The position numbers and the translations under genes were made by a program. Of a stretch of 46,705 nt of DNA, positions 1-46,705 are shown piece after piece. Origin of the DNA: a virus. Numbering within the stretch: the first letter of the stretch is position 1; each line of letters begins with the position of its first letter. The stretch is from the IMG/VR virus record IMGVR_UViG_3300027749_000180, positions 1-46,705 of that record; one strand, 5' to 3'. The notes under the pieces are model-generated. The model saw only the letters and a program-made list of their open reading frames with translations. It did no database searches and was not told where the DNA came from.

Positions 1-13
1 TAAGGAGAAAATC

Positions 14-682
14 ATGTCTGATATTAAATCAGCCCTGCACGCCGCTTTGTTTCGCCCACCTGTGGCCGCAGTGCTCAATCAAACACTAAAAGAATGGGAT
101 GAGGAGGGAGAGAAACACTTCCCTATCAACAATCCCTCTGTACCAACACCTATGCCCACACCAGTTCAAACCAAAACGGGCGGCAAAACTAAAAACAATG
201 TCATGCGTGAAACCTTTGCGTTTATAAAAACCTACCCCGGTTTAAAAAGCATAGAAATTGCTGAGCGCATGGAAAGAAAAGGATTTAAAAGCAAGTCCAC
301 TACCTCTATAGCATCCCAACTTGTGCGCGAGGGTCAGGCCAAACGCGTTGATGGGCGTTACTACATTATTGTCGACGAGTACAGCCCAATCAAACAGACC
401 TCTACATCAAAAATAACCCAACTGCGCAAGCGCGTGGAGGAATTGAAAGAGGTAGCCAAGAGCAGGGGCATCGCTGACCTACCCGTACAGGCACCTGCCC
501 AAGGTCTAGCTGCCTTGGCCGCAGCCCCTGCCCATACTGAGCCCACTGCCCAAGAACCCCCCAAGGCCAAGCGGTTCGCCATGCTCACTATGCCGCAGAC
601 ACCAGAGCAGATCGTCAAGGGTATGACCGCCTACCAAGCGCGGGAGTTGTACGATCACCTGAAGAAACTGTTCGGAGGCTGA
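14..682 (+). CDS. Winged-helix-like phage protein, 222 aa
   Basis: I do not recognise a named family. Residues about 60-118 read like a winged helix-turn-helix: a helix with MRETFAFI, a turn at KSIEIAERM, a recognition-like helix TTSIASQLVREG and a wing ending GRYYII. A short coiled segment (about 135-150) and an Ala/Pro-rich linker follow, and the C-terminus is a compact helix with AYQARELYDHLKKLFGG. This suggests a small DNA-binding regulator or early host-takeover protein, by inference only. A strong ribosome binding site (AAGGAG) lies just before the ATG. The first three bases of the window are TAA and could be the stop of an unseen upstream gene. The next gene begins one base after this stop, so the two are probably translated together. 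Confidence 0.75.
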   Translation: MSDIKSALHAALFRPPVAAVLNQTLKEWDEEGEKHFPINNPSVPTPMPTPVQTKTGGKTKNNVMRETFAFIKTYPGLKSIEIAERMERKGFKSKSTTSIASQLVREGQAKRVDGRYYIIVDEYSPIKQTSTSKITQLRKRVEELKEVAKSRGIADLPVQAPAQGLAALAAAPAHTEPTAQEPPKAKRFAMLTMPQTPEQIVKGMTAYQARELYDHLKKLFGG

Positions 683-683
683 T

Positions 684-887
684 ATGGACGATGCATACAG
701 ACTTATTAAAGAGCTAGTAATCACCGCCGTTATTGTCATCGGCGTTCTGTGGGTGTTAGCCATTTGTTTTTGGATGTACCCAAGTATGACCGAGGTGCGG
801 CAGATGGACTGCGCGATGGCAGAGTTTTCACCCGATATGTCGTTGGAAGTTAAGCAAGCGTGCCGCGAGGCAAGGAGTAAGAAATGA
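684..887 (+). CDS. Small single-pass membrane protein, 67 aa
   Basis: Residues about 10-31 form one strongly hydrophobic helix (LVITAVIVIGVLWVLAICFW). A polar tail with two cysteines follows (MDCAMAEFSPDM and then QACREAR). From memory, short membrane proteins with a CxxAEFSPDMS-type tail occur in other phages and prophages of proteobacteria, but I know no function. The start sits in a GGAGGCTGATATG context, where the TGA is the stop of the preceding gene, so translation is likely coupled. The protein probably sits in the inner membrane with its charged tail outside the bilayer. The last four bases overlap the next start as ATGA. Confidence 0.7.
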   Translation: MDDAYRLIKELVITAVIVIGVLWVLAICFWMYPSMTEVRQMDCAMAEFSPDMSLEVKQACREARSKK

Positions 888-1108
888 GCAAATTTACAGG
901 TGGGCCAGCCTTTCCCCGAGGCGAGCTGCAATTCGCTCCCGGCATGACCCTGCGCGATTACTTTGCCGCCAAGGCAATGCAAGAAATTATTGCCAGCCAA
1001 TATGAAGATGGCATTTATGTTGGCGACGCTAACAATGATTCAGAACATTTGTGCGCAAGATGTGCGTACATCATGGCAGACGCCATGCTGGAAGCGAGGG
1101 AGGCATGA
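884..1108 (+). CDS. Conserved small phage protein with GMTLRDYFAAKAMQ motif, 74 aa
   Basis: The central peptide GMTLRDYFAAKAMQ and the C-terminal helix AYIMADAMLEAREA match a type of small hypothetical protein I recall from many phages and prophages of Gram-negative bacteria. No enzyme motif is visible. A pair of cysteines (CARC) lies at about residues 58-61. It is predicted to be a soluble, mostly helical protein. It begins with ATGA overlapping the upstream stop and ends with ATGA overlapping the next gene, so it is inside a coupled early operon. Function unknown. Confidence 0.7.
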   Translation: MSKFTGGPAFPRGELQFAPGMTLRDYFAAKAMQEIIASQYEDGIYVGDANNDSEHLCARCAYIMADAMLEAREA

Positions 1109-1326
1109 AAACAATCATCCATGTAAACCAACACGTCATCAAAGCCAACGTAAAGAATGGCGCAAACGACCCTGTGCTGACGGTGAAGACGTACAAGACC
1201 ACAACCTATGCCCATGCAGTGACGATCAACGGGCCAAGCCAAGTTATCTATTCAGAAAAGCCCCTGTCCTGCGGTGCGCGGGTATGGATTGAGACTCAAG
1301 CAGAAGTATTTATTGACAAGGAGTAA
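1105..1326 (+). CDS. Conserved small beta-rich phage protein, 73 aa
   Basis: I chose the ATG at 1105 because it overlaps the preceding stop as ATGA, the standard junction in this arm; a longer reading from 1051 would cut deep into the upstream gene. The protein is predicted to be mostly beta-strand (VNQHVIKANV, VLTVKTYKTTTYAHAVTI, CGARVWIETQAEVFI). From memory, small proteins with a C-G-A-x-V-W-I-E-T ending occur in many aquatic phages, but I know no assigned role. No membrane helix, signal peptide or catalytic signature is seen. Confidence 0.7.
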   Translation: MKTIIHVNQHVIKANVKNGANDPVLTVKTYKTTTYAHAVTINGPSQVIYSEKPLSCGARVWIETQAEVFIDKE

Positions 1327-1329
1327 GAC

Positions 1330-1386
1330 ATGAACCCTAAACAATGGCCCGACAACTGGCCCTTTCCACCTTATCCACTGAGGTAA
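1330..1386 (+). CDS. Possible 18-aa peptide
   Basis: A very short reading frame starts at an ATG preceded by AAGGAG at about seven bases and ends three bases before the next start. It would encode MNPKQWPDNWPFPPYPLR, which is rich in proline and aromatic residues. The good ribosome binding site and its exact fit between two genes argue that it is translated. It could also simply be a leader for the next gene. No function can be assigned. Confidence 0.4.
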   Translation: MNPKQWPDNWPFPPYPLR

Positions 1387-1388
1387 AC

Positions 1389-1484
1389 ATGAAACGACAA
1401 ACACGACTTGAGGTTTATGTCACGGTGCTATGCGCCGTGTGTGCGTCATTGATCCTGTGGAGGTTTTATGAGTGGATGGCGTAA
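1389..1484 (+). CDS. Possible 31-aa membrane peptide
   Basis: This short frame begins two bases after the 18-codon frame and overlaps the start of the next gene by 17 bases. It encodes a basic N-terminus (MKRQTR) followed by one hydrophobic helix (VYVTVLCAVCASLILWRFY). The layout resembles small phage membrane proteins that act on the host envelope. The frame is intact and follows an AGG-containing stretch, but its shortness means it could be a chance frame. Confidence 0.45.
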   Translation: MKRQTRLEVYVTVLCAVCASLILWRFYEWMA

Positions 1485-1752
1485 ACGACAAGTGCTAGAG
1501 ATGGCCCGTGAGGCTGGGTTTGAACAAGTGGGTCACGATTCTTTCCAAGAAATCACTGCTCGTATGGAAGCCTTTGCCAAGCTGGTGCGTGAAGATGAGC
1601 GTGACAAATGGATGGAGCGTACCGCCATTCTGATTCGCGGGGAGCGTGAGGCGTGTGCAATGACAGTTGAAAATATCGAAACATATGAGAATGTGGAAAA
1701 AGCCTGCTTTAAGTTTGCGGCAAGACAAATCCGAGCAAGGGGACAAGCATGA
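1468..1752 (+). CDS. Small helical phage protein, 94 aa
   Basis: The protein looks alpha-helical and charged, with MAREAGFEQVG near the N-terminus, a central segment FAKLVREDERDKWMERTAILIRGE (about 37-60) and a C-terminal FKFAARQIRARGQA. From memory, similar short proteins with FAxLVRxDERD-type segments are common in phages of beta- and gammaproteobacteria, without a known role. The start follows a GGAGG site within the preceding small frame. Its last codons form ATGA with the next gene. The C-terminal RGQA is shared with the next gene product, which hints at a related pair. Confidence 0.7.
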   Translation: MSGWRKRQVLEMAREAGFEQVGHDSFQEITARMEAFAKLVREDERDKWMERTAILIRGEREACAMTVENIETYENVEKACFKFAARQIRARGQA

Positions 1753-1946
1753 CTAAAGAAGAAATTAAAAATTGGTCAAATGAAAACGGTCTTGGTTATC
1801 GTTCAGATTTACATAAGATGTATGAAGACCTTTACCGAAGCGCATATGCCGCTGGTGCTTCCGCCGAGCGTCAAGCAATTCTTGGGCTTGCTGATTCGTT
1901 AGGTTGGGTAAGCGTTGACCACATTCAATCAAGGGGACAAGCATGA
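1749..1946 (+). CDS. Small helical phage protein, 65 aa
   Basis: This product has an acidic-basic N-terminus (MTKEEIKNWSNENGLG), a Tyr-rich helix (MYEDLYRSAYAAGASAERQAIL) and a C-terminus SRGQA like the upstream 94-aa protein. Both resemble the AYAAGxxAERQAI-type short proteins I recall from phages. Function is unknown. It begins with an ATGA overlap and ends with an ATGA overlap to a still smaller gene, so it lies in one translationally linked cluster. Confidence 0.65.
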   Translation: MTKEEIKNWSNENGLGYRSDLHKMYEDLYRSAYAAGASAERQAILGLADSLGWVSVDHIQSRGQA

Positions 1947-2077
1947 ACACCGAAGACGACGAATTTAAGCGCATTGAACGCGAGATGAAATGGCGGCAGA
2001 TACCAGATGATCTGCCAAAAGCAATACCATTCATCACCGAAGAAGAACTGGAACAACTGTTAAAGGACGAAACATGA
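1943..2077 (+). CDS. Small acidic protein, 44 aa
   Basis: The frame starts with ATGA overlapping the upstream stop and ends with ATGA overlapping the next gene, exactly the pattern of its neighbours. It encodes a highly charged, probably helical peptide: MNTEDDEFKRIEREMKWRQI, a Pro-containing turn, then FITEEELEQLLKDET. No family is recognised. The conserved junctions at both ends are the main reason to accept it as real. Confidence 0.6.
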   Translation: MNTEDDEFKRIEREMKWRQIPDDLPKAIPFITEEELEQLLKDET

Positions 2078-2280
2078 ACCCATTTTTGTGGAAAGAAAAC
2101 AAAACGCCCACCATTTTTGCACTTGACCCCCATTTCAAAAGCAAACGCAAGGCGGGCCTGCTCGATGACACCGAGGGCCTTGGCTACAAACAGTTTGGTA
2201 CATACAGCCGCGCCGCAAAACCTGAACCCAACAAACACGTCACTTACCATGTCCAAATCCCGACACCCCGAAATTCGTAA
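2074..2280 (+). CDS. Small protein of unknown function, 68 aa
   Basis: The frame begins with the ATGA overlap and encodes a polar protein with MNPFLWKENKTPTIFALDP near its start and a basic middle (FKSKRKAGLL). No domain, membrane helix or metal motif is visible. Its 3' end overlaps the first 32 bases of the next HTH gene in another frame. It may be a linker gene or a rapidly changing early protein. Confidence 0.5.
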   Translation: MNPFLWKENKTPTIFALDPHFKSKRKAGLLDDTEGLGYKQFGTYSRAAKPEPNKHVTYHVQIPTPRNS

Positions 2281-2482
2281 CTTGCTTTTGGCATCTCAAG
2301 ATGGCTTAACAATAAACGAAATGGCAGATCATTTTAATTGCCGACCGTCCACCCTCTACAACACAATGGCCTCAATTTGGGGGGTTTACATTGACCGTTG
2401 GGCAGGGCCAAAACGAGGTCAATATTCAGCCGTTTACATGTGCGCTGAAGTTCCGCAAAATGCACCCCATCCAAAAGATTAA
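2249..2482 (+). CDS. Small helix-turn-helix protein, 77 aa
   Basis: I chose the ATG at 2249 (MSKSRHPEIRNLLL), which begins the recognisable domain. A longer reading from 2117 would run through most of the preceding gene and adds no domain. Residues about 6-50 form a helix-turn-helix of a MarR- or sigma-region-4-like shape, with LLLASQDGLTINEMADHFNC and RPSTLYNTMASI as the paired helices. The likely role is DNA binding in early transcription control, inferred from the fold alone. It lies directly upstream of an HNH-like gene and a helicase gene. The gap to the next gene is only 14 bases and includes a weak GGA-type binding site. Confidence 0.6.
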   Translation: MSKSRHPEIRNLLLASQDGLTINEMADHFNCRPSTLYNTMASIWGVYIDRWAGPKRGQYSAVYMCAEVPQNAPHPKD

Positions 2483-2496
2483 CCGGAAAAACTATC

Positions 2497-2811
2497 ATGC
2501 CATATGTTAATAAACCAAGACCCTATAAAAAAGAATATCAACAGCAGCTTGAGCGAGGAGATATTCCCGGCAAGCTTGAACGCCAACGTGCCCGACGTGC
2601 TCTTGATAAAGACGGACAAGACACCAATAACAACGGAAAGGCTGACAAACGCGAAGGAAAAGATGTTGCACACGTCAAGGCTTTATCTCGGGGCGGGTCA
2701 AACGCTGACGGCGTGAGAATTGAATCAGCCGCCGTAAACCGTTCGTTTAAGCGCGGCTCCGACCACGAGCTTGTATCTGAAACTTCTACAAAAGAGCGCA
2801 AGAAGAAATGA
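2497..2811 (+). CDS. HNH-like small basic protein, 104 aa
   Basis: The N-terminus is basic (PRPYKKEYQQQLERG, then KLERQRARRALDKDG). The C-terminal half has a KDVAHVKALSRGGSNADGV segment followed by ESAAVNRSFKRG. This matches the layout of short phage proteins related to HNH nucleases, where D-H and N-R-S residues come from the beta-beta-alpha metal finger. The first catalytic histidine pair appears degenerate (AH instead of DH or HH), and no zinc cysteines are present. It may be a weak nuclease or a DNA-binding derivative. Its stop overlaps the helicase start as ATGA, so the two are probably co-translated. Confidence 0.55.
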   Translation: MPYVNKPRPYKKEYQQQLERGDIPGKLERQRARRALDKDGQDTNNNGKADKREGKDVAHVKALSRGGSNADGVRIESAAVNRSFKRGSDHELVSETSTKERKKK

Positions 2812-4187
2812 AAAATTATAAATGGCCGAGGCCGATGGGGTTTACTCCGTTTGACCACCAGCGTGAAACGGCCCAATTTTTATCTACCAACTCAAGGGGT
2901 TTTTGTTTTAACGAGCAGGGCACCGGCAAAACAGCTTCCGTAATCTGGGCGGCGGACTACCTCATGACGGCGGGCTTAATTAAACGCGTCCTCGTGGTGT
3001 GCCCGTTGTCTATTATGCAGTCCGCATGGCAAGCCGACCTGTTTAAATTTGCTGTGCACCGTACAGTGGACGTTGCTTATGGCAGTGCTGATAAGCGCAA
3101 GAAGATTGCAAATAGCTCAGCCGAGTTTGTTGTCATTAACTACGACGGCATCCCCGCAATCGCGGAGTCCGCTATTGCCAACAAGATGTTTGATTTGATC
3201 GTTATTGACGAGGCCAACGCCTATAAGAACGTACAGACAAAACGTTGGAAGTTGATGAAAAAACTTATTACGCCTGACACATGGCTGTGGATGCTGACGG
3301 GTACGCCCGCCGCGCAATCCCCAGTAGATGCGTACGGGCTAGGTAAGCTATGCGTACCCAACCGTGCCCCAAGATTTTTTGGTGACTACCGTGATTCCGT
3401 GATGCAGCAAGCGGGGCCGTTTCGTTGGATTCCCCGGCCAAACGCTGAACAGACAGTGGTTGATATGCTCCAGCCAGCGATCCGGTTTGAAAAAGCGGAC
3501 TGCCTTGACTTGCCAGCAGTGACCCATGTGAACCGTATTGCGCCGCCCACACCGCAACAGCGTAAATACTACAAAGAATTGAAAGACCAGATGTTGACTG
3601 AAGCTGCTGGCGAAGAAATAAGTTCGGTTAATGCAGCGGCAAAGATGAACAAACTCTTGCAGATATCTTGCGGTGCTGTGTATACAGATAGCGGGGCTGT
3701 AATCGACTTTGATGTTAGCAACCGCCTTTCCGTAGTCAAGGAAGTTATTGAGGAGTCTAGTCATAAAGTGCTAGTGTTTGTGCCGTTCCGCCACACTATT
3801 ACGTTGCTGCAAGACTACATAACCAAGGCGGGCGTAAAGTGCGATGTGATCCACGGCGATGTGCCTGTTAACAAACGCACTCAGATATTTAAAAAATTCC
3901 AAGAGCAGAACGATTTAAAAGTGCTGGTCATTCAGCCACAAGCTGCCGCCCACGGGGTTACCCTAACTGCGGCCAACACAATTATTTGGTACGCTCCCGT
4001 TACGTCGACCGAAACATACTTGCAAGCCAATGCGCGTATTGACAGGCCCGGCCAGCGCAATCCGATGACTATTGTTCACATCGAAGGTAGCCCCGTGGAA
4101 CGCAGGTTGTATACCATGCTCCAGAACAACATAAACAACCACGAAAAAGTTGTTGATTTGTACAAAAAAGAGCTTGAAGAAGCTTGA
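2808..4187 (+). CDS. SNF2-family DEAD/H helicase-like ATPase, 459 aa
   Basis: Superfamily 2 motifs are visible in order: Walker A (NEQGTGKTAS, about residues 35-44), the DEAD-box variant DEAN (134-137), TGTPA (motif III, about 163-167) and, in the second RecA domain, QANARIDRPGQR (about 406-417) with the arginine finger. The QxxxRxxRxGQ signature is typical of SNF2/SWI2-like translocases. Such enzymes use ATP to move along double-stranded DNA and displace proteins. Phage versions are assumed to act in replication, recombination or transcription, and the exact role here is unknown. At about 460 residues it is a minimal SNF2 core without accessory domains. Its stop codon lies inside the -35 box of the following promoter. 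Confidence 0.9.
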   Translation: MKNYKWPRPMGFTPFDHQRETAQFLSTNSRGFCFNEQGTGKTASVIWAADYLMTAGLIKRVLVVCPLSIMQSAWQADLFKFAVHRTVDVAYGSADKRKKIANSSAEFVVINYDGIPAIAESAIANKMFDLIVIDEANAYKNVQTKRWKLMKKLITPDTWLWMLTGTPAAQSPVDAYGLGKLCVPNRAPRFFGDYRDSVMQQAGPFRWIPRPNAEQTVVDMLQPAIRFEKADCLDLPAVTHVNRIAPPTPQQRKYYKELKDQMLTEAAGEEISSVNAAAKMNKLLQISCGAVYTDSGAVIDFDVSNRLSVVKEVIEESSHKVLVFVPFRHTITLLQDYITKAGVKCDVIHGDVPVNKRTQIFKKFQEQNDLKVLVIQPQAAAHGVTLTAANTIIWYAPVTSTETYLQANARIDRPGQRNPMTIVHIEGSPVERRLYTMLQNNINNHEKVVDLYKKELEEA

Positions 4188-4212
4188 CAAAGTCTAGCTA
4201 TAGACGTAGAAT
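4184..4212 (+). promoter_or_regulatory. Sigma70-type promoter with a palindrome in its spacer
   Basis: A perfect -35 box TTGACA (4184-4189) is followed by exactly 17 bases and a -10 box TAGAAT (4207-4212, five of six consensus bases). The spacer holds a perfect inverted repeat, GTCTA-GCTA-TAGAC (4192-4205), placed where a repressor dimer could block RNA polymerase. The likely start is near 4219, just ahead of the gene at 4236, so it would drive the ssDNA-binding and primase-helicase genes. The helicase stop codon overlaps the -35 box. Confidence 0.75.
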
Positions 4213-4235
4213 TTCCCCACAACACAAGGAACAAA

Positions 4236-4643
4236 ATGGAAGAAAAATCCGTAGACAAACTGTCGGCTGAATATATTGACATCAGGTCGCGCAGAGAGCG
4301 GCTGAAGGGGCTGTACGAAGCCGAAGACGAAGAGCTTGCAGGGCAAATGGCCCTTGTTGAGAGCCAGCTTCTTGATGTGCTTAACAGCACCGATGCTGAT
4401 AGCATCTCAACCCCTACTGCCACGGTTATACGCCGTGTATCCAAACGGTACTCGACCACAAACTGGGACGCAGTTTACAAGCTTGTAGCCAAGCACGATG
4501 CGTTTGGCGTGCTTGAGAAGCGCATCCACAACACCAACATGAAACAATTTTTAGAAGAACATCCTGACGAGTATCCTGCTGGTCTGAATGTAGATAGCCG
4601 CTATGCGGTAACTGTGCGTCGTAAGACATCAACTCCGGAGTAA
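4236..4643 (+). CDS. Coiled-coil protein of unknown function, 135 aa
   Basis: This is the first gene behind the promoter at 4184-4212 and has an AAGGA binding site. Residues about 5-50 are a charged coiled coil (LSAEYIDIRSRRERLKGLY, then EDEELAGQMALVESQLLDVL). The second half has RRVSKRYSTTNWDAVYKLV and FGVLEKRIHNTNMKQFLEEH and ends in a basic tail. The architecture is reminiscent of small phage proteins annotated as Gam-like or replication accessory factors, but I cannot confirm a family. Its position beside a putative ssDNA-binding gene suggests a role in DNA metabolism. Confidence 0.65.
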   Translation: MEEKSVDKLSAEYIDIRSRRERLKGLYEAEDEELAGQMALVESQLLDVLNSTDADSISTPTATVIRRVSKRYSTTNWDAVYKLVAKHDAFGVLEKRIHNTNMKQFLEEHPDEYPAGLNVDSRYAVTVRRKTSTPE

Positions 4644-4646
4644 ACC

Positions 4647-5513
4647 ATGAGCAACATAACAACCTTTAAAGACCTTCCCGCCCACTTGCAAAACGTCAAG
4701 CTGGACGACTTTACAAAAGCTTTTTCGTCTTCGGGCGGCAGCATCAAGCGCATCACCCTGCGCGGGCGTGTCTTCCGTCTTATTGATGGCGGCAAAGAGA
4801 TCGCCAAAAACACTGACCCCTACATGGATGTCGTAATTGTTAACGGTAGCCGGGCCGTACAGAAATCCTACTACGGCGCGGAGTACAACGCCGATGAGAC
4901 CAGCATCCCCGACTGCTGGTCAAGCGATGGCGAGCGCCCCGATGCGGACGTACCAGACCCACAAGGTGCACGTTGCAAAGAATGCAAGCAGTCTATCAAA
5001 GGTTCTGCTGGTGCGGGCCGCGCCGCCTGCCGTTACTCTATGCGGTTGGCTGTTACCCTACGCAACAATGTGGGTGGCGATATCTATCAATTGATTTTGC
5101 CGCAGAAGTCGTTGTTTGGCCAAGGCGATGTTGACCACATGCCTTTTTTGCAGTACGCCAAATACGTTGCGCAGTCTGGTTTCAACCTGAACATGCTTTC
5201 TACCCGCATGACATTTGATACTGACAGTGACTTCCCCAAGCTGACATTCAGCAACGCCGAGTTCTTGGACAAGGACACATACGACACTGCCATTGAGCAA
5301 GGCGAATCCCCAATTGCAGTCAACGCGGGCAAATTAAACTTCACCAAGAAAGACGGCCCATCCTTGCCTAAGATGATTGCTCCGCCCGGTTCCGCCGCCG
5401 CTAAGATTGCAGCACCCGTCAAACGTGAAGAGAAGCCCAAGGCTATTGCGTCTAAAGCGCCAAGCAAGTCCGGCCTGTCTACGCTCGTTGACGAGTGGGG
5501 AGATGATAAGTGA
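4647..5513 (+). CDS. Putative ssDNA-binding protein, 288 aa
   Basis: The middle of the protein holds four potential zinc ligands: cysteines in CKECKQSI (about 112-116), one more near RAACRY, and an early one in IPDCW. The flanks are beta-rich (RITLRGRVFRLI, MDVVIVNGS, QLILPQKSL). The C-terminus is a flexible Lys/Ala/Pro segment ending in an acidic tip (STLVDEWGDDK). An OB-like core with an acidic tail is the usual plan of single-stranded DNA-binding proteins, whose tail recruits replication partners. The neighbours (helicase, primase-helicase) support this, but the family assignment is inference. The stop overlaps the next gene as GTGA. Confidence 0.55.
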   Translation: MSNITTFKDLPAHLQNVKLDDFTKAFSSSGGSIKRITLRGRVFRLIDGGKEIAKNTDPYMDVVIVNGSRAVQKSYYGAEYNADETSIPDCWSSDGERPDADVPDPQGARCKECKQSIKGSAGAGRAACRYSMRLAVTLRNNVGGDIYQLILPQKSLFGQGDVDHMPFLQYAKYVAQSGFNLNMLSTRMTFDTDSDFPKLTFSNAEFLDKDTYDTAIEQGESPIAVNAGKLNFTKKDGPSLPKMIAPPGSAAAKIAAPVKREEKPKAIASKAPSKSGLSTLVDEWGDDK

Positions 5514-5737
5514 TTGGATACTCACAGCGGGTAGTGCAGGTCAACCGGCAAGCTGACATTAACAATGTTGGCGTCAAGCTTGGTCGGTTTTGCATTAGTC
5601 GGGAAATCCCAGTGACCGATGTTATGGACTTTTTTGGTGTTACCAAACAAACCGTATACAACTGGTTTGCTGGGAAATACGAACCCGGCAATCTTTTTAC
5701 CGCCGCGATTACGGAATACCTTAAACGCGCTAGGTGA
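5510..5737 (+). CDS. Small HTH (Cro/XRE-like) protein with GTG start, 75 aa
   Basis: The start codon is GTG, sharing GTGA with the upstream stop. Residues about 20-60 read as a helix-turn-helix of the Cro/XRE or YdaS type: KLGRFCISREIPVTDVMDFF, then the classic turn VTKQTVYNWFAGKYEP, with NWF at the end of the recognition helix. Such proteins bind operator DNA as dimers. It could be the repressor acting at the palindromic promoter at 4184-4212 or on the folded element just downstream, which is a testable inference. The C-terminus is short and basic (EYLKRAR). Confidence 0.7.
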   Translation: MIGYSQRVVQVNRQADINNVGVKLGRFCISREIPVTDVMDFFGVTKQTVYNWFAGKYEPGNLFTAAITEYLKRAR

Positions 5738-5742
5738 GTTTT

Positions 5743-5812
5743 GGGGGTGACTAGCTCGACGGAGCGAAAGGGGATTCCGTCTGCCCTTCGTCACCCCCTC
5801 CTTTACGACGGA
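5743..5812 (+). promoter_or_regulatory. Folded intergenic element with nested and switchable stems
   Basis: A perfect nine-base outer stem pairs GGGGGTGAC (5743-5751) with GTCACCCCC (5790-5798). Inside it a six-base stem pairs GACGGA (5758-5763) with TCCGTC (5776-5781). A second copy of CGACGGA lies just downstream at 5806-5812, so the TCCGTC strand could pair with either copy. No U-run follows the outer stem, so it is not a plain terminator. It sits in the leader of the primase-helicase gene, 14 bases before the ATG, and could act as a translational or protein-binding switch. Confidence 0.6.
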
Positions 5813-5825
5813 TACAGGATTCAAA

Positions 5826-8657
5826 ATGGCGGACATTGAATTGTTACGTTGTGTAGTCCCCGCCACTGATGGCTGGTATTGCACAATAGGATTGCTGGAC
5901 GGTAGACCACCGATTCAGGCATTTCATAAAACACTAGAAGAAGTACAAGAAGAAGCAGATCGCCTTGTGGGTTTGGGGCGTAACGCATATTTCAGTTGCG
6001 GCAAATTTAAAACAGACGAGAGTCGTGATGCAATCAATTGCGACATGATGCAATCGTTTTTTCTGGATATTGATTGTGGGCCGACGAAGGCCACACCCGA
6101 TAAATACGGGCGCATCAAAGGGTACATTGACCAAGACACCGGGTTTATGGCGTTGAGGGATTTGTGCAAAGGGCTTAAGCTGCCAAGGCCCACGATTGTG
6201 GATTCCGGTCGTGGCTGGCATGCGTACTGGCCGTTGACAGAACCAGTAGAGCGCGAGAAGTGGTTGCCTATTGCAACTACGTTTAAGGCCAGATGTCTTG
6301 AACTAAACATCATCATTGACCCTGATGTACCAGCCGATGCCGCCCGTGTTTTGCGTATCCCCGGCACGTTAAATTTCAAAGACGATCCAGCCAATGAAGT
6401 GGTTGTGTTGCACACAATGGAGCCGATGTTGTTTGACGACTTCGCGTCTTTGATGGGTCCGATCGTTCATGTCAAGCCAGCGTATGCACCCAAGCAATTG
6501 GATGACTTTACTCGCTCGTTGTTGGGTAACCGTCAGTCGCGGTTCCGTACGATCTTTGATAAGACCATGCACGGGTCGGGCTGTGAGCAGTTGAAGTATT
6601 TGATGGAGAATCAAGCAGATATTGAGGAACCGCTGTGGCGGGCGGGGCTGTCTATTGCCAAGCATTGTGTGGACGGTGAGAAAGCCATTCACATTATCTC
6701 CAAGCAACACCCGCAGTACTCTGCTGATGCCACGGAGCGCAAGGCGTTCTCTATCAAAGGCCCGTACACCTGCGATACGTTCAATGACTTTCGTTCCGGT
6801 GTGTGCCCGAGTTGCCCGTACTGGAAACAGATTAAATCCCCGATTGTTCTTGGCCATGAGATTGCTAAGGCCGAAGAAAACACTGTTGTTGAGATGTCCG
6901 GTAAAGACGGCGCGGCTTCTGAATTTGTCATGCCCGTTATCCCGTCACGGTATTTCCGTGGCAAGAACGGCGGTATCTACGCCTACGTCAAGAAAGGTGA
7001 GGAAGACTCTGAGTCAGAGGACGGTGATGACAGCAAAGTTGTTTGCGTATACGAGTACGATTTGTTTGTCATTAAACGGATGTTTGACCTTGGCCACGGC
7101 GAGACCGTACTCTTGCGTCTGACACTGCCCCGTGATGGCGTAAAAGAATTTACTGTTTCTACGGAAGACCTGCTGAGCAAAGAAGAGTTCCGCAAGCAGG
7201 TTTCGTTTCAAGGTATCTTGGCCAAACAGAATCAGATGGCAAACATTCTAAACTATGTTATTGATTGCGCCAAAGAATTGCAAGTTGCACAAGAGGTAGA
7301 AATGATGAGACTCCAATTTGGATGGGCAGATGATGATTCAAAATTTATTCTTGGTTCGCGGGAGATCGGCCCGAGTTATGTTAAGTACAGCCCGCCCTCA
7401 CGGGCTACGAGAGAAATAGCGGCGGCGCTGCGCCCCGTGGGTGATCTGGAGGAATGGAAAAAGGTCATCAACGTCTACAACATGCCGGGCTTTGAGCCGC
7501 ATGCCTTTGCAGTGTTTACGGCCTTTGGTGCACCGCTCATCAAGTTCATGGGTATTAAGGGCGGCGTTATCAACCTTGTAAACAACCGCTCGGGTACTGG
7601 CAAGTCAACAATCTTGCAAGTGATGAACAGCGTATGGGGTCACCCCGATGAGTTGATGCTCCAGTGGCGGGATACATTGAACGTGAAGCTGCACCGCATG
7701 GCTGTGATGTGCAACCTCCCGTTGGGCATTGATGAAGTGACAAAAATGAGCGGCGATGACTTTTCTGATCTTGCCTACAGCGCCACGCAAGGTGCGCCGC
7801 GCCGCCGTATGAAGTCATCTACCAACGAGGAGCGCGAGTCGCAGGGCTACTGGGCTACGATGATGGTGTGTACATCTAACTCCAGCATGACTGACAAGTT
7901 GGAAGCATTGAAGGCCACTTCTGAGGGTGAGCTTATGCGGTTGATGCAGTACAAGATTGAGCCGACTAATAATCTGGACAAGCGGGAAGCCAAGCAGATA
8001 TTTGGCAAGCTGCAATCTAACTACGGCTTAGCGGGCGGTATTTACGCCCAGTACCTCACGCAGAATCTGGAGGAGATTGTTGACCAAGCGTTGAAGACCC
8101 AAGCCATCTTCGACAGCCGCGCAAAGATTGATACGCGGGAGCGGTTCTGGTCGGGCATGGCGGCGGCAAATCTGACCGCTGGGTTAGTGGCTCAGAAGCT
8201 GGGCCTGCACAACATTGACGTATCACGGGTGTTTGACTGGGCGGTCAAAGAAGTGCAGATCATGCAGGGCAACACCCAGTTGCATATGGAGGACTACAGC
8301 GCCGTGATTGGTGAGTTTTTACTGAAGTACAACCCGAACATTCTGGTCATTAACAAGCACAGTTCATCAAAGTCAGGTATTGCCGCTACACCTATTGTCA
8401 GCCCACGTGCTTCAATCATGGTGCGCTACGAGCCAGATACACGGCGTATATACATTATCCGCACTGCCTTGCGTTTGTTTTGCGTGGACAAACAGATCAC
8501 ATTTAATGATCTGCTTGATAGCCTAAGCCGCGATGGTTCCTATCTCTCAACCGTGCGTGTTCGCCTTGATGTTGGCACTGACACTCATGCGCCGCCTGTG
8601 GAGGCTCTGGAGTTTGATTCCGATATGCTTGGGGTAAGCCCGCCCAATGCAAATTGA
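5826..8657 (+). CDS. Primase-helicase fusion (AEP-like primase with DUF927-type helicase), 943 aa
   Basis: The N-terminal third has hallmarks of an archaeo-eukaryotic-type primase: LDIDCG with two metal-binding aspartates (D81, D83), DSGRGWHAYWPL (126-137) with the conserved histidine, and RVLRIPGTLNFKD (174-186). A cysteine cluster (C316, C327, C330; FRSGVCPSCPYW) follows. The C-terminal half carries a Walker A motif NNRSGTGKST (586-595) and a Walker B-like LGIDE (D636, E637), in a context like the DUF927 superfamily 3 helicases. The enzyme would prime and unwind at the phage replication fork. No DNA polymerase gene is visible in the window. The start is preceded by AGGA. Confidence 0.85.
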   Translation: MADIELLRCVVPATDGWYCTIGLLDGRPPIQAFHKTLEEVQEEADRLVGLGRNAYFSCGKFKTDESRDAINCDMMQSFFLDIDCGPTKATPDKYGRIKGYIDQDTGFMALRDLCKGLKLPRPTIVDSGRGWHAYWPLTEPVEREKWLPIATTFKARCLELNIIIDPDVPADAARVLRIPGTLNFKDDPANEVVVLHTMEPMLFDDFASLMGPIVHVKPAYAPKQLDDFTRSLLGNRQSRFRTIFDKTMHGSGCEQLKYLMENQADIEEPLWRAGLSIAKHCVDGEKAIHIISKQHPQYSADATERKAFSIKGPYTCDTFNDFRSGVCPSCPYWKQIKSPIVLGHEIAKAEENTVVEMSGKDGAASEFVMPVIPSRYFRGKNGGIYAYVKKGEEDSESEDGDDSKVVCVYEYDLFVIKRMFDLGHGETVLLRLTLPRDGVKEFTVSTEDLLSKEEFRKQVSFQGILAKQNQMANILNYVIDCAKELQVAQEVEMMRLQFGWADDDSKFILGSREIGPSYVKYSPPSRATREIAAALRPVGDLEEWKKVINVYNMPGFEPHAFAVFTAFGAPLIKFMGIKGGVINLVNNRSGTGKSTILQVMNSVWGHPDELMLQWRDTLNVKLHRMAVMCNLPLGIDEVTKMSGDDFSDLAYSATQGAPRRRMKSSTNEERESQGYWATMMVCTSNSSMTDKLEALKATSEGELMRLMQYKIEPTNNLDKREAKQIFGKLQSNYGLAGGIYAQYLTQNLEEIVDQALKTQAIFDSRAKIDTRERFWSGMAAANLTAGLVAQKLGLHNIDVSRVFDWAVKEVQIMQGNTQLHMEDYSAVIGEFLLKYNPNILVINKHSSSKSGIAATPIVSPRASIMVRYEPDTRRIYIIRTALRLFCVDKQITFNDLLDSLSRDGSYLSTVRVRLDVGTDTHAPPVEALEFDSDMLGVSPPNAN

Positions 8658-8847
8658 CGGGATCAGTTACGAATTGGATTGGCAAGAGTTCACCATTGGT
8701 AGCTCCTTTTTTATTGCATGCGTTGGCGTCACAACAGCAAAAGAAAGAATAGAGCGCAAGATGGCAAGGTTGGGTTTTGCCGTCATTGTAAAAGTAGTTG
8801 TGGAAGACGGCATTAGGGGCTTGCGTGTCTGGCGCAAAAAGAAGTAA
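8647..8847 (+). CDS. Small basic protein of unknown function, 66 aa
   Basis: The gene overlaps the end of the primase-helicase by 11 bases in another frame, so translation is probably coupled. The product has a beta-like start (MQIDGISYELDWQEF), a hydrophobic stretch with one cysteine (SSFFIACVGVTTA) and a basic end (LRVWRKKK). No family is recognised. It is the last gene of the rightward arm and is followed at once by a hairpin and a terminator. Confidence 0.6.
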   Translation: MQIDGISYELDWQEFTIGSSFFIACVGVTTAKERIERKMARLGFAVIVKVVVEDGIRGLRVWRKKK

Positions 8848-8850
8848 ACT

Positions 8851-8874
8851 GGAGGCGCAACGCAGTTGCACTCC
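8851..8874. other. Imperfect hairpin after the early operon
   Basis: GGAG and GCAAC (8851-8861) pair with GTTGC and CTCC (8865-8874) around a three-base loop, with a small internal bulge. It begins four bases after the last + strand stop codon. It lacks a U-run and lies upstream of the true terminator, so it may protect the RNA end or pause polymerase. Confidence 0.45.
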
Positions 8875-8890
8875 TTGTTGTTGGGACTTT

Positions 8891-8923
8891 AACCCCGCTA
8901 GGGTAACTTAGCGGGGTTTTTTT
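8891..8923 (+). terminator. Intrinsic terminator between the two arms
   Basis: A ten-base perfect stem pairs AACCCCGCTA (8891-8900) with TAGCGGGGTT (8909-8918) around an eight-base loop and is followed by a run of T. This ends + strand transcription. The minus-strand gene stops at 8922-8924, so the same stem lies directly behind it and may also stop the late transcript, although the T-run in that direction is poor. Confidence 0.88.
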
Positions 8924-11900
8924 ACGAGTTGTCGTCCAACACACCGCGCAAACGTTTGTCGATGTACAGGCCGTGTTCTGTTTGCGCTGATTTAGTCATA
9001 CGCTCTTTAATTGACGTGGTCAAACTCTTTGCAGGTATCCACACGCTAGGGTGTTTGGTATTAAACTTTTCAATGCGCTCGTAGGCTTTCTCCAAAGTAT
9101 CTGAGTCGTTTGCCATAAAAGCAATCCCATACAAGTTCAGCAGGTTCTGGCGTTCCTTTAAGACTGCTTGCTCTTGCCCTTTAACCGTAATGTTTCTGAA
9201 TTGAATTTCAGCTACATCAGCGGGCCGCAAACCAATAGATTGCATCAGCAAAGCAAACGAACCCACATCTTCAACCAGCGAATCACCACGCAAAGTGTTT
9301 ACGCCTTCGTTGGCATAGCGGGCGGCGACCAGTGGGTTTTTGATAAACGCGGGTGAGATTTTTTCAATGGCCCGGTCAGCGTGCCCGGTGTTCCAAAGGT
9401 TGTAGGCATCGGTTGCGTTGATAGCCAAACCGACTGTCGGGCCTAGCAAACTAACAAGCTGTTCTTGCAAGGCACTGGATGCGTCTAAGTTTTTACGGGA
9501 ATCTTGAAACCACATGTCGTCGAGCTTGGTACGACTGGCTAAATCCACGCCCGCCATATTGCCCACGCCGCGTGTGAGTAGCGTACCAGCGTTCTTGCCA
9601 AACGTATTCGCAGCCCACTCCATAAATTCCAATTCAAAGTCAAACGGCTTTTCGTCGTCATCGTCTTTCAGACCGTTAACCACCGCGTTCATAATCATTG
9701 CAACGGTAGAAAAACCCCATAACCCAGTTACACCGGAGAATATTCCCGCCATACCCATCGTCCCGACAAACCGCGCCCGTGCTTCACGGCGGTCTTCAAC
9801 AGTCATACCTTTTGACATGTTAATAAAGTTGTGAGCCAAGAAAAATGTCATCTGCTGCGGGAATTGTTTAAATTGCAACACCACCCGAGCAACTGGGTTC
9901 TGCATATAACGCGGTTTGTTTGCAGACGAGTAGTCGAACATTGAGCGTTGTGTGGAGTCCTTTGCAATCTCAATTGCTTCGTTGAACGCAACAGTCTGGT
10001 CTTTGTAGTCTTTGCGCTGTGCCATAGCCGCACGGAACGCAGACATTGCCATCACCTCACGGTTAAATCGCTCAGCGTTATGGAACAACGAAGACATCAA
10101 CTCCATTGCGCGATTACGCACACCACCGTAGCTATCTGTGGGTGCAGCGGCCAAACCAGATTGGTCGTACGCAGCAGTAATATCAATTACACCGTCAGCT
10201 ACAAACCGATCGTAAGCGGCTTTGTCTACATCGTTCAACTCACCGGAACGGCTAAGCGATGGGAAGTCTACGCGGTTATCACGAATACGTTTGCCCCGTT
10301 CAACATCAAAGCCCGTAGCCATTACCTGCCCCGCCGCTTGCCTCATTTGTCCTAGCGCGTCAAGTGTTGCTTGGGTGTAAGACAGTTTAGGGTTTGCGCG
10401 AACGTTTTGTCCAACCAACGTAGGCAAGCCAATAATCATGCCGCCCAGCACGTTAACGATTGCCGAAGCGGGCGCGGTCAAATACCAAACAAACCCGATG
10501 TTGGACAGGAGCGAAGGTATTGTGCCCACATCTGTTGGGTTGAGCATCAACTTTAAACGCCGTTCCATTTCGGTAACATAGTCGCTCAGCTCTGTGTTCT
10601 CACGAGTTAACTTGGGAGTTGGTTGTTTACCGGCTTCAGTCCGATCTTTAAGTTGCATACGCGCAGCTTGGATAGCTGCAAACAAATCTGGCGCGTGTTC
10701 AAACCGGGCCATTTGATAAGCCATGTGGAATGACGACGATGCAAAGTTACGGAGCGCATCTTCCGAATAGCCCGCCACATTGTTGCGGTGCATAAATTGG
10801 CTGCGAAAACTATGCTCTGGTTGGTTAGACAGGAAGTTCTGGTAGATGCTATCTTTGAGTAATTGTTTCTGTTCAGCAACATTACCGTTGGTTACGGTAG
10901 AGTCGTCGATCGCTTTGAAGGTGGCTTTCAAAAACTCGGATTGCTTGGCGTGCAAGTCCATCTGTTGTTTGTACTCGGAGCCGTACTGAACTTCCATATC
11001 GGGGTCAAGCTTTAAACGCTCGGCCATGTGCATATCCCGCTGACCTTCGGACTCAAACATGTAGTATTCACGCGCCGAACCTTTGCCGACTTGATACCAG
11101 AAACGCCCGTGGCGCATCAATGGGAAGTACGGCCCCTTGCGTTTGTTCTTTTCAAACTCATCGCGGATATGCGTGGCAGTCCCTTCAGACACGCCAAGCT
11201 CATCTTGCATAAATTTAATGCGGTCTTCCATGACCGCTTTGTACTCTTCATATCGTTTGTCGTAAAAGTCACGGGCTTTTGCATAAATTGCTTTGGCAGA
11301 ACTATCAAGCCCGCGCCATTCTTTCATCAATTCAGGATGAGCTTGTTGTTGGCTTAAAGTGGCGCTATCAGGATGCACTTCTGCAATTGTGGCGGCGTGC
11401 ATAACACGGGCCAGACGACGGGACATATCCGGGTTGGAAGACTGCATGCGTTCCCACAACTTAAGAACATCGCTGGACTCTTTCAGAATACTGTTTTTGC
11501 GGGAGAGAAATGCTTCTGTTGTGGCGATGAACCGGCCAACTTGTGGAATACGTTTGCGCACCAAATCATCAATCTGGCGTAGCGTGAGCGCACCCAACAA
11601 CGCTGGGCGTATGTTGGCTTTGGCACTGCTGTACGCAATTGGGAATGTTCCCTTTACGTCGTTCCAATTCTTTGATTGAAATAGTTTTTGAATGGCTGTT
11701 TTTGAGTTGGCCAAGCCGGGCGGTAAAGGTCTAGTAAGAGCGGGCGCGGCGGCTGACATAGCCTTTGGCCCGGTAGTCTCGGTTGCAACATCAAATGAAA
11801 TAGGGCCGCTCATCATGATGTCGGTGGCGTTCATCACCTCAACCATTGCGTTACTCTCTGTTTCGGACGTAGCGCCAAACAACTTTTTGACAGCGGTTGT

Positions 11901-14900
11901 GAACTCGTTCCAAATAGATATTGGCGCAGCCTTGTAGCGGATAGCGCGAAGTAACGCCTGCAACTCAGGGTTAGTCATTGCCTCAGAGACAAACTCGTGC
12001 AGGTCTTGGATGTTGCTAATGTTTATCCCGTCACGCGACAGGATACCTTTTGAGTAGTTGTATATCTCGTTCAAGCGGTTATAAGCGTCGAGCCGCGCAC
12101 CTTGCAAAGACTTGGGGTTGTCAATCAAGCGTGATGTGGCAGCGTGCAAGACTTCGTGCAAGAACAAGTGATTGGTCAGGTAACCCTGACGCATCGTAAT
12201 CTTGTTAGTGCTTGGGTCGTACTTACCCAGCCAGCCGTATTCTTTGTTCAACAGCGCAACAGTCTCGTTAAGAATTTGCCGCTGCGAAAGATTTTCAATA
12301 TTGTCTTCCAACTTAGCAATGGCTTCTTTTAAATCAAACAGATTGTTAGACTTCAGCCCTTTGAGGATTGCACCCTGTTTGTCTTTAGGGAACCCTGTTG
12401 CCACCATATCGGCCAGCGCACTTAGTTGTGCGTCAAGGGTATCCTTTACAGCGGGGTTGTTTGACAACGACACCATCTCGTTTTGGCCGATGATGTCGGT
12501 CTTGGCGTCAACGTCCGACTCTAACAAACGTTTTGCAAGCGCGGAGTAGTATGCGTTCTTGGGCGCAGCAGCCAGAATTTTAAGCGCACCCTTGGTGTCG
12601 CCCTTGTCAAGCAAGCGCATGATGTCTGGATGTTGCAACTCCGTGAGCTTCTGCACGGTCGATAAGTTCTTACCAACTCGTTGCTCTTCTGTAAGCTGTT
12701 TAACAGGCGGCGCTTTTGGAATTTTTACACCTGTGGTCTTTTCAACCTTCTGGCGTTGCTCTTCAGCGTACTTGTCTAAAGACGCTTGGTACTTGGTAAT
12801 GGCCGCATCAAACTTTTCTTCTTCTCGCAAATTGTTGCGATAGTCCTCAGTCATGTTGTTGAGCACATCAACAGTATCTTGGTTTAAATTCTGCTCAATC
12901 CATTCTTTAAACTGGACAGCATACTTGCCGCCTTCGTTTACGTAGATTGCATTGGCCCGGCCAACACCGGCTTCGTGCATTGCAATGTCGTATGCCAGCG
13001 CAGACAGCACATCCCCAAAGTTCTTGCGGTTGGGGTTTGTGATGTAGCTACGTGCAGCGGCCATGCCTTCGGTGACGCTACCCCGTGCATCAATCGCGCT
13101 CTTTAAAAAGTTCCAAGCCGAACGCAACTTGTTGTCAGCAATCACGTACCGTTTGGATTCGTTACTTGTCATTGGCCTGCGGGCTTTGCCTTCGGGCGAT
13201 GGCGCACGCTCAACTGTTTTGCGTGTAACGGTTGTGGCTTCGCTTACATACGGCAGCTTGCCAAACGGAATCTTTACACCGCCAGCTTCTGGGGCATTGT
13301 TTGTTTGAAACTCTTTTAACTCGTCGTTAAACTGCTCCATTCCACGACGAGTTGTGAGGTCTGGGAGTCCCGCATTCTCAAGAATACGGCTCTGTGAGCG
13401 ATTGCCGGGGTTGCGCAAATCTCCAATCAACTGCGACAGCGCAGCTTGCCCGCCCACACGGCGGGCTAAGTACTTAAGCGCCTTCTGCATACCGGGCGTT
13501 GTTGTTTCGCCGGGCTTAGCAATGTCGTACTCAACCAACAAATCACGACCCGTTTGTTTCAGGGCGTTGTGCTTTGTCTTTTCGCTAGGTGTGTTTGCAG
13601 CAGGTTTGATTGCGTCAAAAAACGCGCCGATCGTGCCCGCTTCTTCAGTATTAGCAATGTGCTCAATATCTTCTTTGGGGGCTTCTTGCTTTTCGTTAAC
13701 CCTGTCCCGCAAAGCCTGACGTTCGGCCTCAAGCGCGGCTTGCTCGTCGGTCATTGCGGATTCGTCTACTGGCTCGTACATAACTTCATCAAAGTATGTA
13801 TCAAGCTCATTTGGCTCGGTGCGTTTGACAGGTTGTTTAGGCGCTTGCTTTTCTGCAACGGGCGTAGTCAGCAAACTTGGCTGCACTGGCGGCGTTATCT
13901 TTGGCGCTTCAACTTTTTCTTTTTTCTGACGCGCTTCAATTTCTGCAGACAACTCCCTCGCCCGTTCGTTGGCCAATTCCTTTTCGGTCTTGGCAAACAC
14001 ATCCTCCATGCTCTCGGCGGGCGGGCCTTCTTCCAGCGGCTTGTTAAACAAGCTACCCTGCATTGCTTTGGGCTGGCCCCTAAGACGTTCTACTTCTGCA
14101 ATCGACGCATCAATTGCGGCCATCTGGCTCTGGACAAATTTAGCAGATACGGCTTCAGGGTTCTTAGCTGCTTCGGGCCGTGACATCTTAAACATCTCGG
14201 CGCGGTTGATGGCCCAAGCTGCGTCGTGTTCGCCTTTTGCAGCGGCGTCTAATACTTTCTGGCGGCGGTCTTCAAGCAACTGTACTGCCGCATCGTGATC
14301 CCCGCCCGCCCGTGCAAGGGCAAGAGTTGCGCCGTTGACAGCGGTCTTATTGCCAAACAAGTTGCCTTGCATGGCGTTGGGCTGGCCGATAGTAGTTCCT
14401 ACACCACGAAGTATTTCCGTAGCGTCAAACGTAGGATTTTTTAACGTCTCGTAATGTGCTGATATTTTTTTATAGTCGTCCTTGGCTCGAACGTTTTCAA
14501 CAAGCCCCGGATCGCCCGTGTACTTAACAATTTCTTTGGCGTTAGCATCCACAAGAGAATTGAGGTCTGCGGATAACCGCTTCATCATTTGTATTTGCCC
14601 CGGTGTTGGACGGGGCTCGTTCTGCAACTTTGCTAGTTCGCTACGAATGTTCTCGTAGTTTTCTTTAAAGTCAGTCAGTGCACCGGGTTGGCTTGTCGTT
14701 CTATTGACAATGCCTGCAACATTCTGTCCAGTAGAAACCACTCCATCTGCCCCAGCCCCTCCAGCTCCTGCGGCGGTGAGTCCTGTATCGGGCTTGCCAG
14801 CCACGCTAGTCCCAACTCCACCTGTTGGAGTGATAGGTTGTTCAACATTGGGTTCTCCTTCAAGGTCTTTTTTGATCCAGTCCGGTAAGGTTTCGGTTTC

Positions 14901-15977
14901 TGGCACGGGCGGAGCTTCTGGGGCTGCTTTACGTTTGCCAGCAAGTGCGCCGGTTATGCCGCCCATACCACCCGCACCGACCGTGGCCAAACCAGCGGTC
15001 TCGCCAACGCCTTCCAGCAAGCTGCGGTCCATGCCAGCTTGGCGGGCTGCAACGTTCTGTGCAATTTTACCGCCTACTTCCTCGATGTTCTCACCGGGGA
15101 TTTCTTTGATAGCGCCAGTCAAGCCACCAACGATGCGACCAGCGCCCGTACGTTCGCCAGCCAATGCGCGTTCCATCGCGCCCGCGCCGGGGAGGTATTT
15201 GTTGGCAAACAAAGACAGAGCATAGCCCGTTGCGCCAGCGGCACGGGCAAGGTTAATAGTCTCAGCAGCGGCTTCTTCCGAAGACATTTTCTTTTCTTCG
15301 GTAAGGTATTTGTAGACCTCATCGTATGTACCAGCGCCAATGTCTGCACCTTGCTGCACCGCACCAGTTTGAATAGCGGCGTTTGCGCCTGACTTGATAG
15401 CGGCTTTTTGCGCAACCTTTTCAGCGGCTTCTTTGGAGATGTTACGGGCAGCGGCTTTGGCCAGTACGTTGCCAGACGTAATCGCGGCAGTGCCCCCACC
15501 TGTGATAAGGGCGGGGATTAGTTGGGGTGCTTGCTCTGCAAGGAACGAGAAGAACAGCGCGGGGTCAGAAACAGTTTGGCCAACGGCGGTCTTGAACGCC
15601 TGCCACTGTCCTGTTTTTTCTGCTTCCTTGATAGCTTGAGAGCGGCGCTCTTCGCGTTCTTGCAACCCGACAGACTTCATTTCGTTGCCATATTTTTCAA
15701 TGGCCTCACCCATACCTAGCGTACCGGTCTTTGAGAAGTCGCCCGTGGCCAATCCATAAAGTTGACCGGGAAGCTGCACAAGAGAGCCAACACCGGAAAC
15801 CACGCCCGCGCCAATATCTTTGGCGGCTTCACCAAAAGTACGTTCGGTTGGGGCGGGTGCAGGCGCGGCTTTCTGGCTACCCATGTGGGTTGAGTAAGCC
15901 CACTGCCACGCTGTATTCTCATCTGGCGCATCGACTTCGTATTTTGCGCCCTGAACGTCTACAGCAAACTTAGCCAT
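8922..15977 (-). CDS. Giant ejection-type internal virion protein, 2351 aa
   Basis: This is the largest gene, more than 7 kb, and the last of the late arm. The N-terminus (VDVQGAKYEVDAPDENTAW) resembles a short module found at the start of many phage tail or injection proteins. Ala/Gly hydrophobic segments follow, then long Glu/Lys/Ala-rich coiled stretches. A zinc-protease-like HEVLH lies at residues 1274-1278 in LFLHEVLHAATSRL. Towards the C-terminus WYLTAPASAIVNVLGG and PVARVVLQFKQFPQQM recall the PLxRFG region of large polyvalent phage proteins. Such proteins are packed in the virion and enter the host with DNA, like T7 gp16 in role. Its position after three other ejection-type genes supports this. 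A glycosidase domain was not seen. Confidence 0.8.
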   Translation of the reverse strand: MAKFAVDVQGAKYEVDAPDENTAWQWAYSTHMGSQKAAPAPAPTERTFGEAAKDIGAGVVSGVGSLVQLPGQLYGLATGDFSKTGTLGMGEAIEKYGNEMKSVGLQEREERRSQAIKEAEKTGQWQAFKTAVGQTVSDPALFFSFLAEQAPQLIPALITGGGTAAITSGNVLAKAAARNISKEAAEKVAQKAAIKSGANAAIQTGAVQQGADIGAGTYDEVYKYLTEEKKMSSEEAAAETINLARAAGATGYALSLFANKYLPGAGAMERALAGERTGAGRIVGGLTGAIKEIPGENIEEVGGKIAQNVAARQAGMDRSLLEGVGETAGLATVGAGGMGGITGALAGKRKAAPEAPPVPETETLPDWIKKDLEGEPNVEQPITPTGGVGTSVAGKPDTGLTAAGAGGAGADGVVSTGQNVAGIVNRTTSQPGALTDFKENYENIRSELAKLQNEPRPTPGQIQMMKRLSADLNSLVDANAKEIVKYTGDPGLVENVRAKDDYKKISAHYETLKNPTFDATEILRGVGTTIGQPNAMQGNLFGNKTAVNGATLALARAGGDHDAAVQLLEDRRQKVLDAAAKGEHDAAWAINRAEMFKMSRPEAAKNPEAVSAKFVQSQMAAIDASIAEVERLRGQPKAMQGSLFNKPLEEGPPAESMEDVFAKTEKELANERARELSAEIEARQKKEKVEAPKITPPVQPSLLTTPVAEKQAPKQPVKRTEPNELDTYFDEVMYEPVDESAMTDEQAALEAERQALRDRVNEKQEAPKEDIEHIANTEEAGTIGAFFDAIKPAANTPSEKTKHNALKQTGRDLLVEYDIAKPGETTTPGMQKALKYLARRVGGQAALSQLIGDLRNPGNRSQSRILENAGLPDLTTRRGMEQFNDELKEFQTNNAPEAGGVKIPFGKLPYVSEATTVTRKTVERAPSPEGKARRPMTSNESKRYVIADNKLRSAWNFLKSAIDARGSVTEGMAAARSYITNPNRKNFGDVLSALAYDIAMHEAGVGRANAIYVNEGGKYAVQFKEWIEQNLNQDTVDVLNNMTEDYRNNLREEEKFDAAITKYQASLDKYAEEQRQKVEKTTGVKIPKAPPVKQLTEEQRVGKNLSTVQKLTELQHPDIMRLLDKGDTKGALKILAAAPKNAYYSALAKRLLESDVDAKTDIIGQNEMVSLSNNPAVKDTLDAQLSALADMVATGFPKDKQGAILKGLKSNNLFDLKEAIAKLEDNIENLSQRQILNETVALLNKEYGWLGKYDPSTNKITMRQGYLTNHLFLHEVLHAATSRLIDNPKSLQGARLDAYNRLNEIYNYSKGILSRDGINISNIQDLHEFVSEAMTNPELQALLRAIRYKAAPISIWNEFTTAVKKLFGATSETESNAMVEVMNATDIMMSGPISFDVATETTGPKAMSAAAPALTRPLPPGLANSKTAIQKLFQSKNWNDVKGTFPIAYSSAKANIRPALLGALTLRQIDDLVRKRIPQVGRFIATTEAFLSRKNSILKESSDVLKLWERMQSSNPDMSRRLARVMHAATIAEVHPDSATLSQQQAHPELMKEWRGLDSSAKAIYAKARDFYDKRYEEYKAVMEDRIKFMQDELGVSEGTATHIRDEFEKNKRKGPYFPLMRHGRFWYQVGKGSAREYYMFESEGQRDMHMAERLKLDPDMEVQYGSEYKQQMDLHAKQSEFLKATFKAIDDSTVTNGNVAEQKQLLKDSIYQNFLSNQPEHSFRSQFMHRNNVAGYSEDALRNFASSSFHMAYQMARFEHAPDLFAAIQAARMQLKDRTEAGKQPTPKLTRENTELSDYVTEMERRLKLMLNPTDVGTIPSLLSNIGFVWYLTAPASAIVNVLGGMIIGLPTLVGQNVRANPKLSYTQATLDALGQMRQAAGQVMATGFDVERGKRIRDNRVDFPSLSRSGELNDVDKAAYDRFVADGVIDITAAYDQSGLAAAPTDSYGGVRNRAMELMSSLFHNAERFNREVMAMSAFRAAMAQRKDYKDQTVAFNEAIEIAKDSTQRSMFDYSSANKPRYMQNPVARVVLQFKQFPQQMTFFLAHNFINMSKGMTVEDRREARARFVGTMGMAGIFSGVTGLWGFSTVAMIMNAVVNGLKDDDDEKPFDFELEFMEWAANTFGKNAGTLLTRGVGNMAGVDLASRTKLDDMWFQDSRKNLDASSALQEQLVSLLGPTVGLAINATDAYNLWNTGHADRAIEKISPAFIKNPLVAARYANEGVNTLRGDSLVEDVGSFALLMQSIGLRPADVAEIQFRNITVKGQEQAVLKERQNLLNLYGIAFMANDSDTLEKAYERIEKFNTKHPSVWIPAKSLTTSIKERMTKSAQTEHGLYIDKRLRGVLDDNS

Positions 15978-17794
15978 TATCCAATCCTTTTAACCGCGTT
16001 GGGTGGTGGTGGCGGTATATTAGCAGATGCAGCCGGTTGATTTATACCCGATTTTCTTTCAATCTCGTCCACAATGTCTTGCGCCCGCTTCTTTTTGGCC
16101 GCGTCTGTTTCCACCATTGCAATACGGTATTGTTGCATGTACAACGGGTTATTGGCCATCAGTTGCTCGCGTTTTAATTGCAAAGCTTCTTGCGCGGTGC
16201 CTTGTTTAATATCACGCCCAGACAACATGTTGCTAACTGCGGTCATAGCTTCCAAAGGCGACTTGCCTTTGTTTTCCGGTCTGGCCAACCAATCCTTTAC
16301 AAACGCTTCTTTTTGCAAGTCAGAGTAATTTGGCCCACGGCTGGCGTTAGCCGCAGCAAGATGCGCCGCATTGGTGGCCGCGTTTGTCTTCTCACGGCTT
16401 ACCATTTCCATAACTCGGATGCGTTCTTCTTGCGCCAATTTAGTTGCCTCTTCTTTTGATTTATTCAATGCAATAGCGGCATCGTAAACTTCTTTGGCTG
16501 CGCGGTCAGCAACGGCAGAACTTGCTGTGTACAACTGAGTCTTGTACCCACGCTCGGCTTCATTGACTTTTTGCTGATGACCAAGGATTTGCTCCAGATA
16601 CGCAGTGTCAGCAGCTTCACGTTGAGCTGCTTTATTGGCCGCGACTTCTGAGCCCGCAACGCCCGACTGCCACCATTTTTGGCCCGGTCTGGCACTGGCA
16701 ATGCCGCCCAACAAATCCATCAACGGGTCAGCGTTAGCTTGCGCTTTTTCGCGCTTAGCCTTCAATGCGGCAATAGTCTCCAACACTGCGGAGTTATCTG
16801 GTTTGCCAATCATCTCGTTGATACGAGCAATCTCAGCTCGACGTTTTTCCTCTGGGTCTTGGTGCATTCTTTCTCGAATGATCTGATCTTCTTCGTTAAT
16901 TTGCGGGAAATCAGCGCGACGGGTTGCGTCCATACGATCGTATGGAGTACCTTGTACTTGGGGTGCAGCAGGCGCAGCGGGGCGTGGCGCAGCAAGTTTT
17001 TGTTTTTGTGCGGCCAACAAAGCCAAGGCTTGTGGTGACGGGCCCGCAGGGGGAGGAGCTTGTGTTGGGGCGGCTTGAGCCATACCCAACCTCTGCATAG
17101 TCTCAGCAGTGACGTTCGGATCACGCCGATTTACTTCGGCCATAGCTTTAGCGCGGGCTTCGTCAAGGGTTTCTTTGCGCACCAAGTTAGCTAATGTATC
17201 TTTTGAATCCGCTTCTGGAATAAGTTGTTTTAGTTTTTCTAAGCCTTGAGACCCGATTGTGCTTAAAAACTCACCAATACTCATGCCTTCATAACCCGTG
17301 GCGTTTGGCAGCAAATTTTTTCCTTTACTGCGGCCAATTACGCTCCCAGTTGTTGGCTCGGGGACGCTGCTCTCATCTTCTCCGCTAAACGCAATAATCC
17401 CGCCGCCACCGTAGTGGTTGCCAAGGTTGGACATCAGTTGAGCAATATTGCCGCCGTGCGCTGCACGAACAGGCATACCTTGGGGCATACCTTGGGGCAT
17501 ACCTTGGGGCATACCTTGGGGCATACCTTGGGGCTGAGCTTGTTGTTGCGGGGTTACCATCTGGCGTAACTTTTCAACAATAGTGGGTTGTGGACCACCG
17601 GCTTGCATGGCTTGTTGGTTCTGAGAAGCCGCGTGCATCTCTTGAATTTTCTGCAATGCAAGGGCTTCCTCCAAGTCTTTTGGAAGTGTGCCCGGTGGCT
17701 GACCTTGCTGGTTACGTTGAACCTTCTGCGCCAAGGGCGCAGGGTTGCCCATAAACATGTCGGCCAGTTTTTGAATGCCCATAGAATCGTTCAT
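15977..17794 (-). CDS. Ejection-type virion protein with PQGM repeat, 605 aa
   Basis: The protein begins with a Gln-rich region, contains a perfect PQGM tandem repeat (about residues 88-107), and then a Gly-rich patch (AHGGNIAQLM, then HYGGGGIIAFSG). The middle and C-terminal parts are Ala/Gln/Lys-rich and probably helical, with coiled segments (KREKAQANADPL, QREAADTAYLEQ). There is no enzyme motif. The Gly-Gly patch is of a type I recall from virion proteins of aquatic phages. It lies between two other large virion genes and probably is an internal or tail-tube component. Its stop and the next start share one base (TAATG). Confidence 0.7.
   Translation of the reverse strand: MNDSMGIQKLADMFMGNPAPLAQKVQRNQQGQPPGTLPKDLEEALALQKIQEMHAASQNQQAMQAGGPQPTIVEKLRQMVTPQQQAQPQGMPQGMPQGMPQGMPQGMPVRAAHGGNIAQLMSNLGNHYGGGGIIAFSGEDESSVPEPTTGSVIGRSKGKNLLPNATGYEGMSIGEFLSTIGSQGLEKLKQLIPEADSKDTLANLVRKETLDEARAKAMAEVNRRDPNVTAETMQRLGMAQAAPTQAPPPAGPSPQALALLAAQKQKLAAPRPAAPAAPQVQGTPYDRMDATRRADFPQINEEDQIIRERMHQDPEEKRRAEIARINEMIGKPDNSAVLETIAALKAKREKAQANADPLMDLLGGIASARPGQKWWQSGVAGSEVAANKAAQREAADTAYLEQILGHQQKVNEAERGYKTQLYTASSAVADRAAKEVYDAAIALNKSKEEATKLAQEERIRVMEMVSREKTNAATNAAHLAAANASRGPNYSDLQKEAFVKDWLARPENKGKSPLEAMTAVSNMLSGRDIKQGTAQEALQLKREQLMANNPLYMQQYRIAMVETDAAKKKRAQDIVDEIERKSGINQPAASANIPPPPPNAVKRIG
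17473..17533. repeat. 12-base tandem repeat encoding PQGM
   Basis: The unit CCTTGGGGCATA (given on the + strand) is repeated five times almost without change. It encodes Pro-Gln-Gly-Met on the minus strand. The DNA-level identity points to recent slippage expansion, so copy number may vary between relatives. Confidence 0.9.
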
Positions 17795-17803
17795 GATTTG
17801 TCC

Positions 17804-20800
17804 TTAGGTACCAATACCAAGAGCTTTAAGTAAATCAACAAGTGTTTTTGCACCGCCCGCCGCTCCTTGCAAAGCGTTAGGCTGAGACATGGTGTAGTTC
17901 TGAGACGTAATTGGTAGGCCGTTGAACATTGATTGCAGATACTGCAACTTAGAGTATGGGTCTTTACGAGCCTCCTCAAACTGCGCCTTGTCTGCCGCAA
18001 TGCCTTCGGACTCAATGCCGCGCTGCGTCAAGCCCAAATCTGCTTGAGTTTTTAGGTTGTTAATACCCATCTGGTTGGCTGTACTTAACCCACTAATCCC
18101 GGTATTCAATCCTGCAAGTTTGCTTGTGTTAACAAATTGGTTTTCCTGCATCTGACGATTCTGGTCAGCGTTGAACTGAGCCATTGCTTTGTCATACGCG
18201 GTGTTGTATCCAGCGCCCGTAATGTTGGCCTGATTTGTACCCAAGTTGCGCTGGTTTTCAGAAGTCAAGATGGCTTGACGACCGCCACCAAACGCACCAG
18301 CTTTGGTCATGGCCGCGTTGTTTTGCTGTTGGGTTATTTCAGACTGACGACGAGCCTCATCCAACTGCGGATTAAGCGACGCCTGCAAGTACGGGTTCAT
18401 GTACTGCTGGGCAAACCCCTCGTTAAACGACGAAGTCGTTGGGGTGTAGTTCATGTTGCCAGCTTGCTGTGCAAAGTCCGTTGTCATGCCACCGTTAGGA
18501 GCCAAGTTGCCTGCATTCTGAAACGCAAGGTTCTGCAAGCCAGAAGCGCCAGCAGTCAATGGGCCTGTGTACGCTTGATATGGCGTGTTAGCCAAAGCTT
18601 TTGCTTGACCCAACATTTTAGTAATTTCGGGGCCAGCATAGTTGGACAGGTTTTGCTCTGTACCAGTCACGCCAGCTTGAACCAAAGAACTTGTTGGGTC
18701 AGTCGTTCCTGCGTAGCTCTTAATGCCGCCGCCTTGTGCATAGCCAACCATGCCGCCGGGCATAAAGTTGTTGGGGTTAATCTGCTTACCCTGCTCTTTG
18801 TTGCCTGTACGCGCTCGACGGATTTGTTCCATCATTTGAGCAAGTTTTTGTGAGCCTGCATCCATATCACCATTTCCTAAACGCTCTACCATTTGAGGGG
18901 AGAGATAAGCCTCATCGTTGGCAACAAGTGCCTTCTCGCGGCCATCAATTGCAGCGGGAATAGAATCACTCATGCCGTCGCCTGCGCCTTTGATTGGTGT
19001 GGCGCCCATTTTTTGAGCCAGAAGCTCCAAACCTGCACTGCTGCTACCGTTACCAAAATGAGATACAACATCAGCAGGGATAACAAACCCGCCGTGGTCA
19101 AGATTGGTCAAGCCGCCCTCAGCATGTCTTTTAATTAATCCGCCTTGTTTTGCGCCGCCTGAATAAAAATAATCATTTGGGTTGTATTCGTCAATTGGCG
19201 CATTAGGCGTGCCGGGATTTTTATAACCACTGTTTGGATCGTCATAGCCCGTGCGCTCATCCTGTTGCGGGTAAGAAACAAAAGTTTGGGCTTGATTTGG
19301 ATCATCAAAGTTTGATAAACCGGGATCGCCGGGGTTTTGGTACAAATCTTTTGGGTCAAGCGTTGGGGACTTTCCATTGCGCATGTCATCAAATATTTTC
19401 ATTTGATCTTCGTCTTCTCGTGTTAACGAACGAGAACCGGGGTTTTGATAAATGCTGTTTGGATCAAGCTCTTGAATGCCCGTCTTTGGAATTCCAGCCG
19501 TTGAAACGCCAGTCATTGGTGTGCTAATCTGCCCGGCCAAGGCGGCCAAGCCAGCAGCGGTAGGTGCTGCTGGAGTGAAATTGCTTTTGGTTGGCGCAAT
19601 GTCACCCATGCCGCCGCCCATGTCGCTGACATTCATGCCAAGCGAAGATATTTTTGCTCTGGCTTTTGCCATATCTTCAAGCGTGGATGTTGATCCCTTA
19701 GTTGGATCATCTGGACGATTTATATCTGTTTGGCTCAACACTGGATTGCCAGACATTTGGTCTCGCAAATCTTTGACTGACCATTGACCATTTGACGCCG
19801 CAGACAATTGCTCAGGCGTAAAGGTCGTGGTCTTCAAAAAGTTGGTAAGTGCAGCTTGACGCTCGGCAGGCGTGCCTGTTGTTTGATTCAACTTGGCTAA
19901 CGCATCTTGGGCGGTGTGCGTTCCGGTGTCAGTAGATGCCACATTCCAAGGATGACTTGGATCTACGTTGTAGCCTTGGTCATACATGTATTGCTGCAGC
20001 AGTTTTTCCCGTTGTGCGGCTTCGGGTTTGGTGACGTAACGTGATGTGCCATCAGCAAGAGTGACCACTGTATTGGTATCGTTTGGCCCCGGTGGAATTA
20101 CATTGTGGTTTGCGTCAAAAAGATCACCACCGCCAATGGTAAATTGTACGCCCGGTATAACTTTTGACATACCAACATCACGGCCAGACTGCGTAATAGC
20201 CATCTCCATTGCATTTTTCTTCATACGATTTAACGCATCGGCATCGGACTCATTATAAAAATGCGGAATTAACGAAGGGTCTTGTGCGTATTTGTAGAAT
20301 GGAGAACTAGGAGGGATATGAAACGCATCTAATTTAGCCTGTTCTGCTTTTTTACGCGCAGTCTCATCGGCTACAGCTTTATCGTAAGCTTCTTTGCTGC
20401 CAAATGAGCCGTACTCGCCTCCCGCACCACCACCACCAACAACAAACTCGGGTTTTTTGTCCGAACTTGTTGAAGGAGTGTTAGAGCCGCCAGCAGGAGC
20501 ATTAGATGCCTGTTTTAGCACGGGGTTGCCAGCCATTAATTTTGTAAGATCAGCAACGCCCCACTGGCCATTAGATGCCGCCGCCAATTGTGCCGGGGTG
20601 TATTTTGTTGTCTTTAAGTAATTGTCCAGCACGGCTTGACGTTGAGCTTGCGTACCGGGCGTACGGCTTAATGCCTCAAGCTCATCTTGAATTGATTTGA
20701 TTGATGTGTCGGAGGCCGCTTTTGATTCCCAAGGGCGAGTTGGATCGTTGCCGTATGTAGCTGTATTAGAGGCGGAATTTTGAATACCTCCACCCGTATT

Positions 20801-21541
20801 GGTTGTGGAGCCAGTACTTGCAGCCAACGCTTTTCTTAAAGCGTCAATTACAGCAGACGTATTTGTACCGCTCGTATTACCGCCTACTAAATTATTTATA
20901 CCGGCACTTGCGGTGGGTTTTGGAATATCGCCATATTTGTGGTTCCACTCGTTGTACGTTCCTTCTTGCGTAGCCTTGCGGTATAGATCGGCAATTGGCG
21001 TAGACGTGTCGGAAACAATGTTTCCTTTGGAGTCTTTGTACTGCACGCCTGTGCCGTAGTTGATACCGCCCGAGCCGGGACGACGACCGGGAGGAGGCTC
21101 AGTCAGCATAGGCTGAGTAGCCACCAAATCTGGAATGCCGCCTTGATAGCCCGTAGGCTTAGTTGTTGCAGTACCAGCACTCATAGCGCCAGCAATACCG
21201 CCTATACCAGCCGCTCCTATTTTTAACAGGTCAGCAACACTAAAATTTGTACCAAGGGCGTCGTTAATTTTTTTAACAAACGATGGGTCTTTTAGTTTGG
21301 CTTGAAAAATAGAGTTACTTGTTTGGTTGGCAGTATTTGTCAAATTATTAACAGCAGTTTGGCTAATAGGTTGGATATTGCCGCCGCTGTCTTCATACGT
21401 CCAATTGCCATCTTTGTCTTTAGTATATGTAACACCATTAATTACGGTGCTATACCCATAATCAATATTGGTATCTATGGGTGGATTATTGCCGTAATCC
21501 ACGCCGCTATCATCTTCAGCACCATAACCGTAATCAGCCAT
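17804..21541 (-). CDS. Large ejection-type virion protein with duplicated modules, 1245 aa
   Basis: The N-terminal two thirds are low-complexity, Gly/Asn/Asp/Thr-rich and hold two copies of a roughly 50-residue module (about residues 291-343 and 553-604). YQNPG/YKNPG repeats follow at about 690-790. A Gly-rich module with GGFVIPADVVSHFGNG and a second copy VERLGNGDMDAG with QIRRARTG (about 815-930) resembles a structural module recurring in aquatic phage proteins. The last 300 residues (EGFAQQYMNPYLQASLNPQL, KAGAFGGGRQAI) resemble internal core proteins of short-tailed phages (gp14-like in position). It probably travels in the virion and is ejected with DNA. The start lies in a GAGCTGATATG context next to the upstream stop. 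Confidence 0.75.
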   Translation of the reverse strand: MADYGYGAEDDSGVDYGNNPPIDTNIDYGYSTVINGVTYTKDKDGNWTYEDSGGNIQPISQTAVNNLTNTANQTSNSIFQAKLKDPSFVKKINDALGTNFSVADLLKIGAAGIGGIAGAMSAGTATTKPTGYQGGIPDLVATQPMLTEPPPGRRPGSGGINYGTGVQYKDSKGNIVSDTSTPIADLYRKATQEGTYNEWNHKYGDIPKPTASAGINNLVGGNTSGTNTSAVIDALRKALAASTGSTTNTGGGIQNSASNTATYGNDPTRPWESKAASDTSIKSIQDELEALSRTPGTQAQRQAVLDNYLKTTKYTPAQLAAASNGQWGVADLTKLMAGNPVLKQASNAPAGGSNTPSTSSDKKPEFVVGGGGAGGEYGSFGSKEAYDKAVADETARKKAEQAKLDAFHIPPSSPFYKYAQDPSLIPHFYNESDADALNRMKKNAMEMAITQSGRDVGMSKVIPGVQFTIGGGDLFDANHNVIPPGPNDTNTVVTLADGTSRYVTKPEAAQREKLLQQYMYDQGYNVDPSHPWNVASTDTGTHTAQDALAKLNQTTGTPAERQAALTNFLKTTTFTPEQLSAASNGQWSVKDLRDQMSGNPVLSQTDINRPDDPTKGSTSTLEDMAKARAKISSLGMNVSDMGGGMGDIAPTKSNFTPAAPTAAGLAALAGQISTPMTGVSTAGIPKTGIQELDPNSIYQNPGSRSLTREDEDQMKIFDDMRNGKSPTLDPKDLYQNPGDPGLSNFDDPNQAQTFVSYPQQDERTGYDDPNSGYKNPGTPNAPIDEYNPNDYFYSGGAKQGGLIKRHAEGGLTNLDHGGFVIPADVVSHFGNGSSSAGLELLAQKMGATPIKGAGDGMSDSIPAAIDGREKALVANDEAYLSPQMVERLGNGDMDAGSQKLAQMMEQIRRARTGNKEQGKQINPNNFMPGGMVGYAQGGGIKSYAGTTDPTSSLVQAGVTGTEQNLSNYAGPEITKMLGQAKALANTPYQAYTGPLTAGASGLQNLAFQNAGNLAPNGGMTTDFAQQAGNMNYTPTTSSFNEGFAQQYMNPYLQASLNPQLDEARRQSEITQQQNNAAMTKAGAFGGGRQAILTSENQRNLGTNQANITGAGYNTAYDKAMAQFNADQNRQMQENQFVNTSKLAGLNTGISGLSTANQMGINNLKTQADLGLTQRGIESEGIAADKAQFEEARKDPYSKLQYLQSMFNGLPITSQNYTMSQPNALQGAAGGAKTLVDLLKALGIGT
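19730..19884 (-). repeat. Second copy of a duplicated module in the 1245-aa protein
   Basis: The encoded peptide runs from TGTPAERQAALTNFLKTT to WSVKDLRDQMSGNPVLSQT. It aligns without large gaps to the copy at 20511-20669, sharing RQA, the TPxQL-AASNGQW core and the SGNPVL or AGNPVL ending. DNA identity is partial, so the duplication is old. Confidence 0.8.
20511..20669 (-). repeat. First copy of a duplicated module in the 1245-aa protein
   Basis: The encoded peptide starts with PGTQAQRQAVLDNYLKTTKY, contains AASNGQWGVADL and ends with AGNPVLKQAS. It is the N-terminal partner of the module at 19730-19884. The two copies are about 200 residues apart in the protein and separated by Gly/Ser-rich linker. 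Confidence 0.8.
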
Positions 21542-21542
21542 A

Positions 21543-23087
21543 TCAGCTCCTCAGTAATTGCAAAAGAGCGTGGATGTCACCGCCGCCCGAATAAATTTGA
21601 CCGCCTGTTGCAGCTTCAACAACATCGGTTTGGTCTTGCGCCGAGGAAGCAGGCGTATGGGCGTAAATGTTACCACCAAACAGCTCTTCCAGTGATTTTA
21701 TGTGCGCCACATCATTCTTCATCTTCAGAACATCCAACGGGTCTAAGCCAATCCTTGTTGCAGTTGGCGAAGATGATGTGCCGGACGTGCTGGCCGCAGG
21801 GTTTGCTGTTCCGCCAGCAGGGGTTTGTGTGGCAGCGGTTCTTGTCCCGCCAGCAGGTGTTTGTGTTGCGGCAGTTCTAGTTCCGCCGGGAGTGTTGCCA
21901 GTCCCTCCTGTTGCCGCAACGTAACCTGAAGCGGCGGTGTTCAGTTGACCGTTATTAACCATCTGGTCAACTTGTTCTTTAGTTAACGAGTAAGGATCAC
22001 CATTCTCATTAATTGCAATGGCTGAGCCATCGTCTTGAATCATAATTCTGTCTGAGCCAGAAGTCTGCCATTGACTTGTAAACCCTCCTGCGGGATTATT
22101 TCCAGAATCAACGTACCCTTCTCCGCCGGGTGCAAAGTAACCCTCAATAAAATCTTTTGCTTGCGGTCCAGACATGCCCGCATCAGTTAGGCTTTGAATA
22201 ATGTCTTTGTTTGCGGGGCCTGCAACACTTGTAATTGCGCTAAGGACAGATTGCAAGTTACCTTTACTTGACAAAATAGACTGCGCCAGCTTTGCATTTT
22301 TAGCCAGATCACCCAGCGTGTAGCCCGTATCGCCAATTTGTGTACTTCCAGCCCCGGACAAACTTGCTGCGCCGGTGATGGCGTTCATCCAATCGCCTTT
22401 TTCCGCTGCTTTTAAAGCGTTTACGGCAGTCATGGCTTGCCCAACGGTAAACCCAGTATCCCCAATACCCAAGTTGCCCGCGCCGCCAATCCCTCCGGTT
22501 AGTGCGCCTCTAAGAATATCCCCGCCAGATATTGCGGCCCTACCTGCGCCAAGCGTAGCACCACCTGCAATTTGACCTGCTGTGCCAGACAATCCATACA
22601 AGCTCTGACCCAAACCAGATGCACCACCAAATGCACTACCAACGCCAGCAGTCAGGGCAGACAATGCAACCATCTTTGCAAAATCGCCAAACCCATCATG
22701 TTGGTCATTATTTGTGTAACTGACATTTCCTTGCGCGTCTAAAACTGGTAGCCAATGATGCCCATTTTGATAAAACTCTTTACCGTAACCAACTTGAAAA
22801 TTTCCATCTTCTCCATACTGTGCATTAAACGTTTGATTGCCTACTTTTAATGGCGCCGTATATGTTGAGGTATATACGGGGTCAGTATTTTCATTGGCTT
22901 CAACGGAAACATTTTTTCTAATTACATTGCCTGCGGCATCCTTGTATTCAGTGTGGTAAGTATGCGCACCAAGTTCATTGTCATAACCTTCATCCACAGT
23001 AAATGGCGTAAGTTTTGTGGTGTCCAAAGAAGAAAATTTAGACGCAGGTGTATTTTGCTTAACTGGCGTAACTACGGTTTTAGCCAT
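21543..23087 (-). CDS. Ejection-type or tail virion protein, 514 aa
   Basis: The first 120 residues are polar and beta-rich. The middle (about 135-290) is Gly/Ala-rich and amphipathic (VALSALTAGVGSAFGGASGL), a composition typical of proteins that insert into or cross the host envelope. A GDTGFTVGQAM / GDTGYTLGDLA pair suggests an internal duplication. Then come a 12-residue repeat (TPAGGTRTAATQ) and a C-terminus with EAATGGQIYSGGGDIHALL. No enzyme motif was seen. The order after a tail nozzle-like gene and before two other large virion genes suggests the first of the ejection proteins. It is joined to the next gene by a TGATATG junction. Confidence 0.7.
   Translation of the reverse strand: MAKTVVTPVKQNTPASKFSSLDTTKLTPFTVDEGYDNELGAHTYHTEYKDAAGNVIRKNVSVEANENTDPVYTSTYTAPLKVGNQTFNAQYGEDGNFQVGYGKEFYQNGHHWLPVLDAQGNVSYTNNDQHDGFGDFAKMVALSALTAGVGSAFGGASGLGQSLYGLSGTAGQIAGGATLGAGRAAISGGDILRGALTGGIGGAGNLGIGDTGFTVGQAMTAVNALKAAEKGDWMNAITGAASLSGAGSTQIGDTGYTLGDLAKNAKLAQSILSSKGNLQSVLSAITSVAGPANKDIIQSLTDAGMSGPQAKDFIEGYFAPGGEGYVDSGNNPAGGFTSQWQTSGSDRIMIQDDGSAIAINENGDPYSLTKEQVDQMVNNGQLNTAASGYVAATGGTGNTPGGTRTAATQTPAGGTRTAATQTPAGGTANPAASTSGTSSSPTATRIGLDPLDVLKMKNDVAHIKSLEELFGGNIYAHTPASSAQDQTDVVEAATGGQIYSGGGDIHALLQLLRS
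21805..21891. repeat. 36-base repeat in the 514-aa protein
   Basis: A unit containing CCGCCAGCAGG and GTTTGTGT recurs about two and a half times and encodes TPAGGTRTAATQ on the minus strand. The copies differ only at a few third positions. It is a flexible linker expansion. Confidence 0.8.
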
Positions 23088-23088
23088 A

Positions 23089-23343
23089 TCAGACCTTCAC
23101 TTTCAATACGTTGCCTGCGGTCGTGTCCCGATACACGTCGCCTGATCGGAGCGTGGCAAGGCTGGCCTGCGTGGGCAGCGTGTTTAAATCAATGTTCAGC
23201 TTAGCAATGTTAATCGGCTGAACGGCATTAACCTGTTGGAAAAACAAATACAACACGTTAATGAACCCCGACATATACGGCTCGCTATAAACTGCTGGCG
23301 CAGATGGCAGGCGGGGCGGTGTGGCCGTAGAAAATAAGCTCAT
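23089..23343 (-). CDS. Small tail-associated protein, 84 aa
   Basis: The product starts MSLFSTATPPRLPSAP, has a hydrophobic-aromatic helix (FINVLYLFFQQVNAV) and ends LPTQASLATLRSGDVYRDTT plus a beta tail. From memory, short genes with this start and ending sit next to tail genes in aquatic phages. The exact role is unknown. Its start overlaps the stop of the tail nozzle-like gene as ATGA, so they are co-translated. Confidence 0.6.
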   Translation of the reverse strand: MSLFSTATPPRLPSAPAVYSEPYMSGFINVLYLFFQQVNAVQPINIAKLNIDLNTLPTQASLATLRSGDVYRDTTAGNVLKVKV

Positions 23344-25448
23344 GTGTTACCTCTGCCGCCATCTTGGCGGATGTCCAAACGATGAGAACCCATCTGCCAT
23401 GTGCAGCCAATTTGATTGGAACTCATGGTCAAAATCATTTGACGCCCACGTACGCGAATAAACACCTGCCCCGTGAAGGCTTCGATTGGGACTGTGGCCG
23501 AGCGGGTAATCAAGGCGCTTGCGTCGCCCCCAACAGACTGTGGGTTGTTGTACCCCGAGCCAGAGTTTTGCATAGGGGTCAAAGTCAATGTAACTTGTGG
23601 GTTGGTTGTTGTAGAGCCAGCAAACGTAACGTCCGGCAAAATACGGCGTACAAAACCAAACCGGTCACCGTCATCAATGTCAAATTCAGCCGTGGAAATC
23701 ATGGCGTAAATAGGCAGTGTGGTGTCGGTTTCATTGTCGTCCACACCGTATTCATGGTTGACCACATTGTAGTTGTACGTTGCAGCCAGCGGGTAGTTGC
23801 GCAAACCAGAATCCAGCCACGCGGTACGGCCCAGCGTGCCATAAGACCAAACGCCTTCGCCGTTGTTTTCAAAGTAGTTGTAGATTACATACTTATCGAT
23901 TGCAATCGAATTAGCAGAGCAGTAAAAGAACCAAACCTCGTTAAACCCTTCGTTGGTTGTGGCAAAGAACTGCGCAGCTTGGGATAAGTTAATGTCGTTG
24001 TAAATAAACTGACGCAAGTCGCAGCGCAAGGTTTGAACTCGGCCATCGTATTTGTAGAACTTGTCTACGCCCATCCAATACGCAACGCCTGAAGCCAAAG
24101 CTACGGCATTCGGGCCCGCAAGCGACAAATTATCTCCAAGCAACTGCGAACCCCAAACCGCTGGCGGGCCAGAGTATTGCAAGGAATACAAAGACGAATC
24201 CGTGTAAACCAAGATTTCTTGGCGAGACTGCAATACAGCAACAATCTTAGAGCCGTGCGACAAAAGCAAACTGCCCGCTTGGTTTGTAGCAGATGGAGTC
24301 CAGTTTAAATAATCTTCTTGGTCGGACCACCGGATCAACATGGGGTTCAAAACGCTGCTGCCGTAATCATTGGTTCCAAACGCAAACGTAAACCGCGAGG
24401 CGTCCGATACCAACAGTAGGTTTTGGTAAAGCGGCACATCTACCAGCAAAGAGATGGACACCCCACTGCCCGTTGAAGATGTATTAATCAAAGTGCCAGA
24501 GCTATTAGCAATATTGAATGTCAGCCCGCTTGGGTTTGCCACGTAGTAAGTGGTGGCCGCAGATACACCAGTGGGCAAGGAGCCGCTTGCGGAAAACTGC
24601 ATAGGCGTCCCAGCAGCAAATGTTGTAGTAGCTGTAACCACTGTGGGGCTTGCGCTTGTAAATGTCACTGCGCCGCCAAGGCTGGAGATCAGTACCCCGC
24701 GAGTGGTCAGTGAAGTGCTGGCTTTCCAAATATAAAAACCACCGCCGTTTGGGCCAAAGATTAAATCTTGCCCAAAGTTACTTTGATTCCAAATACGCAT
24801 TTGGGTTGTGCTTGACGCGCCAATGCCCCATGTTCCTGCACCCCAAGCGCCCGCGCCCCAACCAACCAAAGGGATTTCATAGGCCATACCGACATTGATT
24901 TGGTATGCAGCTACAACAGAGGAACCTCCGCCTACAGCATTGGACGTTGCAGCCGTAGCCGACTGAATTGAATACGTGGTTGTACTTGTGTTGATGGTGG
25001 TGAGTTGATACTCGCCATTCAGGGTCAACCCACCAACAGCCGTGGCGCCACTGAAAGTCACAAAGTCGCCGTTAACCCATCCACCTGTAGCGTCTGTGAC
25101 TACAACGGTCTTGGACAGGTTTGAAGTGGCAAAAGGATTTGCGCCCAGCGTTGCCGCAGGGACAACACGCAGCGGAGTAATGTCGTTGTATGCCCCACCA
25201 TTCTCGATGTAAAACTTCAGGTTTGTACCAACGCCAAGCAGGTTCTGCCCGCTAAGCGTAATCCAGTTCCACAAAGAACGGCACACGCCTTGAAACGTTG
25301 TGCCAGAAATGCGTTGCCAGCCGCCAATTTTCTCGGGCGTACCTTGACGAAAACGGACCTTCTCCGACTCGAAGTAGCCATTTTCATTGGTGTAGCGAGT
25401 GTTCTCTCTGTTTACACCGGCTTTCTGGACAAGCTTTTTTAAAGGCAC
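23340..25448 (-). CDS. Tail nozzle or DNA-stabilisation-like tail protein, 702 aa
   Basis: The N-terminus (VNRENTRYTNENGYFESEKV, then RQGTPEKIGGW) and the repeated strand-rich body with GVGTNLKFYI, LLVSDASRFTFAFG, ILVYTDSSLYSL and WMGVDKFYKYDG fit the beta-propeller-like tail nozzle or P22 gp10-type stabilisation proteins of short-tailed phages. A domain of about 60 residues (SKTVVVTDATGGWVNGDFVT...LNGEYQL) resembles the FCCH insert seen in other phage surface proteins. Another patch, GWGAGAWGAGTWG, is shared with the repeat protein at 31738-32682. The product probably forms the lower tail tube that closes the portal channel. The C-terminus overlaps the next gene as ATGA. Confidence 0.7.
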   Translation of the reverse strand: MPLKKLVQKAGVNRENTRYTNENGYFESEKVRFRQGTPEKIGGWQRISGTTFQGVCRSLWNWITLSGQNLLGVGTNLKFYIENGGAYNDITPLRVVPAATLGANPFATSNLSKTVVVTDATGGWVNGDFVTFSGATAVGGLTLNGEYQLTTINTSTTTYSIQSATAATSNAVGGGSSVVAAYQINVGMAYEIPLVGWGAGAWGAGTWGIGASSTTQMRIWNQSNFGQDLIFGPNGGGFYIWKASTSLTTRGVLISSLGGAVTFTSASPTVVTATTTFAAGTPMQFSASGSLPTGVSAATTYYVANPSGLTFNIANSSGTLINTSSTGSGVSISLLVDVPLYQNLLLVSDASRFTFAFGTNDYGSSVLNPMLIRWSDQEDYLNWTPSATNQAGSLLLSHGSKIVAVLQSRQEILVYTDSSLYSLQYSGPPAVWGSQLLGDNLSLAGPNAVALASGVAYWMGVDKFYKYDGRVQTLRCDLRQFIYNDINLSQAAQFFATTNEGFNEVWFFYCSANSIAIDKYVIYNYFENNGEGVWSYGTLGRTAWLDSGLRNYPLAATYNYNVVNHEYGVDDNETDTTLPIYAMISTAEFDIDDGDRFGFVRRILPDVTFAGSTTTNPQVTLTLTPMQNSGSGYNNPQSVGGDASALITRSATVPIEAFTGQVFIRVRGRQMILTMSSNQIGCTWQMGSHRLDIRQDGGRGNT

Positions 25449-25456
25449 GGATTACC

Positions 25457-25570
25457 TCATGCGGTTAGGACACTGAGGGCGGTGTTGATGTGAGCAACCC
25501 TATCGTTAAGCGCGATTGTGCCATGATTGAAGTTACTTGTCACCCCCGGCGTTTGTATTGTAAACGTCAT
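25457..25570 (-). CDS. Small protein of unknown function, 37 aa
   Basis: A complete short frame lies between the tail gene and the oppositely directed acidic gene. It encodes MTFTIQTPGVTSNFNHGTIA followed by a helix (LNDRVAHINTALSVLTA). It has an AAAGG-type binding site at a fair distance, and ends eight bases before the 702-aa gene starts. It is probably the leading gene of the nozzle and ejection block. No homology can be claimed. Confidence 0.55.
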   Translation of the reverse strand: MTFTIQTPGVTSNFNHGTIALNDRVAHINTALSVLTA

Positions 25571-25586
25571 TTTTAGCCTTTAGGAT
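25558..25586 (+). promoter_or_regulatory. Weak candidate promoter for the acidic gene
   Basis: TTGTAA (25558-25563) and TAGGAT (25581-25586) are separated by 17 bases, each matching four of six sigma70 positions. A + strand promoter is expected here because the next gene runs against the late transcripts. The boxes are poor, so this is only a candidate. Confidence 0.3.
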
Positions 25587-25622
25587 AGCAAATGCAGCAA
25601 TCCCGCTGCGTTAGGAGCAAAC

Positions 25623-25829
25623 ATGTTTAAATTTGAAATGAACCTTGGTTGGTTGGGTGATGGCAAAATGACGATTGAAACTCATGACTTTGACATGATC
25701 GAAGCTCTGAAAGAATTCGTTGAATTTCAGGAAGAAGCTGGCTGGATTGGCAACTGGGACGCAGTTGAAGTTGACGAAGAAGGCGAAGAAGAGACTGAAG
25801 AAGAAACCGAAGAAGAAGTTACTGAGTAA
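25623..25829 (+). CDS. Small acidic protein on the opposite strand, 68 aa
   Basis: This is the only supported + strand gene inside the minus-strand late arm. It has a strong TAGGAG binding site. The first two thirds look folded (FKFEMNLGWLGDGKMTIE, then EALKEFVEFQEEAGW), and the last 18 residues are nearly all Glu and Thr. An acidic tail of this kind could mimic DNA or bind a basic partner, but that is inference. The stop codon lies in a palindrome shared with the stop of the oppositely directed phosphoesterase. Function unknown. Confidence 0.65.
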   Translation: MFKFEMNLGWLGDGKMTIETHDFDMIEALKEFVEFQEEAGWIGNWDAVEVDEEGEEETEEETEEEVTE

Positions 25830-25830
25830 C
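25818..25830. other. Palindrome holding the stop codons of two convergent genes
   Basis: GTTACTGAGTAAC pairs GTTAC with GTAAC around a three-base centre. Read on the + strand it ends the acidic gene at TAA (25827-25829). Read on the minus strand it ends the phosphoesterase gene at TAA (25819-25821). The genes therefore overlap tail to tail by 11 bases. The stem is short and a T-rich stretch follows on the + strand, so termination is possible but weak. Confidence 0.6.
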
Positions 25831-26796
25831 TTTAATTACGCGGCCTCGGAACTCAATGGAGTCGGGGCCGTGTGTAGTCACAAGTTCGGGAAGTATCAGT
25901 TTGCCATTCACAAACGTCAGCACGGCAAAGCCGGAGCGCCAGTTCAATGGGCCTTCTTCAGTGTAGTCTTTAAATTGTGGGCCATAAGGTTCAGCTAATG
26001 TTCCGGTATCAATACCGTATCTTACGCCATTATAGTCAGAAAAAGGTGTACATTTTAAGCTGTGCAAGTGGCCCGTGACAATATTTTTGCCGCTCCAGAT
26101 GGCATTGTTGTGGGTAGCGTGGATTCCACCTTTAAATCGGTGCTTGACAACAGTGTTGTCATTTAGCCATACAGCCCAGCAAGGCTCCCAATCTGGGAAG
26201 TGGTCGCGCAAAGTAAAACCCTTAACGTGTTCATATTGAGGCGCATTGGCAGCTAGGAACGTCTCAAACCGCGCATCGTGGTTACCCAGAGGCCAGATCA
26301 GTTTGACGTTGTGACGGGCCTCCTTGGCTGCTTCTTCAATATAGCCCATGCAAATCGTGCAGGCTTTCAGTTCTTCCATTACTGAAGGAGCCTTTGCCCA
26401 ACCAATGCGGGGGTGGCGGCTGATCCCAGCTCCATCAAAAATATCGCCATTAGCGATAACTGCATTGGGCTTGAGTTCTTTAATGGCCCATAAAAGACCG
26501 TGGAATGCGGTTGTATATATGCCGGGCCAAAAGTGAGCATCACTAAAAACAATCACAGTGCCGTTTAAGATGCCCAAATCTTTTTTTGCTGGATGGACGT
26601 GCGCGGTTTGCAGATGTTTAAATTGATCTGTGGTTTGCGGCGCTTTGATCTCTATCTTTTCTCGCTGCTCAATGCGTCTGCGGCGCTTGTTTAGCCCAGA
26701 CAAATCCATGCCCAAAGTTAAACTGGCTTGCCGCATTGATGAACTATTTTCAATGGCGCTGATAACTTGCTGGTCAGAAAATTTTTGGACAGGCAT
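25819..26796 (-). CDS. Calcineurin-like metallophosphoesterase with N-terminal HTH, 325 aa
   Basis: All metal-binding blocks of this phosphoesterase superfamily are present in order: SDAH (D86, H88), NGDIFD (D118), GNHDAR (N172, H173, D174), GGIHATH (H226, H229) and TGHLH (H243, H245). Such enzymes use two metal ions to hydrolyse phosphoesters; the substrate is unknown and may be nucleic acid or a nucleotide. The first 45 residues add a helix-turn-helix-like segment (VISAIENSSSMRQASLTLGM, then LNKRRRRIE) that could bind DNA. It lies next to the acetyltransferase and shares one base with its stop (TAATG). It resembles phage DNA-repair nucleases of the Mre11/SbcD fold only in core motifs. Confidence 0.88.
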   Translation of the reverse strand: MPVQKFSDQQVISAIENSSSMRQASLTLGMDLSGLNKRRRRIEQREKIEIKAPQTTDQFKHLQTAHVHPAKKDLGILNGTVIVFSDAHFWPGIYTTAFHGLLWAIKELKPNAVIANGDIFDGAGISRHPRIGWAKAPSVMEELKACTICMGYIEEAAKEARHNVKLIWPLGNHDARFETFLAANAPQYEHVKGFTLRDHFPDWEPCWAVWLNDNTVVKHRFKGGIHATHNNAIWSGKNIVTGHLHSLKCTPFSDYNGVRYGIDTGTLAEPYGPQFKDYTEEGPLNWRSGFAVLTFVNGKLILPELVTTHGPDSIEFRGRVIKVTQ

Positions 26797-27212
26797 TACA
26801 ATTTCCTACGCCAGTACAGCGTGTTTTTGAAACCCCAAGGTTTCGTTGGTTCGAACAATTTAAAACCTGTGGCAATCAAACTGTTTGCTGACGCCGGATT
26901 GTCAGTTGTGTCAGTTACGACCCATCGCCACCCAAGAGCTTTTGCCTGTCGGATTCGGACACGAATAAACTGTTTCTGTAGTCCTTGTCCACGAGCAGAA
27001 GGCACAACACCTGCGCGGCACAGATAACCGCAATCGGTCCAAGACACAGTACGCACAAGACCCGCAAAGCCAATATCGTTGCCATTTTCAGTAGCAATCC
27101 ACCAAGAGCCAAAATTTGTATCAATTGGCTGGTCATAAGGTAAGCAAATCTTTTGAAGTGCCGACAGTTTGTCCTGAATTGACTCTTTGCGAATGTCTAC
27201 TCGTTTAAGCAT
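26796..27212 (-). CDS. GNAT-family N-acetyltransferase, 138 aa
   Basis: The acetyl-CoA binding motif A is clear (VVPSARGQGLQKQFI) with the RGQG pyrophosphate loop, followed by a beta strand (WRWVVTDTT) and NPASANSLIATGF, the usual helix and loop of motif B. GNAT enzymes transfer acetyl from acetyl-CoA to amines of proteins or small molecules; the target here is not predictable. I chose the ATG at 27212 (MLKRVDIRKE). A GTG seven codons upstream (27233) is also open, and neither has a clear Shine-Dalgarno sequence. A hairpin covers the region between them. It is placed between the lysis and tail genes. Confidence 0.82.
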   Translation of the reverse strand: MLKRVDIRKESIQDKLSALQKICLPYDQPIDTNFGSWWIATENGNDIGFAGLVRTVSWTDCGYLCRAGVVPSARGQGLQKQFIRVRIRQAKALGWRWVVTDTTDNPASANSLIATGFKLFEPTKPWGFKNTLYWRRKL

Positions 27213-27232
27213 GTGCGTATTGAAAACGCACA
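27212..27232 (-). promoter_or_regulatory. Hairpin at the acetyltransferase start
   Basis: On the minus strand TGTGCGT pairs with ACGCACA around a seven-base loop, and the stem ends on the A of the ATG at 27212. It could limit initiation or stabilise the messenger. It has no T-run. Confidence 0.4.
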
Positions 27233-27242
27233 CTGTGACGCC

Positions 27243-27285
27243 GTTATGACATCAGTAATTCAGTTATGACATCAGTAATGCAGTT
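27243..27285. repeat. 20-base tandem duplication at the endolysin stop
   Basis: GTTATGACATCAGTAATTCA (27243-27262) is followed at once by the same unit with one change (27263-27282), then GTT. Each unit on the minus strand contains a copy of the codons for LLMS and a TAA, so a duplicate of the gene end lies just behind the real stop at 27264-27266. Confidence 0.9.
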
Positions 27286-27773
27286 GCATTACCTTCTTTT
27301 ACCCTGCGCTCCCATCCCCTGCCAAATGTCTCCCATGTTGGGAGCATTTTGAGATACGCTAAACGGTATGCACAATAATCGTTAATAAGTTCTTTGGGGT
27401 CTTTATTTAGTACAGCTTGGATTGTCTTGTCGCCAATAATGCCATCTGCGTACACGTTTACACAAGCCTGCAACCACTTGGCCGCACGGCCCGGGCCTGA
27501 GTTGATGGCAGCGTCAAAGACCACGTAGTCCACGCCGCTTGGCAAGTCATCGCCTTTAACCTTGTCCCAATACTTTAATTTGTACAGCGGGCCAACATCA
27601 GCGGGGGTCAAGGCTTTCATTGTTTTGGTATCTACCATGTGACCACAATGTTCCTCCCAAACTTTTTTTGTACAGCCAAGGTTTGTTTCGCCGCCCGGGT
27701 CTTTTGGGTTAAAAACGTACCCTCCCTCGTGAACAAGAACGGCGGCAAGGGCTTTAGGGAAGTTGGCGTTCAT
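27264..27773 (-). CDS. Endolysin, GH108-type muramidase, 169 aa
   Basis: The N-terminal motif VLVHEGGYVFNPKDPGGETN is the signature of the glycoside hydrolase 108 family, with catalytic Glu16 in HEGGY. The C-terminal part (DYVVFDAAINSGPGRAAKWL and ADGIIGDKTI) matches the peptidoglycan-binding 3 region that accompanies it. These enzymes cleave the bond between N-acetylmuramic acid and N-acetylglucosamine in the cell wall. No signal peptide is visible, so release through the holin is expected. The start overlaps the end of the holin gene as ATGA. Its length is normal for the family. Confidence 0.92.
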   Translation of the reverse strand: MNANFPKALAAVLVHEGGYVFNPKDPGGETNLGCTKKVWEEHCGHMVDTKTMKALTPADVGPLYKLKYWDKVKGDDLPSGVDYVVFDAAINSGPGRAAKWLQACVNVYADGIIGDKTIQAVLNKDPKELINDYCAYRLAYLKMLPTWETFGRGWERRVKEGNATALLMS

Positions 27774-28264
27774 TTTGTGGGCGTGGATTGGTGGAGGAGA
27801 TCGTCTTTGGCTTGTGAGCCTGCGCTGCTACCAAAGTAGAAAGCAATAATGCCCGTCCATGCAGTGCCAAGACTACCAAGCATGATGTCAATCTGAGGCG
27901 CGTGTTCAATTTGACCAAACATCAAGCCAAACAAAATGCCAAAGAATCCAACAGTTACGCCAATTGCAAGGGTAGGTGGTAGATAGCTTTTGGTAGCCAC
28001 TTGCATATCACGGGCAGACTTGCGGTCATCATTAGACAGCTTGGCAAAGTCCAGACCCATCTCTTGCGCCCTAGCAGCCATCTGTATCTCAGCCTGCTTA
28101 ATTAGCATGATCTGGTCAGCATTTAGCTTACCGTTGTCAATCGTTGCCTGAACGTCTTTAGGGTCTATACCAATAGCCTTGGATATAGCATCCACAGCAA
28201 GCCCCGCCAAAGGGCCACCAAGGGCCGTTGCAATTGTTGGGGCAATAGTTTTTAACCAATCCAT
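27770..28264 (-). CDS. Holin-like membrane protein, 164 aa
   Basis: I place the start at the ATG at 28264 (MDWLKTIAPTIA), which has an excellent AAGGAG six bases away; the longer frame from 28354 runs back through the lipoprotein gene. An N-terminal amphipathic segment (LGGPLAGLAVDAISKAIGI) is followed by a charged helix and two transmembrane helices (about 108-128 and 136-156). The order and sequence recall the 3TM holins related to gene-transfer-agent holins, by memory. It would form the membrane lesion that frees the endolysin encoded immediately downstream, whose start overlaps its stop. Confidence 0.72.
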   Translation of the reverse strand: MDWLKTIAPTIATALGGPLAGLAVDAISKAIGIDPKDVQATIDNGKLNADQIMLIKQAEIQMAARAQEMGLDFAKLSNDDRKSARDMQVATKSYLPPTLAIGVTVGFFGILFGLMFGQIEHAPQIDIMLGSLGTAWTGIIAFYFGSSAGSQAKDDLLHQSTPTK

Positions 28265-28274
28265 ATCAATCTCC

Positions 28275-28643
28275 TTATGGGCAAGGGCCAACAGTAAATT
28301 CACCGGGCTGGCAACGTGCTGGTAGTGGTACGCATGGGCCAACAATAAAACCATCCGTACACCAGTTAATCACTGGAGGTGTTGGTCCGACAACAATGAT
28401 AGGTGGATTGACAACAGCAACAGGGCCAACCACAGGGCCAGTTACAAACGTCACAACAGGCACTTGAGGCTGAGGCCCGACCGTAAAAGGAACAGGCATT
28501 GTGCCGCTTGGGCCAACCACAAACGGGCTTGGCAAAACAGTACTAGGGTCTAATGAGACAACCATTGGTCTATCTTGAGGAGCAGGGTCTGAACCCACGC
28601 CACAGCCCGACAAAGCAAGACACAAAAACAATGCGTATTTCAT
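28275..28643 (-). CDS. Proline-rich lipoprotein, possible outer-membrane spanin, 122 aa
   Basis: The N-terminus is a lipoprotein signal with lipobox LSGC (Cys14 would be lipidated). The mature part is almost entirely Pro/Val/Gly with about eight VGP tripeptides (SPFVVGPSG, VPFTVGPQP, IVVGPTPPV, EFTVGPCP) and four cysteines near the end. Proline-rich lipoproteins beside holin and endolysin genes often serve as o-spanins that fuse inner and outer membranes, but this one is longer than Rz1 and no embedded i-spanin frame was found. It follows a TGATATG junction with AAGGAA upstream. Confidence 0.6.
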   Translation of the reverse strand: MKYALFLCLALSGCGVGSDPAPQDRPMVVSLDPSTVLPSPFVVGPSGTMPVPFTVGPQPQVPVVTFVTGPVVGPVAVVNPPIIVVGPTPPVINWCTDGFIVGPCVPLPARCQPGEFTVGPCP

Positions 28644-28644
28644 A

Positions 28645-29136
28645 TCAGTTCCTTAGTTTGTACATGATAAATTCAAACGTACCCCACCCGATAAACCCAG
28701 CGGCAAGGATAGACACAAACCCGACCAACAAAATGTTTACCGTCTCAGCCATTTCCTCTCTGCGCCGCTTGGCTTTGGCCTCTGCCTCACGCTCTTCGCG
28801 CTTGCGGGCCGCAATAAGTAAATTGTACTGAGCCTGTATTTCTTCCCACACATCGCCCTGACCAGACCAAATCAATTGTTCTTTAAGTTTAGTTCTGGCA
28901 TCCCTGAGAAACTTGGCCTGCATCACAGAATCAAGTGCCTGCGCCATCTCTGAGTTTGACGCCTTAGCCTTGGCTTGATTTGCACCCTTTTCAACGGTGT
29001 CGTGCATCTCAAAAAACTTAATCAGATCGCCGCTGCACTCTTGCAGGTCTTTGCCCATCTGGATGGCTTCTTTGACCCCCGCTATGGTGCTTTTGGCTAT
29101 CGCAAACGCAGCACCAATTGTTATTGGGTCAATCAT
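28645..29136 (-). CDS. Tail-anchored coiled-coil membrane protein, 163 aa
   Basis: The protein starts with a Gly/Ala/Ile amphipathic segment (MIDPITIGAAFAIAKSTIAG), continues with long charged helices (about 30-130, with ARKREEREAEAKAKRRREEM) and ends with one transmembrane helix (ILLVGFVSILAAGFIGWGTF). The body is predicted to lie in the cytoplasm with the membrane anchor at the C-terminus. This is opposite to a classic i-spanin. Its place just before the lipoprotein, holin and endolysin genes makes a lysis or lysis-timing role plausible, by inference. Confidence 0.6.
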   Translation of the reverse strand: MIDPITIGAAFAIAKSTIAGVKEAIQMGKDLQECSGDLIKFFEMHDTVEKGANQAKAKASNSEMAQALDSVMQAKFLRDARTKLKEQLIWSGQGDVWEEIQAQYNLLIAARKREEREAEAKAKRRREEMAETVNILLVGFVSILAAGFIGWGTFEFIMYKLRN

Positions 29137-29154
29137 ATTACACTCTCAATTTGG

Positions 29155-29185
29155 GGCAGACGTTAACCCAATAGGATGGTCTGCC
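29155..29185. other. Inverted repeat before the lysis genes
   Basis: GGCAGAC (29155-29161) pairs with GTCTGCC (29179-29185) around a 17-base loop containing GTTAAC. On the minus strand it sits in the short gap between the 56-aa gene and the lysis cassette. There is no T-run, so it could be a binding site or messenger-stabilising stem. Confidence 0.45.
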
Positions 29186-29217
29186 AGCACCCCCTTTACC
29201 CGGAGTTACGGTCTGGG

Positions 29218-29388
29218 TTATTCGGTCTCCTCTGAAGGTGCAGGGATTTGTGGGATTGTCTGCGCCCTGATGTTTTGCACCAAGTCAGCAACTTGCTCAT
29301 AAGGCGCTTTAGCCAAAGCAGACAAAACCATGTTCACTGCGCCCAAAGGCAAAGTCAGGTTGATGGACGTGTTCAGTTCTTCACTCAT
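29218..29388 (-). CDS. Small helical protein, 56 aa
   Basis: The complete frame starts behind GGAG at an eight-base spacing. It encodes MSEELNTSINLTLPLGAVNM, then VLSALAKAPYEQVADLVQNI and an acidic end (PAPSEETE). From memory, this PLGxxNxVLxALxxxPYxxVxxLIxxI pattern is shared by short proteins downstream of tail fibres in many phages. Its role is unknown. It precedes the lysis genes. Confidence 0.65.
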   Translation of the reverse strand: MSEELNTSINLTLPLGAVNMVLSALAKAPYEQVADLVQNIRAQTIPQIPAPSEETE

Positions 29389-29436
29389 ATAAAGTTCTCC
29401 AGTACCGCTAAAATAAGGCAGCGGCGTGACCCCGTA

Positions 29437-29736
29437 TTAAGCCCAAGGAACGCCAGCAGCAGTCACAGGGTTGATCTGCGCGTCAATTTGGCCTTGTAGG
29501 CTGGCTTCCACCGTGTCTTTACCAAGCGCATTTTGAACCCATCCAACCACAATGGCTTCGGTCAGGTCAGCGTAGGGGATGTATGTCTCGCCTGGCTGCT
29601 GTGTGTAGCCAATAGTGCCGTAGGTTGAGGCGGTGTAAGTGCCATCAGTGGCATTCACAATGTAATGCACCGTGACCACGAAACCATCGGAGGTCAGGCG
29701 ATCCATTTGGGGGATGCCCCATGTGTAATTAGTCAT
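29437..29736 (-). CDS. DUF7936-like tail-linked protein, 99 aa
   Basis: The product contains GFVVTVHYIVNATDGTYTAS and YGTIGYTQQPGETYIPYADL, then ending NPVTAAGVPWA. This matches a family I recall as DUF7936 that sits right after phage tail fibre genes; the function is unproven. It is probably a small folded beta protein associated with, or assisting, the fibre. Its start overlaps the fibre stop as ATGA, so the two are coupled. Confidence 0.65.
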   Translation of the reverse strand: MTNYTWGIPQMDRLTSDGFVVTVHYIVNATDGTYTASTYGTIGYTQQPGETYIPYADLTEAIVVGWVQNALGKDTVEASLQGQIDAQINPVTAAGVPWA

Positions 29737-31727
29737 GCTTTTCCTTCCAGTGCCGTGAGGCGAGTTGTGAGTGTTTCAATAAGGGCTTGTTGCTCTTGGA
29801 TTGATTTAATCATCATTGGAACCAACAAACTGTAATCAACACCAAGCATTCCATTTTTTTCTGGAGGTGTTGAAATTGCATCAGGGGCAATAGTTTGCAA
29901 TTCTTGAGCAACTACACCGTATTTTTGATGTTGACCGTTTTCTTTCCAATCAAAAGACCTAATTTTGATAGCAGAAATATCGGAAACTGCACTGGGCGCG
30001 TCTACAATATTGTTTTTCAGTCTTTGATCTGATGAGGTGCTATATACGGTTGCTACACCGTTGTAATAAATATAACCTCTTTGAGTCCCATCCGATGTAT
30101 TAAACGTAATGAAATATGTGCTACCAGCAGAAGCCGTAGATTTTGCGCCAAAAGCCCAATTGCCAGCAGATGTTTGATAAGACTGAACGGAAGCAGTGGC
30201 ATACCCAGAAGTTAATCCAACTAATAATTGCCCACTGGAGTCTATACGGGCACGTTCTGTGCCGCCGCTTACACCTTGAACAAAGGTAATATAGCCAGTG
30301 GTTGCTTTAGATTGAATAGACGTTTCATTTCCAACACTAGCAATGCGTGATGATTCTGTTCCATTGGTCAACAGGCTTAACAAAGCACCGTTAGTTCCAT
30401 TTAAGGAAAAGCCACCATAACCGCTATTGTTAATAGGGCTTGTAGTACCAACCCCCAAATTCCCACTGGCATCCAATGTCATCGCCTGAGTAAACGTGAT
30501 GGCATTACCTGCTGTGCCAGATGCGGCTATACCCCAAGCGTGATAACCGCCTGTTTGGAAATACTGTGTGGCTTCACCTGTGTTTTGATATATGTAGTTT
30601 GTGCCGTTGTAATAACCGTTGGCAACCAATTGCAACTGGTTTACAACACCAGTTCTGCCAATAAAGTTAGCACCTGCCCCGATTTGCAAAGTTCTCCAGC
30701 CAGATGCCCAAGCACTCGGAGTAACACCCAGTCCAAGGTTACCGGAGGAGTCGAGCAAAGCCGCAAAAGCTGGTGATGTTCCAGTATAAAAACCAATCTT
30801 TGACGCAATAATTTCAGTTGCAACAAACGCCGTACCACTGCGGTTGTAAGATTGCAAATATGTTCCACCTTGGTTGCCGCCTGTTGGTGAAACTTCAACA
30901 CCCGACGCCCCGCCGTTACTTACTACAAATTTCAGTTGTGGCGAACTCGTCCCAATACCCAACCCTGTGGTGGTCAGGCGCATTTGTTCGGTGTCGCTTA
31001 AATAAAATTTAATTGGAGAACTACTTTGGTTGCCGAGAACTAAACTATCATCAGCACCTTGAAAAAGGTACGATGTTCCTGTTCCACCCGATCTTTTCAA
31101 ATCAATTTCAGCACCGTTGGTTGTTCCGGCAATCGCTAAACCTTTATTTGCTCCTGAAATATATAAAGTAACTGCTCCACCAATACCTAAATTAGTCCCA
31201 TCAAATACCAGCGCAGAACCAGTAGCCAATGCACTTGAAGAGCTTGCGTAGACCACACCGTTAGCGGTAAAGGATGTTAGTCCTGTGCCGCCGTTTGCTG
31301 TGGGTAAGACACCTGCCGAAGTAAGCGTTGACACCAACACAAAATCAGAACCGTTCCAAGCAATCTGCGCACTTGTTCCCGCAACAATCGTTACGCCTGT
31401 AGTAGGGCCAGCGCCAACAACCTTGACCGAGAAACCACCTGTTGTGGAGTTGATGACTGTGTAAATCTTGGACTGCGCCGGGGCTGTGATTGTCCGCAAG
31501 GCTGTTCGTGCGCCAGAGCACAAAAGGATCGCTTCCCGCGCCGTATTGGCTGCGCCTGTCGTGGTGGTTAGCGTAACATCAGCATCAGTGCTCAGAGTGG
31601 TTGTGCCCGCAATGGCAGAGTCCAAGAGCGAGGTGATGGAGTTGTTTACCGTGTCGCCCCACGTACCGCTCAATTCTCCCGTGACTGGCAGTGCCAAGCC
31701 CAAGAGTGATGTATATGATGTTGCCAT
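29733..31727 (-). CDS. Tail fibre with intramolecular chaperone (peptidase S74), 664 aa
   Basis: The first part (SYTSLLGLALPVTGELSGTW, DTVNNSITSLLD) is a typical fibre shaft or attachment domain. Repeated beta patterns such as DASGNLGVGTTSP and LGIGTSSPQLKFVVS form the middle shaft. The last 100 residues are the chaperone of endosialidase type with SSDQRLKNNI (Ser566 and Lys571 would form the self-cleavage dyad), DWKENGQHQKYGVVAQEL and a C-terminal helix with IQEQQALIETLTTRL. The domain trimerises the fibre and then cuts itself off. This fibre would bind the host surface. It lies just behind the repeat protein. Confidence 0.9.
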   Translation of the reverse strand: MATSYTSLLGLALPVTGELSGTWGDTVNNSITSLLDSAIAGTTTLSTDADVTLTTTTGAANTAREAILLCSGARTALRTITAPAQSKIYTVINSTTGGFSVKVVGAGPTTGVTIVAGTSAQIAWNGSDFVLVSTLTSAGVLPTANGGTGLTSFTANGVVYASSSSALATGSALVFDGTNLGIGGAVTLYISGANKGLAIAGTTNGAEIDLKRSGGTGTSYLFQGADDSLVLGNQSSSPIKFYLSDTEQMRLTTTGLGIGTSSPQLKFVVSNGGASGVEVSPTGGNQGGTYLQSYNRSGTAFVATEIIASKIGFYTGTSPAFAALLDSSGNLGLGVTPSAWASGWRTLQIGAGANFIGRTGVVNQLQLVANGYYNGTNYIYQNTGEATQYFQTGGYHAWGIAASGTAGNAITFTQAMTLDASGNLGVGTTSPINNSGYGGFSLNGTNGALLSLLTNGTESSRIASVGNETSIQSKATTGYITFVQGVSGGTERARIDSSGQLLVGLTSGYATASVQSYQTSAGNWAFGAKSTASAGSTYFITFNTSDGTQRGYIYYNGVATVYSTSSDQRLKNNIVDAPSAVSDISAIKIRSFDWKENGQHQKYGVVAQELQTIAPDAISTPPEKNGMLGVDYSLLVPMMIKSIQEQQALIETLTTRLTALEGKA

Positions 31728-31737
31728 GTTTAAAACC

Positions 31738-32682
31738 TCAAGTTACGACTTCTTCCCAGTTGGGAGTCTGTGCTGTTTCAACAGTGCCCCAAGCAGGCGT
31801 TTGTGAATTACCGATATTTTGCCAGTTTGCTGTCTGGCTGTCATCTATCAGTTTCCAATATACCGCGATTACATTACCAACTTGACCTGTTGCGCCCACC
31901 CCAGTCAGGGCTTTAATCCGTGCAGCAATACTCATTGTGCCAACCGCGCCCGTGCCGCCAACACCTGTCAGTGCAACGCTGCGATCTGCTGTAACCGAAC
32001 CTACTGCGCCATTGGCTTGGTTGGACGGAAGCGGGACAATAACCCCGCCTGCTACGCCCTGTACATCTACACCCGTCAAACCCACTGAGGCAGACTGAAC
32101 AACCGTACCAACTGCGCCTGAAGCGGCAACGCCCGTTATCGCTATGCTCTTGTCCGCGCTGACCGTGCCCACCAGTCCTGAAGCCAGAACACCCGTCAGG
32201 GCCACCGTGCTTGACGGTACAACCGAGCCAACATTTCCAGTGGTAACGTTACCAGTCAGAGCAGCGGATACGCCTTTGACAACCGTGCCAACTGCGCCAG
32301 TACCACCAACGCCTGTCAGGGCCACCGATACCGAGATACCAACCGTGCCAACGTTACCGACTGCGGCATCCCCAGTGTCCGGTACAACTTCAGAGCCAAC
32401 AACCGTGCCTACGTTACCCGAGGCCGCGACACCAGACAGAGCAATCTGACGTTCTGCGACAGCAACCGATCCCACATTACCCGAGGCCGCAACCCCGGTC
32501 AGTGCAACCGAAGCTGAGTTAACTACCGTACCGACTGAACCCGTACCACCAACACCCGTAAGAGCAACTGTTCTATCAGCCGAAACTGTGCCAACAGCGC
32601 CCGTGGCCGCATCACCTGTAAGGATGGTCTCGCCATTGCCCCAAGTGCCGTAGCCCCAAGCGCCAGTGCCCCATCCGGCCAT
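31738..32682 (-). CDS. Repeat-built structural protein, 314 aa
   Basis: Except for short ends, the whole protein is a tandem of about a dozen 20-residue repeats following the pattern VALTGVGGTGAVGTVVxSxS. Ends carry GWGTGAWGYGTWG at the N-terminus and DSQTANWQNIGNSQTPAWGT at the C-terminus, where a Trp-containing motif repeats three times. Such beta-rich, Gly/Thr/Val repeats suggest a fibrous shaft or a sheet-like adhesive protein on the tail. The neighbour is the tail fibre. The N-terminal Trp-Gly patch is shared with the 702-aa tail protein. Confidence 0.7.
   Translation of the reverse strand: MAGWGTGAWGYGTWGNGETILTGDAATGAVGTVSADRTVALTGVGGTGSVGTVVNSASVALTGVAASGNVGSVAVAERQIALSGVAASGNVGTVVGSEVVPDTGDAAVGNVGTVGISVSVALTGVGGTGAVGTVVKGVSAALTGNVTTGNVGSVVPSSTVALTGVLASGLVGTVSADKSIAITGVAASGAVGTVVQSASVGLTGVDVQGVAGGVIVPLPSNQANGAVGSVTADRSVALTGVGGTGAVGTMSIAARIKALTGVGATGQVGNVIAVYWKLIDDSQTANWQNIGNSQTPAWGTVETAQTPNWEEVVT
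31880..32625 (-). repeat. About twelve 60-base coding repeats
   Basis: The units encode 20-residue repeats with the common core GVGGTGAVGTV and end ALTG. DNA copies have diverged mostly at third positions, with one longer irregular unit near 32030. The periodicity of 60 bases is visible by eye in the motif CCAACNG-TGCC. Confidence 0.8.
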
Positions 32683-32692
32683 GACCTACCCT

Positions 32693-33169
32693 TTAGGTAG
32701 TAGACAAGCGCAGCAAAGCGGTTGTAGTTGTGTTCGATGGCATGGTCAGTGTGAACGTACCCGCCGTAATGGTCTGTGAACCAAACGTGTGGACCGACAC
32801 CGACTTGTTGGACTGAGTGCTGTTATAGATCAACACGGTATCAAACGCGGTGCTCAAAGTCACTGTGGTGTATGTGATTGAAGCAGAGGGCGTCCAGTAA
32901 GCCACGCCAGCCGTAGCCGAGGAGTTGGTCGCTGTAGGGGCCGTTGCGTTGGTCACCGTCACACCGCCAGCCGTGTAGTTTGTGCCCGTCACTTCACCCG
33001 TTGCTGAGTACGCAGTGGTGGCCGCGTTGATCGTGGCCGAGGTCAGGTACAGGGCTGCTTTAAACGTATCGGCAGTGGTGGCCGCACGGATAGGCGCTAC
33101 GCCAAAGTTGTGAGTAGCGGTCAACAACTCACCCATAAACGAAGTGCACATTGATTGGGTATTTGCCAT
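32693..33169 (-). CDS. Structural protein, paralogue of the 139-aa protein, 158 aa
   Basis: The protein shares its whole plan with the product of 33367-33786: a first block with LTSATINAATTAYSATGEV, a central NYTAGGVTVTNA, LIYNSTQSNKSVSVHTFGSQ and a last MPSNTTTTALLRLS. It is beta-rich with no membrane helix or enzyme motif. Family resemblance is to small phage virion proteins of unknown placement. The pair probably decorates tail or capsid, by inference. It is 18 residues longer than its partner. Confidence 0.65.
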   Translation of the reverse strand: MANTQSMCTSFMGELLTATHNFGVAPIRAATTADTFKAALYLTSATINAATTAYSATGEVTGTNYTAGGVTVTNATAPTATNSSATAGVAYWTPSASITYTTVTLSTAFDTVLIYNSTQSNKSVSVHTFGSQTITAGTFTLTMPSNTTTTALLRLSTT

Positions 33170-33178
33170 GATGATTCC

Positions 33179-33370
33179 TTAAAAAGAAGCGGTTTCGCCA
33201 GCACCAAAAGCAGGCATTTTTTTCAACGTTACATGGGCCGAGCGATGAACGAGCTCATCACCTTTCCAGTATTCTACCCAAGTGGTCAGTTCGTTGTCGT
33301 CCTCAAACGTGCCGTCCTTACGCTCAAGTAAAGAGTCATCCATGTCGCCGTAGGTTGTTGTAACGATCAA
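33179..33370 (-). CDS. Small protein with TTG start, 63 aa
   Basis: I chose the TTG at 33370 because it has an AGGAG six bases upstream and overlaps the preceding stop as TTGA, the same geometry as the ATGA junctions nearby. The longer open frame would run 47 codons into the upstream gene. The product (MIVTTTYGDMDDSLLERKDG, then ELTTWVEYWKGDELVHRSAH) resembles short phage proteins that I recall near tail genes in aquatic phages. Function is unknown. Confidence 0.65.
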   Translation of the reverse strand: MIVTTTYGDMDDSLLERKDGTFEDDNELTTWVEYWKGDELVHRSAHVTLKKMPAFGAGETASF

Positions 33371-33786
33371 TTTGAACTCCTGATAAGCGCAGCCGTTGAT
33401 GTGTTGGCTGGCATGGTGATTAGAAATGTGGTGGTAGATGTTTTGTCCGAACCAAAGTCCAGCACAGCCACTGACTTGTTGCCCTTGGAAACGTTGTATA
33501 TCAACGCACACCGAGCCGTCACTGCGGTTGACCAGCTTACATTATTCCAGTTGGCATAGGCTGTATAGCCATCGCTGCTGATTGCAACACCAGTCATAAC
33601 TTGCCCGCCTGCTGTATAGCCAGACGCTACAACTTCATTAGCACTTGAGTAAACGATAGTAGCTGCGTTTAAATCTGCGGCAGCGGTATACAAGGCAATC
33701 TTGATCGTGTCAGTAGACAAGTCGTGGATACCCTGATACAGCTCTTTTTTAAAGCTGGTGGTTTGGGTTTGCAGGATAGAACTCAT
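33367..33786 (-). CDS. Structural protein, paralogue of the 158-aa protein, 139 aa
   Basis: The sequence follows the same order as the downstream paralogue: ALYTAAADLNAATIVYSSAN, YTAGGQVMTGV, ALIYNVSKGNKSVAVLDFGS and MPANTSTAALIRSS. The N-terminus (SFKKELYQGIHDLSTDTIKI) is typical of small phage virion proteins. It is beta-rich and probably assembles on the particle. The start overlaps the adaptor gene stop as ATGA. Confidence 0.65.
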   Translation of the reverse strand: MSSILQTQTTSFKKELYQGIHDLSTDTIKIALYTAAADLNAATIVYSSANEVVASGYTAGGQVMTGVAISSDGYTAYANWNNVSWSTAVTARCALIYNVSKGNKSVAVLDFGSDKTSTTTFLITMPANTSTAALIRSSN

Positions 33787-34436
33787 GACACTGGAATCCT
33801 GACTTGACCGTCACGGTACGCGTCCATGCGTTGCTTGCCATCACCCAAGTTCTTGAGCAGTGCAATTGATTGAACGTAACGTTCGTTGTACAGCTTGACC
33901 ATATCTGGCTCACCCTTGATGTAGGTGATCGCTTCGCACATGGTTCCGTACAACAACGCTGAATCAAAATTATCACCAAGCCATGTCTGGCCTGCGGTAA
34001 CGATAGATTCTGGATAGTAGTAGTAATGCAATTCGGCGCTGTACGTAATACTTGGGGTTGGGCCAACCATAAACGACAGCTCATTTACATTAGAGCTTTG
34101 TGGGCCAAAGATTGCGTAGTGCTTAGGCTTGCCGGTAGTCGCTGGGTTTGGATACGCTTCACGCATGAAGTTAACATCCTTGTTTAGCAAGTACAAATAC
34201 TCGCCACCGCCCACAGGAAACAAGGCCAATGAATACACAGAAAGAAAATCATCAGGGCAAGACAAATACTTGTTGTTTGCGCTGATTGTGCCCGTCACGT
34301 TTTTACGCAAATTAGCAAGCTGAACAGAATTGTATATACGCTGTTCTGCTTGCTTAATGAACGTGTTCATGTCTACCGTGGGAAACGTGTTCTCACAGTA
34401 ATCACTCACCAAGATGACGAGTTCGTTGTATGTCAT
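33783..34436 (-). CDS. Head-tail adaptor-like protein, 217 aa
   Basis: MTYNELVILVSDYCENTFPT followed by DMNTFIKQAEQRIYNSVQLA is the classic first helix pair of adaptor proteins that form a ring under the portal in short-tailed phages (SU10-like by memory). The middle has CPDDFLSVYSLALFPVGGGEYLYLLNKDVNFMREAYPNPA in pieces, a pattern typical of the family, and the C-terminus ends in helices. The length is as expected. It is joined by ATGA overlaps on both sides. Confidence 0.75.
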   Translation of the reverse strand: MTYNELVILVSDYCENTFPTVDMNTFIKQAEQRIYNSVQLANLRKNVTGTISANNKYLSCPDDFLSVYSLALFPVGGGEYLYLLNKDVNFMREAYPNPATTGKPKHYAIFGPQSSNVNELSFMVGPTPSITYSAELHYYYYPESIVTAGQTWLGDNFDSALLYGTMCEAITYIKGEPDMVKLYNERYVQSIALLKNLGDGKQRMDAYRDGQVRIPVS

Positions 34437-34699
34437 GCCATCGGACCCCGAGCCATCAGACCTTTAGTCGCTGCGCCAGTGCCACGGATTTTGATGCCGC
34501 TGGTCTTGACAGGCTCATCGCCCGCCGACTTGCTCTCAGCGCCAACACTGACGTCCAGCGTGTCAAGTTTGCTGCGGTTTGGGCCTTTGCCGGGGTTTGT
34601 ATCCATTGTGACGGCCTTGCCGTTCATGGTGTGGGGCTTGGCATAAGTGCTGGCTTGGCCAACTTCTTTGCCCATCATTTTTTTGCTAAATGTAGCCAT
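34433..34699 (-). CDS. Small basic protein, 88 aa
   Basis: The product is Lys/Gly/Ser/Thr-rich, with MATFSKKMMGKEVGQASTYA at the start and the C-terminal sequence GIKIRGTGAATKGLMARGPM. From memory, short basic proteins with an RGTGAATKGxxARGP-like end occur next to head and tail genes of many aquatic phages. No folded domain is evident and it is likely disordered. It may be a minor capsid or DNA-condensing component, by inference. Confidence 0.6.
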   Translation of the reverse strand: MATFSKKMMGKEVGQASTYAKPHTMNGKAVTMDTNPGKGPNRSKLDTLDVSVGAESKSAGDEPVKTSGIKIRGTGAATKGLMARGPMA

Positions 34700-34701
34700 G
34701 A

Positions 34702-34890
34702 TTAGCCTCGTTTCTGTGCGGCAATTTTGGCCAAGTTACGGCCCATTGCCTTCATGTTGGCGTTGGTTTTTCCCTTGCCTTTGCCCATGCCGCCCATCAT
34801 TTCTTTTTGCATGGGGCCGCTGTTACCCAAATTTTTGCCTTCTGTTTTGCCTTTTTTGGCAATGCCATCTGCTGCACGTTTGAATGTCAT
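34702..34890 (-). CDS. Small basic RADG-type protein, 62 aa
   Basis: The product is strongly basic and Gly/Met-rich. Residues 4-19 (KRAADGIAKKGKTEGK) match the C-terminal RADGIAQRGKTKG of the 134-aa protein encoded at 37446-37850. The rest has MMGGMGKGKGKTNANMKAMG. The likely character is disordered and nucleic-acid or capsid binding, which is inferred from composition only. It precedes the 88-aa basic gene. Confidence 0.6.
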   Translation of the reverse strand: MTFKRAADGIAKKGKTEGKNLGNSGPMQKEMMGGMGKGKGKTNANMKAMGRNLAKIAAQKRG

Positions 34891-34899
34891 GATTAACTC

Positions 34900-35289
34900 C
34901 TATGAAACGGTAACCGTTACTGTACCAACAAATGTCGTTCCCACCAAGTAATTTGGGGTTAGACCCGCATCAAAACCGCTGGAGCCGCCCACTGGCCTCC
35001 AGCCCCATTGAATATCTCTCGACCCGCCAGACAAATTGCCGGATATGTTCACGCCTGAAGTCACATACGTTGTGTCCCTACGTGGGTTGCGCAACGCCTG
35101 CGGATCATCTACCGGAAATGTTCCAAGCATCAATTGTGGCTGATCCGGGTCCCAACATTCAGGGCAAACCAAAAGCTGGTACTTGCGCTGCTTAATAATC
35201 TCTTCTTTAAGCCGCTTCAGTTTAAACTGCTGGCCGCAACGATCACATTCTGCAATCGCTATCTTGCCAGATGCAAAACGATTACCCAT
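34900..35289 (-). CDS. Zinc-ribbon small virion-like protein, 129 aa
   Basis: Two CxxC pairs (CDRCGQQF near residue 15 and VCPECWD near residue 42) form a zinc ribbon. DPDQPQLMLGTFPVDDPQAL and NPRRDTTY follow, then a Gly-rich segment ending in beta strands (TTFVGTVTVTVS). The order recalls short proteins next to adaptor genes in aquatic phages. It is likely structural, but a DNA-binding role is possible. Its start shares a base with the stop of the preceding gene (TAATG). Confidence 0.65.
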   Translation of the reverse strand: MGNRFASGKIAIAECDRCGQQFKLKRLKEEIIKQRKYQLLVCPECWDPDQPQLMLGTFPVDDPQALRNPRRDTTYVTSGVNISGNLSGGSRDIQWGWRPVGGSSGFDAGLTPNYLVGTTFVGTVTVTVS

Positions 35290-36215
35290 TACGTGCCACC
35301 AATAAACATTTGACGCGGGACGAAACGAACCGCAGCTTTTTCCCTGTCTTCTCCAGCAGCCAGTTCAAATGTTTCATCGTAAATCTGTTTGAGCATTTGG
35401 ATGCGAGGCATTAACTCAGGGGTTTTGATTGCAATGTGATACGCCAAACCAGCGACAACACATGGCAAGAACCTAAAATTCATGTCTGCTGTTTCAGCAC
35501 CAGCGCCAGCATCCTGCACTCTGCGCAGTCTCCAGTAAACAAATTGATATGTCGTGGAATTGTCGGGCGTCGGCCATACTGTCACGGCTGGAAGTTGGGG
35601 AACAAACACAGCCGTAGCTGCTGTATGCGTGGTTGCAGTGGTGTTGTTCTGCCCGCGAAACACGCCACCAAGGACGTTGCCCGTGATGTAAGTGTAGTAA
35701 ATGTCTTCAGCATCCAAGCGAATAAAACCAGAACCCGCTAGTCCAACCACCGTGTCAAGCGTGATCGTGGTGTCTGTTGAGCTAATGGTTGATGCAAGCG
35801 TAGAGCTTGTAGGATTGACTTCACCAGATAGCCGCTGAATCCATACTTGAATCGGTCGTGCCTGCTGTAACTTGTTTGGGATGGTTGCATAGGTAGAAAC
35901 ACTGATACGTGTGATGGTTAAATCAGCTTGCGTAGACGCGGTGTTTGACCCTGTGCGAATCACATGCTCCAGCAAATCAATTGTGTTTGTTGGCAGTGCA
36001 TATGTTGCCAAGCCGGGCACCAAGTTGATGAAGCCTTGCTCCATCGTCCACATGTTAATGCCCTTGTTCTGCCACTCAATGGTCATCAAGTTCATCGACC
36101 GACGGGCAGTCCGCAGATCATAGCCTGAACGCATCTCCCGGCCCGCACGCTCCCACGCTTCCTCGGCAATCTCCGTGAAGTCCATGTTAAAGAGGGTTGA
36201 GCCGGTAGTGGTCAT
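35289..36215 (-). CDS. Tail adaptor-like protein with a beta insert, 308 aa
   Basis: The N-terminal helices (FTEIAEEAWERAGREMRSGY, then ARRSMNLMTIEWQNKGINMW) and the C-terminal helices (FLPCVVAGLAYHIAIKTPEL, then IQMLKQIYDETFELA) are of a tail-adaptor or tail tubular A-like type. Between them a beta-rich insert of about 65 residues (TLDTVVGLAGSGFIRLDAED, then GVFRGQNNTTATTH) resembles modules seen in other phage tail proteins. It probably joins the portal-adaptor ring to the tail nozzle. The start overlaps the previous gene as ATGA. Confidence 0.7.
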   Translation of the reverse strand: MTTTGSTLFNMDFTEIAEEAWERAGREMRSGYDLRTARRSMNLMTIEWQNKGINMWTMEQGFINLVPGLATYALPTNTIDLLEHVIRTGSNTASTQADLTITRISVSTYATIPNKLQQARPIQVWIQRLSGEVNPTSSTLASTISSTDTTITLDTVVGLAGSGFIRLDAEDIYYTYITGNVLGGVFRGQNNTTATTHTAATAVFVPQLPAVTVWPTPDNSTTYQFVYWRLRRVQDAGAGAETADMNFRFLPCVVAGLAYHIAIKTPELMPRIQMLKQIYDETFELAAGEDREKAAVRFVPRQMFIGGT

Positions 36216-36388
36216 TTCATGCCTTTGAGGGTTTCAGCCAAACGTGCGCGTTGACCCATTTTGCCGGGCTTCTTTGCTGCTGCGGCAAGTTTTTTGGCGG
36301 GAATTGTTTTACCCTCTTTAATGCCCAACTCTTTACGCAATGCGCCGGGTTTTTTGATTGCGTTTTGGATAAAATTTTTGGTAGCCAT
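36212..36388 (-). CDS. Small basic protein, 58 aa
   Basis: This complete frame fills the gap between two genes, with an ATGA overlap into the adaptor gene. It encodes MATKNFIQNAIKKPGALRKE, KTIPAKKLAAAAKKPGKMGQ and RARLAETLKGMK. The protein is rich in Lys and Ala and could bind DNA. From memory, a GKxGxRARLAETLK ending recurs in short phage proteins of unknown role. Confidence 0.65.
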   Translation of the reverse strand: MATKNFIQNAIKKPGALRKELGIKEGKTIPAKKLAAAAKKPGKMGQRARLAETLKGMK

Positions 36389-36621
36389 TATCGAAACCCC
36401 GCTGTTTTCTTTGCAATTGTTTTTGGCTGCGCAACAAACTGTTTTCCAGCCGCCTTGCCCGCACGTTTGGCTTTTGTAGTCGCCGCATATTCTGCGGAGG
36501 ATAAAGACTTAATCGCCGCTTCGGGCAAATACCTTTCCCCCGTCTTGCTCGACGGTTTGCCAGACTTGGTACGCCACTTCTGGTCGCCCCAGTCTTTAAG
36601 GGATTGCTGCGGCGCTTTCAT
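36388..36621 (-). CDS. Basic protein with KSGKPSxxTGERYLPE motif, 77 aa
   Basis: Residues 8-35 read LKDWGDQKWRTKSGKPSSKT then GERYLPEA. This W-x-T-K-S-G-K-P-S-x-x-T-G-E-R-Y-L-P-E block is a sequence type that I recall from phages and from some large eukaryotic viruses, near DUF5872-like domains. The C-terminal half is Lys/Ala-rich. The role is unknown. It starts with ACTGATATG directly after the stop of the next gene up. Confidence 0.65.
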   Translation of the reverse strand: MKAPQQSLKDWGDQKWRTKSGKPSSKTGERYLPEAAIKSLSSAEYAATTKAKRAGKAAGKQFVAQPKTIAKKTAGFR

Positions 36622-36622
36622 A

Positions 36623-36898
36623 TCAGTCCCGGTATCCGCCGCCTGCGGCTTTATATTTCTTGGCTACAAGTTGCGCTTTACGGGCCGACCATTGCCCTGC
36701 TCCGGTGCCTTGAGTCGCCGCAGATTTTACCTGAGACACAATCCGCTTGCGAAGACTAGGCTTGGTGTAATTGCCAGCCGCGTTAACTTTGCCGCCTTCA
36801 GCATACTGCGTAAAGTCGGTGTCGTCCCGCCGAGCTTTTTTAACGCCCTTGGGCATCTTGGAGGGGGCAATTGCCCCCATACCGCGACTGGCTAACAT
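36623..36898 (-). CDS. Small basic protein with QWSARKAQL motif, 91 aa
   Basis: I chose the ATG at 36898 because it makes the TAATG overlap that is common here; a GTG seven codons upstream is also open. The product has YAEGGKVNAAGNYTKPSLRK in the middle and TGAGQWSARKAQLVAKKY plus GGGYRD at its end, a tail I associate with DUF5872-like proteins. It is probably disordered and basic, with an EGGKV motif shared with other virion proteins of this window. Confidence 0.65.
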   Translation of the reverse strand: MLASRGMGAIAPSKMPKGVKKARRDDTDFTQYAEGGKVNAAGNYTKPSLRKRIVSQVKSAATQGTGAGQWSARKAQLVAKKYKAAGGGYRD

Positions 36899-37263
36899 TA
36901 CATCTTCCCGCCGCCACACATGGCTATCATTGTGCCTTTGGTGTGACCCTTGGACACGCAGCCATCTGCACGAGTTACGCCGCCTTTGGACAGCTTCAAA
37001 GTTGTACCTTTGCCGCCTTTGTGTTCTTGGGCATCATGCTGCTTAAACGCTTTCATAATCATGGCTTTGTCTTGGGCCTTGTCCATTTTCATGTCTTCTT
37101 TCATATCGCTTTTCATATTGCCACCTTTTGAAAATTTGCGGCCCTTGTCCGCAGTTGAAAAGTCTTTGCCCACGGATTGTGGGACGCCTACCTTCTTGGC
37201 AAAGGCGGGGCTATGGGCCACCGCCTCCATAAAGTTATGTTGTTTTTTACTCGTGCTGGGCAT
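36898..37263 (-). CDS. Small basic protein with SKKQHNFM start and RADG tail, 121 aa
   Basis: I chose the ATG at 37263 because MPSTSKKQHNFMEAVAHSPA is a start I recall in many small phage proteins (followed by FAKKVGVPQSVGKDF). The middle is Met/Lys/Asp-rich and perhaps helical. The C-terminus has KLSKGGVTRADGCVSKGHTK and a Cys-Gly-rich end. A GGGGG run may help ribosome binding. No activity is known. It overlaps the upstream holin-like gene by 17 bases. Confidence 0.7.
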   Translation of the reverse strand: MPSTSKKQHNFMEAVAHSPAFAKKVGVPQSVGKDFSTADKGRKFSKGGNMKSDMKEDMKMDKAQDKAMIMKAFKQHDAQEHKGGKGTTLKLSKGGVTRADGCVSKGHTKGTMIAMCGGGKM

Positions 37264-37444
37264 TTGAGCCCCCTGTTCGGCCAGTCCACCGTTTAACGGT
37301 TTCAGTTTCCCAGATGCGGATGGCTGTCCACACAATCGTAAATATTGCTGCGACTGATGGAAGCATATCTGCCAATGTTCCTATTACGGTAATAATGGAT
37401 AGACCATCAACCACGGATTTTACGGTTTCGGTATGGTCGGTCAT
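37247..37444 (-). CDS. Small membrane protein, holin-like, 65 aa
   Basis: I chose the ATG at 37444, with the TGATATG junction after the upstream stop. The product (MTDHTETVKSVVDGLSIITV, then DMLPSVAAIFTIVWTAIRIW) has two hydrophobic segments and a basic tail (TVKRWTGRTG). Very similar short proteins are annotated as holins in other phages, to my memory. It lies far from the endolysin gene, so it may be a second lysis or membrane protein. Confidence 0.65.
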   Translation of the reverse strand: MTDHTETVKSVVDGLSIITVIGTLADMLPSVAAIFTIVWTAIRIWETETVKRWTGRTGGSNAQHE

Positions 37445-37445
37445 A

Positions 37446-37850
37446 TCAGCACATCTTTCCTTTGGTTTTACCACGCTGGGCTATGCCATCAGCGCGGCGT
37501 GAGGCGGAAACTGTGCCGCCTTTTGCTTTTTTCTCAACATCTGCGTCAGGTAAATCAACTGGTTTTCCATACTCTGCTCTATTGCGAGAAGTTTGCCCAG
37601 TGCCGCTGGTCGTACCTTTTGGATACTGGTCAACAATGCGCTGCCCCAACGCTTCTTTTTCTTCTTCTTTCATGTTGAGTATTTTGTTGGTGGCGTCATA
37701 CTCGTCTTTTTTGTACTTGTCGTCACCAATCATTTTTCCTAAACGTTGCGACGCCGTACCCTTGGCAACTTCATCACGCAGTTTATCTCTGCGTGCGTCC
37801 GATTCCTTGGTGGATTTATTCCAACGAGAAGGTTCAACGTATGTAGCCAT
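37446..37850 (-). CDS. Basic protein with C-terminal RADG motif, 134 aa
   Basis: The N-terminal half is charged and helical (KESDARRDKLRDEVAKGTAS, then EEEKEALGQRIVDQYPKG). The C-terminus is KKAKGGTVSASRRADGIAQR followed by GKTKGKMC. The RADGIA-GKTKG ending is the best example of the motif that recurs in the 62-aa and 121-aa products nearby. A single terminal cysteine is notable. The role is unknown. Confidence 0.65.
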   Translation of the reverse strand: MATYVEPSRWNKSTKESDARRDKLRDEVAKGTASQRLGKMIGDDKYKKDEYDATNKILNMKEEEKEALGQRIVDQYPKGTTSGTGQTSRNRAEYGKPVDLPDADVEKKAKGGTVSASRRADGIAQRGKTKGKMC

Positions 37851-37858
37851 AATTTACC

Positions 37859-38122
37859 TCAACACTTCCATCTTGCAAGAGCAGCAGCCTTGCGGGTAGG
37901 CTTGCCTTTTTCGTCCTTCATTGGACCGGGCATGCCCGACATGCGGGCACAGAATGAATCTTTACGTGGGCCACCTTGGGGCTGGGGAGCCTTCAGGTTA
38001 CTGCCGGTAGCGGCGTTGTACTTAGCCCGACCCTTGGCGGTCAAACCAGCACCCTTGGACACGGGCAATTTCTCGCCACGGCCTACAGCCAGTGATGGGC
38101 CTTTTTTCTTTGTTGCCATCAT
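37859..38122 (-). CDS. DUF6321-like small basic protein, 87 aa
   Basis: The order KGAGLTAKGRAKYNAATGSN, LKAPQPQGGPRKDSFCARMS and GPMKDEKGKPTRKAAALARW matches a widespread family that I recall as DUF6321, found in phages and large viruses. It is very basic and has two conserved cysteines (FCARM and the last residue). A DNA-packaging or virion role is conceivable, but unproven. Its ATGA end overlaps the glycosyltransferase gene. Confidence 0.75.
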   Translation of the reverse strand: MMATKKKGPSLAVGRGEKLPVSKGAGLTAKGRAKYNAATGSNLKAPQPQGGPRKDSFCARMSGMPGPMKDEKGKPTRKAAALARWKC

Positions 38123-38853
38123 GCCACCTTCAACTTGGAGTTGTAAATGTTTTCCATCAAAGGCACTACAACCTCTTCACGGAAATTACGACTGAATTCA
38201 TTTGAGCCTACGTGCGGCAAGCTGATGTCTACGTCAATGTAAACCTTAAAACCCATTTGGGCGGCGCGGTCGCAGAACAAATAATCTTCACCTACGTACT
38301 TGCCATCCACAATGGCAAAGTCAAACACTGCTGACATTTTTTCTGTGGGAGATTTTTCGTATGTCCACTCAGGGTGAACAAATACCATCTGCTCAAGAAC
38401 ATGACGCTGGATTAACATGAACCCCGTGGGCGCACGCTCGACACGCATCAATGACCCGTCAAACTCCAGATCGCCGTTGTCGTCAAAGTACAGGTCAGCA
38501 AAAAAGTTTTGGTCTTTGGCTCTGCGTGGGTACGCGCCAGTGGTGATGTCTTTGTCGCCGCTCTGGGCCATCAACCGCAAAATGTTATCTGGATTGACAA
38601 TAACATCGCTATCAATGAACAACAGCTCTGTTGCGTCCGTTTTCAAAAACTCATGAACCAAAGAGTTTCGCGCCATCGTAATGATGGAGCAGTTGGACAA
38701 GTCGGACAAAATAACAGACACACCAAGCTGCATTGCTTTGGGCATAAGCTGCGCCAGAGCAAAAGCAGTCTTGATATTTAACTTCCCATCATAAGCGGGT
38801 ATGCCGATAAACAGCTTGCGCCCATTCAGAGTTGTCTGCTTGGTTTCAGCCAT
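38119..38853 (-). CDS. Glycosyltransferase, GT-A-like, 244 aa
   Basis: The fold starts with KLFIGIPAYDGKLNIKTAFA and continues to SIITMARNSLVHEFLKTDAT. LLFIDSDVIVNPDNILRL contains the DSD metal-binding motif of GT-A enzymes, and VGEDYLFCDRAAQMGFKVYI the conserved acceptor-side helix with the ED pair. Such enzymes use a nucleotide-sugar to modify an acceptor, here perhaps virion proteins or host surface glycans. It is placed between surface-like structural genes and the small basic cluster, which supports a virion-decoration role. The start has no strong Shine-Dalgarno and overlaps the upstream gene by 8 bases. Confidence 0.82.
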   Translation of the reverse strand: MAETKQTTLNGRKLFIGIPAYDGKLNIKTAFALAQLMPKAMQLGVSVILSDLSNCSIITMARNSLVHEFLKTDATELLFIDSDVIVNPDNILRLMAQSGDKDITTGAYPRRAKDQNFFADLYFDDNGDLEFDGSLMRVERAPTGFMLIQRHVLEQMVFVHPEWTYEKSPTEKMSAVFDFAIVDGKYVGEDYLFCDRAAQMGFKVYIDVDISLPHVGSNEFSRNFREEVVVPLMENIYNSKLKVA

Positions 38854-39352
38854 AATAAATGTTGCAAGCAGCTACGTTAGATAGATAGGCATAAACGCCG
38901 TTTACAGCCAACACGCCATCATCAGAGATAAATGGAGAGTTGTTGTATGTATCGCTGGCGCTTACGTCATAACTCAACAGCCATTTGCTTGAATATACAA
39001 GCGTTGGGGAGGCAGTGATGGTTCCAGAGTTAATGTCTGTAACGGTAAAAGTGCTTGAGTTGGTAACGGTCACTACGTAGTTTCCGTTGGTAGCCGTACC
39101 GCCTGTACCTGCCGCAAAGTCAATACCAATTGTCTGGCCTGTTGTAAACCCGTGGGAGGCTTGCGTAATCGTAACGGTTGTACCAGAACGACCGTAAGTA
39201 GCCGTGGTTACAGGCGCAGTTGTTGTATCAAACAAAGCCACAAACCCAGCAGAACTTGTTCCTGTAAACGAAATACCTTTGATGCGATTTCGCCCAAGAA
39301 CCAAAAACCCGCTGCCGTTTAAATGCGCTTGTTGTACGTTGGTCTGATTCAT
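38846..39352 (-). CDS. Surface-like structural protein with FCCH-like domain, 168 aa
   Basis: I chose the ATG at 39352 behind GGAG; a TTG two codons before it is too close to the same site. The product starts with NVQQAHLNGSGFLVLGRNRI and contains a module TVTITQASHGFTTGQTIGID, ending NSSTFTVTDINSGTITA, that resembles the FCCH-like insert also seen in the 702-aa tail protein. It is beta-rich and probably decorates the virion. Preceding it is a UUCG-loop terminator-like stem. Confidence 0.6.
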   Translation of the reverse strand: MNQTNVQQAHLNGSGFLVLGRNRIKGISFTGTSSAGFVALFDTTTAPVTTATYGRSGTTVTITQASHGFTTGQTIGIDFAAGTGGTATNGNYVVTVTNSSTFTVTDINSGTITASPTLVYSSKWLLSYDVSASDTYNNSPFISDDGVLAVNGVYAYLSNVAACNIYYG

Positions 39353-39365
39353 AATCAATCTCCTG

Positions 39366-39387
39366 TAAAACGGGGGCCGAAGCCCCC
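39366..39387 (-). terminator. GC hairpin with UUCG loop, weak terminator
   Basis: On the minus strand GGGGGC and GCCCCC close a TTCG tetraloop (39372-39387) and GTTTTA follows. The T-run is short, so it may act as an attenuator or as a messenger-end stabiliser between the 166-aa and 168-aa genes. Confidence 0.55.
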
Positions 39388-39395
39388 AAGATCAA

Positions 39396-39896
39396 TTAAG
39401 CAGAAGCTGGGTTAGCAGAACCGTCAGAGTCGCGGACAGTATATGTGACCGACACAACGATTGAACCAGCAGTTGCGTCAGCAGTGGCCGCTGTAAACGT
39501 GCCATAGATGATTGCATCAGTTGTCCCTACATTGTTGGTTTTGGCTGCTTGGGTAGCTGCTGCAATGGTGGCGGGTGAAGTCTGGACAGCGCTGGTTCCG
39601 CTATTGACCGAAGTCATATAGAAGTTGGATGTGCCACTTGTACCAATAGTAACGCCGCAGTTTGTTGCGCCAGTTAAAGCAGTAATGACATAAATATCAA
39701 AACGCATAATTTGTGCGCCAGCAGGCAGAGTAAACATCTGTACTGCGGTGGGAGATGCCAAAATAGTGGCTGTAGCTGCGGTGTACGACTGAGAAACAAT
39801 CGTTGCGCCCATGTTGCGGATGGTTCCAGCGGTAGTACCGGTAGTGTTTTTAACCGTGCCAAGCAGCCAAGGGCCAAGGTGAGTTGCGAATCCCAT
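39396..39896 (-). CDS. Structural protein of unknown placement, 166 aa
   Basis: The product is Ala/Thr-rich and beta-like: HLGPWLLGTVKNTTGTTAGT, QMFTLPAGAQIMRFDIYVIT and SIVVSVTYTVRDSDG at the end. It resembles small capsid or decoration proteins near major capsid genes in phages, without a named family. It is the first gene behind the promoter at 39984-40012 and has AAGGAAA upstream of the ATG. Confidence 0.65.
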   Translation of the reverse strand: MGFATHLGPWLLGTVKNTTGTTAGTIRNMGATIVSQSYTAATATILASPTAVQMFTLPAGAQIMRFDIYVITALTGATNCGVTIGTSGTSNFYMTSVNSGTSAVQTSPATIAAATQAAKTNNVGTTDAIIYGTFTAATADATAGSIVVSVTYTVRDSDGSANPASA

Positions 39897-39983
39897 GATA
39901 TTTCCTTCATGCAGTTATAGGTGCGTCAATCTTGCATGATGTCTGCCGGGACAGTTTGACACACCGGAAGACCCGGATGCGTA

Positions 39984-40012
39984 TTTATAACACGTTGTTT
40001 AAATCGTTGCAA
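39984..40012 (-). promoter_or_regulatory. Sigma70-type late promoter candidate
   Basis: On the minus strand TTGCAA (40007-40012) and TATAAA (39984-39989) are 17 bases apart, with four and five matches to the two boxes. It lies directly behind the capsid terminator in the longest gene-free stretch of the window (39897-40068). It would reinitiate transcription for the genes from 39896 downwards. Confidence 0.6.
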
Positions 40013-40013
40013 C

Positions 40014-40041
40014 AAATAAAAAAGGCCCCCGAAGGAGCCTT
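40014..40041 (-). terminator. Intrinsic terminator of the capsid operon
   Basis: On the minus strand AAGGCTCC and GGGGCCTT form an eight-pair stem with one G-T pair and a TTCG tetraloop (40022-40041), followed by a TTTTTTATT tract. It lies 28 bases past the major capsid stop. This is the clearest minus-strand terminator in the window. Confidence 0.88.
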
Positions 40042-40068
40042 CCAAAATGCCCTTGTGGGGCCGTTTGA

Positions 40069-40980
40069 TTAGGACGAACCGGGCGAACCGAAGATGCCCA
40101 ATGGGTCAGACACGCCGAAGCTATAACGCTCGCGGGCTTTGTAACGAACGTTACCTGTGTCAAAGTCGCCGTCCATGCTGTTTTGCAGCGGAGTACGGAC
40201 AAAGTGCTTCAAGCCGTTTGGCACGTCAGTCAACAGGAACCAGCCGTTGGTGTCTGTCAAGAAGTGGTTAACGGTGTAGCCTTCAGGAATCGAGCCGTTG
40301 TTCTTCAAAGCGTTGATGTCGTTGTCGGTTGTACCAACGCGCAACTCGGTTTCGAGCAGGCGGGTAGCCACGAACATCAATGATGGAGGAACGATCAACT
40401 TCTTAGGCTTAGCAGCGATCAACAGACCACGTTCATCAGTCCAAGCAGCGATTTGAATAACAGCGTTTTCCAACGATGTTTCGTTCAAGTCAGCGCCAGT
40501 CGAAGGACGGTTGCTGTTAGTACCACCAGACACCAGAGGGTGAGCTGTAGAGCACAGAACCACGCCGTCGCCGTATGTAGGGCCACCGGTAAAGGCGTTG
40601 TTCAACACGTAAGCAGCTTTAACTTGCTTGGTGTAAGCCATACCACGGGCCAAAGCCTTGGTGTAGCGGCTGGACAACGAGTCATACAAGTTGTCTTCCA
40701 CTGCTTCTTCCGTGATGGAAAAACCCATTGCGATGGTTTCGTGGGTGTAACGAGCAGTCCATGCTTCCTGTGCGTTGTCATAAGCGATGGCAGAGCCTTC
40801 GTTCTTAACAGGTGCAGCAGAGAAACCAGACAGTTTCGTTTCTTCTTCAAAGCTACGCTCAGATGTCTCTGTTTCGTAGATTTCTTTGTGCTCTTCGCCG
40901 TATTTAGCGTACTCCAAGCCGAACAAAGCGTTCAGACCGGGGAGCAATTCCTTGAGCAGTTGTGCGCGTGAAATAGCCAT
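40069..40980 (-). CDS. Major capsid protein, 303 aa
   Basis: The protein has an HK97-fold-like order: an N-terminal helical arm (AQLLKELLPGLNALFGLEYA), a long loop (YETETSERSFEEETKLSGFS), a spine helix (NLYDSLSSRYTKALARGMAY), VVLCSTAHPL in the loop region and a C-terminal beta domain (PKKLIVPPSLMFVATRLLET). This most resembles the Mu gpT-type head proteins, to my memory. It is the main shell subunit. The start has a strong AAGGAG and the gene lies between the decoration-like gene and the capsid terminator, as expected for high expression. Confidence 0.85.
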   Translation of the reverse strand: MAISRAQLLKELLPGLNALFGLEYAKYGEEHKEIYETETSERSFEEETKLSGFSAAPVKNEGSAIAYDNAQEAWTARYTHETIAMGFSITEEAVEDNLYDSLSSRYTKALARGMAYTKQVKAAYVLNNAFTGGPTYGDGVVLCSTAHPLVSGGTNSNRPSTGADLNETSLENAVIQIAAWTDERGLLIAAKPKKLIVPPSLMFVATRLLETELRVGTTDNDINALKNNGSIPEGYTVNHFLTDTNGWFLLTDVPNGLKHFVRTPLQNSMDGDFDTGNVRYKARERYSFGVSDPLGIFGSPGSS

Positions 40981-40991
40981 GATTTAGCTCC

Positions 40992-41606
40992 TTAGATACC
41001 GGTAGTACTGTTGTACTGGGCGGTGTTGAACTTCACGAGGAACTCGTAGTACGTAGTAGCAGCAACGTTGGCAGCGCCAGTTGCAGTATCAGGCACAACG
41101 TCAACCACGCGGACGGGCAAGGTGTTGGTAGTGTTGGCGGAAGAACCGTCAATACCGTAGTACGAATCACCGGTGGTGGTCGAACCAACGTTTGCAACCA
41201 AAGCCACGTTAGCGCCAACAATCGCACGGCTGTAAGCCGTAGGAGTAGTTGAGCTAGCGACAGTAGCGCAGACCTTGAACACAGCACTTGGATCATCCAC
41301 AACATAGCCAAACGACATGTTGGTAGATGTGGATTGAGCTGCTGGGTAGTACTGACCCTGAACTGGCTGACCAGACGAGTTAGTGTACGAGCAACCAACC
41401 AACACGCCAATGATGCTGCCGGAGTCAGTGGTAGATGCAGCGACCAAATAGCCGCTGGTGTTAACAGCAACAGTGTCGCCGTTCAAAATCGCAGTAGCGT
41501 AAGCAGGTGCGATGGGGATTTGACGGATCGCTCCGGCGTAAGGCAAACCATCCAAGCGATTGAGTGGTTTAAAGCCATACGTCTTGTCAATGGTAGGATA
41601 TGCCAT
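40992..41606 (-). CDS. Probable capsid decoration protein, 204 aa
   Basis: The product is rich in Ala, Thr, Ser and Val with beta patterns (AYATAILNGDTVAVNTSGYL, IGVLVGCSYTNSSGQPVQGQ, GYVVDDPSAVFKVCATV). YGFKPLNRLDGLPYAGAI at the start is a sequence I recall from head proteins of aquatic phages. It lies immediately upstream of the major capsid gene with an 11-base gap, so a head decoration or minor head role is likely. No enzyme motif. Confidence 0.65.
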   Translation of the reverse strand: MAYPTIDKTYGFKPLNRLDGLPYAGAIRQIPIAPAYATAILNGDTVAVNTSGYLVAASTTDSGSIIGVLVGCSYTNSSGQPVQGQYYPAAQSTSTNMSFGYVVDDPSAVFKVCATVASSTTPTAYSRAIVGANVALVANVGSTTTGDSYYGIDGSSANTTNTLPVRVVDVVPDTATGAANVAATTYYEFLVKFNTAQYNSTTGI

Positions 41607-41624
41607 TATCAGACTCCAAAAAGA

Positions 41625-42083
41625 TTAAATACCTTTACCAAAAGTCACCTTAGAGCTTCGTTCTTTGAACATCGGCATCCGAGGATCGTTCTCGCGCATG
41701 AAGGTGTTATCTACTGATTGCATCTGCGCCTCTGCCTGTTGGCGGTAATACGCATCACGCTGTTCAGTAAACTCCACCGGGGTTTTGCAAAGCAACAAAC
41801 CACCTACCTCGATACTGTCTGGGAATTTATTCTGCGCCGCAGAAAACAGACGAATCTCGGGATGTTCGGAAGCCTTAACGGGTTCCCAGCCTTCGGCAAG
41901 CTTTGAGGAATAGTTCGTGGCATCGTCTTTGCCGAGCGATGAAATACGAATCCAGCGAAACGCATAACCCTCTTCCGGATTCGGATCGGGCAGAAGTTTG
42001 GGGGGCATCCATTGTTTAGGACGCTCAGCCCTCTCGCGGGTATCAAGCTCACGACTCATACGGTTGGACTTATCCATTTTCAT
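41625..42083 (-). CDS. Small head-block protein of unknown function, 152 aa
   Basis: The protein is charged, starts MKMDKSNRMSRELDTRERAE, has EEGYAFRWIRISSLGKDDAT and YSSKLAEGWEPVKASEHPEI, a pattern I recall from short proteins between scaffold and capsid genes in aquatic phages, and ends with helices. It may help head assembly. Its start overlaps the scaffold-like gene as ATGA. Confidence 0.65.
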   Translation of the reverse strand: MKMDKSNRMSRELDTRERAERPKQWMPPKLLPDPNPEEGYAFRWIRISSLGKDDATNYSSKLAEGWEPVKASEHPEIRLFSAAQNKFPDSIEVGGLLLCKTPVEFTEQRDAYYRQQAEAQMQSVDNTFMRENDPRMPMFKERSSKVTFGKGI

Positions 42084-43036
42084 TTCCTCATTTCTTCAGC
42101 AACCTTACGAGCATAGAGTTCCAAAGGAACACCAAGCCGTTTGGCGATATTCACCTGTGTCTGCGTCAGCACGATCTTTTTGGGCGCTGTGCTACGTGTT
42201 GCAGGTGCAACGTTGTTGGATTTAGTACGTTGAGGTTTCGCATCAACGGACTCTCCGGTTCCAAACTGATCCGGGAATCTTTCCTTTACGTCAGCGTTGA
42301 TACGTTTATAGTATTCATCGCTGCCCGCTGGGATACCTTCTTCAAGCAAATCCTCGTGCAGTCCCAGAGCATAAGAGGTCATGCGTCTGTTCTTGCCAAA
42401 CCACGGATTTTCTTCCTGCCAAGCAAGCAGTTTTCCATCCACGGGCGCAGGTTGTGCCTGTTGTGCTGGCATTTGTACAGGAGTTTCATCCACCTGTAAA
42501 GGGGTCGGTTTGAAATTGTTAACTTTATCTGCCCTAATTTTGGCATTGGTTAACGCTTCCTGAGCTTCAATCAGCTTTTCCGAGTCGCCAGACTCGTACG
42601 CTTCCTTGTAAAGACGTTTGGCATCCTCGATTTCGTTGCCAACAACCCGCTTTGCCTGCTCCAAAAGGGCGGCTTGGTTCTGATTTACAGACCCTTTGAG
42701 ACGTTGGTTTTCCTCGAAAACAGCCTGCGCGACCCGCAAAGCTTCTTCTTTTTCACGCTGAGCTGTCTCTTTTGCGCGACGTTCTTCGTGATAACCCTTG
42801 GAAAAATGCTTGATCCGCTTCTGAACGCCCTCGTCGTACTTGGCCAACTCATCGTCGGTCACTTCCTTGGGGGGCTCAGCCATTGGCTTGCGGCCACGGT
42901 CTTCTGGTGGGGTGTCATCCACCACTTCGATTTCGGTTTGATCCTCTGCTTCAGGTTCAACAACCTTACCGCCTTTGCGGGGGTTATCTACTTCTTCGTC
43001 AGGGAAAGTAAATTCGGTTTTTTCGATTTCAGCCAT
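42080..43036 (-). CDS. Scaffold-like protein, 318 aa
   Basis: The N-terminal 90 residues are acidic and disordered (FPDEEVDNPRKGGKVVEPEA). A long coiled coil covers about residues 95-180 (HEERRAKETAQREKEEALRV, then EENQRLKGSVNQNQAALLEQ). The C-terminus is basic with a helix-turn segment (LTQTQVNIAKRLGVPLELYA). Acidic, coiled-coil, basic-ended proteins just upstream of the major capsid gene are typical scaffolds that guide shell assembly and leave or are cut out. No protease motif is seen here. GGAG precedes the start. Confidence 0.7.
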   Translation of the reverse strand: MAEIEKTEFTFPDEEVDNPRKGGKVVEPEAEDQTEIEVVDDTPPEDRGRKPMAEPPKEVTDDELAKYDEGVQKRIKHFSKGYHEERRAKETAQREKEEALRVAQAVFEENQRLKGSVNQNQAALLEQAKRVVGNEIEDAKRLYKEAYESGDSEKLIEAQEALTNAKIRADKVNNFKPTPLQVDETPVQMPAQQAQPAPVDGKLLAWQEENPWFGKNRRMTSYALGLHEDLLEEGIPAGSDEYYKRINADVKERFPDQFGTGESVDAKPQRTKSNNVAPATRSTAPKKIVLTQTQVNIAKRLGVPLELYARKVAEEMRK

Positions 43037-43038
43037 GA

Positions 43039-43272
43039 TTACTCCTTAACGGGCGGTTGTAACGCCGCAATTTGGCGTTTTAAAACTGCACGTTCAGCCA
43101 ATAAATCGGCAATCATTTGCAGATGCTCTTTGTGGCGAGCCTCCATAACGTTAACCAATTTTTGGAAATCATGCTCCCAAAAAGACATCTTGGCCGTGAG
43201 AAGTTTGGCGTTATACCAAACATGGTCAGTCGTAATGCCTTCGACAATTACGCCTTCTTCAATGTTTTCCAT
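43039..43272 (-). CDS. Small coiled-coil protein, 77 aa
   Basis: The product has a folded N-terminal part (NIEEGVIVEGITTDHVWYNA) and a C-terminal coiled coil (LQMIADLLAERAVLKRQIAA). It is joined closely to the GroES-like and scaffold-like genes and has an AAGGAA binding site. No family is recognised; it could assist assembly. Confidence 0.65.
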   Translation of the reverse strand: MENIEEGVIVEGITTDHVWYNAKLLTAKMSFWEHDFQKLVNVMEARHKEHLQMIADLLAERAVLKRQIAALQPPVKE

Positions 43273-43281
43273 GATGATTCC

Positions 43282-43680
43282 TTATGGGCGCTGGATGCCG
43301 CGTGGGTCCTGTACAACTGCTTGTACAGAATCGTCGTTGATAAGACGCCACTCAGTGCCGTGGATTTTCATCCGCGTACCGGTGTTAGGACGGGTGATGA
43401 TGAAGTCGCCGACTTTGCAAGACGGCCCAGACGGGAACCGCTTTTTGTCTTTGAACGCATCAGGCCCGATCTTGGCCACAAACAACACGGGGGAGAGGAG
43501 CTCCTCGTGCAGCATGGTTTGGCTGGCTTTGAGCAAGCCGCCTTCATATTCCTCTTCTGCTTGGGGGAGCATACACAGGATATGGTAAGTCGCTGGATCA
43601 GGAACCTGCTTGGCTTTTTCCTCAACGGGTTTGTTGAGAATGCCAGACAAATCTACTGCCTGCACATCGAAGTTAGTCAT
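43282..43680 (-). CDS. GroES-like co-chaperonin, 132 aa
   Basis: Residues about 30-125 follow the GroES barrel: ATYHILCMLPQAEEEY as the first strand, EGGLLKAS as the mobile loop that touches GroEL, SPVLFVAKIGPDAF, CKVGDFIITRPNTG and a last strand. A Lys/Glu N-terminus precedes the core. Phages use such proteins (as T4 gp31) to let the host GroEL fold the capsid subunit. Its place between the portal and scaffold-like genes fits. Length is a little more than that of cellular GroES (97 aa). Confidence 0.8.
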   Translation of the reverse strand: MTNFDVQAVDLSGILNKPVEEKAKQVPDPATYHILCMLPQAEEEYEGGLLKASQTMLHEELLSPVLFVAKIGPDAFKDKKRFPSGPSCKVGDFIITRPNTGTRMKIHGTEWRLINDDSVQAVVQDPRGIQRP

Positions 43681-43873
43681 CGTCAGAGTCTTTCAATTTA
43701 CGCACGAGGTCACCGAGTTCGTACTGAGCGAGTTGGAGACCTCGGATAGTCCCGCTCAGTTCTTTGTAGTGATCGTAGGATTTCGCTCCACCATCACACA
43801 AAACCGACCTGAAGCTCTCAATCTGAACTTCAAGTTTTTTGTTTAACACCTCAAAAAGTTTCGGGTCCATCAT
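43673..43873 (-). CDS. Small helical protein next to portal, 66 aa
   Basis: The product is a short alpha-helical protein (LFEVLNKKLEVQIESFRSVL, then YKELSGTIRGLQLAQYELGD and an acidic end SDDD). From memory, similar proteins sit directly after portal genes in several aquatic phages. Function unknown. The start overlaps the portal stop as ATGA; an internal Met at position 2 is an alternative. Confidence 0.7.
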   Translation of the reverse strand: MMDPKLFEVLNKKLEVQIESFRSVLCDGGAKSYDHYKELSGTIRGLQLAQYELGDLVRKLKDSDDD

Positions 43874-46452
43874 TCATCCTTTGGCTTCTGGTTCATCCGC
43901 GCCATCTCAGCGTGAGCTAACTTCTGGCGGTGGGCCATGTCGGCGTGTGAAAGTTTTTGCCCGTGAACTTGGCCACCATGCGCCAATTTCTGACCGTGGG
44001 CTTGTTGTTGCTGCGCCATAGCTGCTTGTTGTTGCTGCGCTGCCATCTGTTGTTGTTGCTGCGCCGCTTGCATCTCTTGCGCGTGCCGCTCTATTTGCAT
44101 CTGCATCTCAATGCGGTGCTGCTCAGCTAACATAACTGGGTCAGGATTCTGACTACCCTGTGCTTGCGCTTTGAGTTCAATCTCTGCTTGGCGGAGCAAC
44201 AATTCACCCTCGACCTTCTTAGCCTTGGTGTCGGCGTCTTGCTTCTTAATCTGCAACTCTTGCTGCTGCATCTGGATGATCGGGTCTTGCTGTTGCTGCT
44301 GTGCTTGTTGCTGAGCCGCTTGCGCTTTGTCCATGTTGAGCAACTGAGCCGCAGCCTGAGCTACAAGCTTAGACAACTCAACTTCAGTGTCCTCATCAAG
44401 TTCGGCATCAGGTGCTGGCAGTGTCGCGCCAAGCTGCTCTTGAATCTTGTTGCGGTACGAGAACGCAACGTGCTCAGCAACGTGGGCCATGATGGCCGCT
44501 TGCATCTGCTGCGCCATCGGATTCTGTCCGATCTGCGCCATGATGACCGGGTCTTGCATCATTGACATGTGAACTGCAATGTGAGATTCGTGGTCTTGGA
44601 AGATAAACGCTTTAGTGGGCTTGGCTGTCAAGAAACTCATGTTCTCGCTGACCGGGTCACGAGGTTTCAAGTCATCATCAGTGGGCACGAGCTTGTCAGC
44701 GTTCTTCACGCCCAACACCTCAATCATCTGGCGGTGCAACTCGGGCAAGTTGTAAATCTGCGGAGCGCCTTGGGCCAACTGAATGACCGCTTGATACTGC
44801 ATGATCCGCTGCGCCATCGTCGCACTGTTCGGGTCCGACACTGGAATAACGTCCACCATGTCGTAGTCTTCGCGCTTGGCCTTGCGGTCACCAGACGCCG
44901 GATCAAAACTGTACTCGCCCGGAGTATTGTCACGAATAATGTCGCGCAGTAATTTAAACTCCTGTTTCATCGAATAGTGAATACGCGCCTGAACCGCGCT
45001 CATCGTCTTGAGTTGACGCTCAAGCAGAGCCAGTGTTGTACCCACAGGAGCGTTCGCCCCCATGTCGCTGACGTTCATATCCGCAACAGAACCTAAACGA
45101 CGGCCCTCTTCGGTAATCTTATCCAACAACCCCGCCAAAACTTGACTTGGTTCTTTGTACGGCAGGGGCATGATGTTGTCGCGCACCGAACCGCTTGGTA
45201 CATCCACATCTCTCCACTCGCCGGGAGTGATCGGAGTGTCGTCACCTTTGATCCGCAGACCCCGGGCTTTCAAGCCGCCGGGCAAGTTAGCCAGCGTACC
45301 AGCATCAATTAACTGACGAACCAGTGAAGTGCCAGCACGGGCATAACCCCCAATCAAATGTATCAATCCCAACCCATACGCGCCGAAGCCGGGCACGTAC
45401 GTGTACTGCACGAAGTGTTGACGCTTAAGTTGGCGCTTGTCGTCTTCTTCCCAGTTACGGCGGATGGCCAACACCTTTGTCGTACCGCGCTCAACAGTGA
45501 TGACGTATGGACGGGCGATGCCGTCCTCATCCTCGTAGCCCGCCAAGTCGTAGTCAACGTGTATCTCAAGAATCTGGAACCGATCATCATCAGTCAGTGA
45601 GTAGCCCTGATCCTCGGCTTTCTTCTTCTCCACATCAGTGTGAATAGTCTGCGGATCACCCAACTCCACGTCGCGGTAGAACCCAGCCACCTGCAACTTC
45701 AGAACCTCGTTCTTGGTCTTACGCATGATGTGCGTAAGACGCTCGGATGTGTTCGCGCTGGACGCGCCGTACGGAATGATGATGTCTTCAGCAGGGATGA
45801 ACATCGCCACCTGACGATCAAGCGACGGATCAAAGTACACCTTCTTGAACGCGCTGCCCGCCAGACCCAAGTTGTACAACATGCGCTCATGTTCAGGGCG
45901 ATACTCCTGCATCACCTCGGTGAGCTGATAGTTCATGTCATCACGAACGCGCTCCGCTGCTTCTTCTTTAAGTCTGTCAATCGCTCCAATAATCTCAGTT
46001 TTGACGGGACCCGCAGCCGGGAAAGTCTCAATAATAGTCTCGCTCTGGAATTTAACGGCAGCTTCTGTGAGGACTGTAGAGTAGACACCACACGCCCCCA
46101 GCCACGGTTCGGTACGCTCTTCATACTTCATCCCCAGAACATCAAGACCCTTGACGTACATCTCAACCCAGTCCTTGCGACTGTTGATGTCCGCATCCAC
46201 CATCTCCAGCAAGTCACCCGCAACCTTCTGAAGTTCGCCCTCGTCCATCTCTTCGGCCAAGTTGGCGTTGAAATCTTCCTCTTCTTCCTTGGGCATCAAG
46301 TCAATGACCATGCCGTCAAGCCCGATCTGCACGCCCTCTGGATTCTCGATGGCAATCTCAATGCCCGGACCATCTGCGATGTCCTCTGGTTGTGCCAGTG
46401 AGTCCAAGCCCAGCGGAGCTTGCGACAGTGAGGGGAACATATTTGTTGCCAT
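43870..46452 (-). CDS. Portal protein, 860 aa
   Basis: The N-terminal half has NSRKDWVEMYVKGLDVLGMK, WLGACGVYSTVLTEAAVKFQ, YRPEHERMLYNLGLAGSAFK and PAEDIIIPYGASS, the order of large portal proteins of short-tailed phages. They form the dodecameric vertex through which DNA passes. The C-terminal 200 residues are Gln-rich with long QQ tracts, and the last 40 hold repeats of HGQKLAHG. An acidic linker (KEEEEDFNANLAEEMDEGEL) occurs near residue 60. It lies between the large terminase and small head genes and has AAGGA upstream. It is longer than most portals mainly because of this tail. Confidence 0.88.
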   Translation of the reverse strand: MATNMFPSLSQAPLGLDSLAQPEDIADGPGIEIAIENPEGVQIGLDGMVIDLMPKEEEEDFNANLAEEMDEGELQKVAGDLLEMVDADINSRKDWVEMYVKGLDVLGMKYEERTEPWLGACGVYSTVLTEAAVKFQSETIIETFPAAGPVKTEIIGAIDRLKEEAAERVRDDMNYQLTEVMQEYRPEHERMLYNLGLAGSAFKKVYFDPSLDRQVAMFIPAEDIIIPYGASSANTSERLTHIMRKTKNEVLKLQVAGFYRDVELGDPQTIHTDVEKKKAEDQGYSLTDDDRFQILEIHVDYDLAGYEDEDGIARPYVITVERGTTKVLAIRRNWEEDDKRQLKRQHFVQYTYVPGFGAYGLGLIHLIGGYARAGTSLVRQLIDAGTLANLPGGLKARGLRIKGDDTPITPGEWRDVDVPSGSVRDNIMPLPYKEPSQVLAGLLDKITEEGRRLGSVADMNVSDMGANAPVGTTLALLERQLKTMSAVQARIHYSMKQEFKLLRDIIRDNTPGEYSFDPASGDRKAKREDYDMVDVIPVSDPNSATMAQRIMQYQAVIQLAQGAPQIYNLPELHRQMIEVLGVKNADKLVPTDDDLKPRDPVSENMSFLTAKPTKAFIFQDHESHIAVHMSMMQDPVIMAQIGQNPMAQQMQAAIMAHVAEHVAFSYRNKIQEQLGATLPAPDAELDEDTEVELSKLVAQAAAQLLNMDKAQAAQQQAQQQQQDPIIQMQQQELQIKKQDADTKAKKVEGELLLRQAEIELKAQAQGSQNPDPVMLAEQHRIEMQMQIERHAQEMQAAQQQQQMAAQQQQAAMAQQQQAHGQKLAHGGQVHGQKLSHADMAHRQKLAHAEMARMNQKPKDE

Positions 46453-46460
46453 ATCAATCC

Positions 46461-46705
46461 TTAGTAGAACGCAGCTTTCTTGCTGCGGAAATATCTGATC
46501 TCTTCTGGCTCGTCCGACGGCAGTCGAAGGAACCCGCCTTGGCGGAACCGCATCAGTGCAAGCGTCATCGAGTCAACCAAGTCATCGTGTTCGCCCGACG
46601 GGAACGAACCTACTTCGTCAACCAATTCTTCAGCCCACTGCGTGCGCGGTAACCACACTTTCCCAGACGCAATTATGTCTGAGACCGAGTTCAAGCGGGC
46701 AATTT
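46461..46705 (-). CDS. terL: Large terminase subunit, C-terminal end (partial)
   Basis: The open frame runs to the window edge, so only the last 81 residues are seen. They hold GKVWLPRTQWAEELVDEVGS and GEHDDLVDSMTLALMRFRQG, the C-terminal nuclease-domain ending typical of phage large terminases, with the DD of the last active-site motif. The enzyme packages DNA into heads by ATP-driven movement and cuts the concatemer. The ATPase part lies outside the window. A short gap leads to the portal gene. Confidence 0.85.
   Translation of the reverse strand, partial: IARLNSVSDIIASGKVWLPRTQWAEELVDEVGSFPSGEHDDLVDSMTLALMRFRQGGFLRLPSDEPEEIRYFRSKKAAFY

What the first reader, a model, noticed from the sequence alone, without database searches (positions are those of the whole stretch)
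34433..38122. Island of tiny basic proteins sharing a RADG-type peptide
Between the adaptor genes and the glycosyltransferase lie about eight genes for basic Lys/Gly/Ala-rich proteins of 58-134 residues. Three of them share R-A-(A)-D-G-[IC]-[AV]-x-[RK]-G-[KH]-T-x-G: the 62-aa product (N-terminal), the 134-aa product (C-terminal) and the 121-aa product (C-terminal). Others carry KSGKPS-GERYLP, QWSARKAQL or RGTGAATKG tails. The set is placed among virion genes, not early genes. It could be a family of DNA-condensing or capsid-filling peptides, or modular tags recognised by one assembly factor. I know these as scattered hypothetical proteins, but not as a described system.
Basis: partly seen in the sequence, partly recalled or inferred. 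Interest (0 to 1): 0.8.

Follow-up and report, generated by a model that had tools for sequence, protein, structure and literature searches.

The report
Shared peptide tag on phage proteins
In a large group of uncultured water phages, a hypervariable row of small genes next to the capsid gene makes dozens of unrelated proteins that all end in the same ~20-residue peptide, which most likely docks them into the virus particle; the sequence pattern is firm, the function is inferred.

Summary
Eight small basic ORFs lie in the interval, with a neutral 75-aa ORF, a zinc-ribbon-like 129-aa ORF and an SU10-type adaptor among them. Three share R-x-(x)-D-G-[IC]-[AV]-x-[RK]-G-[KH]-T-x-G (about 2e-7 matches expected by chance).

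Relatives show what it is. In the phage clade sharing this capsid protein, the peptide is a C-terminal tag, KKGGxVSASxRADG[IC]AxRGKT[KR]G[KR]xx-COOH. I found it on 346 distinct proteins whose remaining sequence falls into 133 clusters (91 singletons). Sampling by capsid gene instead of tag, 28 of 30 contigs carry it (the other two have degenerate versions), always on the capsid strand and downstream of the capsid gene. Synonymous sites are scrambled, so selection acts on protein. Proteins with unrelated bodies have tags as alike (70%) as homologous ones (74%). The tag is almost absent from cellular genomes.

Best reading (0.5): a virion-docking/cargo tag on swappable small proteins, working like T4's capsid-targeting sequence but C-terminal and unrelated. 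Rivals: DNA-condensing tail, surface display, chaperone or host tag. No virion proteomics tests it. The non-tag genes (DUF6321, the phiKZ-like 43-aa domain, phrog_14910, phrog_17747) are known but uncharacterised phage families.

The parts
37446..37850 (-). 134-aa protein, C-terminal RADG tag (SASRRADGIAQRGKTKGKMC-COOH) on a lineage-specific body
   Evidence: body homologous in only 2 other contig families and in 0 of 25 capsid-sampled contigs
37446..37517 (-). the tag itself with part of its KGG linker (last 23 codons and stop)
36898..37263 (-). 121-aa protein (ATG start): N-terminal 43-aa three-helix domain (phrog_16759, 77% identical to phiKZ PHIKZ165.1), middle KAFKQHDAQEHKGGKGT module, sub-terminal tag variant TRADGCVSKGHTKGTMIAMCGGGKM
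34702..34890 (-). 62-aa protein, N-terminal form of the motif (FKRAADGIAKKGKTEGKNLG); a separate class located after the adaptor
   Evidence: 25 members of the N-terminal type
34433..34699 (-). 88-aa protein ending in a second, related C-terminal tag RGTGAATKGLMARGPMA
   Evidence: motif exactly 8 residues from the end in 161 of 170
37859..38122 (-). 87-aa DUF6321 protein (PF19846), 5' end of the variable block; in relatives this domain may itself carry the tag
36623..36892 (-). 89-aa (98 from GTG) protein with QWSARKAQL...GGGY C-terminus, phrog_17747
36388..36621 (-). 77-aa protein, phrog_14910 (KSGKPS-GERYLP); neighbour of the QWSARKAQL gene also in Pelagibacter, Roseobacter and Methylophilales phages
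36212..36388 (-). 58-aa basic protein
37247..37474 (-). 75-aa neutral protein with a hydrophobic stretch, overlapping the 134-aa gene
34900..35289 (-). 129-aa protein with paired cysteines (zinc-ribbon-like); conserved gene, boundary of the block
   Evidence: 25 of 25 contigs
35289..36215 (-). 308-aa SU10-type adaptor; conserved right boundary of the variable block
40069..40980 (-). major capsid protein; conserved left anchor of the variable block (median 89% identity)

Best explanation
The peptide is a C-terminal docking tag. It lets one fixed component of the assembling head or head-tail junction recruit a changing set of small, mostly disordered, basic proteins into the virion. Between the capsid gene and the adaptor gene lies a swappable cassette, usually with one to four tagged genes. 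Bodies come and go by recombination, while the tag (KKGG linker, then SASxRADG[IC]AxRGKT[KR]G[KR]xx-COOH) is held by selection on the protein. Inside the head the basic cargo would sit with the DNA and leave with it at infection, as T4 internal proteins do. Shown here: tag, C-terminal position, independence from the bodies, protein-level selection, restriction to one capsid lineage, late-operon location. Inferred: that the tag binds a head component, that the proteins are packaged, and what they do after entry.
For: C-terminal position: 346 distinct proteins end exactly 3 residues after the motif, and a GG linker precedes it in 338 of 347. Modularity: 133 body clusters, 91 singletons; tags on unrelated bodies are 70% identical, on homologous bodies 74%, while those homologous bodies are 56% identical. 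Protein-level selection: near-full synonymous codon diversity at invariant residues. Link to the capsid free of tag ascertainment: 28 of 30 capsid-sampled contigs carry the tag, all 79 motifs on the capsid strand and downstream; 64 of 328 ORFs between capsid and adaptor are tagged against 0 of 258 upstream. Lineage restriction: 73 of 76 tag-sampled contigs hold this clade's structural genes; 4 hits in 84,980 cellular genomes. Coordination within a genome: tags on unrelated bodies in one contig are more alike (72.8% vs 66.5%, 0 of 200 permutations), with only a weak excess at synonymous sites. An isolate, Planktothrix phage Pag-Yong1 (capsid 73% identical), has a 308-aa protein ending GRDGCAKRGRTKGRFI shortly after its capsid genes. 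Head neighbourhoods of the companion domains: DUF6321 lies between scaffold and capsid genes in T7-like phages; the 43-aa domain lies near phiKZ structural head genes gp162-164 and between the terminase/portal genes and the capsid gene in phage BUCT555. Precedent: T4 internal proteins are a highly diverse set sharing only a capsid targeting sequence (PMC3012670).
Against: No virion proteomics of any tagged phage was available, and no binding partner is identified. The co-divergence test did not single out one reader: MCP, its upstream neighbour and the 129-aa protein each lead in some subsets. No prohead protease was recognised in the window, so T4-style processing is not evident. The tag may act by charge alone. 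The window's 121-aa protein has a sub-terminal, altered tag and the 62-aa protein an N-terminal one, so strict C-terminality is not universal.
Confidence: 0.5

Rival explanations
1. DNA- or phosphate-binding tail. The tag is a basic, glycine-rich segment (G-x4-G-K-T resembles a bare phosphate-binding loop) that binds packaged DNA; the proteins neutralise and condense the genome and no specific protein reader exists.
For: Tag net charge median +7, bodies median +4.5; companion proteins pI 10-11; lysines of T4 internal proteins contact DNA phosphates (PMC3012670).
Against: Charge alone does not explain the conserved D, G, T and SAS-R-A-D positions or the fixed distance to the C-terminus. The GKT is altered to GHT in the window's own 121-aa copy. 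The tag is limited to one capsid lineage.
Confidence: 0.22
2. Surface display. The tag anchors variable disordered proteins to the outside of the capsid or collar, as decoration for adhesion or shielding, possibly modified by the neighbouring glycosyltransferase-like protein.
For: Hypervariable, disorder-prone bodies; genes sit just after capsid and cement-like genes and next to a glycosyltransferase-like gene.
Against: Many contigs lack a homologue of that gene (11 of 25 have it); bodies are mostly basic (6% acidic); no decoration-protein family matched.
Confidence: 0.13
3. Chaperone or host-factor tag. The C-terminus is read inside the infected cell, for example by a phage co-chaperonin-like protein or a host factor, and the proteins need not enter the virion.
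For: A GroES-like gene lies in the same block (window 43282-43680, Cpn10 E=0.007) and in related isolates.
Against: Isolates with the GroES gene and a related capsid but no such tag exist (HTVC023P, CRP-902, Caulobacter RW). Tagged genes lie in the structural operon.
Confidence: 0.1
4. No common reader: the tag is a recombination module that spreads with gene shuffling and is only a neutral tail.
For: The locus is a recombination hot spot with high gene turnover.
Against: Amino acids are conserved while synonymous sites are scrambled; 70% identity across unrelated bodies.
Confidence: 0.05

Closest known systems
Capsid targeting sequence (CTS) of T4 internal proteins IPI-IPIII
   Same: One short conserved peptide on an otherwise highly diverse set of small phage proteins (PMC3012670).
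   Different: CTS is an N-terminal propeptide processed during head maturation (PMC5694885); here the peptide is C-terminal, unrelated in sequence, and no protease was recognised in the window.
Encapsulin cargo-loading peptides (from general knowledge)
   Same: C-terminal short peptide after a flexible glycine-rich linker; the docking shell has the HK97 fold, as phage capsids do.
phiKZ PHIKZ165.1 / phrog_16759 domain
   Same: N-terminal 43 residues of the 121-aa protein are 77% identical to it.
   Different: phiKZ has only this domain (58 aa); the window adds a middle module and the tag.
PF19846 DUF6321
   Same: The 87-aa protein is a member (E=5.5e-23).
   Different: Uncharacterised family; not itself tagged in this window, though 13 tagged forms exist in relatives.
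Planktothrix phage Pag-Yong1 and related podovirus-like isolates
   Same: Capsid 73% identical, GroES-annotated gene, portal adaptor, and one tagged 308-aa protein.
   Different: Only one tagged protein seen there, with variant GRT; its function is not annotated.

Membership tests
T4 internal proteins / capsid targeting sequence | shared peptide on diverse proteins of a variable locus | tested here: met
T4 internal proteins / capsid targeting sequence | peptide at the N-terminus | tested here: not met
   347 of 553 at the C-terminus; N-terminal class only 25
T4 internal proteins / capsid targeting sequence | cleavage by a prohead protease | tested here: inconclusive
   no protease recognised among window genes scanned; record may be incomplete
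T4 internal proteins / capsid targeting sequence | packaged in and ejected from the virion | not testable with these tools
   no proteomics available
Encapsulin cargo-loading peptide | C-terminal peptide on cargo after flexible linker | tested here: met
   GG linker in 338 of 347
Encapsulin cargo-loading peptide | binding to the inner face of an HK97-fold shell | not testable with these tools
   single-chain structure prediction only
P-loop NTPase (Walker A) | G-x4-G-K-[ST] followed by an NTPase core | tested here: not met
   pattern present, but the protein ends five residues after the threonine; no Pfam NTPase match; tag region of the 121-aa protein predicted unstructured
PF19846 DUF6321 | profile match above curated cut-off | tested here: met
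   81.8 bits vs 28.5 for the 87-aa protein
phrog_16759 (phiKZ gp165.1 domain) | profile match and conserved SKKQHNFM...QSVGKDF residues | tested here: met
   E=3.8e-21; 77% identity over 43 aa

The most novel reading that the evidence does not exclude
The MCP-to-adaptor interval is a general cargo cassette: any small protein that gains the C-terminal tag is loaded into the head and injected, and the turnover of bodies reflects an arms race with host defences. To my knowledge the tag would be the first C-terminal capsid-loading code for a diverse cargo set in a tailed phage, and portable to other cargo.
Probability: 0.25. Interest if true: 0.88.

Novelty: new variant of a known kind. Interest (0 to 1): 0.7.

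Why it matters
T4 is the textbook case in which one short peptide loads a diverse set of proteins into a phage head. A second, unrelated and C-terminal solution in an abundant, mostly uncultured group of aquatic phages would show that tagged, swappable virion cargo is a general strategy. It would give a way to predict injected proteins from sequence alone, since the tag picks out well over a hundred otherwise unrecognisable protein families. An isolate with the tag exists, so the question can be tested directly.

Tried and rejected
(1) One family of eight paralogues: rejected; outside the motif the proteins show no convincing similarity and several belong to different PHROG/Pfam families. (2) A DNA-level signal or recent repeat: rejected by scrambled synonymous codons. 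(3) A P-loop enzyme: rejected, no fold and GKT altered to GHT in one copy. (5) Function from the bodies: scans of nearly 80 tagged bodies gave no credible Pfam or PHROG match. (6) Structure: only the N-terminal three helices of the 121-aa protein are confident; PDB fold searches gave nothing significant. (7) tblastn of the bare tag against isolates gave no match, although Pag-Yong1 does carry it; that search was not sensitive enough. (8) Literature: no paper in the library names DUF6321 or gp165.1; proteomics papers read hold no relevant protein in their main text. (9) A wider pattern scan for the RGxGAAxRG tail returned 7 contigs and was not pursued. (11) A tagged 613-aa protein on a Patulibacter MAG contig looks like a chimeric assembly at the contig end.
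Full report
WHAT IS THERE. The window is a 46.7-kb viral record. Its late genes run on the minus strand: portal, GroES-like, scaffold-like, major capsid protein (MCP, 40069-40980), two small genes, a glycosyltransferase-like gene, the reported interval, adaptors, fibre, lysis genes and very large proteins. In the interval I count eight small basic ORFs (pI 9.5-11.0), a neutral 75-aa ORF, a zinc-ribbon-like 129-aa ORF and a 308-aa SU10-type adaptor. The shared motif is in the 134-, 121- and 62-aa products as described; the chance expectation in the pooled 920 residues is about 2e-7.

RELATIVES. A search with the 134-aa protein in IMG/VR returned 243 relatives; of the 80 kept, most match only the last 25-35 residues. 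In those contigs usually 2 to 4 neighbouring genes carry the motif. Of 171 distinct proteins, 112 end exactly three residues after it. The consensus is KKGGxVSASxRADG[IC]AxRGKT[KR]G[KR][MIF][CVI]-COOH. With the tag removed, those bodies fall into 46 groups. In the full set of 345 contigs there are 553 distinct tagged ORFs, 346 with the exact C-terminal form, in 133 body groups, 91 of them singletons. Three classes exist: strictly C-terminal (347), 5-38 residues from the end and often fused to the SKKQHNFM domain (180), and N-terminal on a ~62-aa protein (25). The window has one of each.

TWO BIASES CHECKED. (a) Sampling by tag could create the pattern, so I sampled by MCP instead: 28 of 30 contigs with at least 6 kb downstream carry the motif, all 79 occurrences are on the MCP strand and downstream of it, and the two exceptions end in degenerate versions (GIESKGKTKCKMR in L113; RGAGCAKKGVRPCKMM in L164). 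Between MCP and adaptor 64 of 328 ORFs are tagged; upstream of MCP 0 of 258; beyond the adaptor 7 of 244, all of the N-terminal class. (b) The motif regex fixes some residues, so the conservation of the glycines, the threonine and the spacing is partly by construction; lysine of GKT (97%), aspartate (97%), arginine -16 (89%) and the SAS segment were free or partly free and are conserved anyway.

TAG VERSUS BODY. Homologous bodies averaging 56% identity have tags 74% identical; unrelated bodies have tags 70% identical. So the tag is conserved independently of what it is attached to. Codons at invariant residues are diverse (for example threonine -6: ACC 148, ACT 123, ACA 49, ACG 26), so selection acts on the peptide. 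Within one contig, tags on unrelated bodies are more alike than between contigs (72.8% vs 66.5%; 0 of 200 permutations), with a small synonymous excess (46.9% vs 43.3%; body-codon control 37.8% vs 37.2%), fitting one shared reader per genome with some recombination.

THE LOCUS. In 25 MCP-sampled contigs with 8 kb downstream, MCP (median 89% identity), the 308-aa adaptor, the 129-aa protein and the 217-aa adaptor are present in all 25, the DUF6321 gene in 22, the SKKQHNFM domain in 21 and the QWSARKAQL gene in 21, while the body of the 134-aa protein is in none; the MCP-to-adaptor distance ranges from 1.9 to 7.8 kb. This is a fixed frame with a hypervariable filling.

DISTRIBUTION. A DNA pattern for the C-terminal tag hit at least 120 stretches; of 76 new loci 73 hold this clade's structural markers, two of the others hold its small genes, and one is a 1.7-kb fragment. 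Only 4 loci in 84,980 cellular genomes had it, all on metagenome-derived contigs. The nearest isolates by MCP are Pag-Yong1, MinM2 and Pra-JY27 (73%), DSL-LC04, HTVC023P/027P, CRP-901/902 and Caulobacter phages. Pag-Yong1 carries the tag on a 308-aa protein shortly after its minor capsid gene; in the regions read, HTVC023P, CRP-902, DSL-LC04 and Caulobacter RW lack the strict tag. HTVC023P has a related tail, RGGGAAVRGMGFKGVF. The clade's 88-aa slot uses a second tail, RGxGAATKG, exactly 8 residues from the end in 161 of 170 cases; intermediate forms suggest the two tails are related.

COMPANION GENES. The 121-aa N-terminus is a confident three-helix unit (pLDDT 82-92 for residues 11-40) and the rest, tag included, is predicted with low confidence and no structure apart from one helix. 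It is 77% identical to phiKZ PHIKZ165.1, encoded near the structural head genes gp162-164; gp162 and gp163 are inner-body candidates (PMC5694885), and injection of gp163 was confirmed in another study (PMC10449902). In Stenotrophomonas phage BUCT555 the domain gene lies just downstream of the terminase and a portal-sized gene, upstream of the capsid gene. DUF6321 lies between scaffold and capsid genes in the T7-like phages S-TIP37 and HTVC168P, and between g16 and g17 in S-RSM4. The GERYLP and QWSARKAQL genes are neighbours in HTVC035P, MEP402 and CRP-13, and both occur in the same late block of HMO-2011, about 2 kb apart. These point to late or head functions but do not prove them.

MECHANISM. 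I think most likely that the tag is a docking signal for the assembling head: a C-terminal counterpart of T4's capsid targeting sequence, whose cargo is likewise a highly diverse set of small proteins with one shared peptide (PMC3012670), some of which counter host defence after injection (PMC9391042). Shown: everything in the paragraphs above. Inferred: virion location, partner, purpose of the bodies. The main rival is a DNA-binding tail. Co-divergence with structural genes did not identify the partner, and body scans gave no functional clue.

VERDICT. The sequence phenomenon is real, strong and, as far as the library searched shows, undescribed. As a function it is a new variant of a known kind, untested. 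I score interest 0.7 because the pattern is striking and directly testable in an existing isolate, and hold it below that of a demonstrated system because no experiment bears on it yet.

Noticed in passing
window 36898-37263 (residues 1-43); L082, L083, L084: A 43-aa domain (SKKQHNFM...VGVPQSVGKDF) is 77% identical between this podovirus-like phage and the jumbo phage phiKZ (PHIKZ165.1), and occurs in many other jumbo phages: unusually strong conservation across unrelated phage types.
   Followed up: partly
window 34433-34699: Second C-terminal tail, RGxGAATKG, exactly 8 residues from the end in 161 of 170 relatives; HTVC023P has a similar tail (RGGGAAVRGMGFKGVF).
   Followed up: partly
window 36388-36892; L085-L088: The phrog_17747 and phrog_14910 genes are adjacent in several marine phage lineages with different capsids; in HMO-2011 they are split by a monooxygenase-annotated gene and others.
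   Followed up: partly
window 43282-43680: GroES-like gene upstream of the scaffold-like gene (Cpn10 E=0.007, below cut-off); related isolates have annotated GroES at the same place.
   Followed up: partly
window 8922-15977: 2351-aa polyvalent protein (LPD39 domain, DarB-like antirestriction match), a likely ejected protein.
   Followed up: no
tagged bodies in L059, L071, L256, L340 and others: Many tagged proteins also begin with a short basic MKKKxKR[FY]xxGG segment, possibly a second N-terminal signal.
   Followed up: no
L090:6584-8425: Tag fused in frame to an acyltransferase-like protein at a contig end of a Patulibacter MAG; looks like a chimeric assembly.
   Followed up: partly
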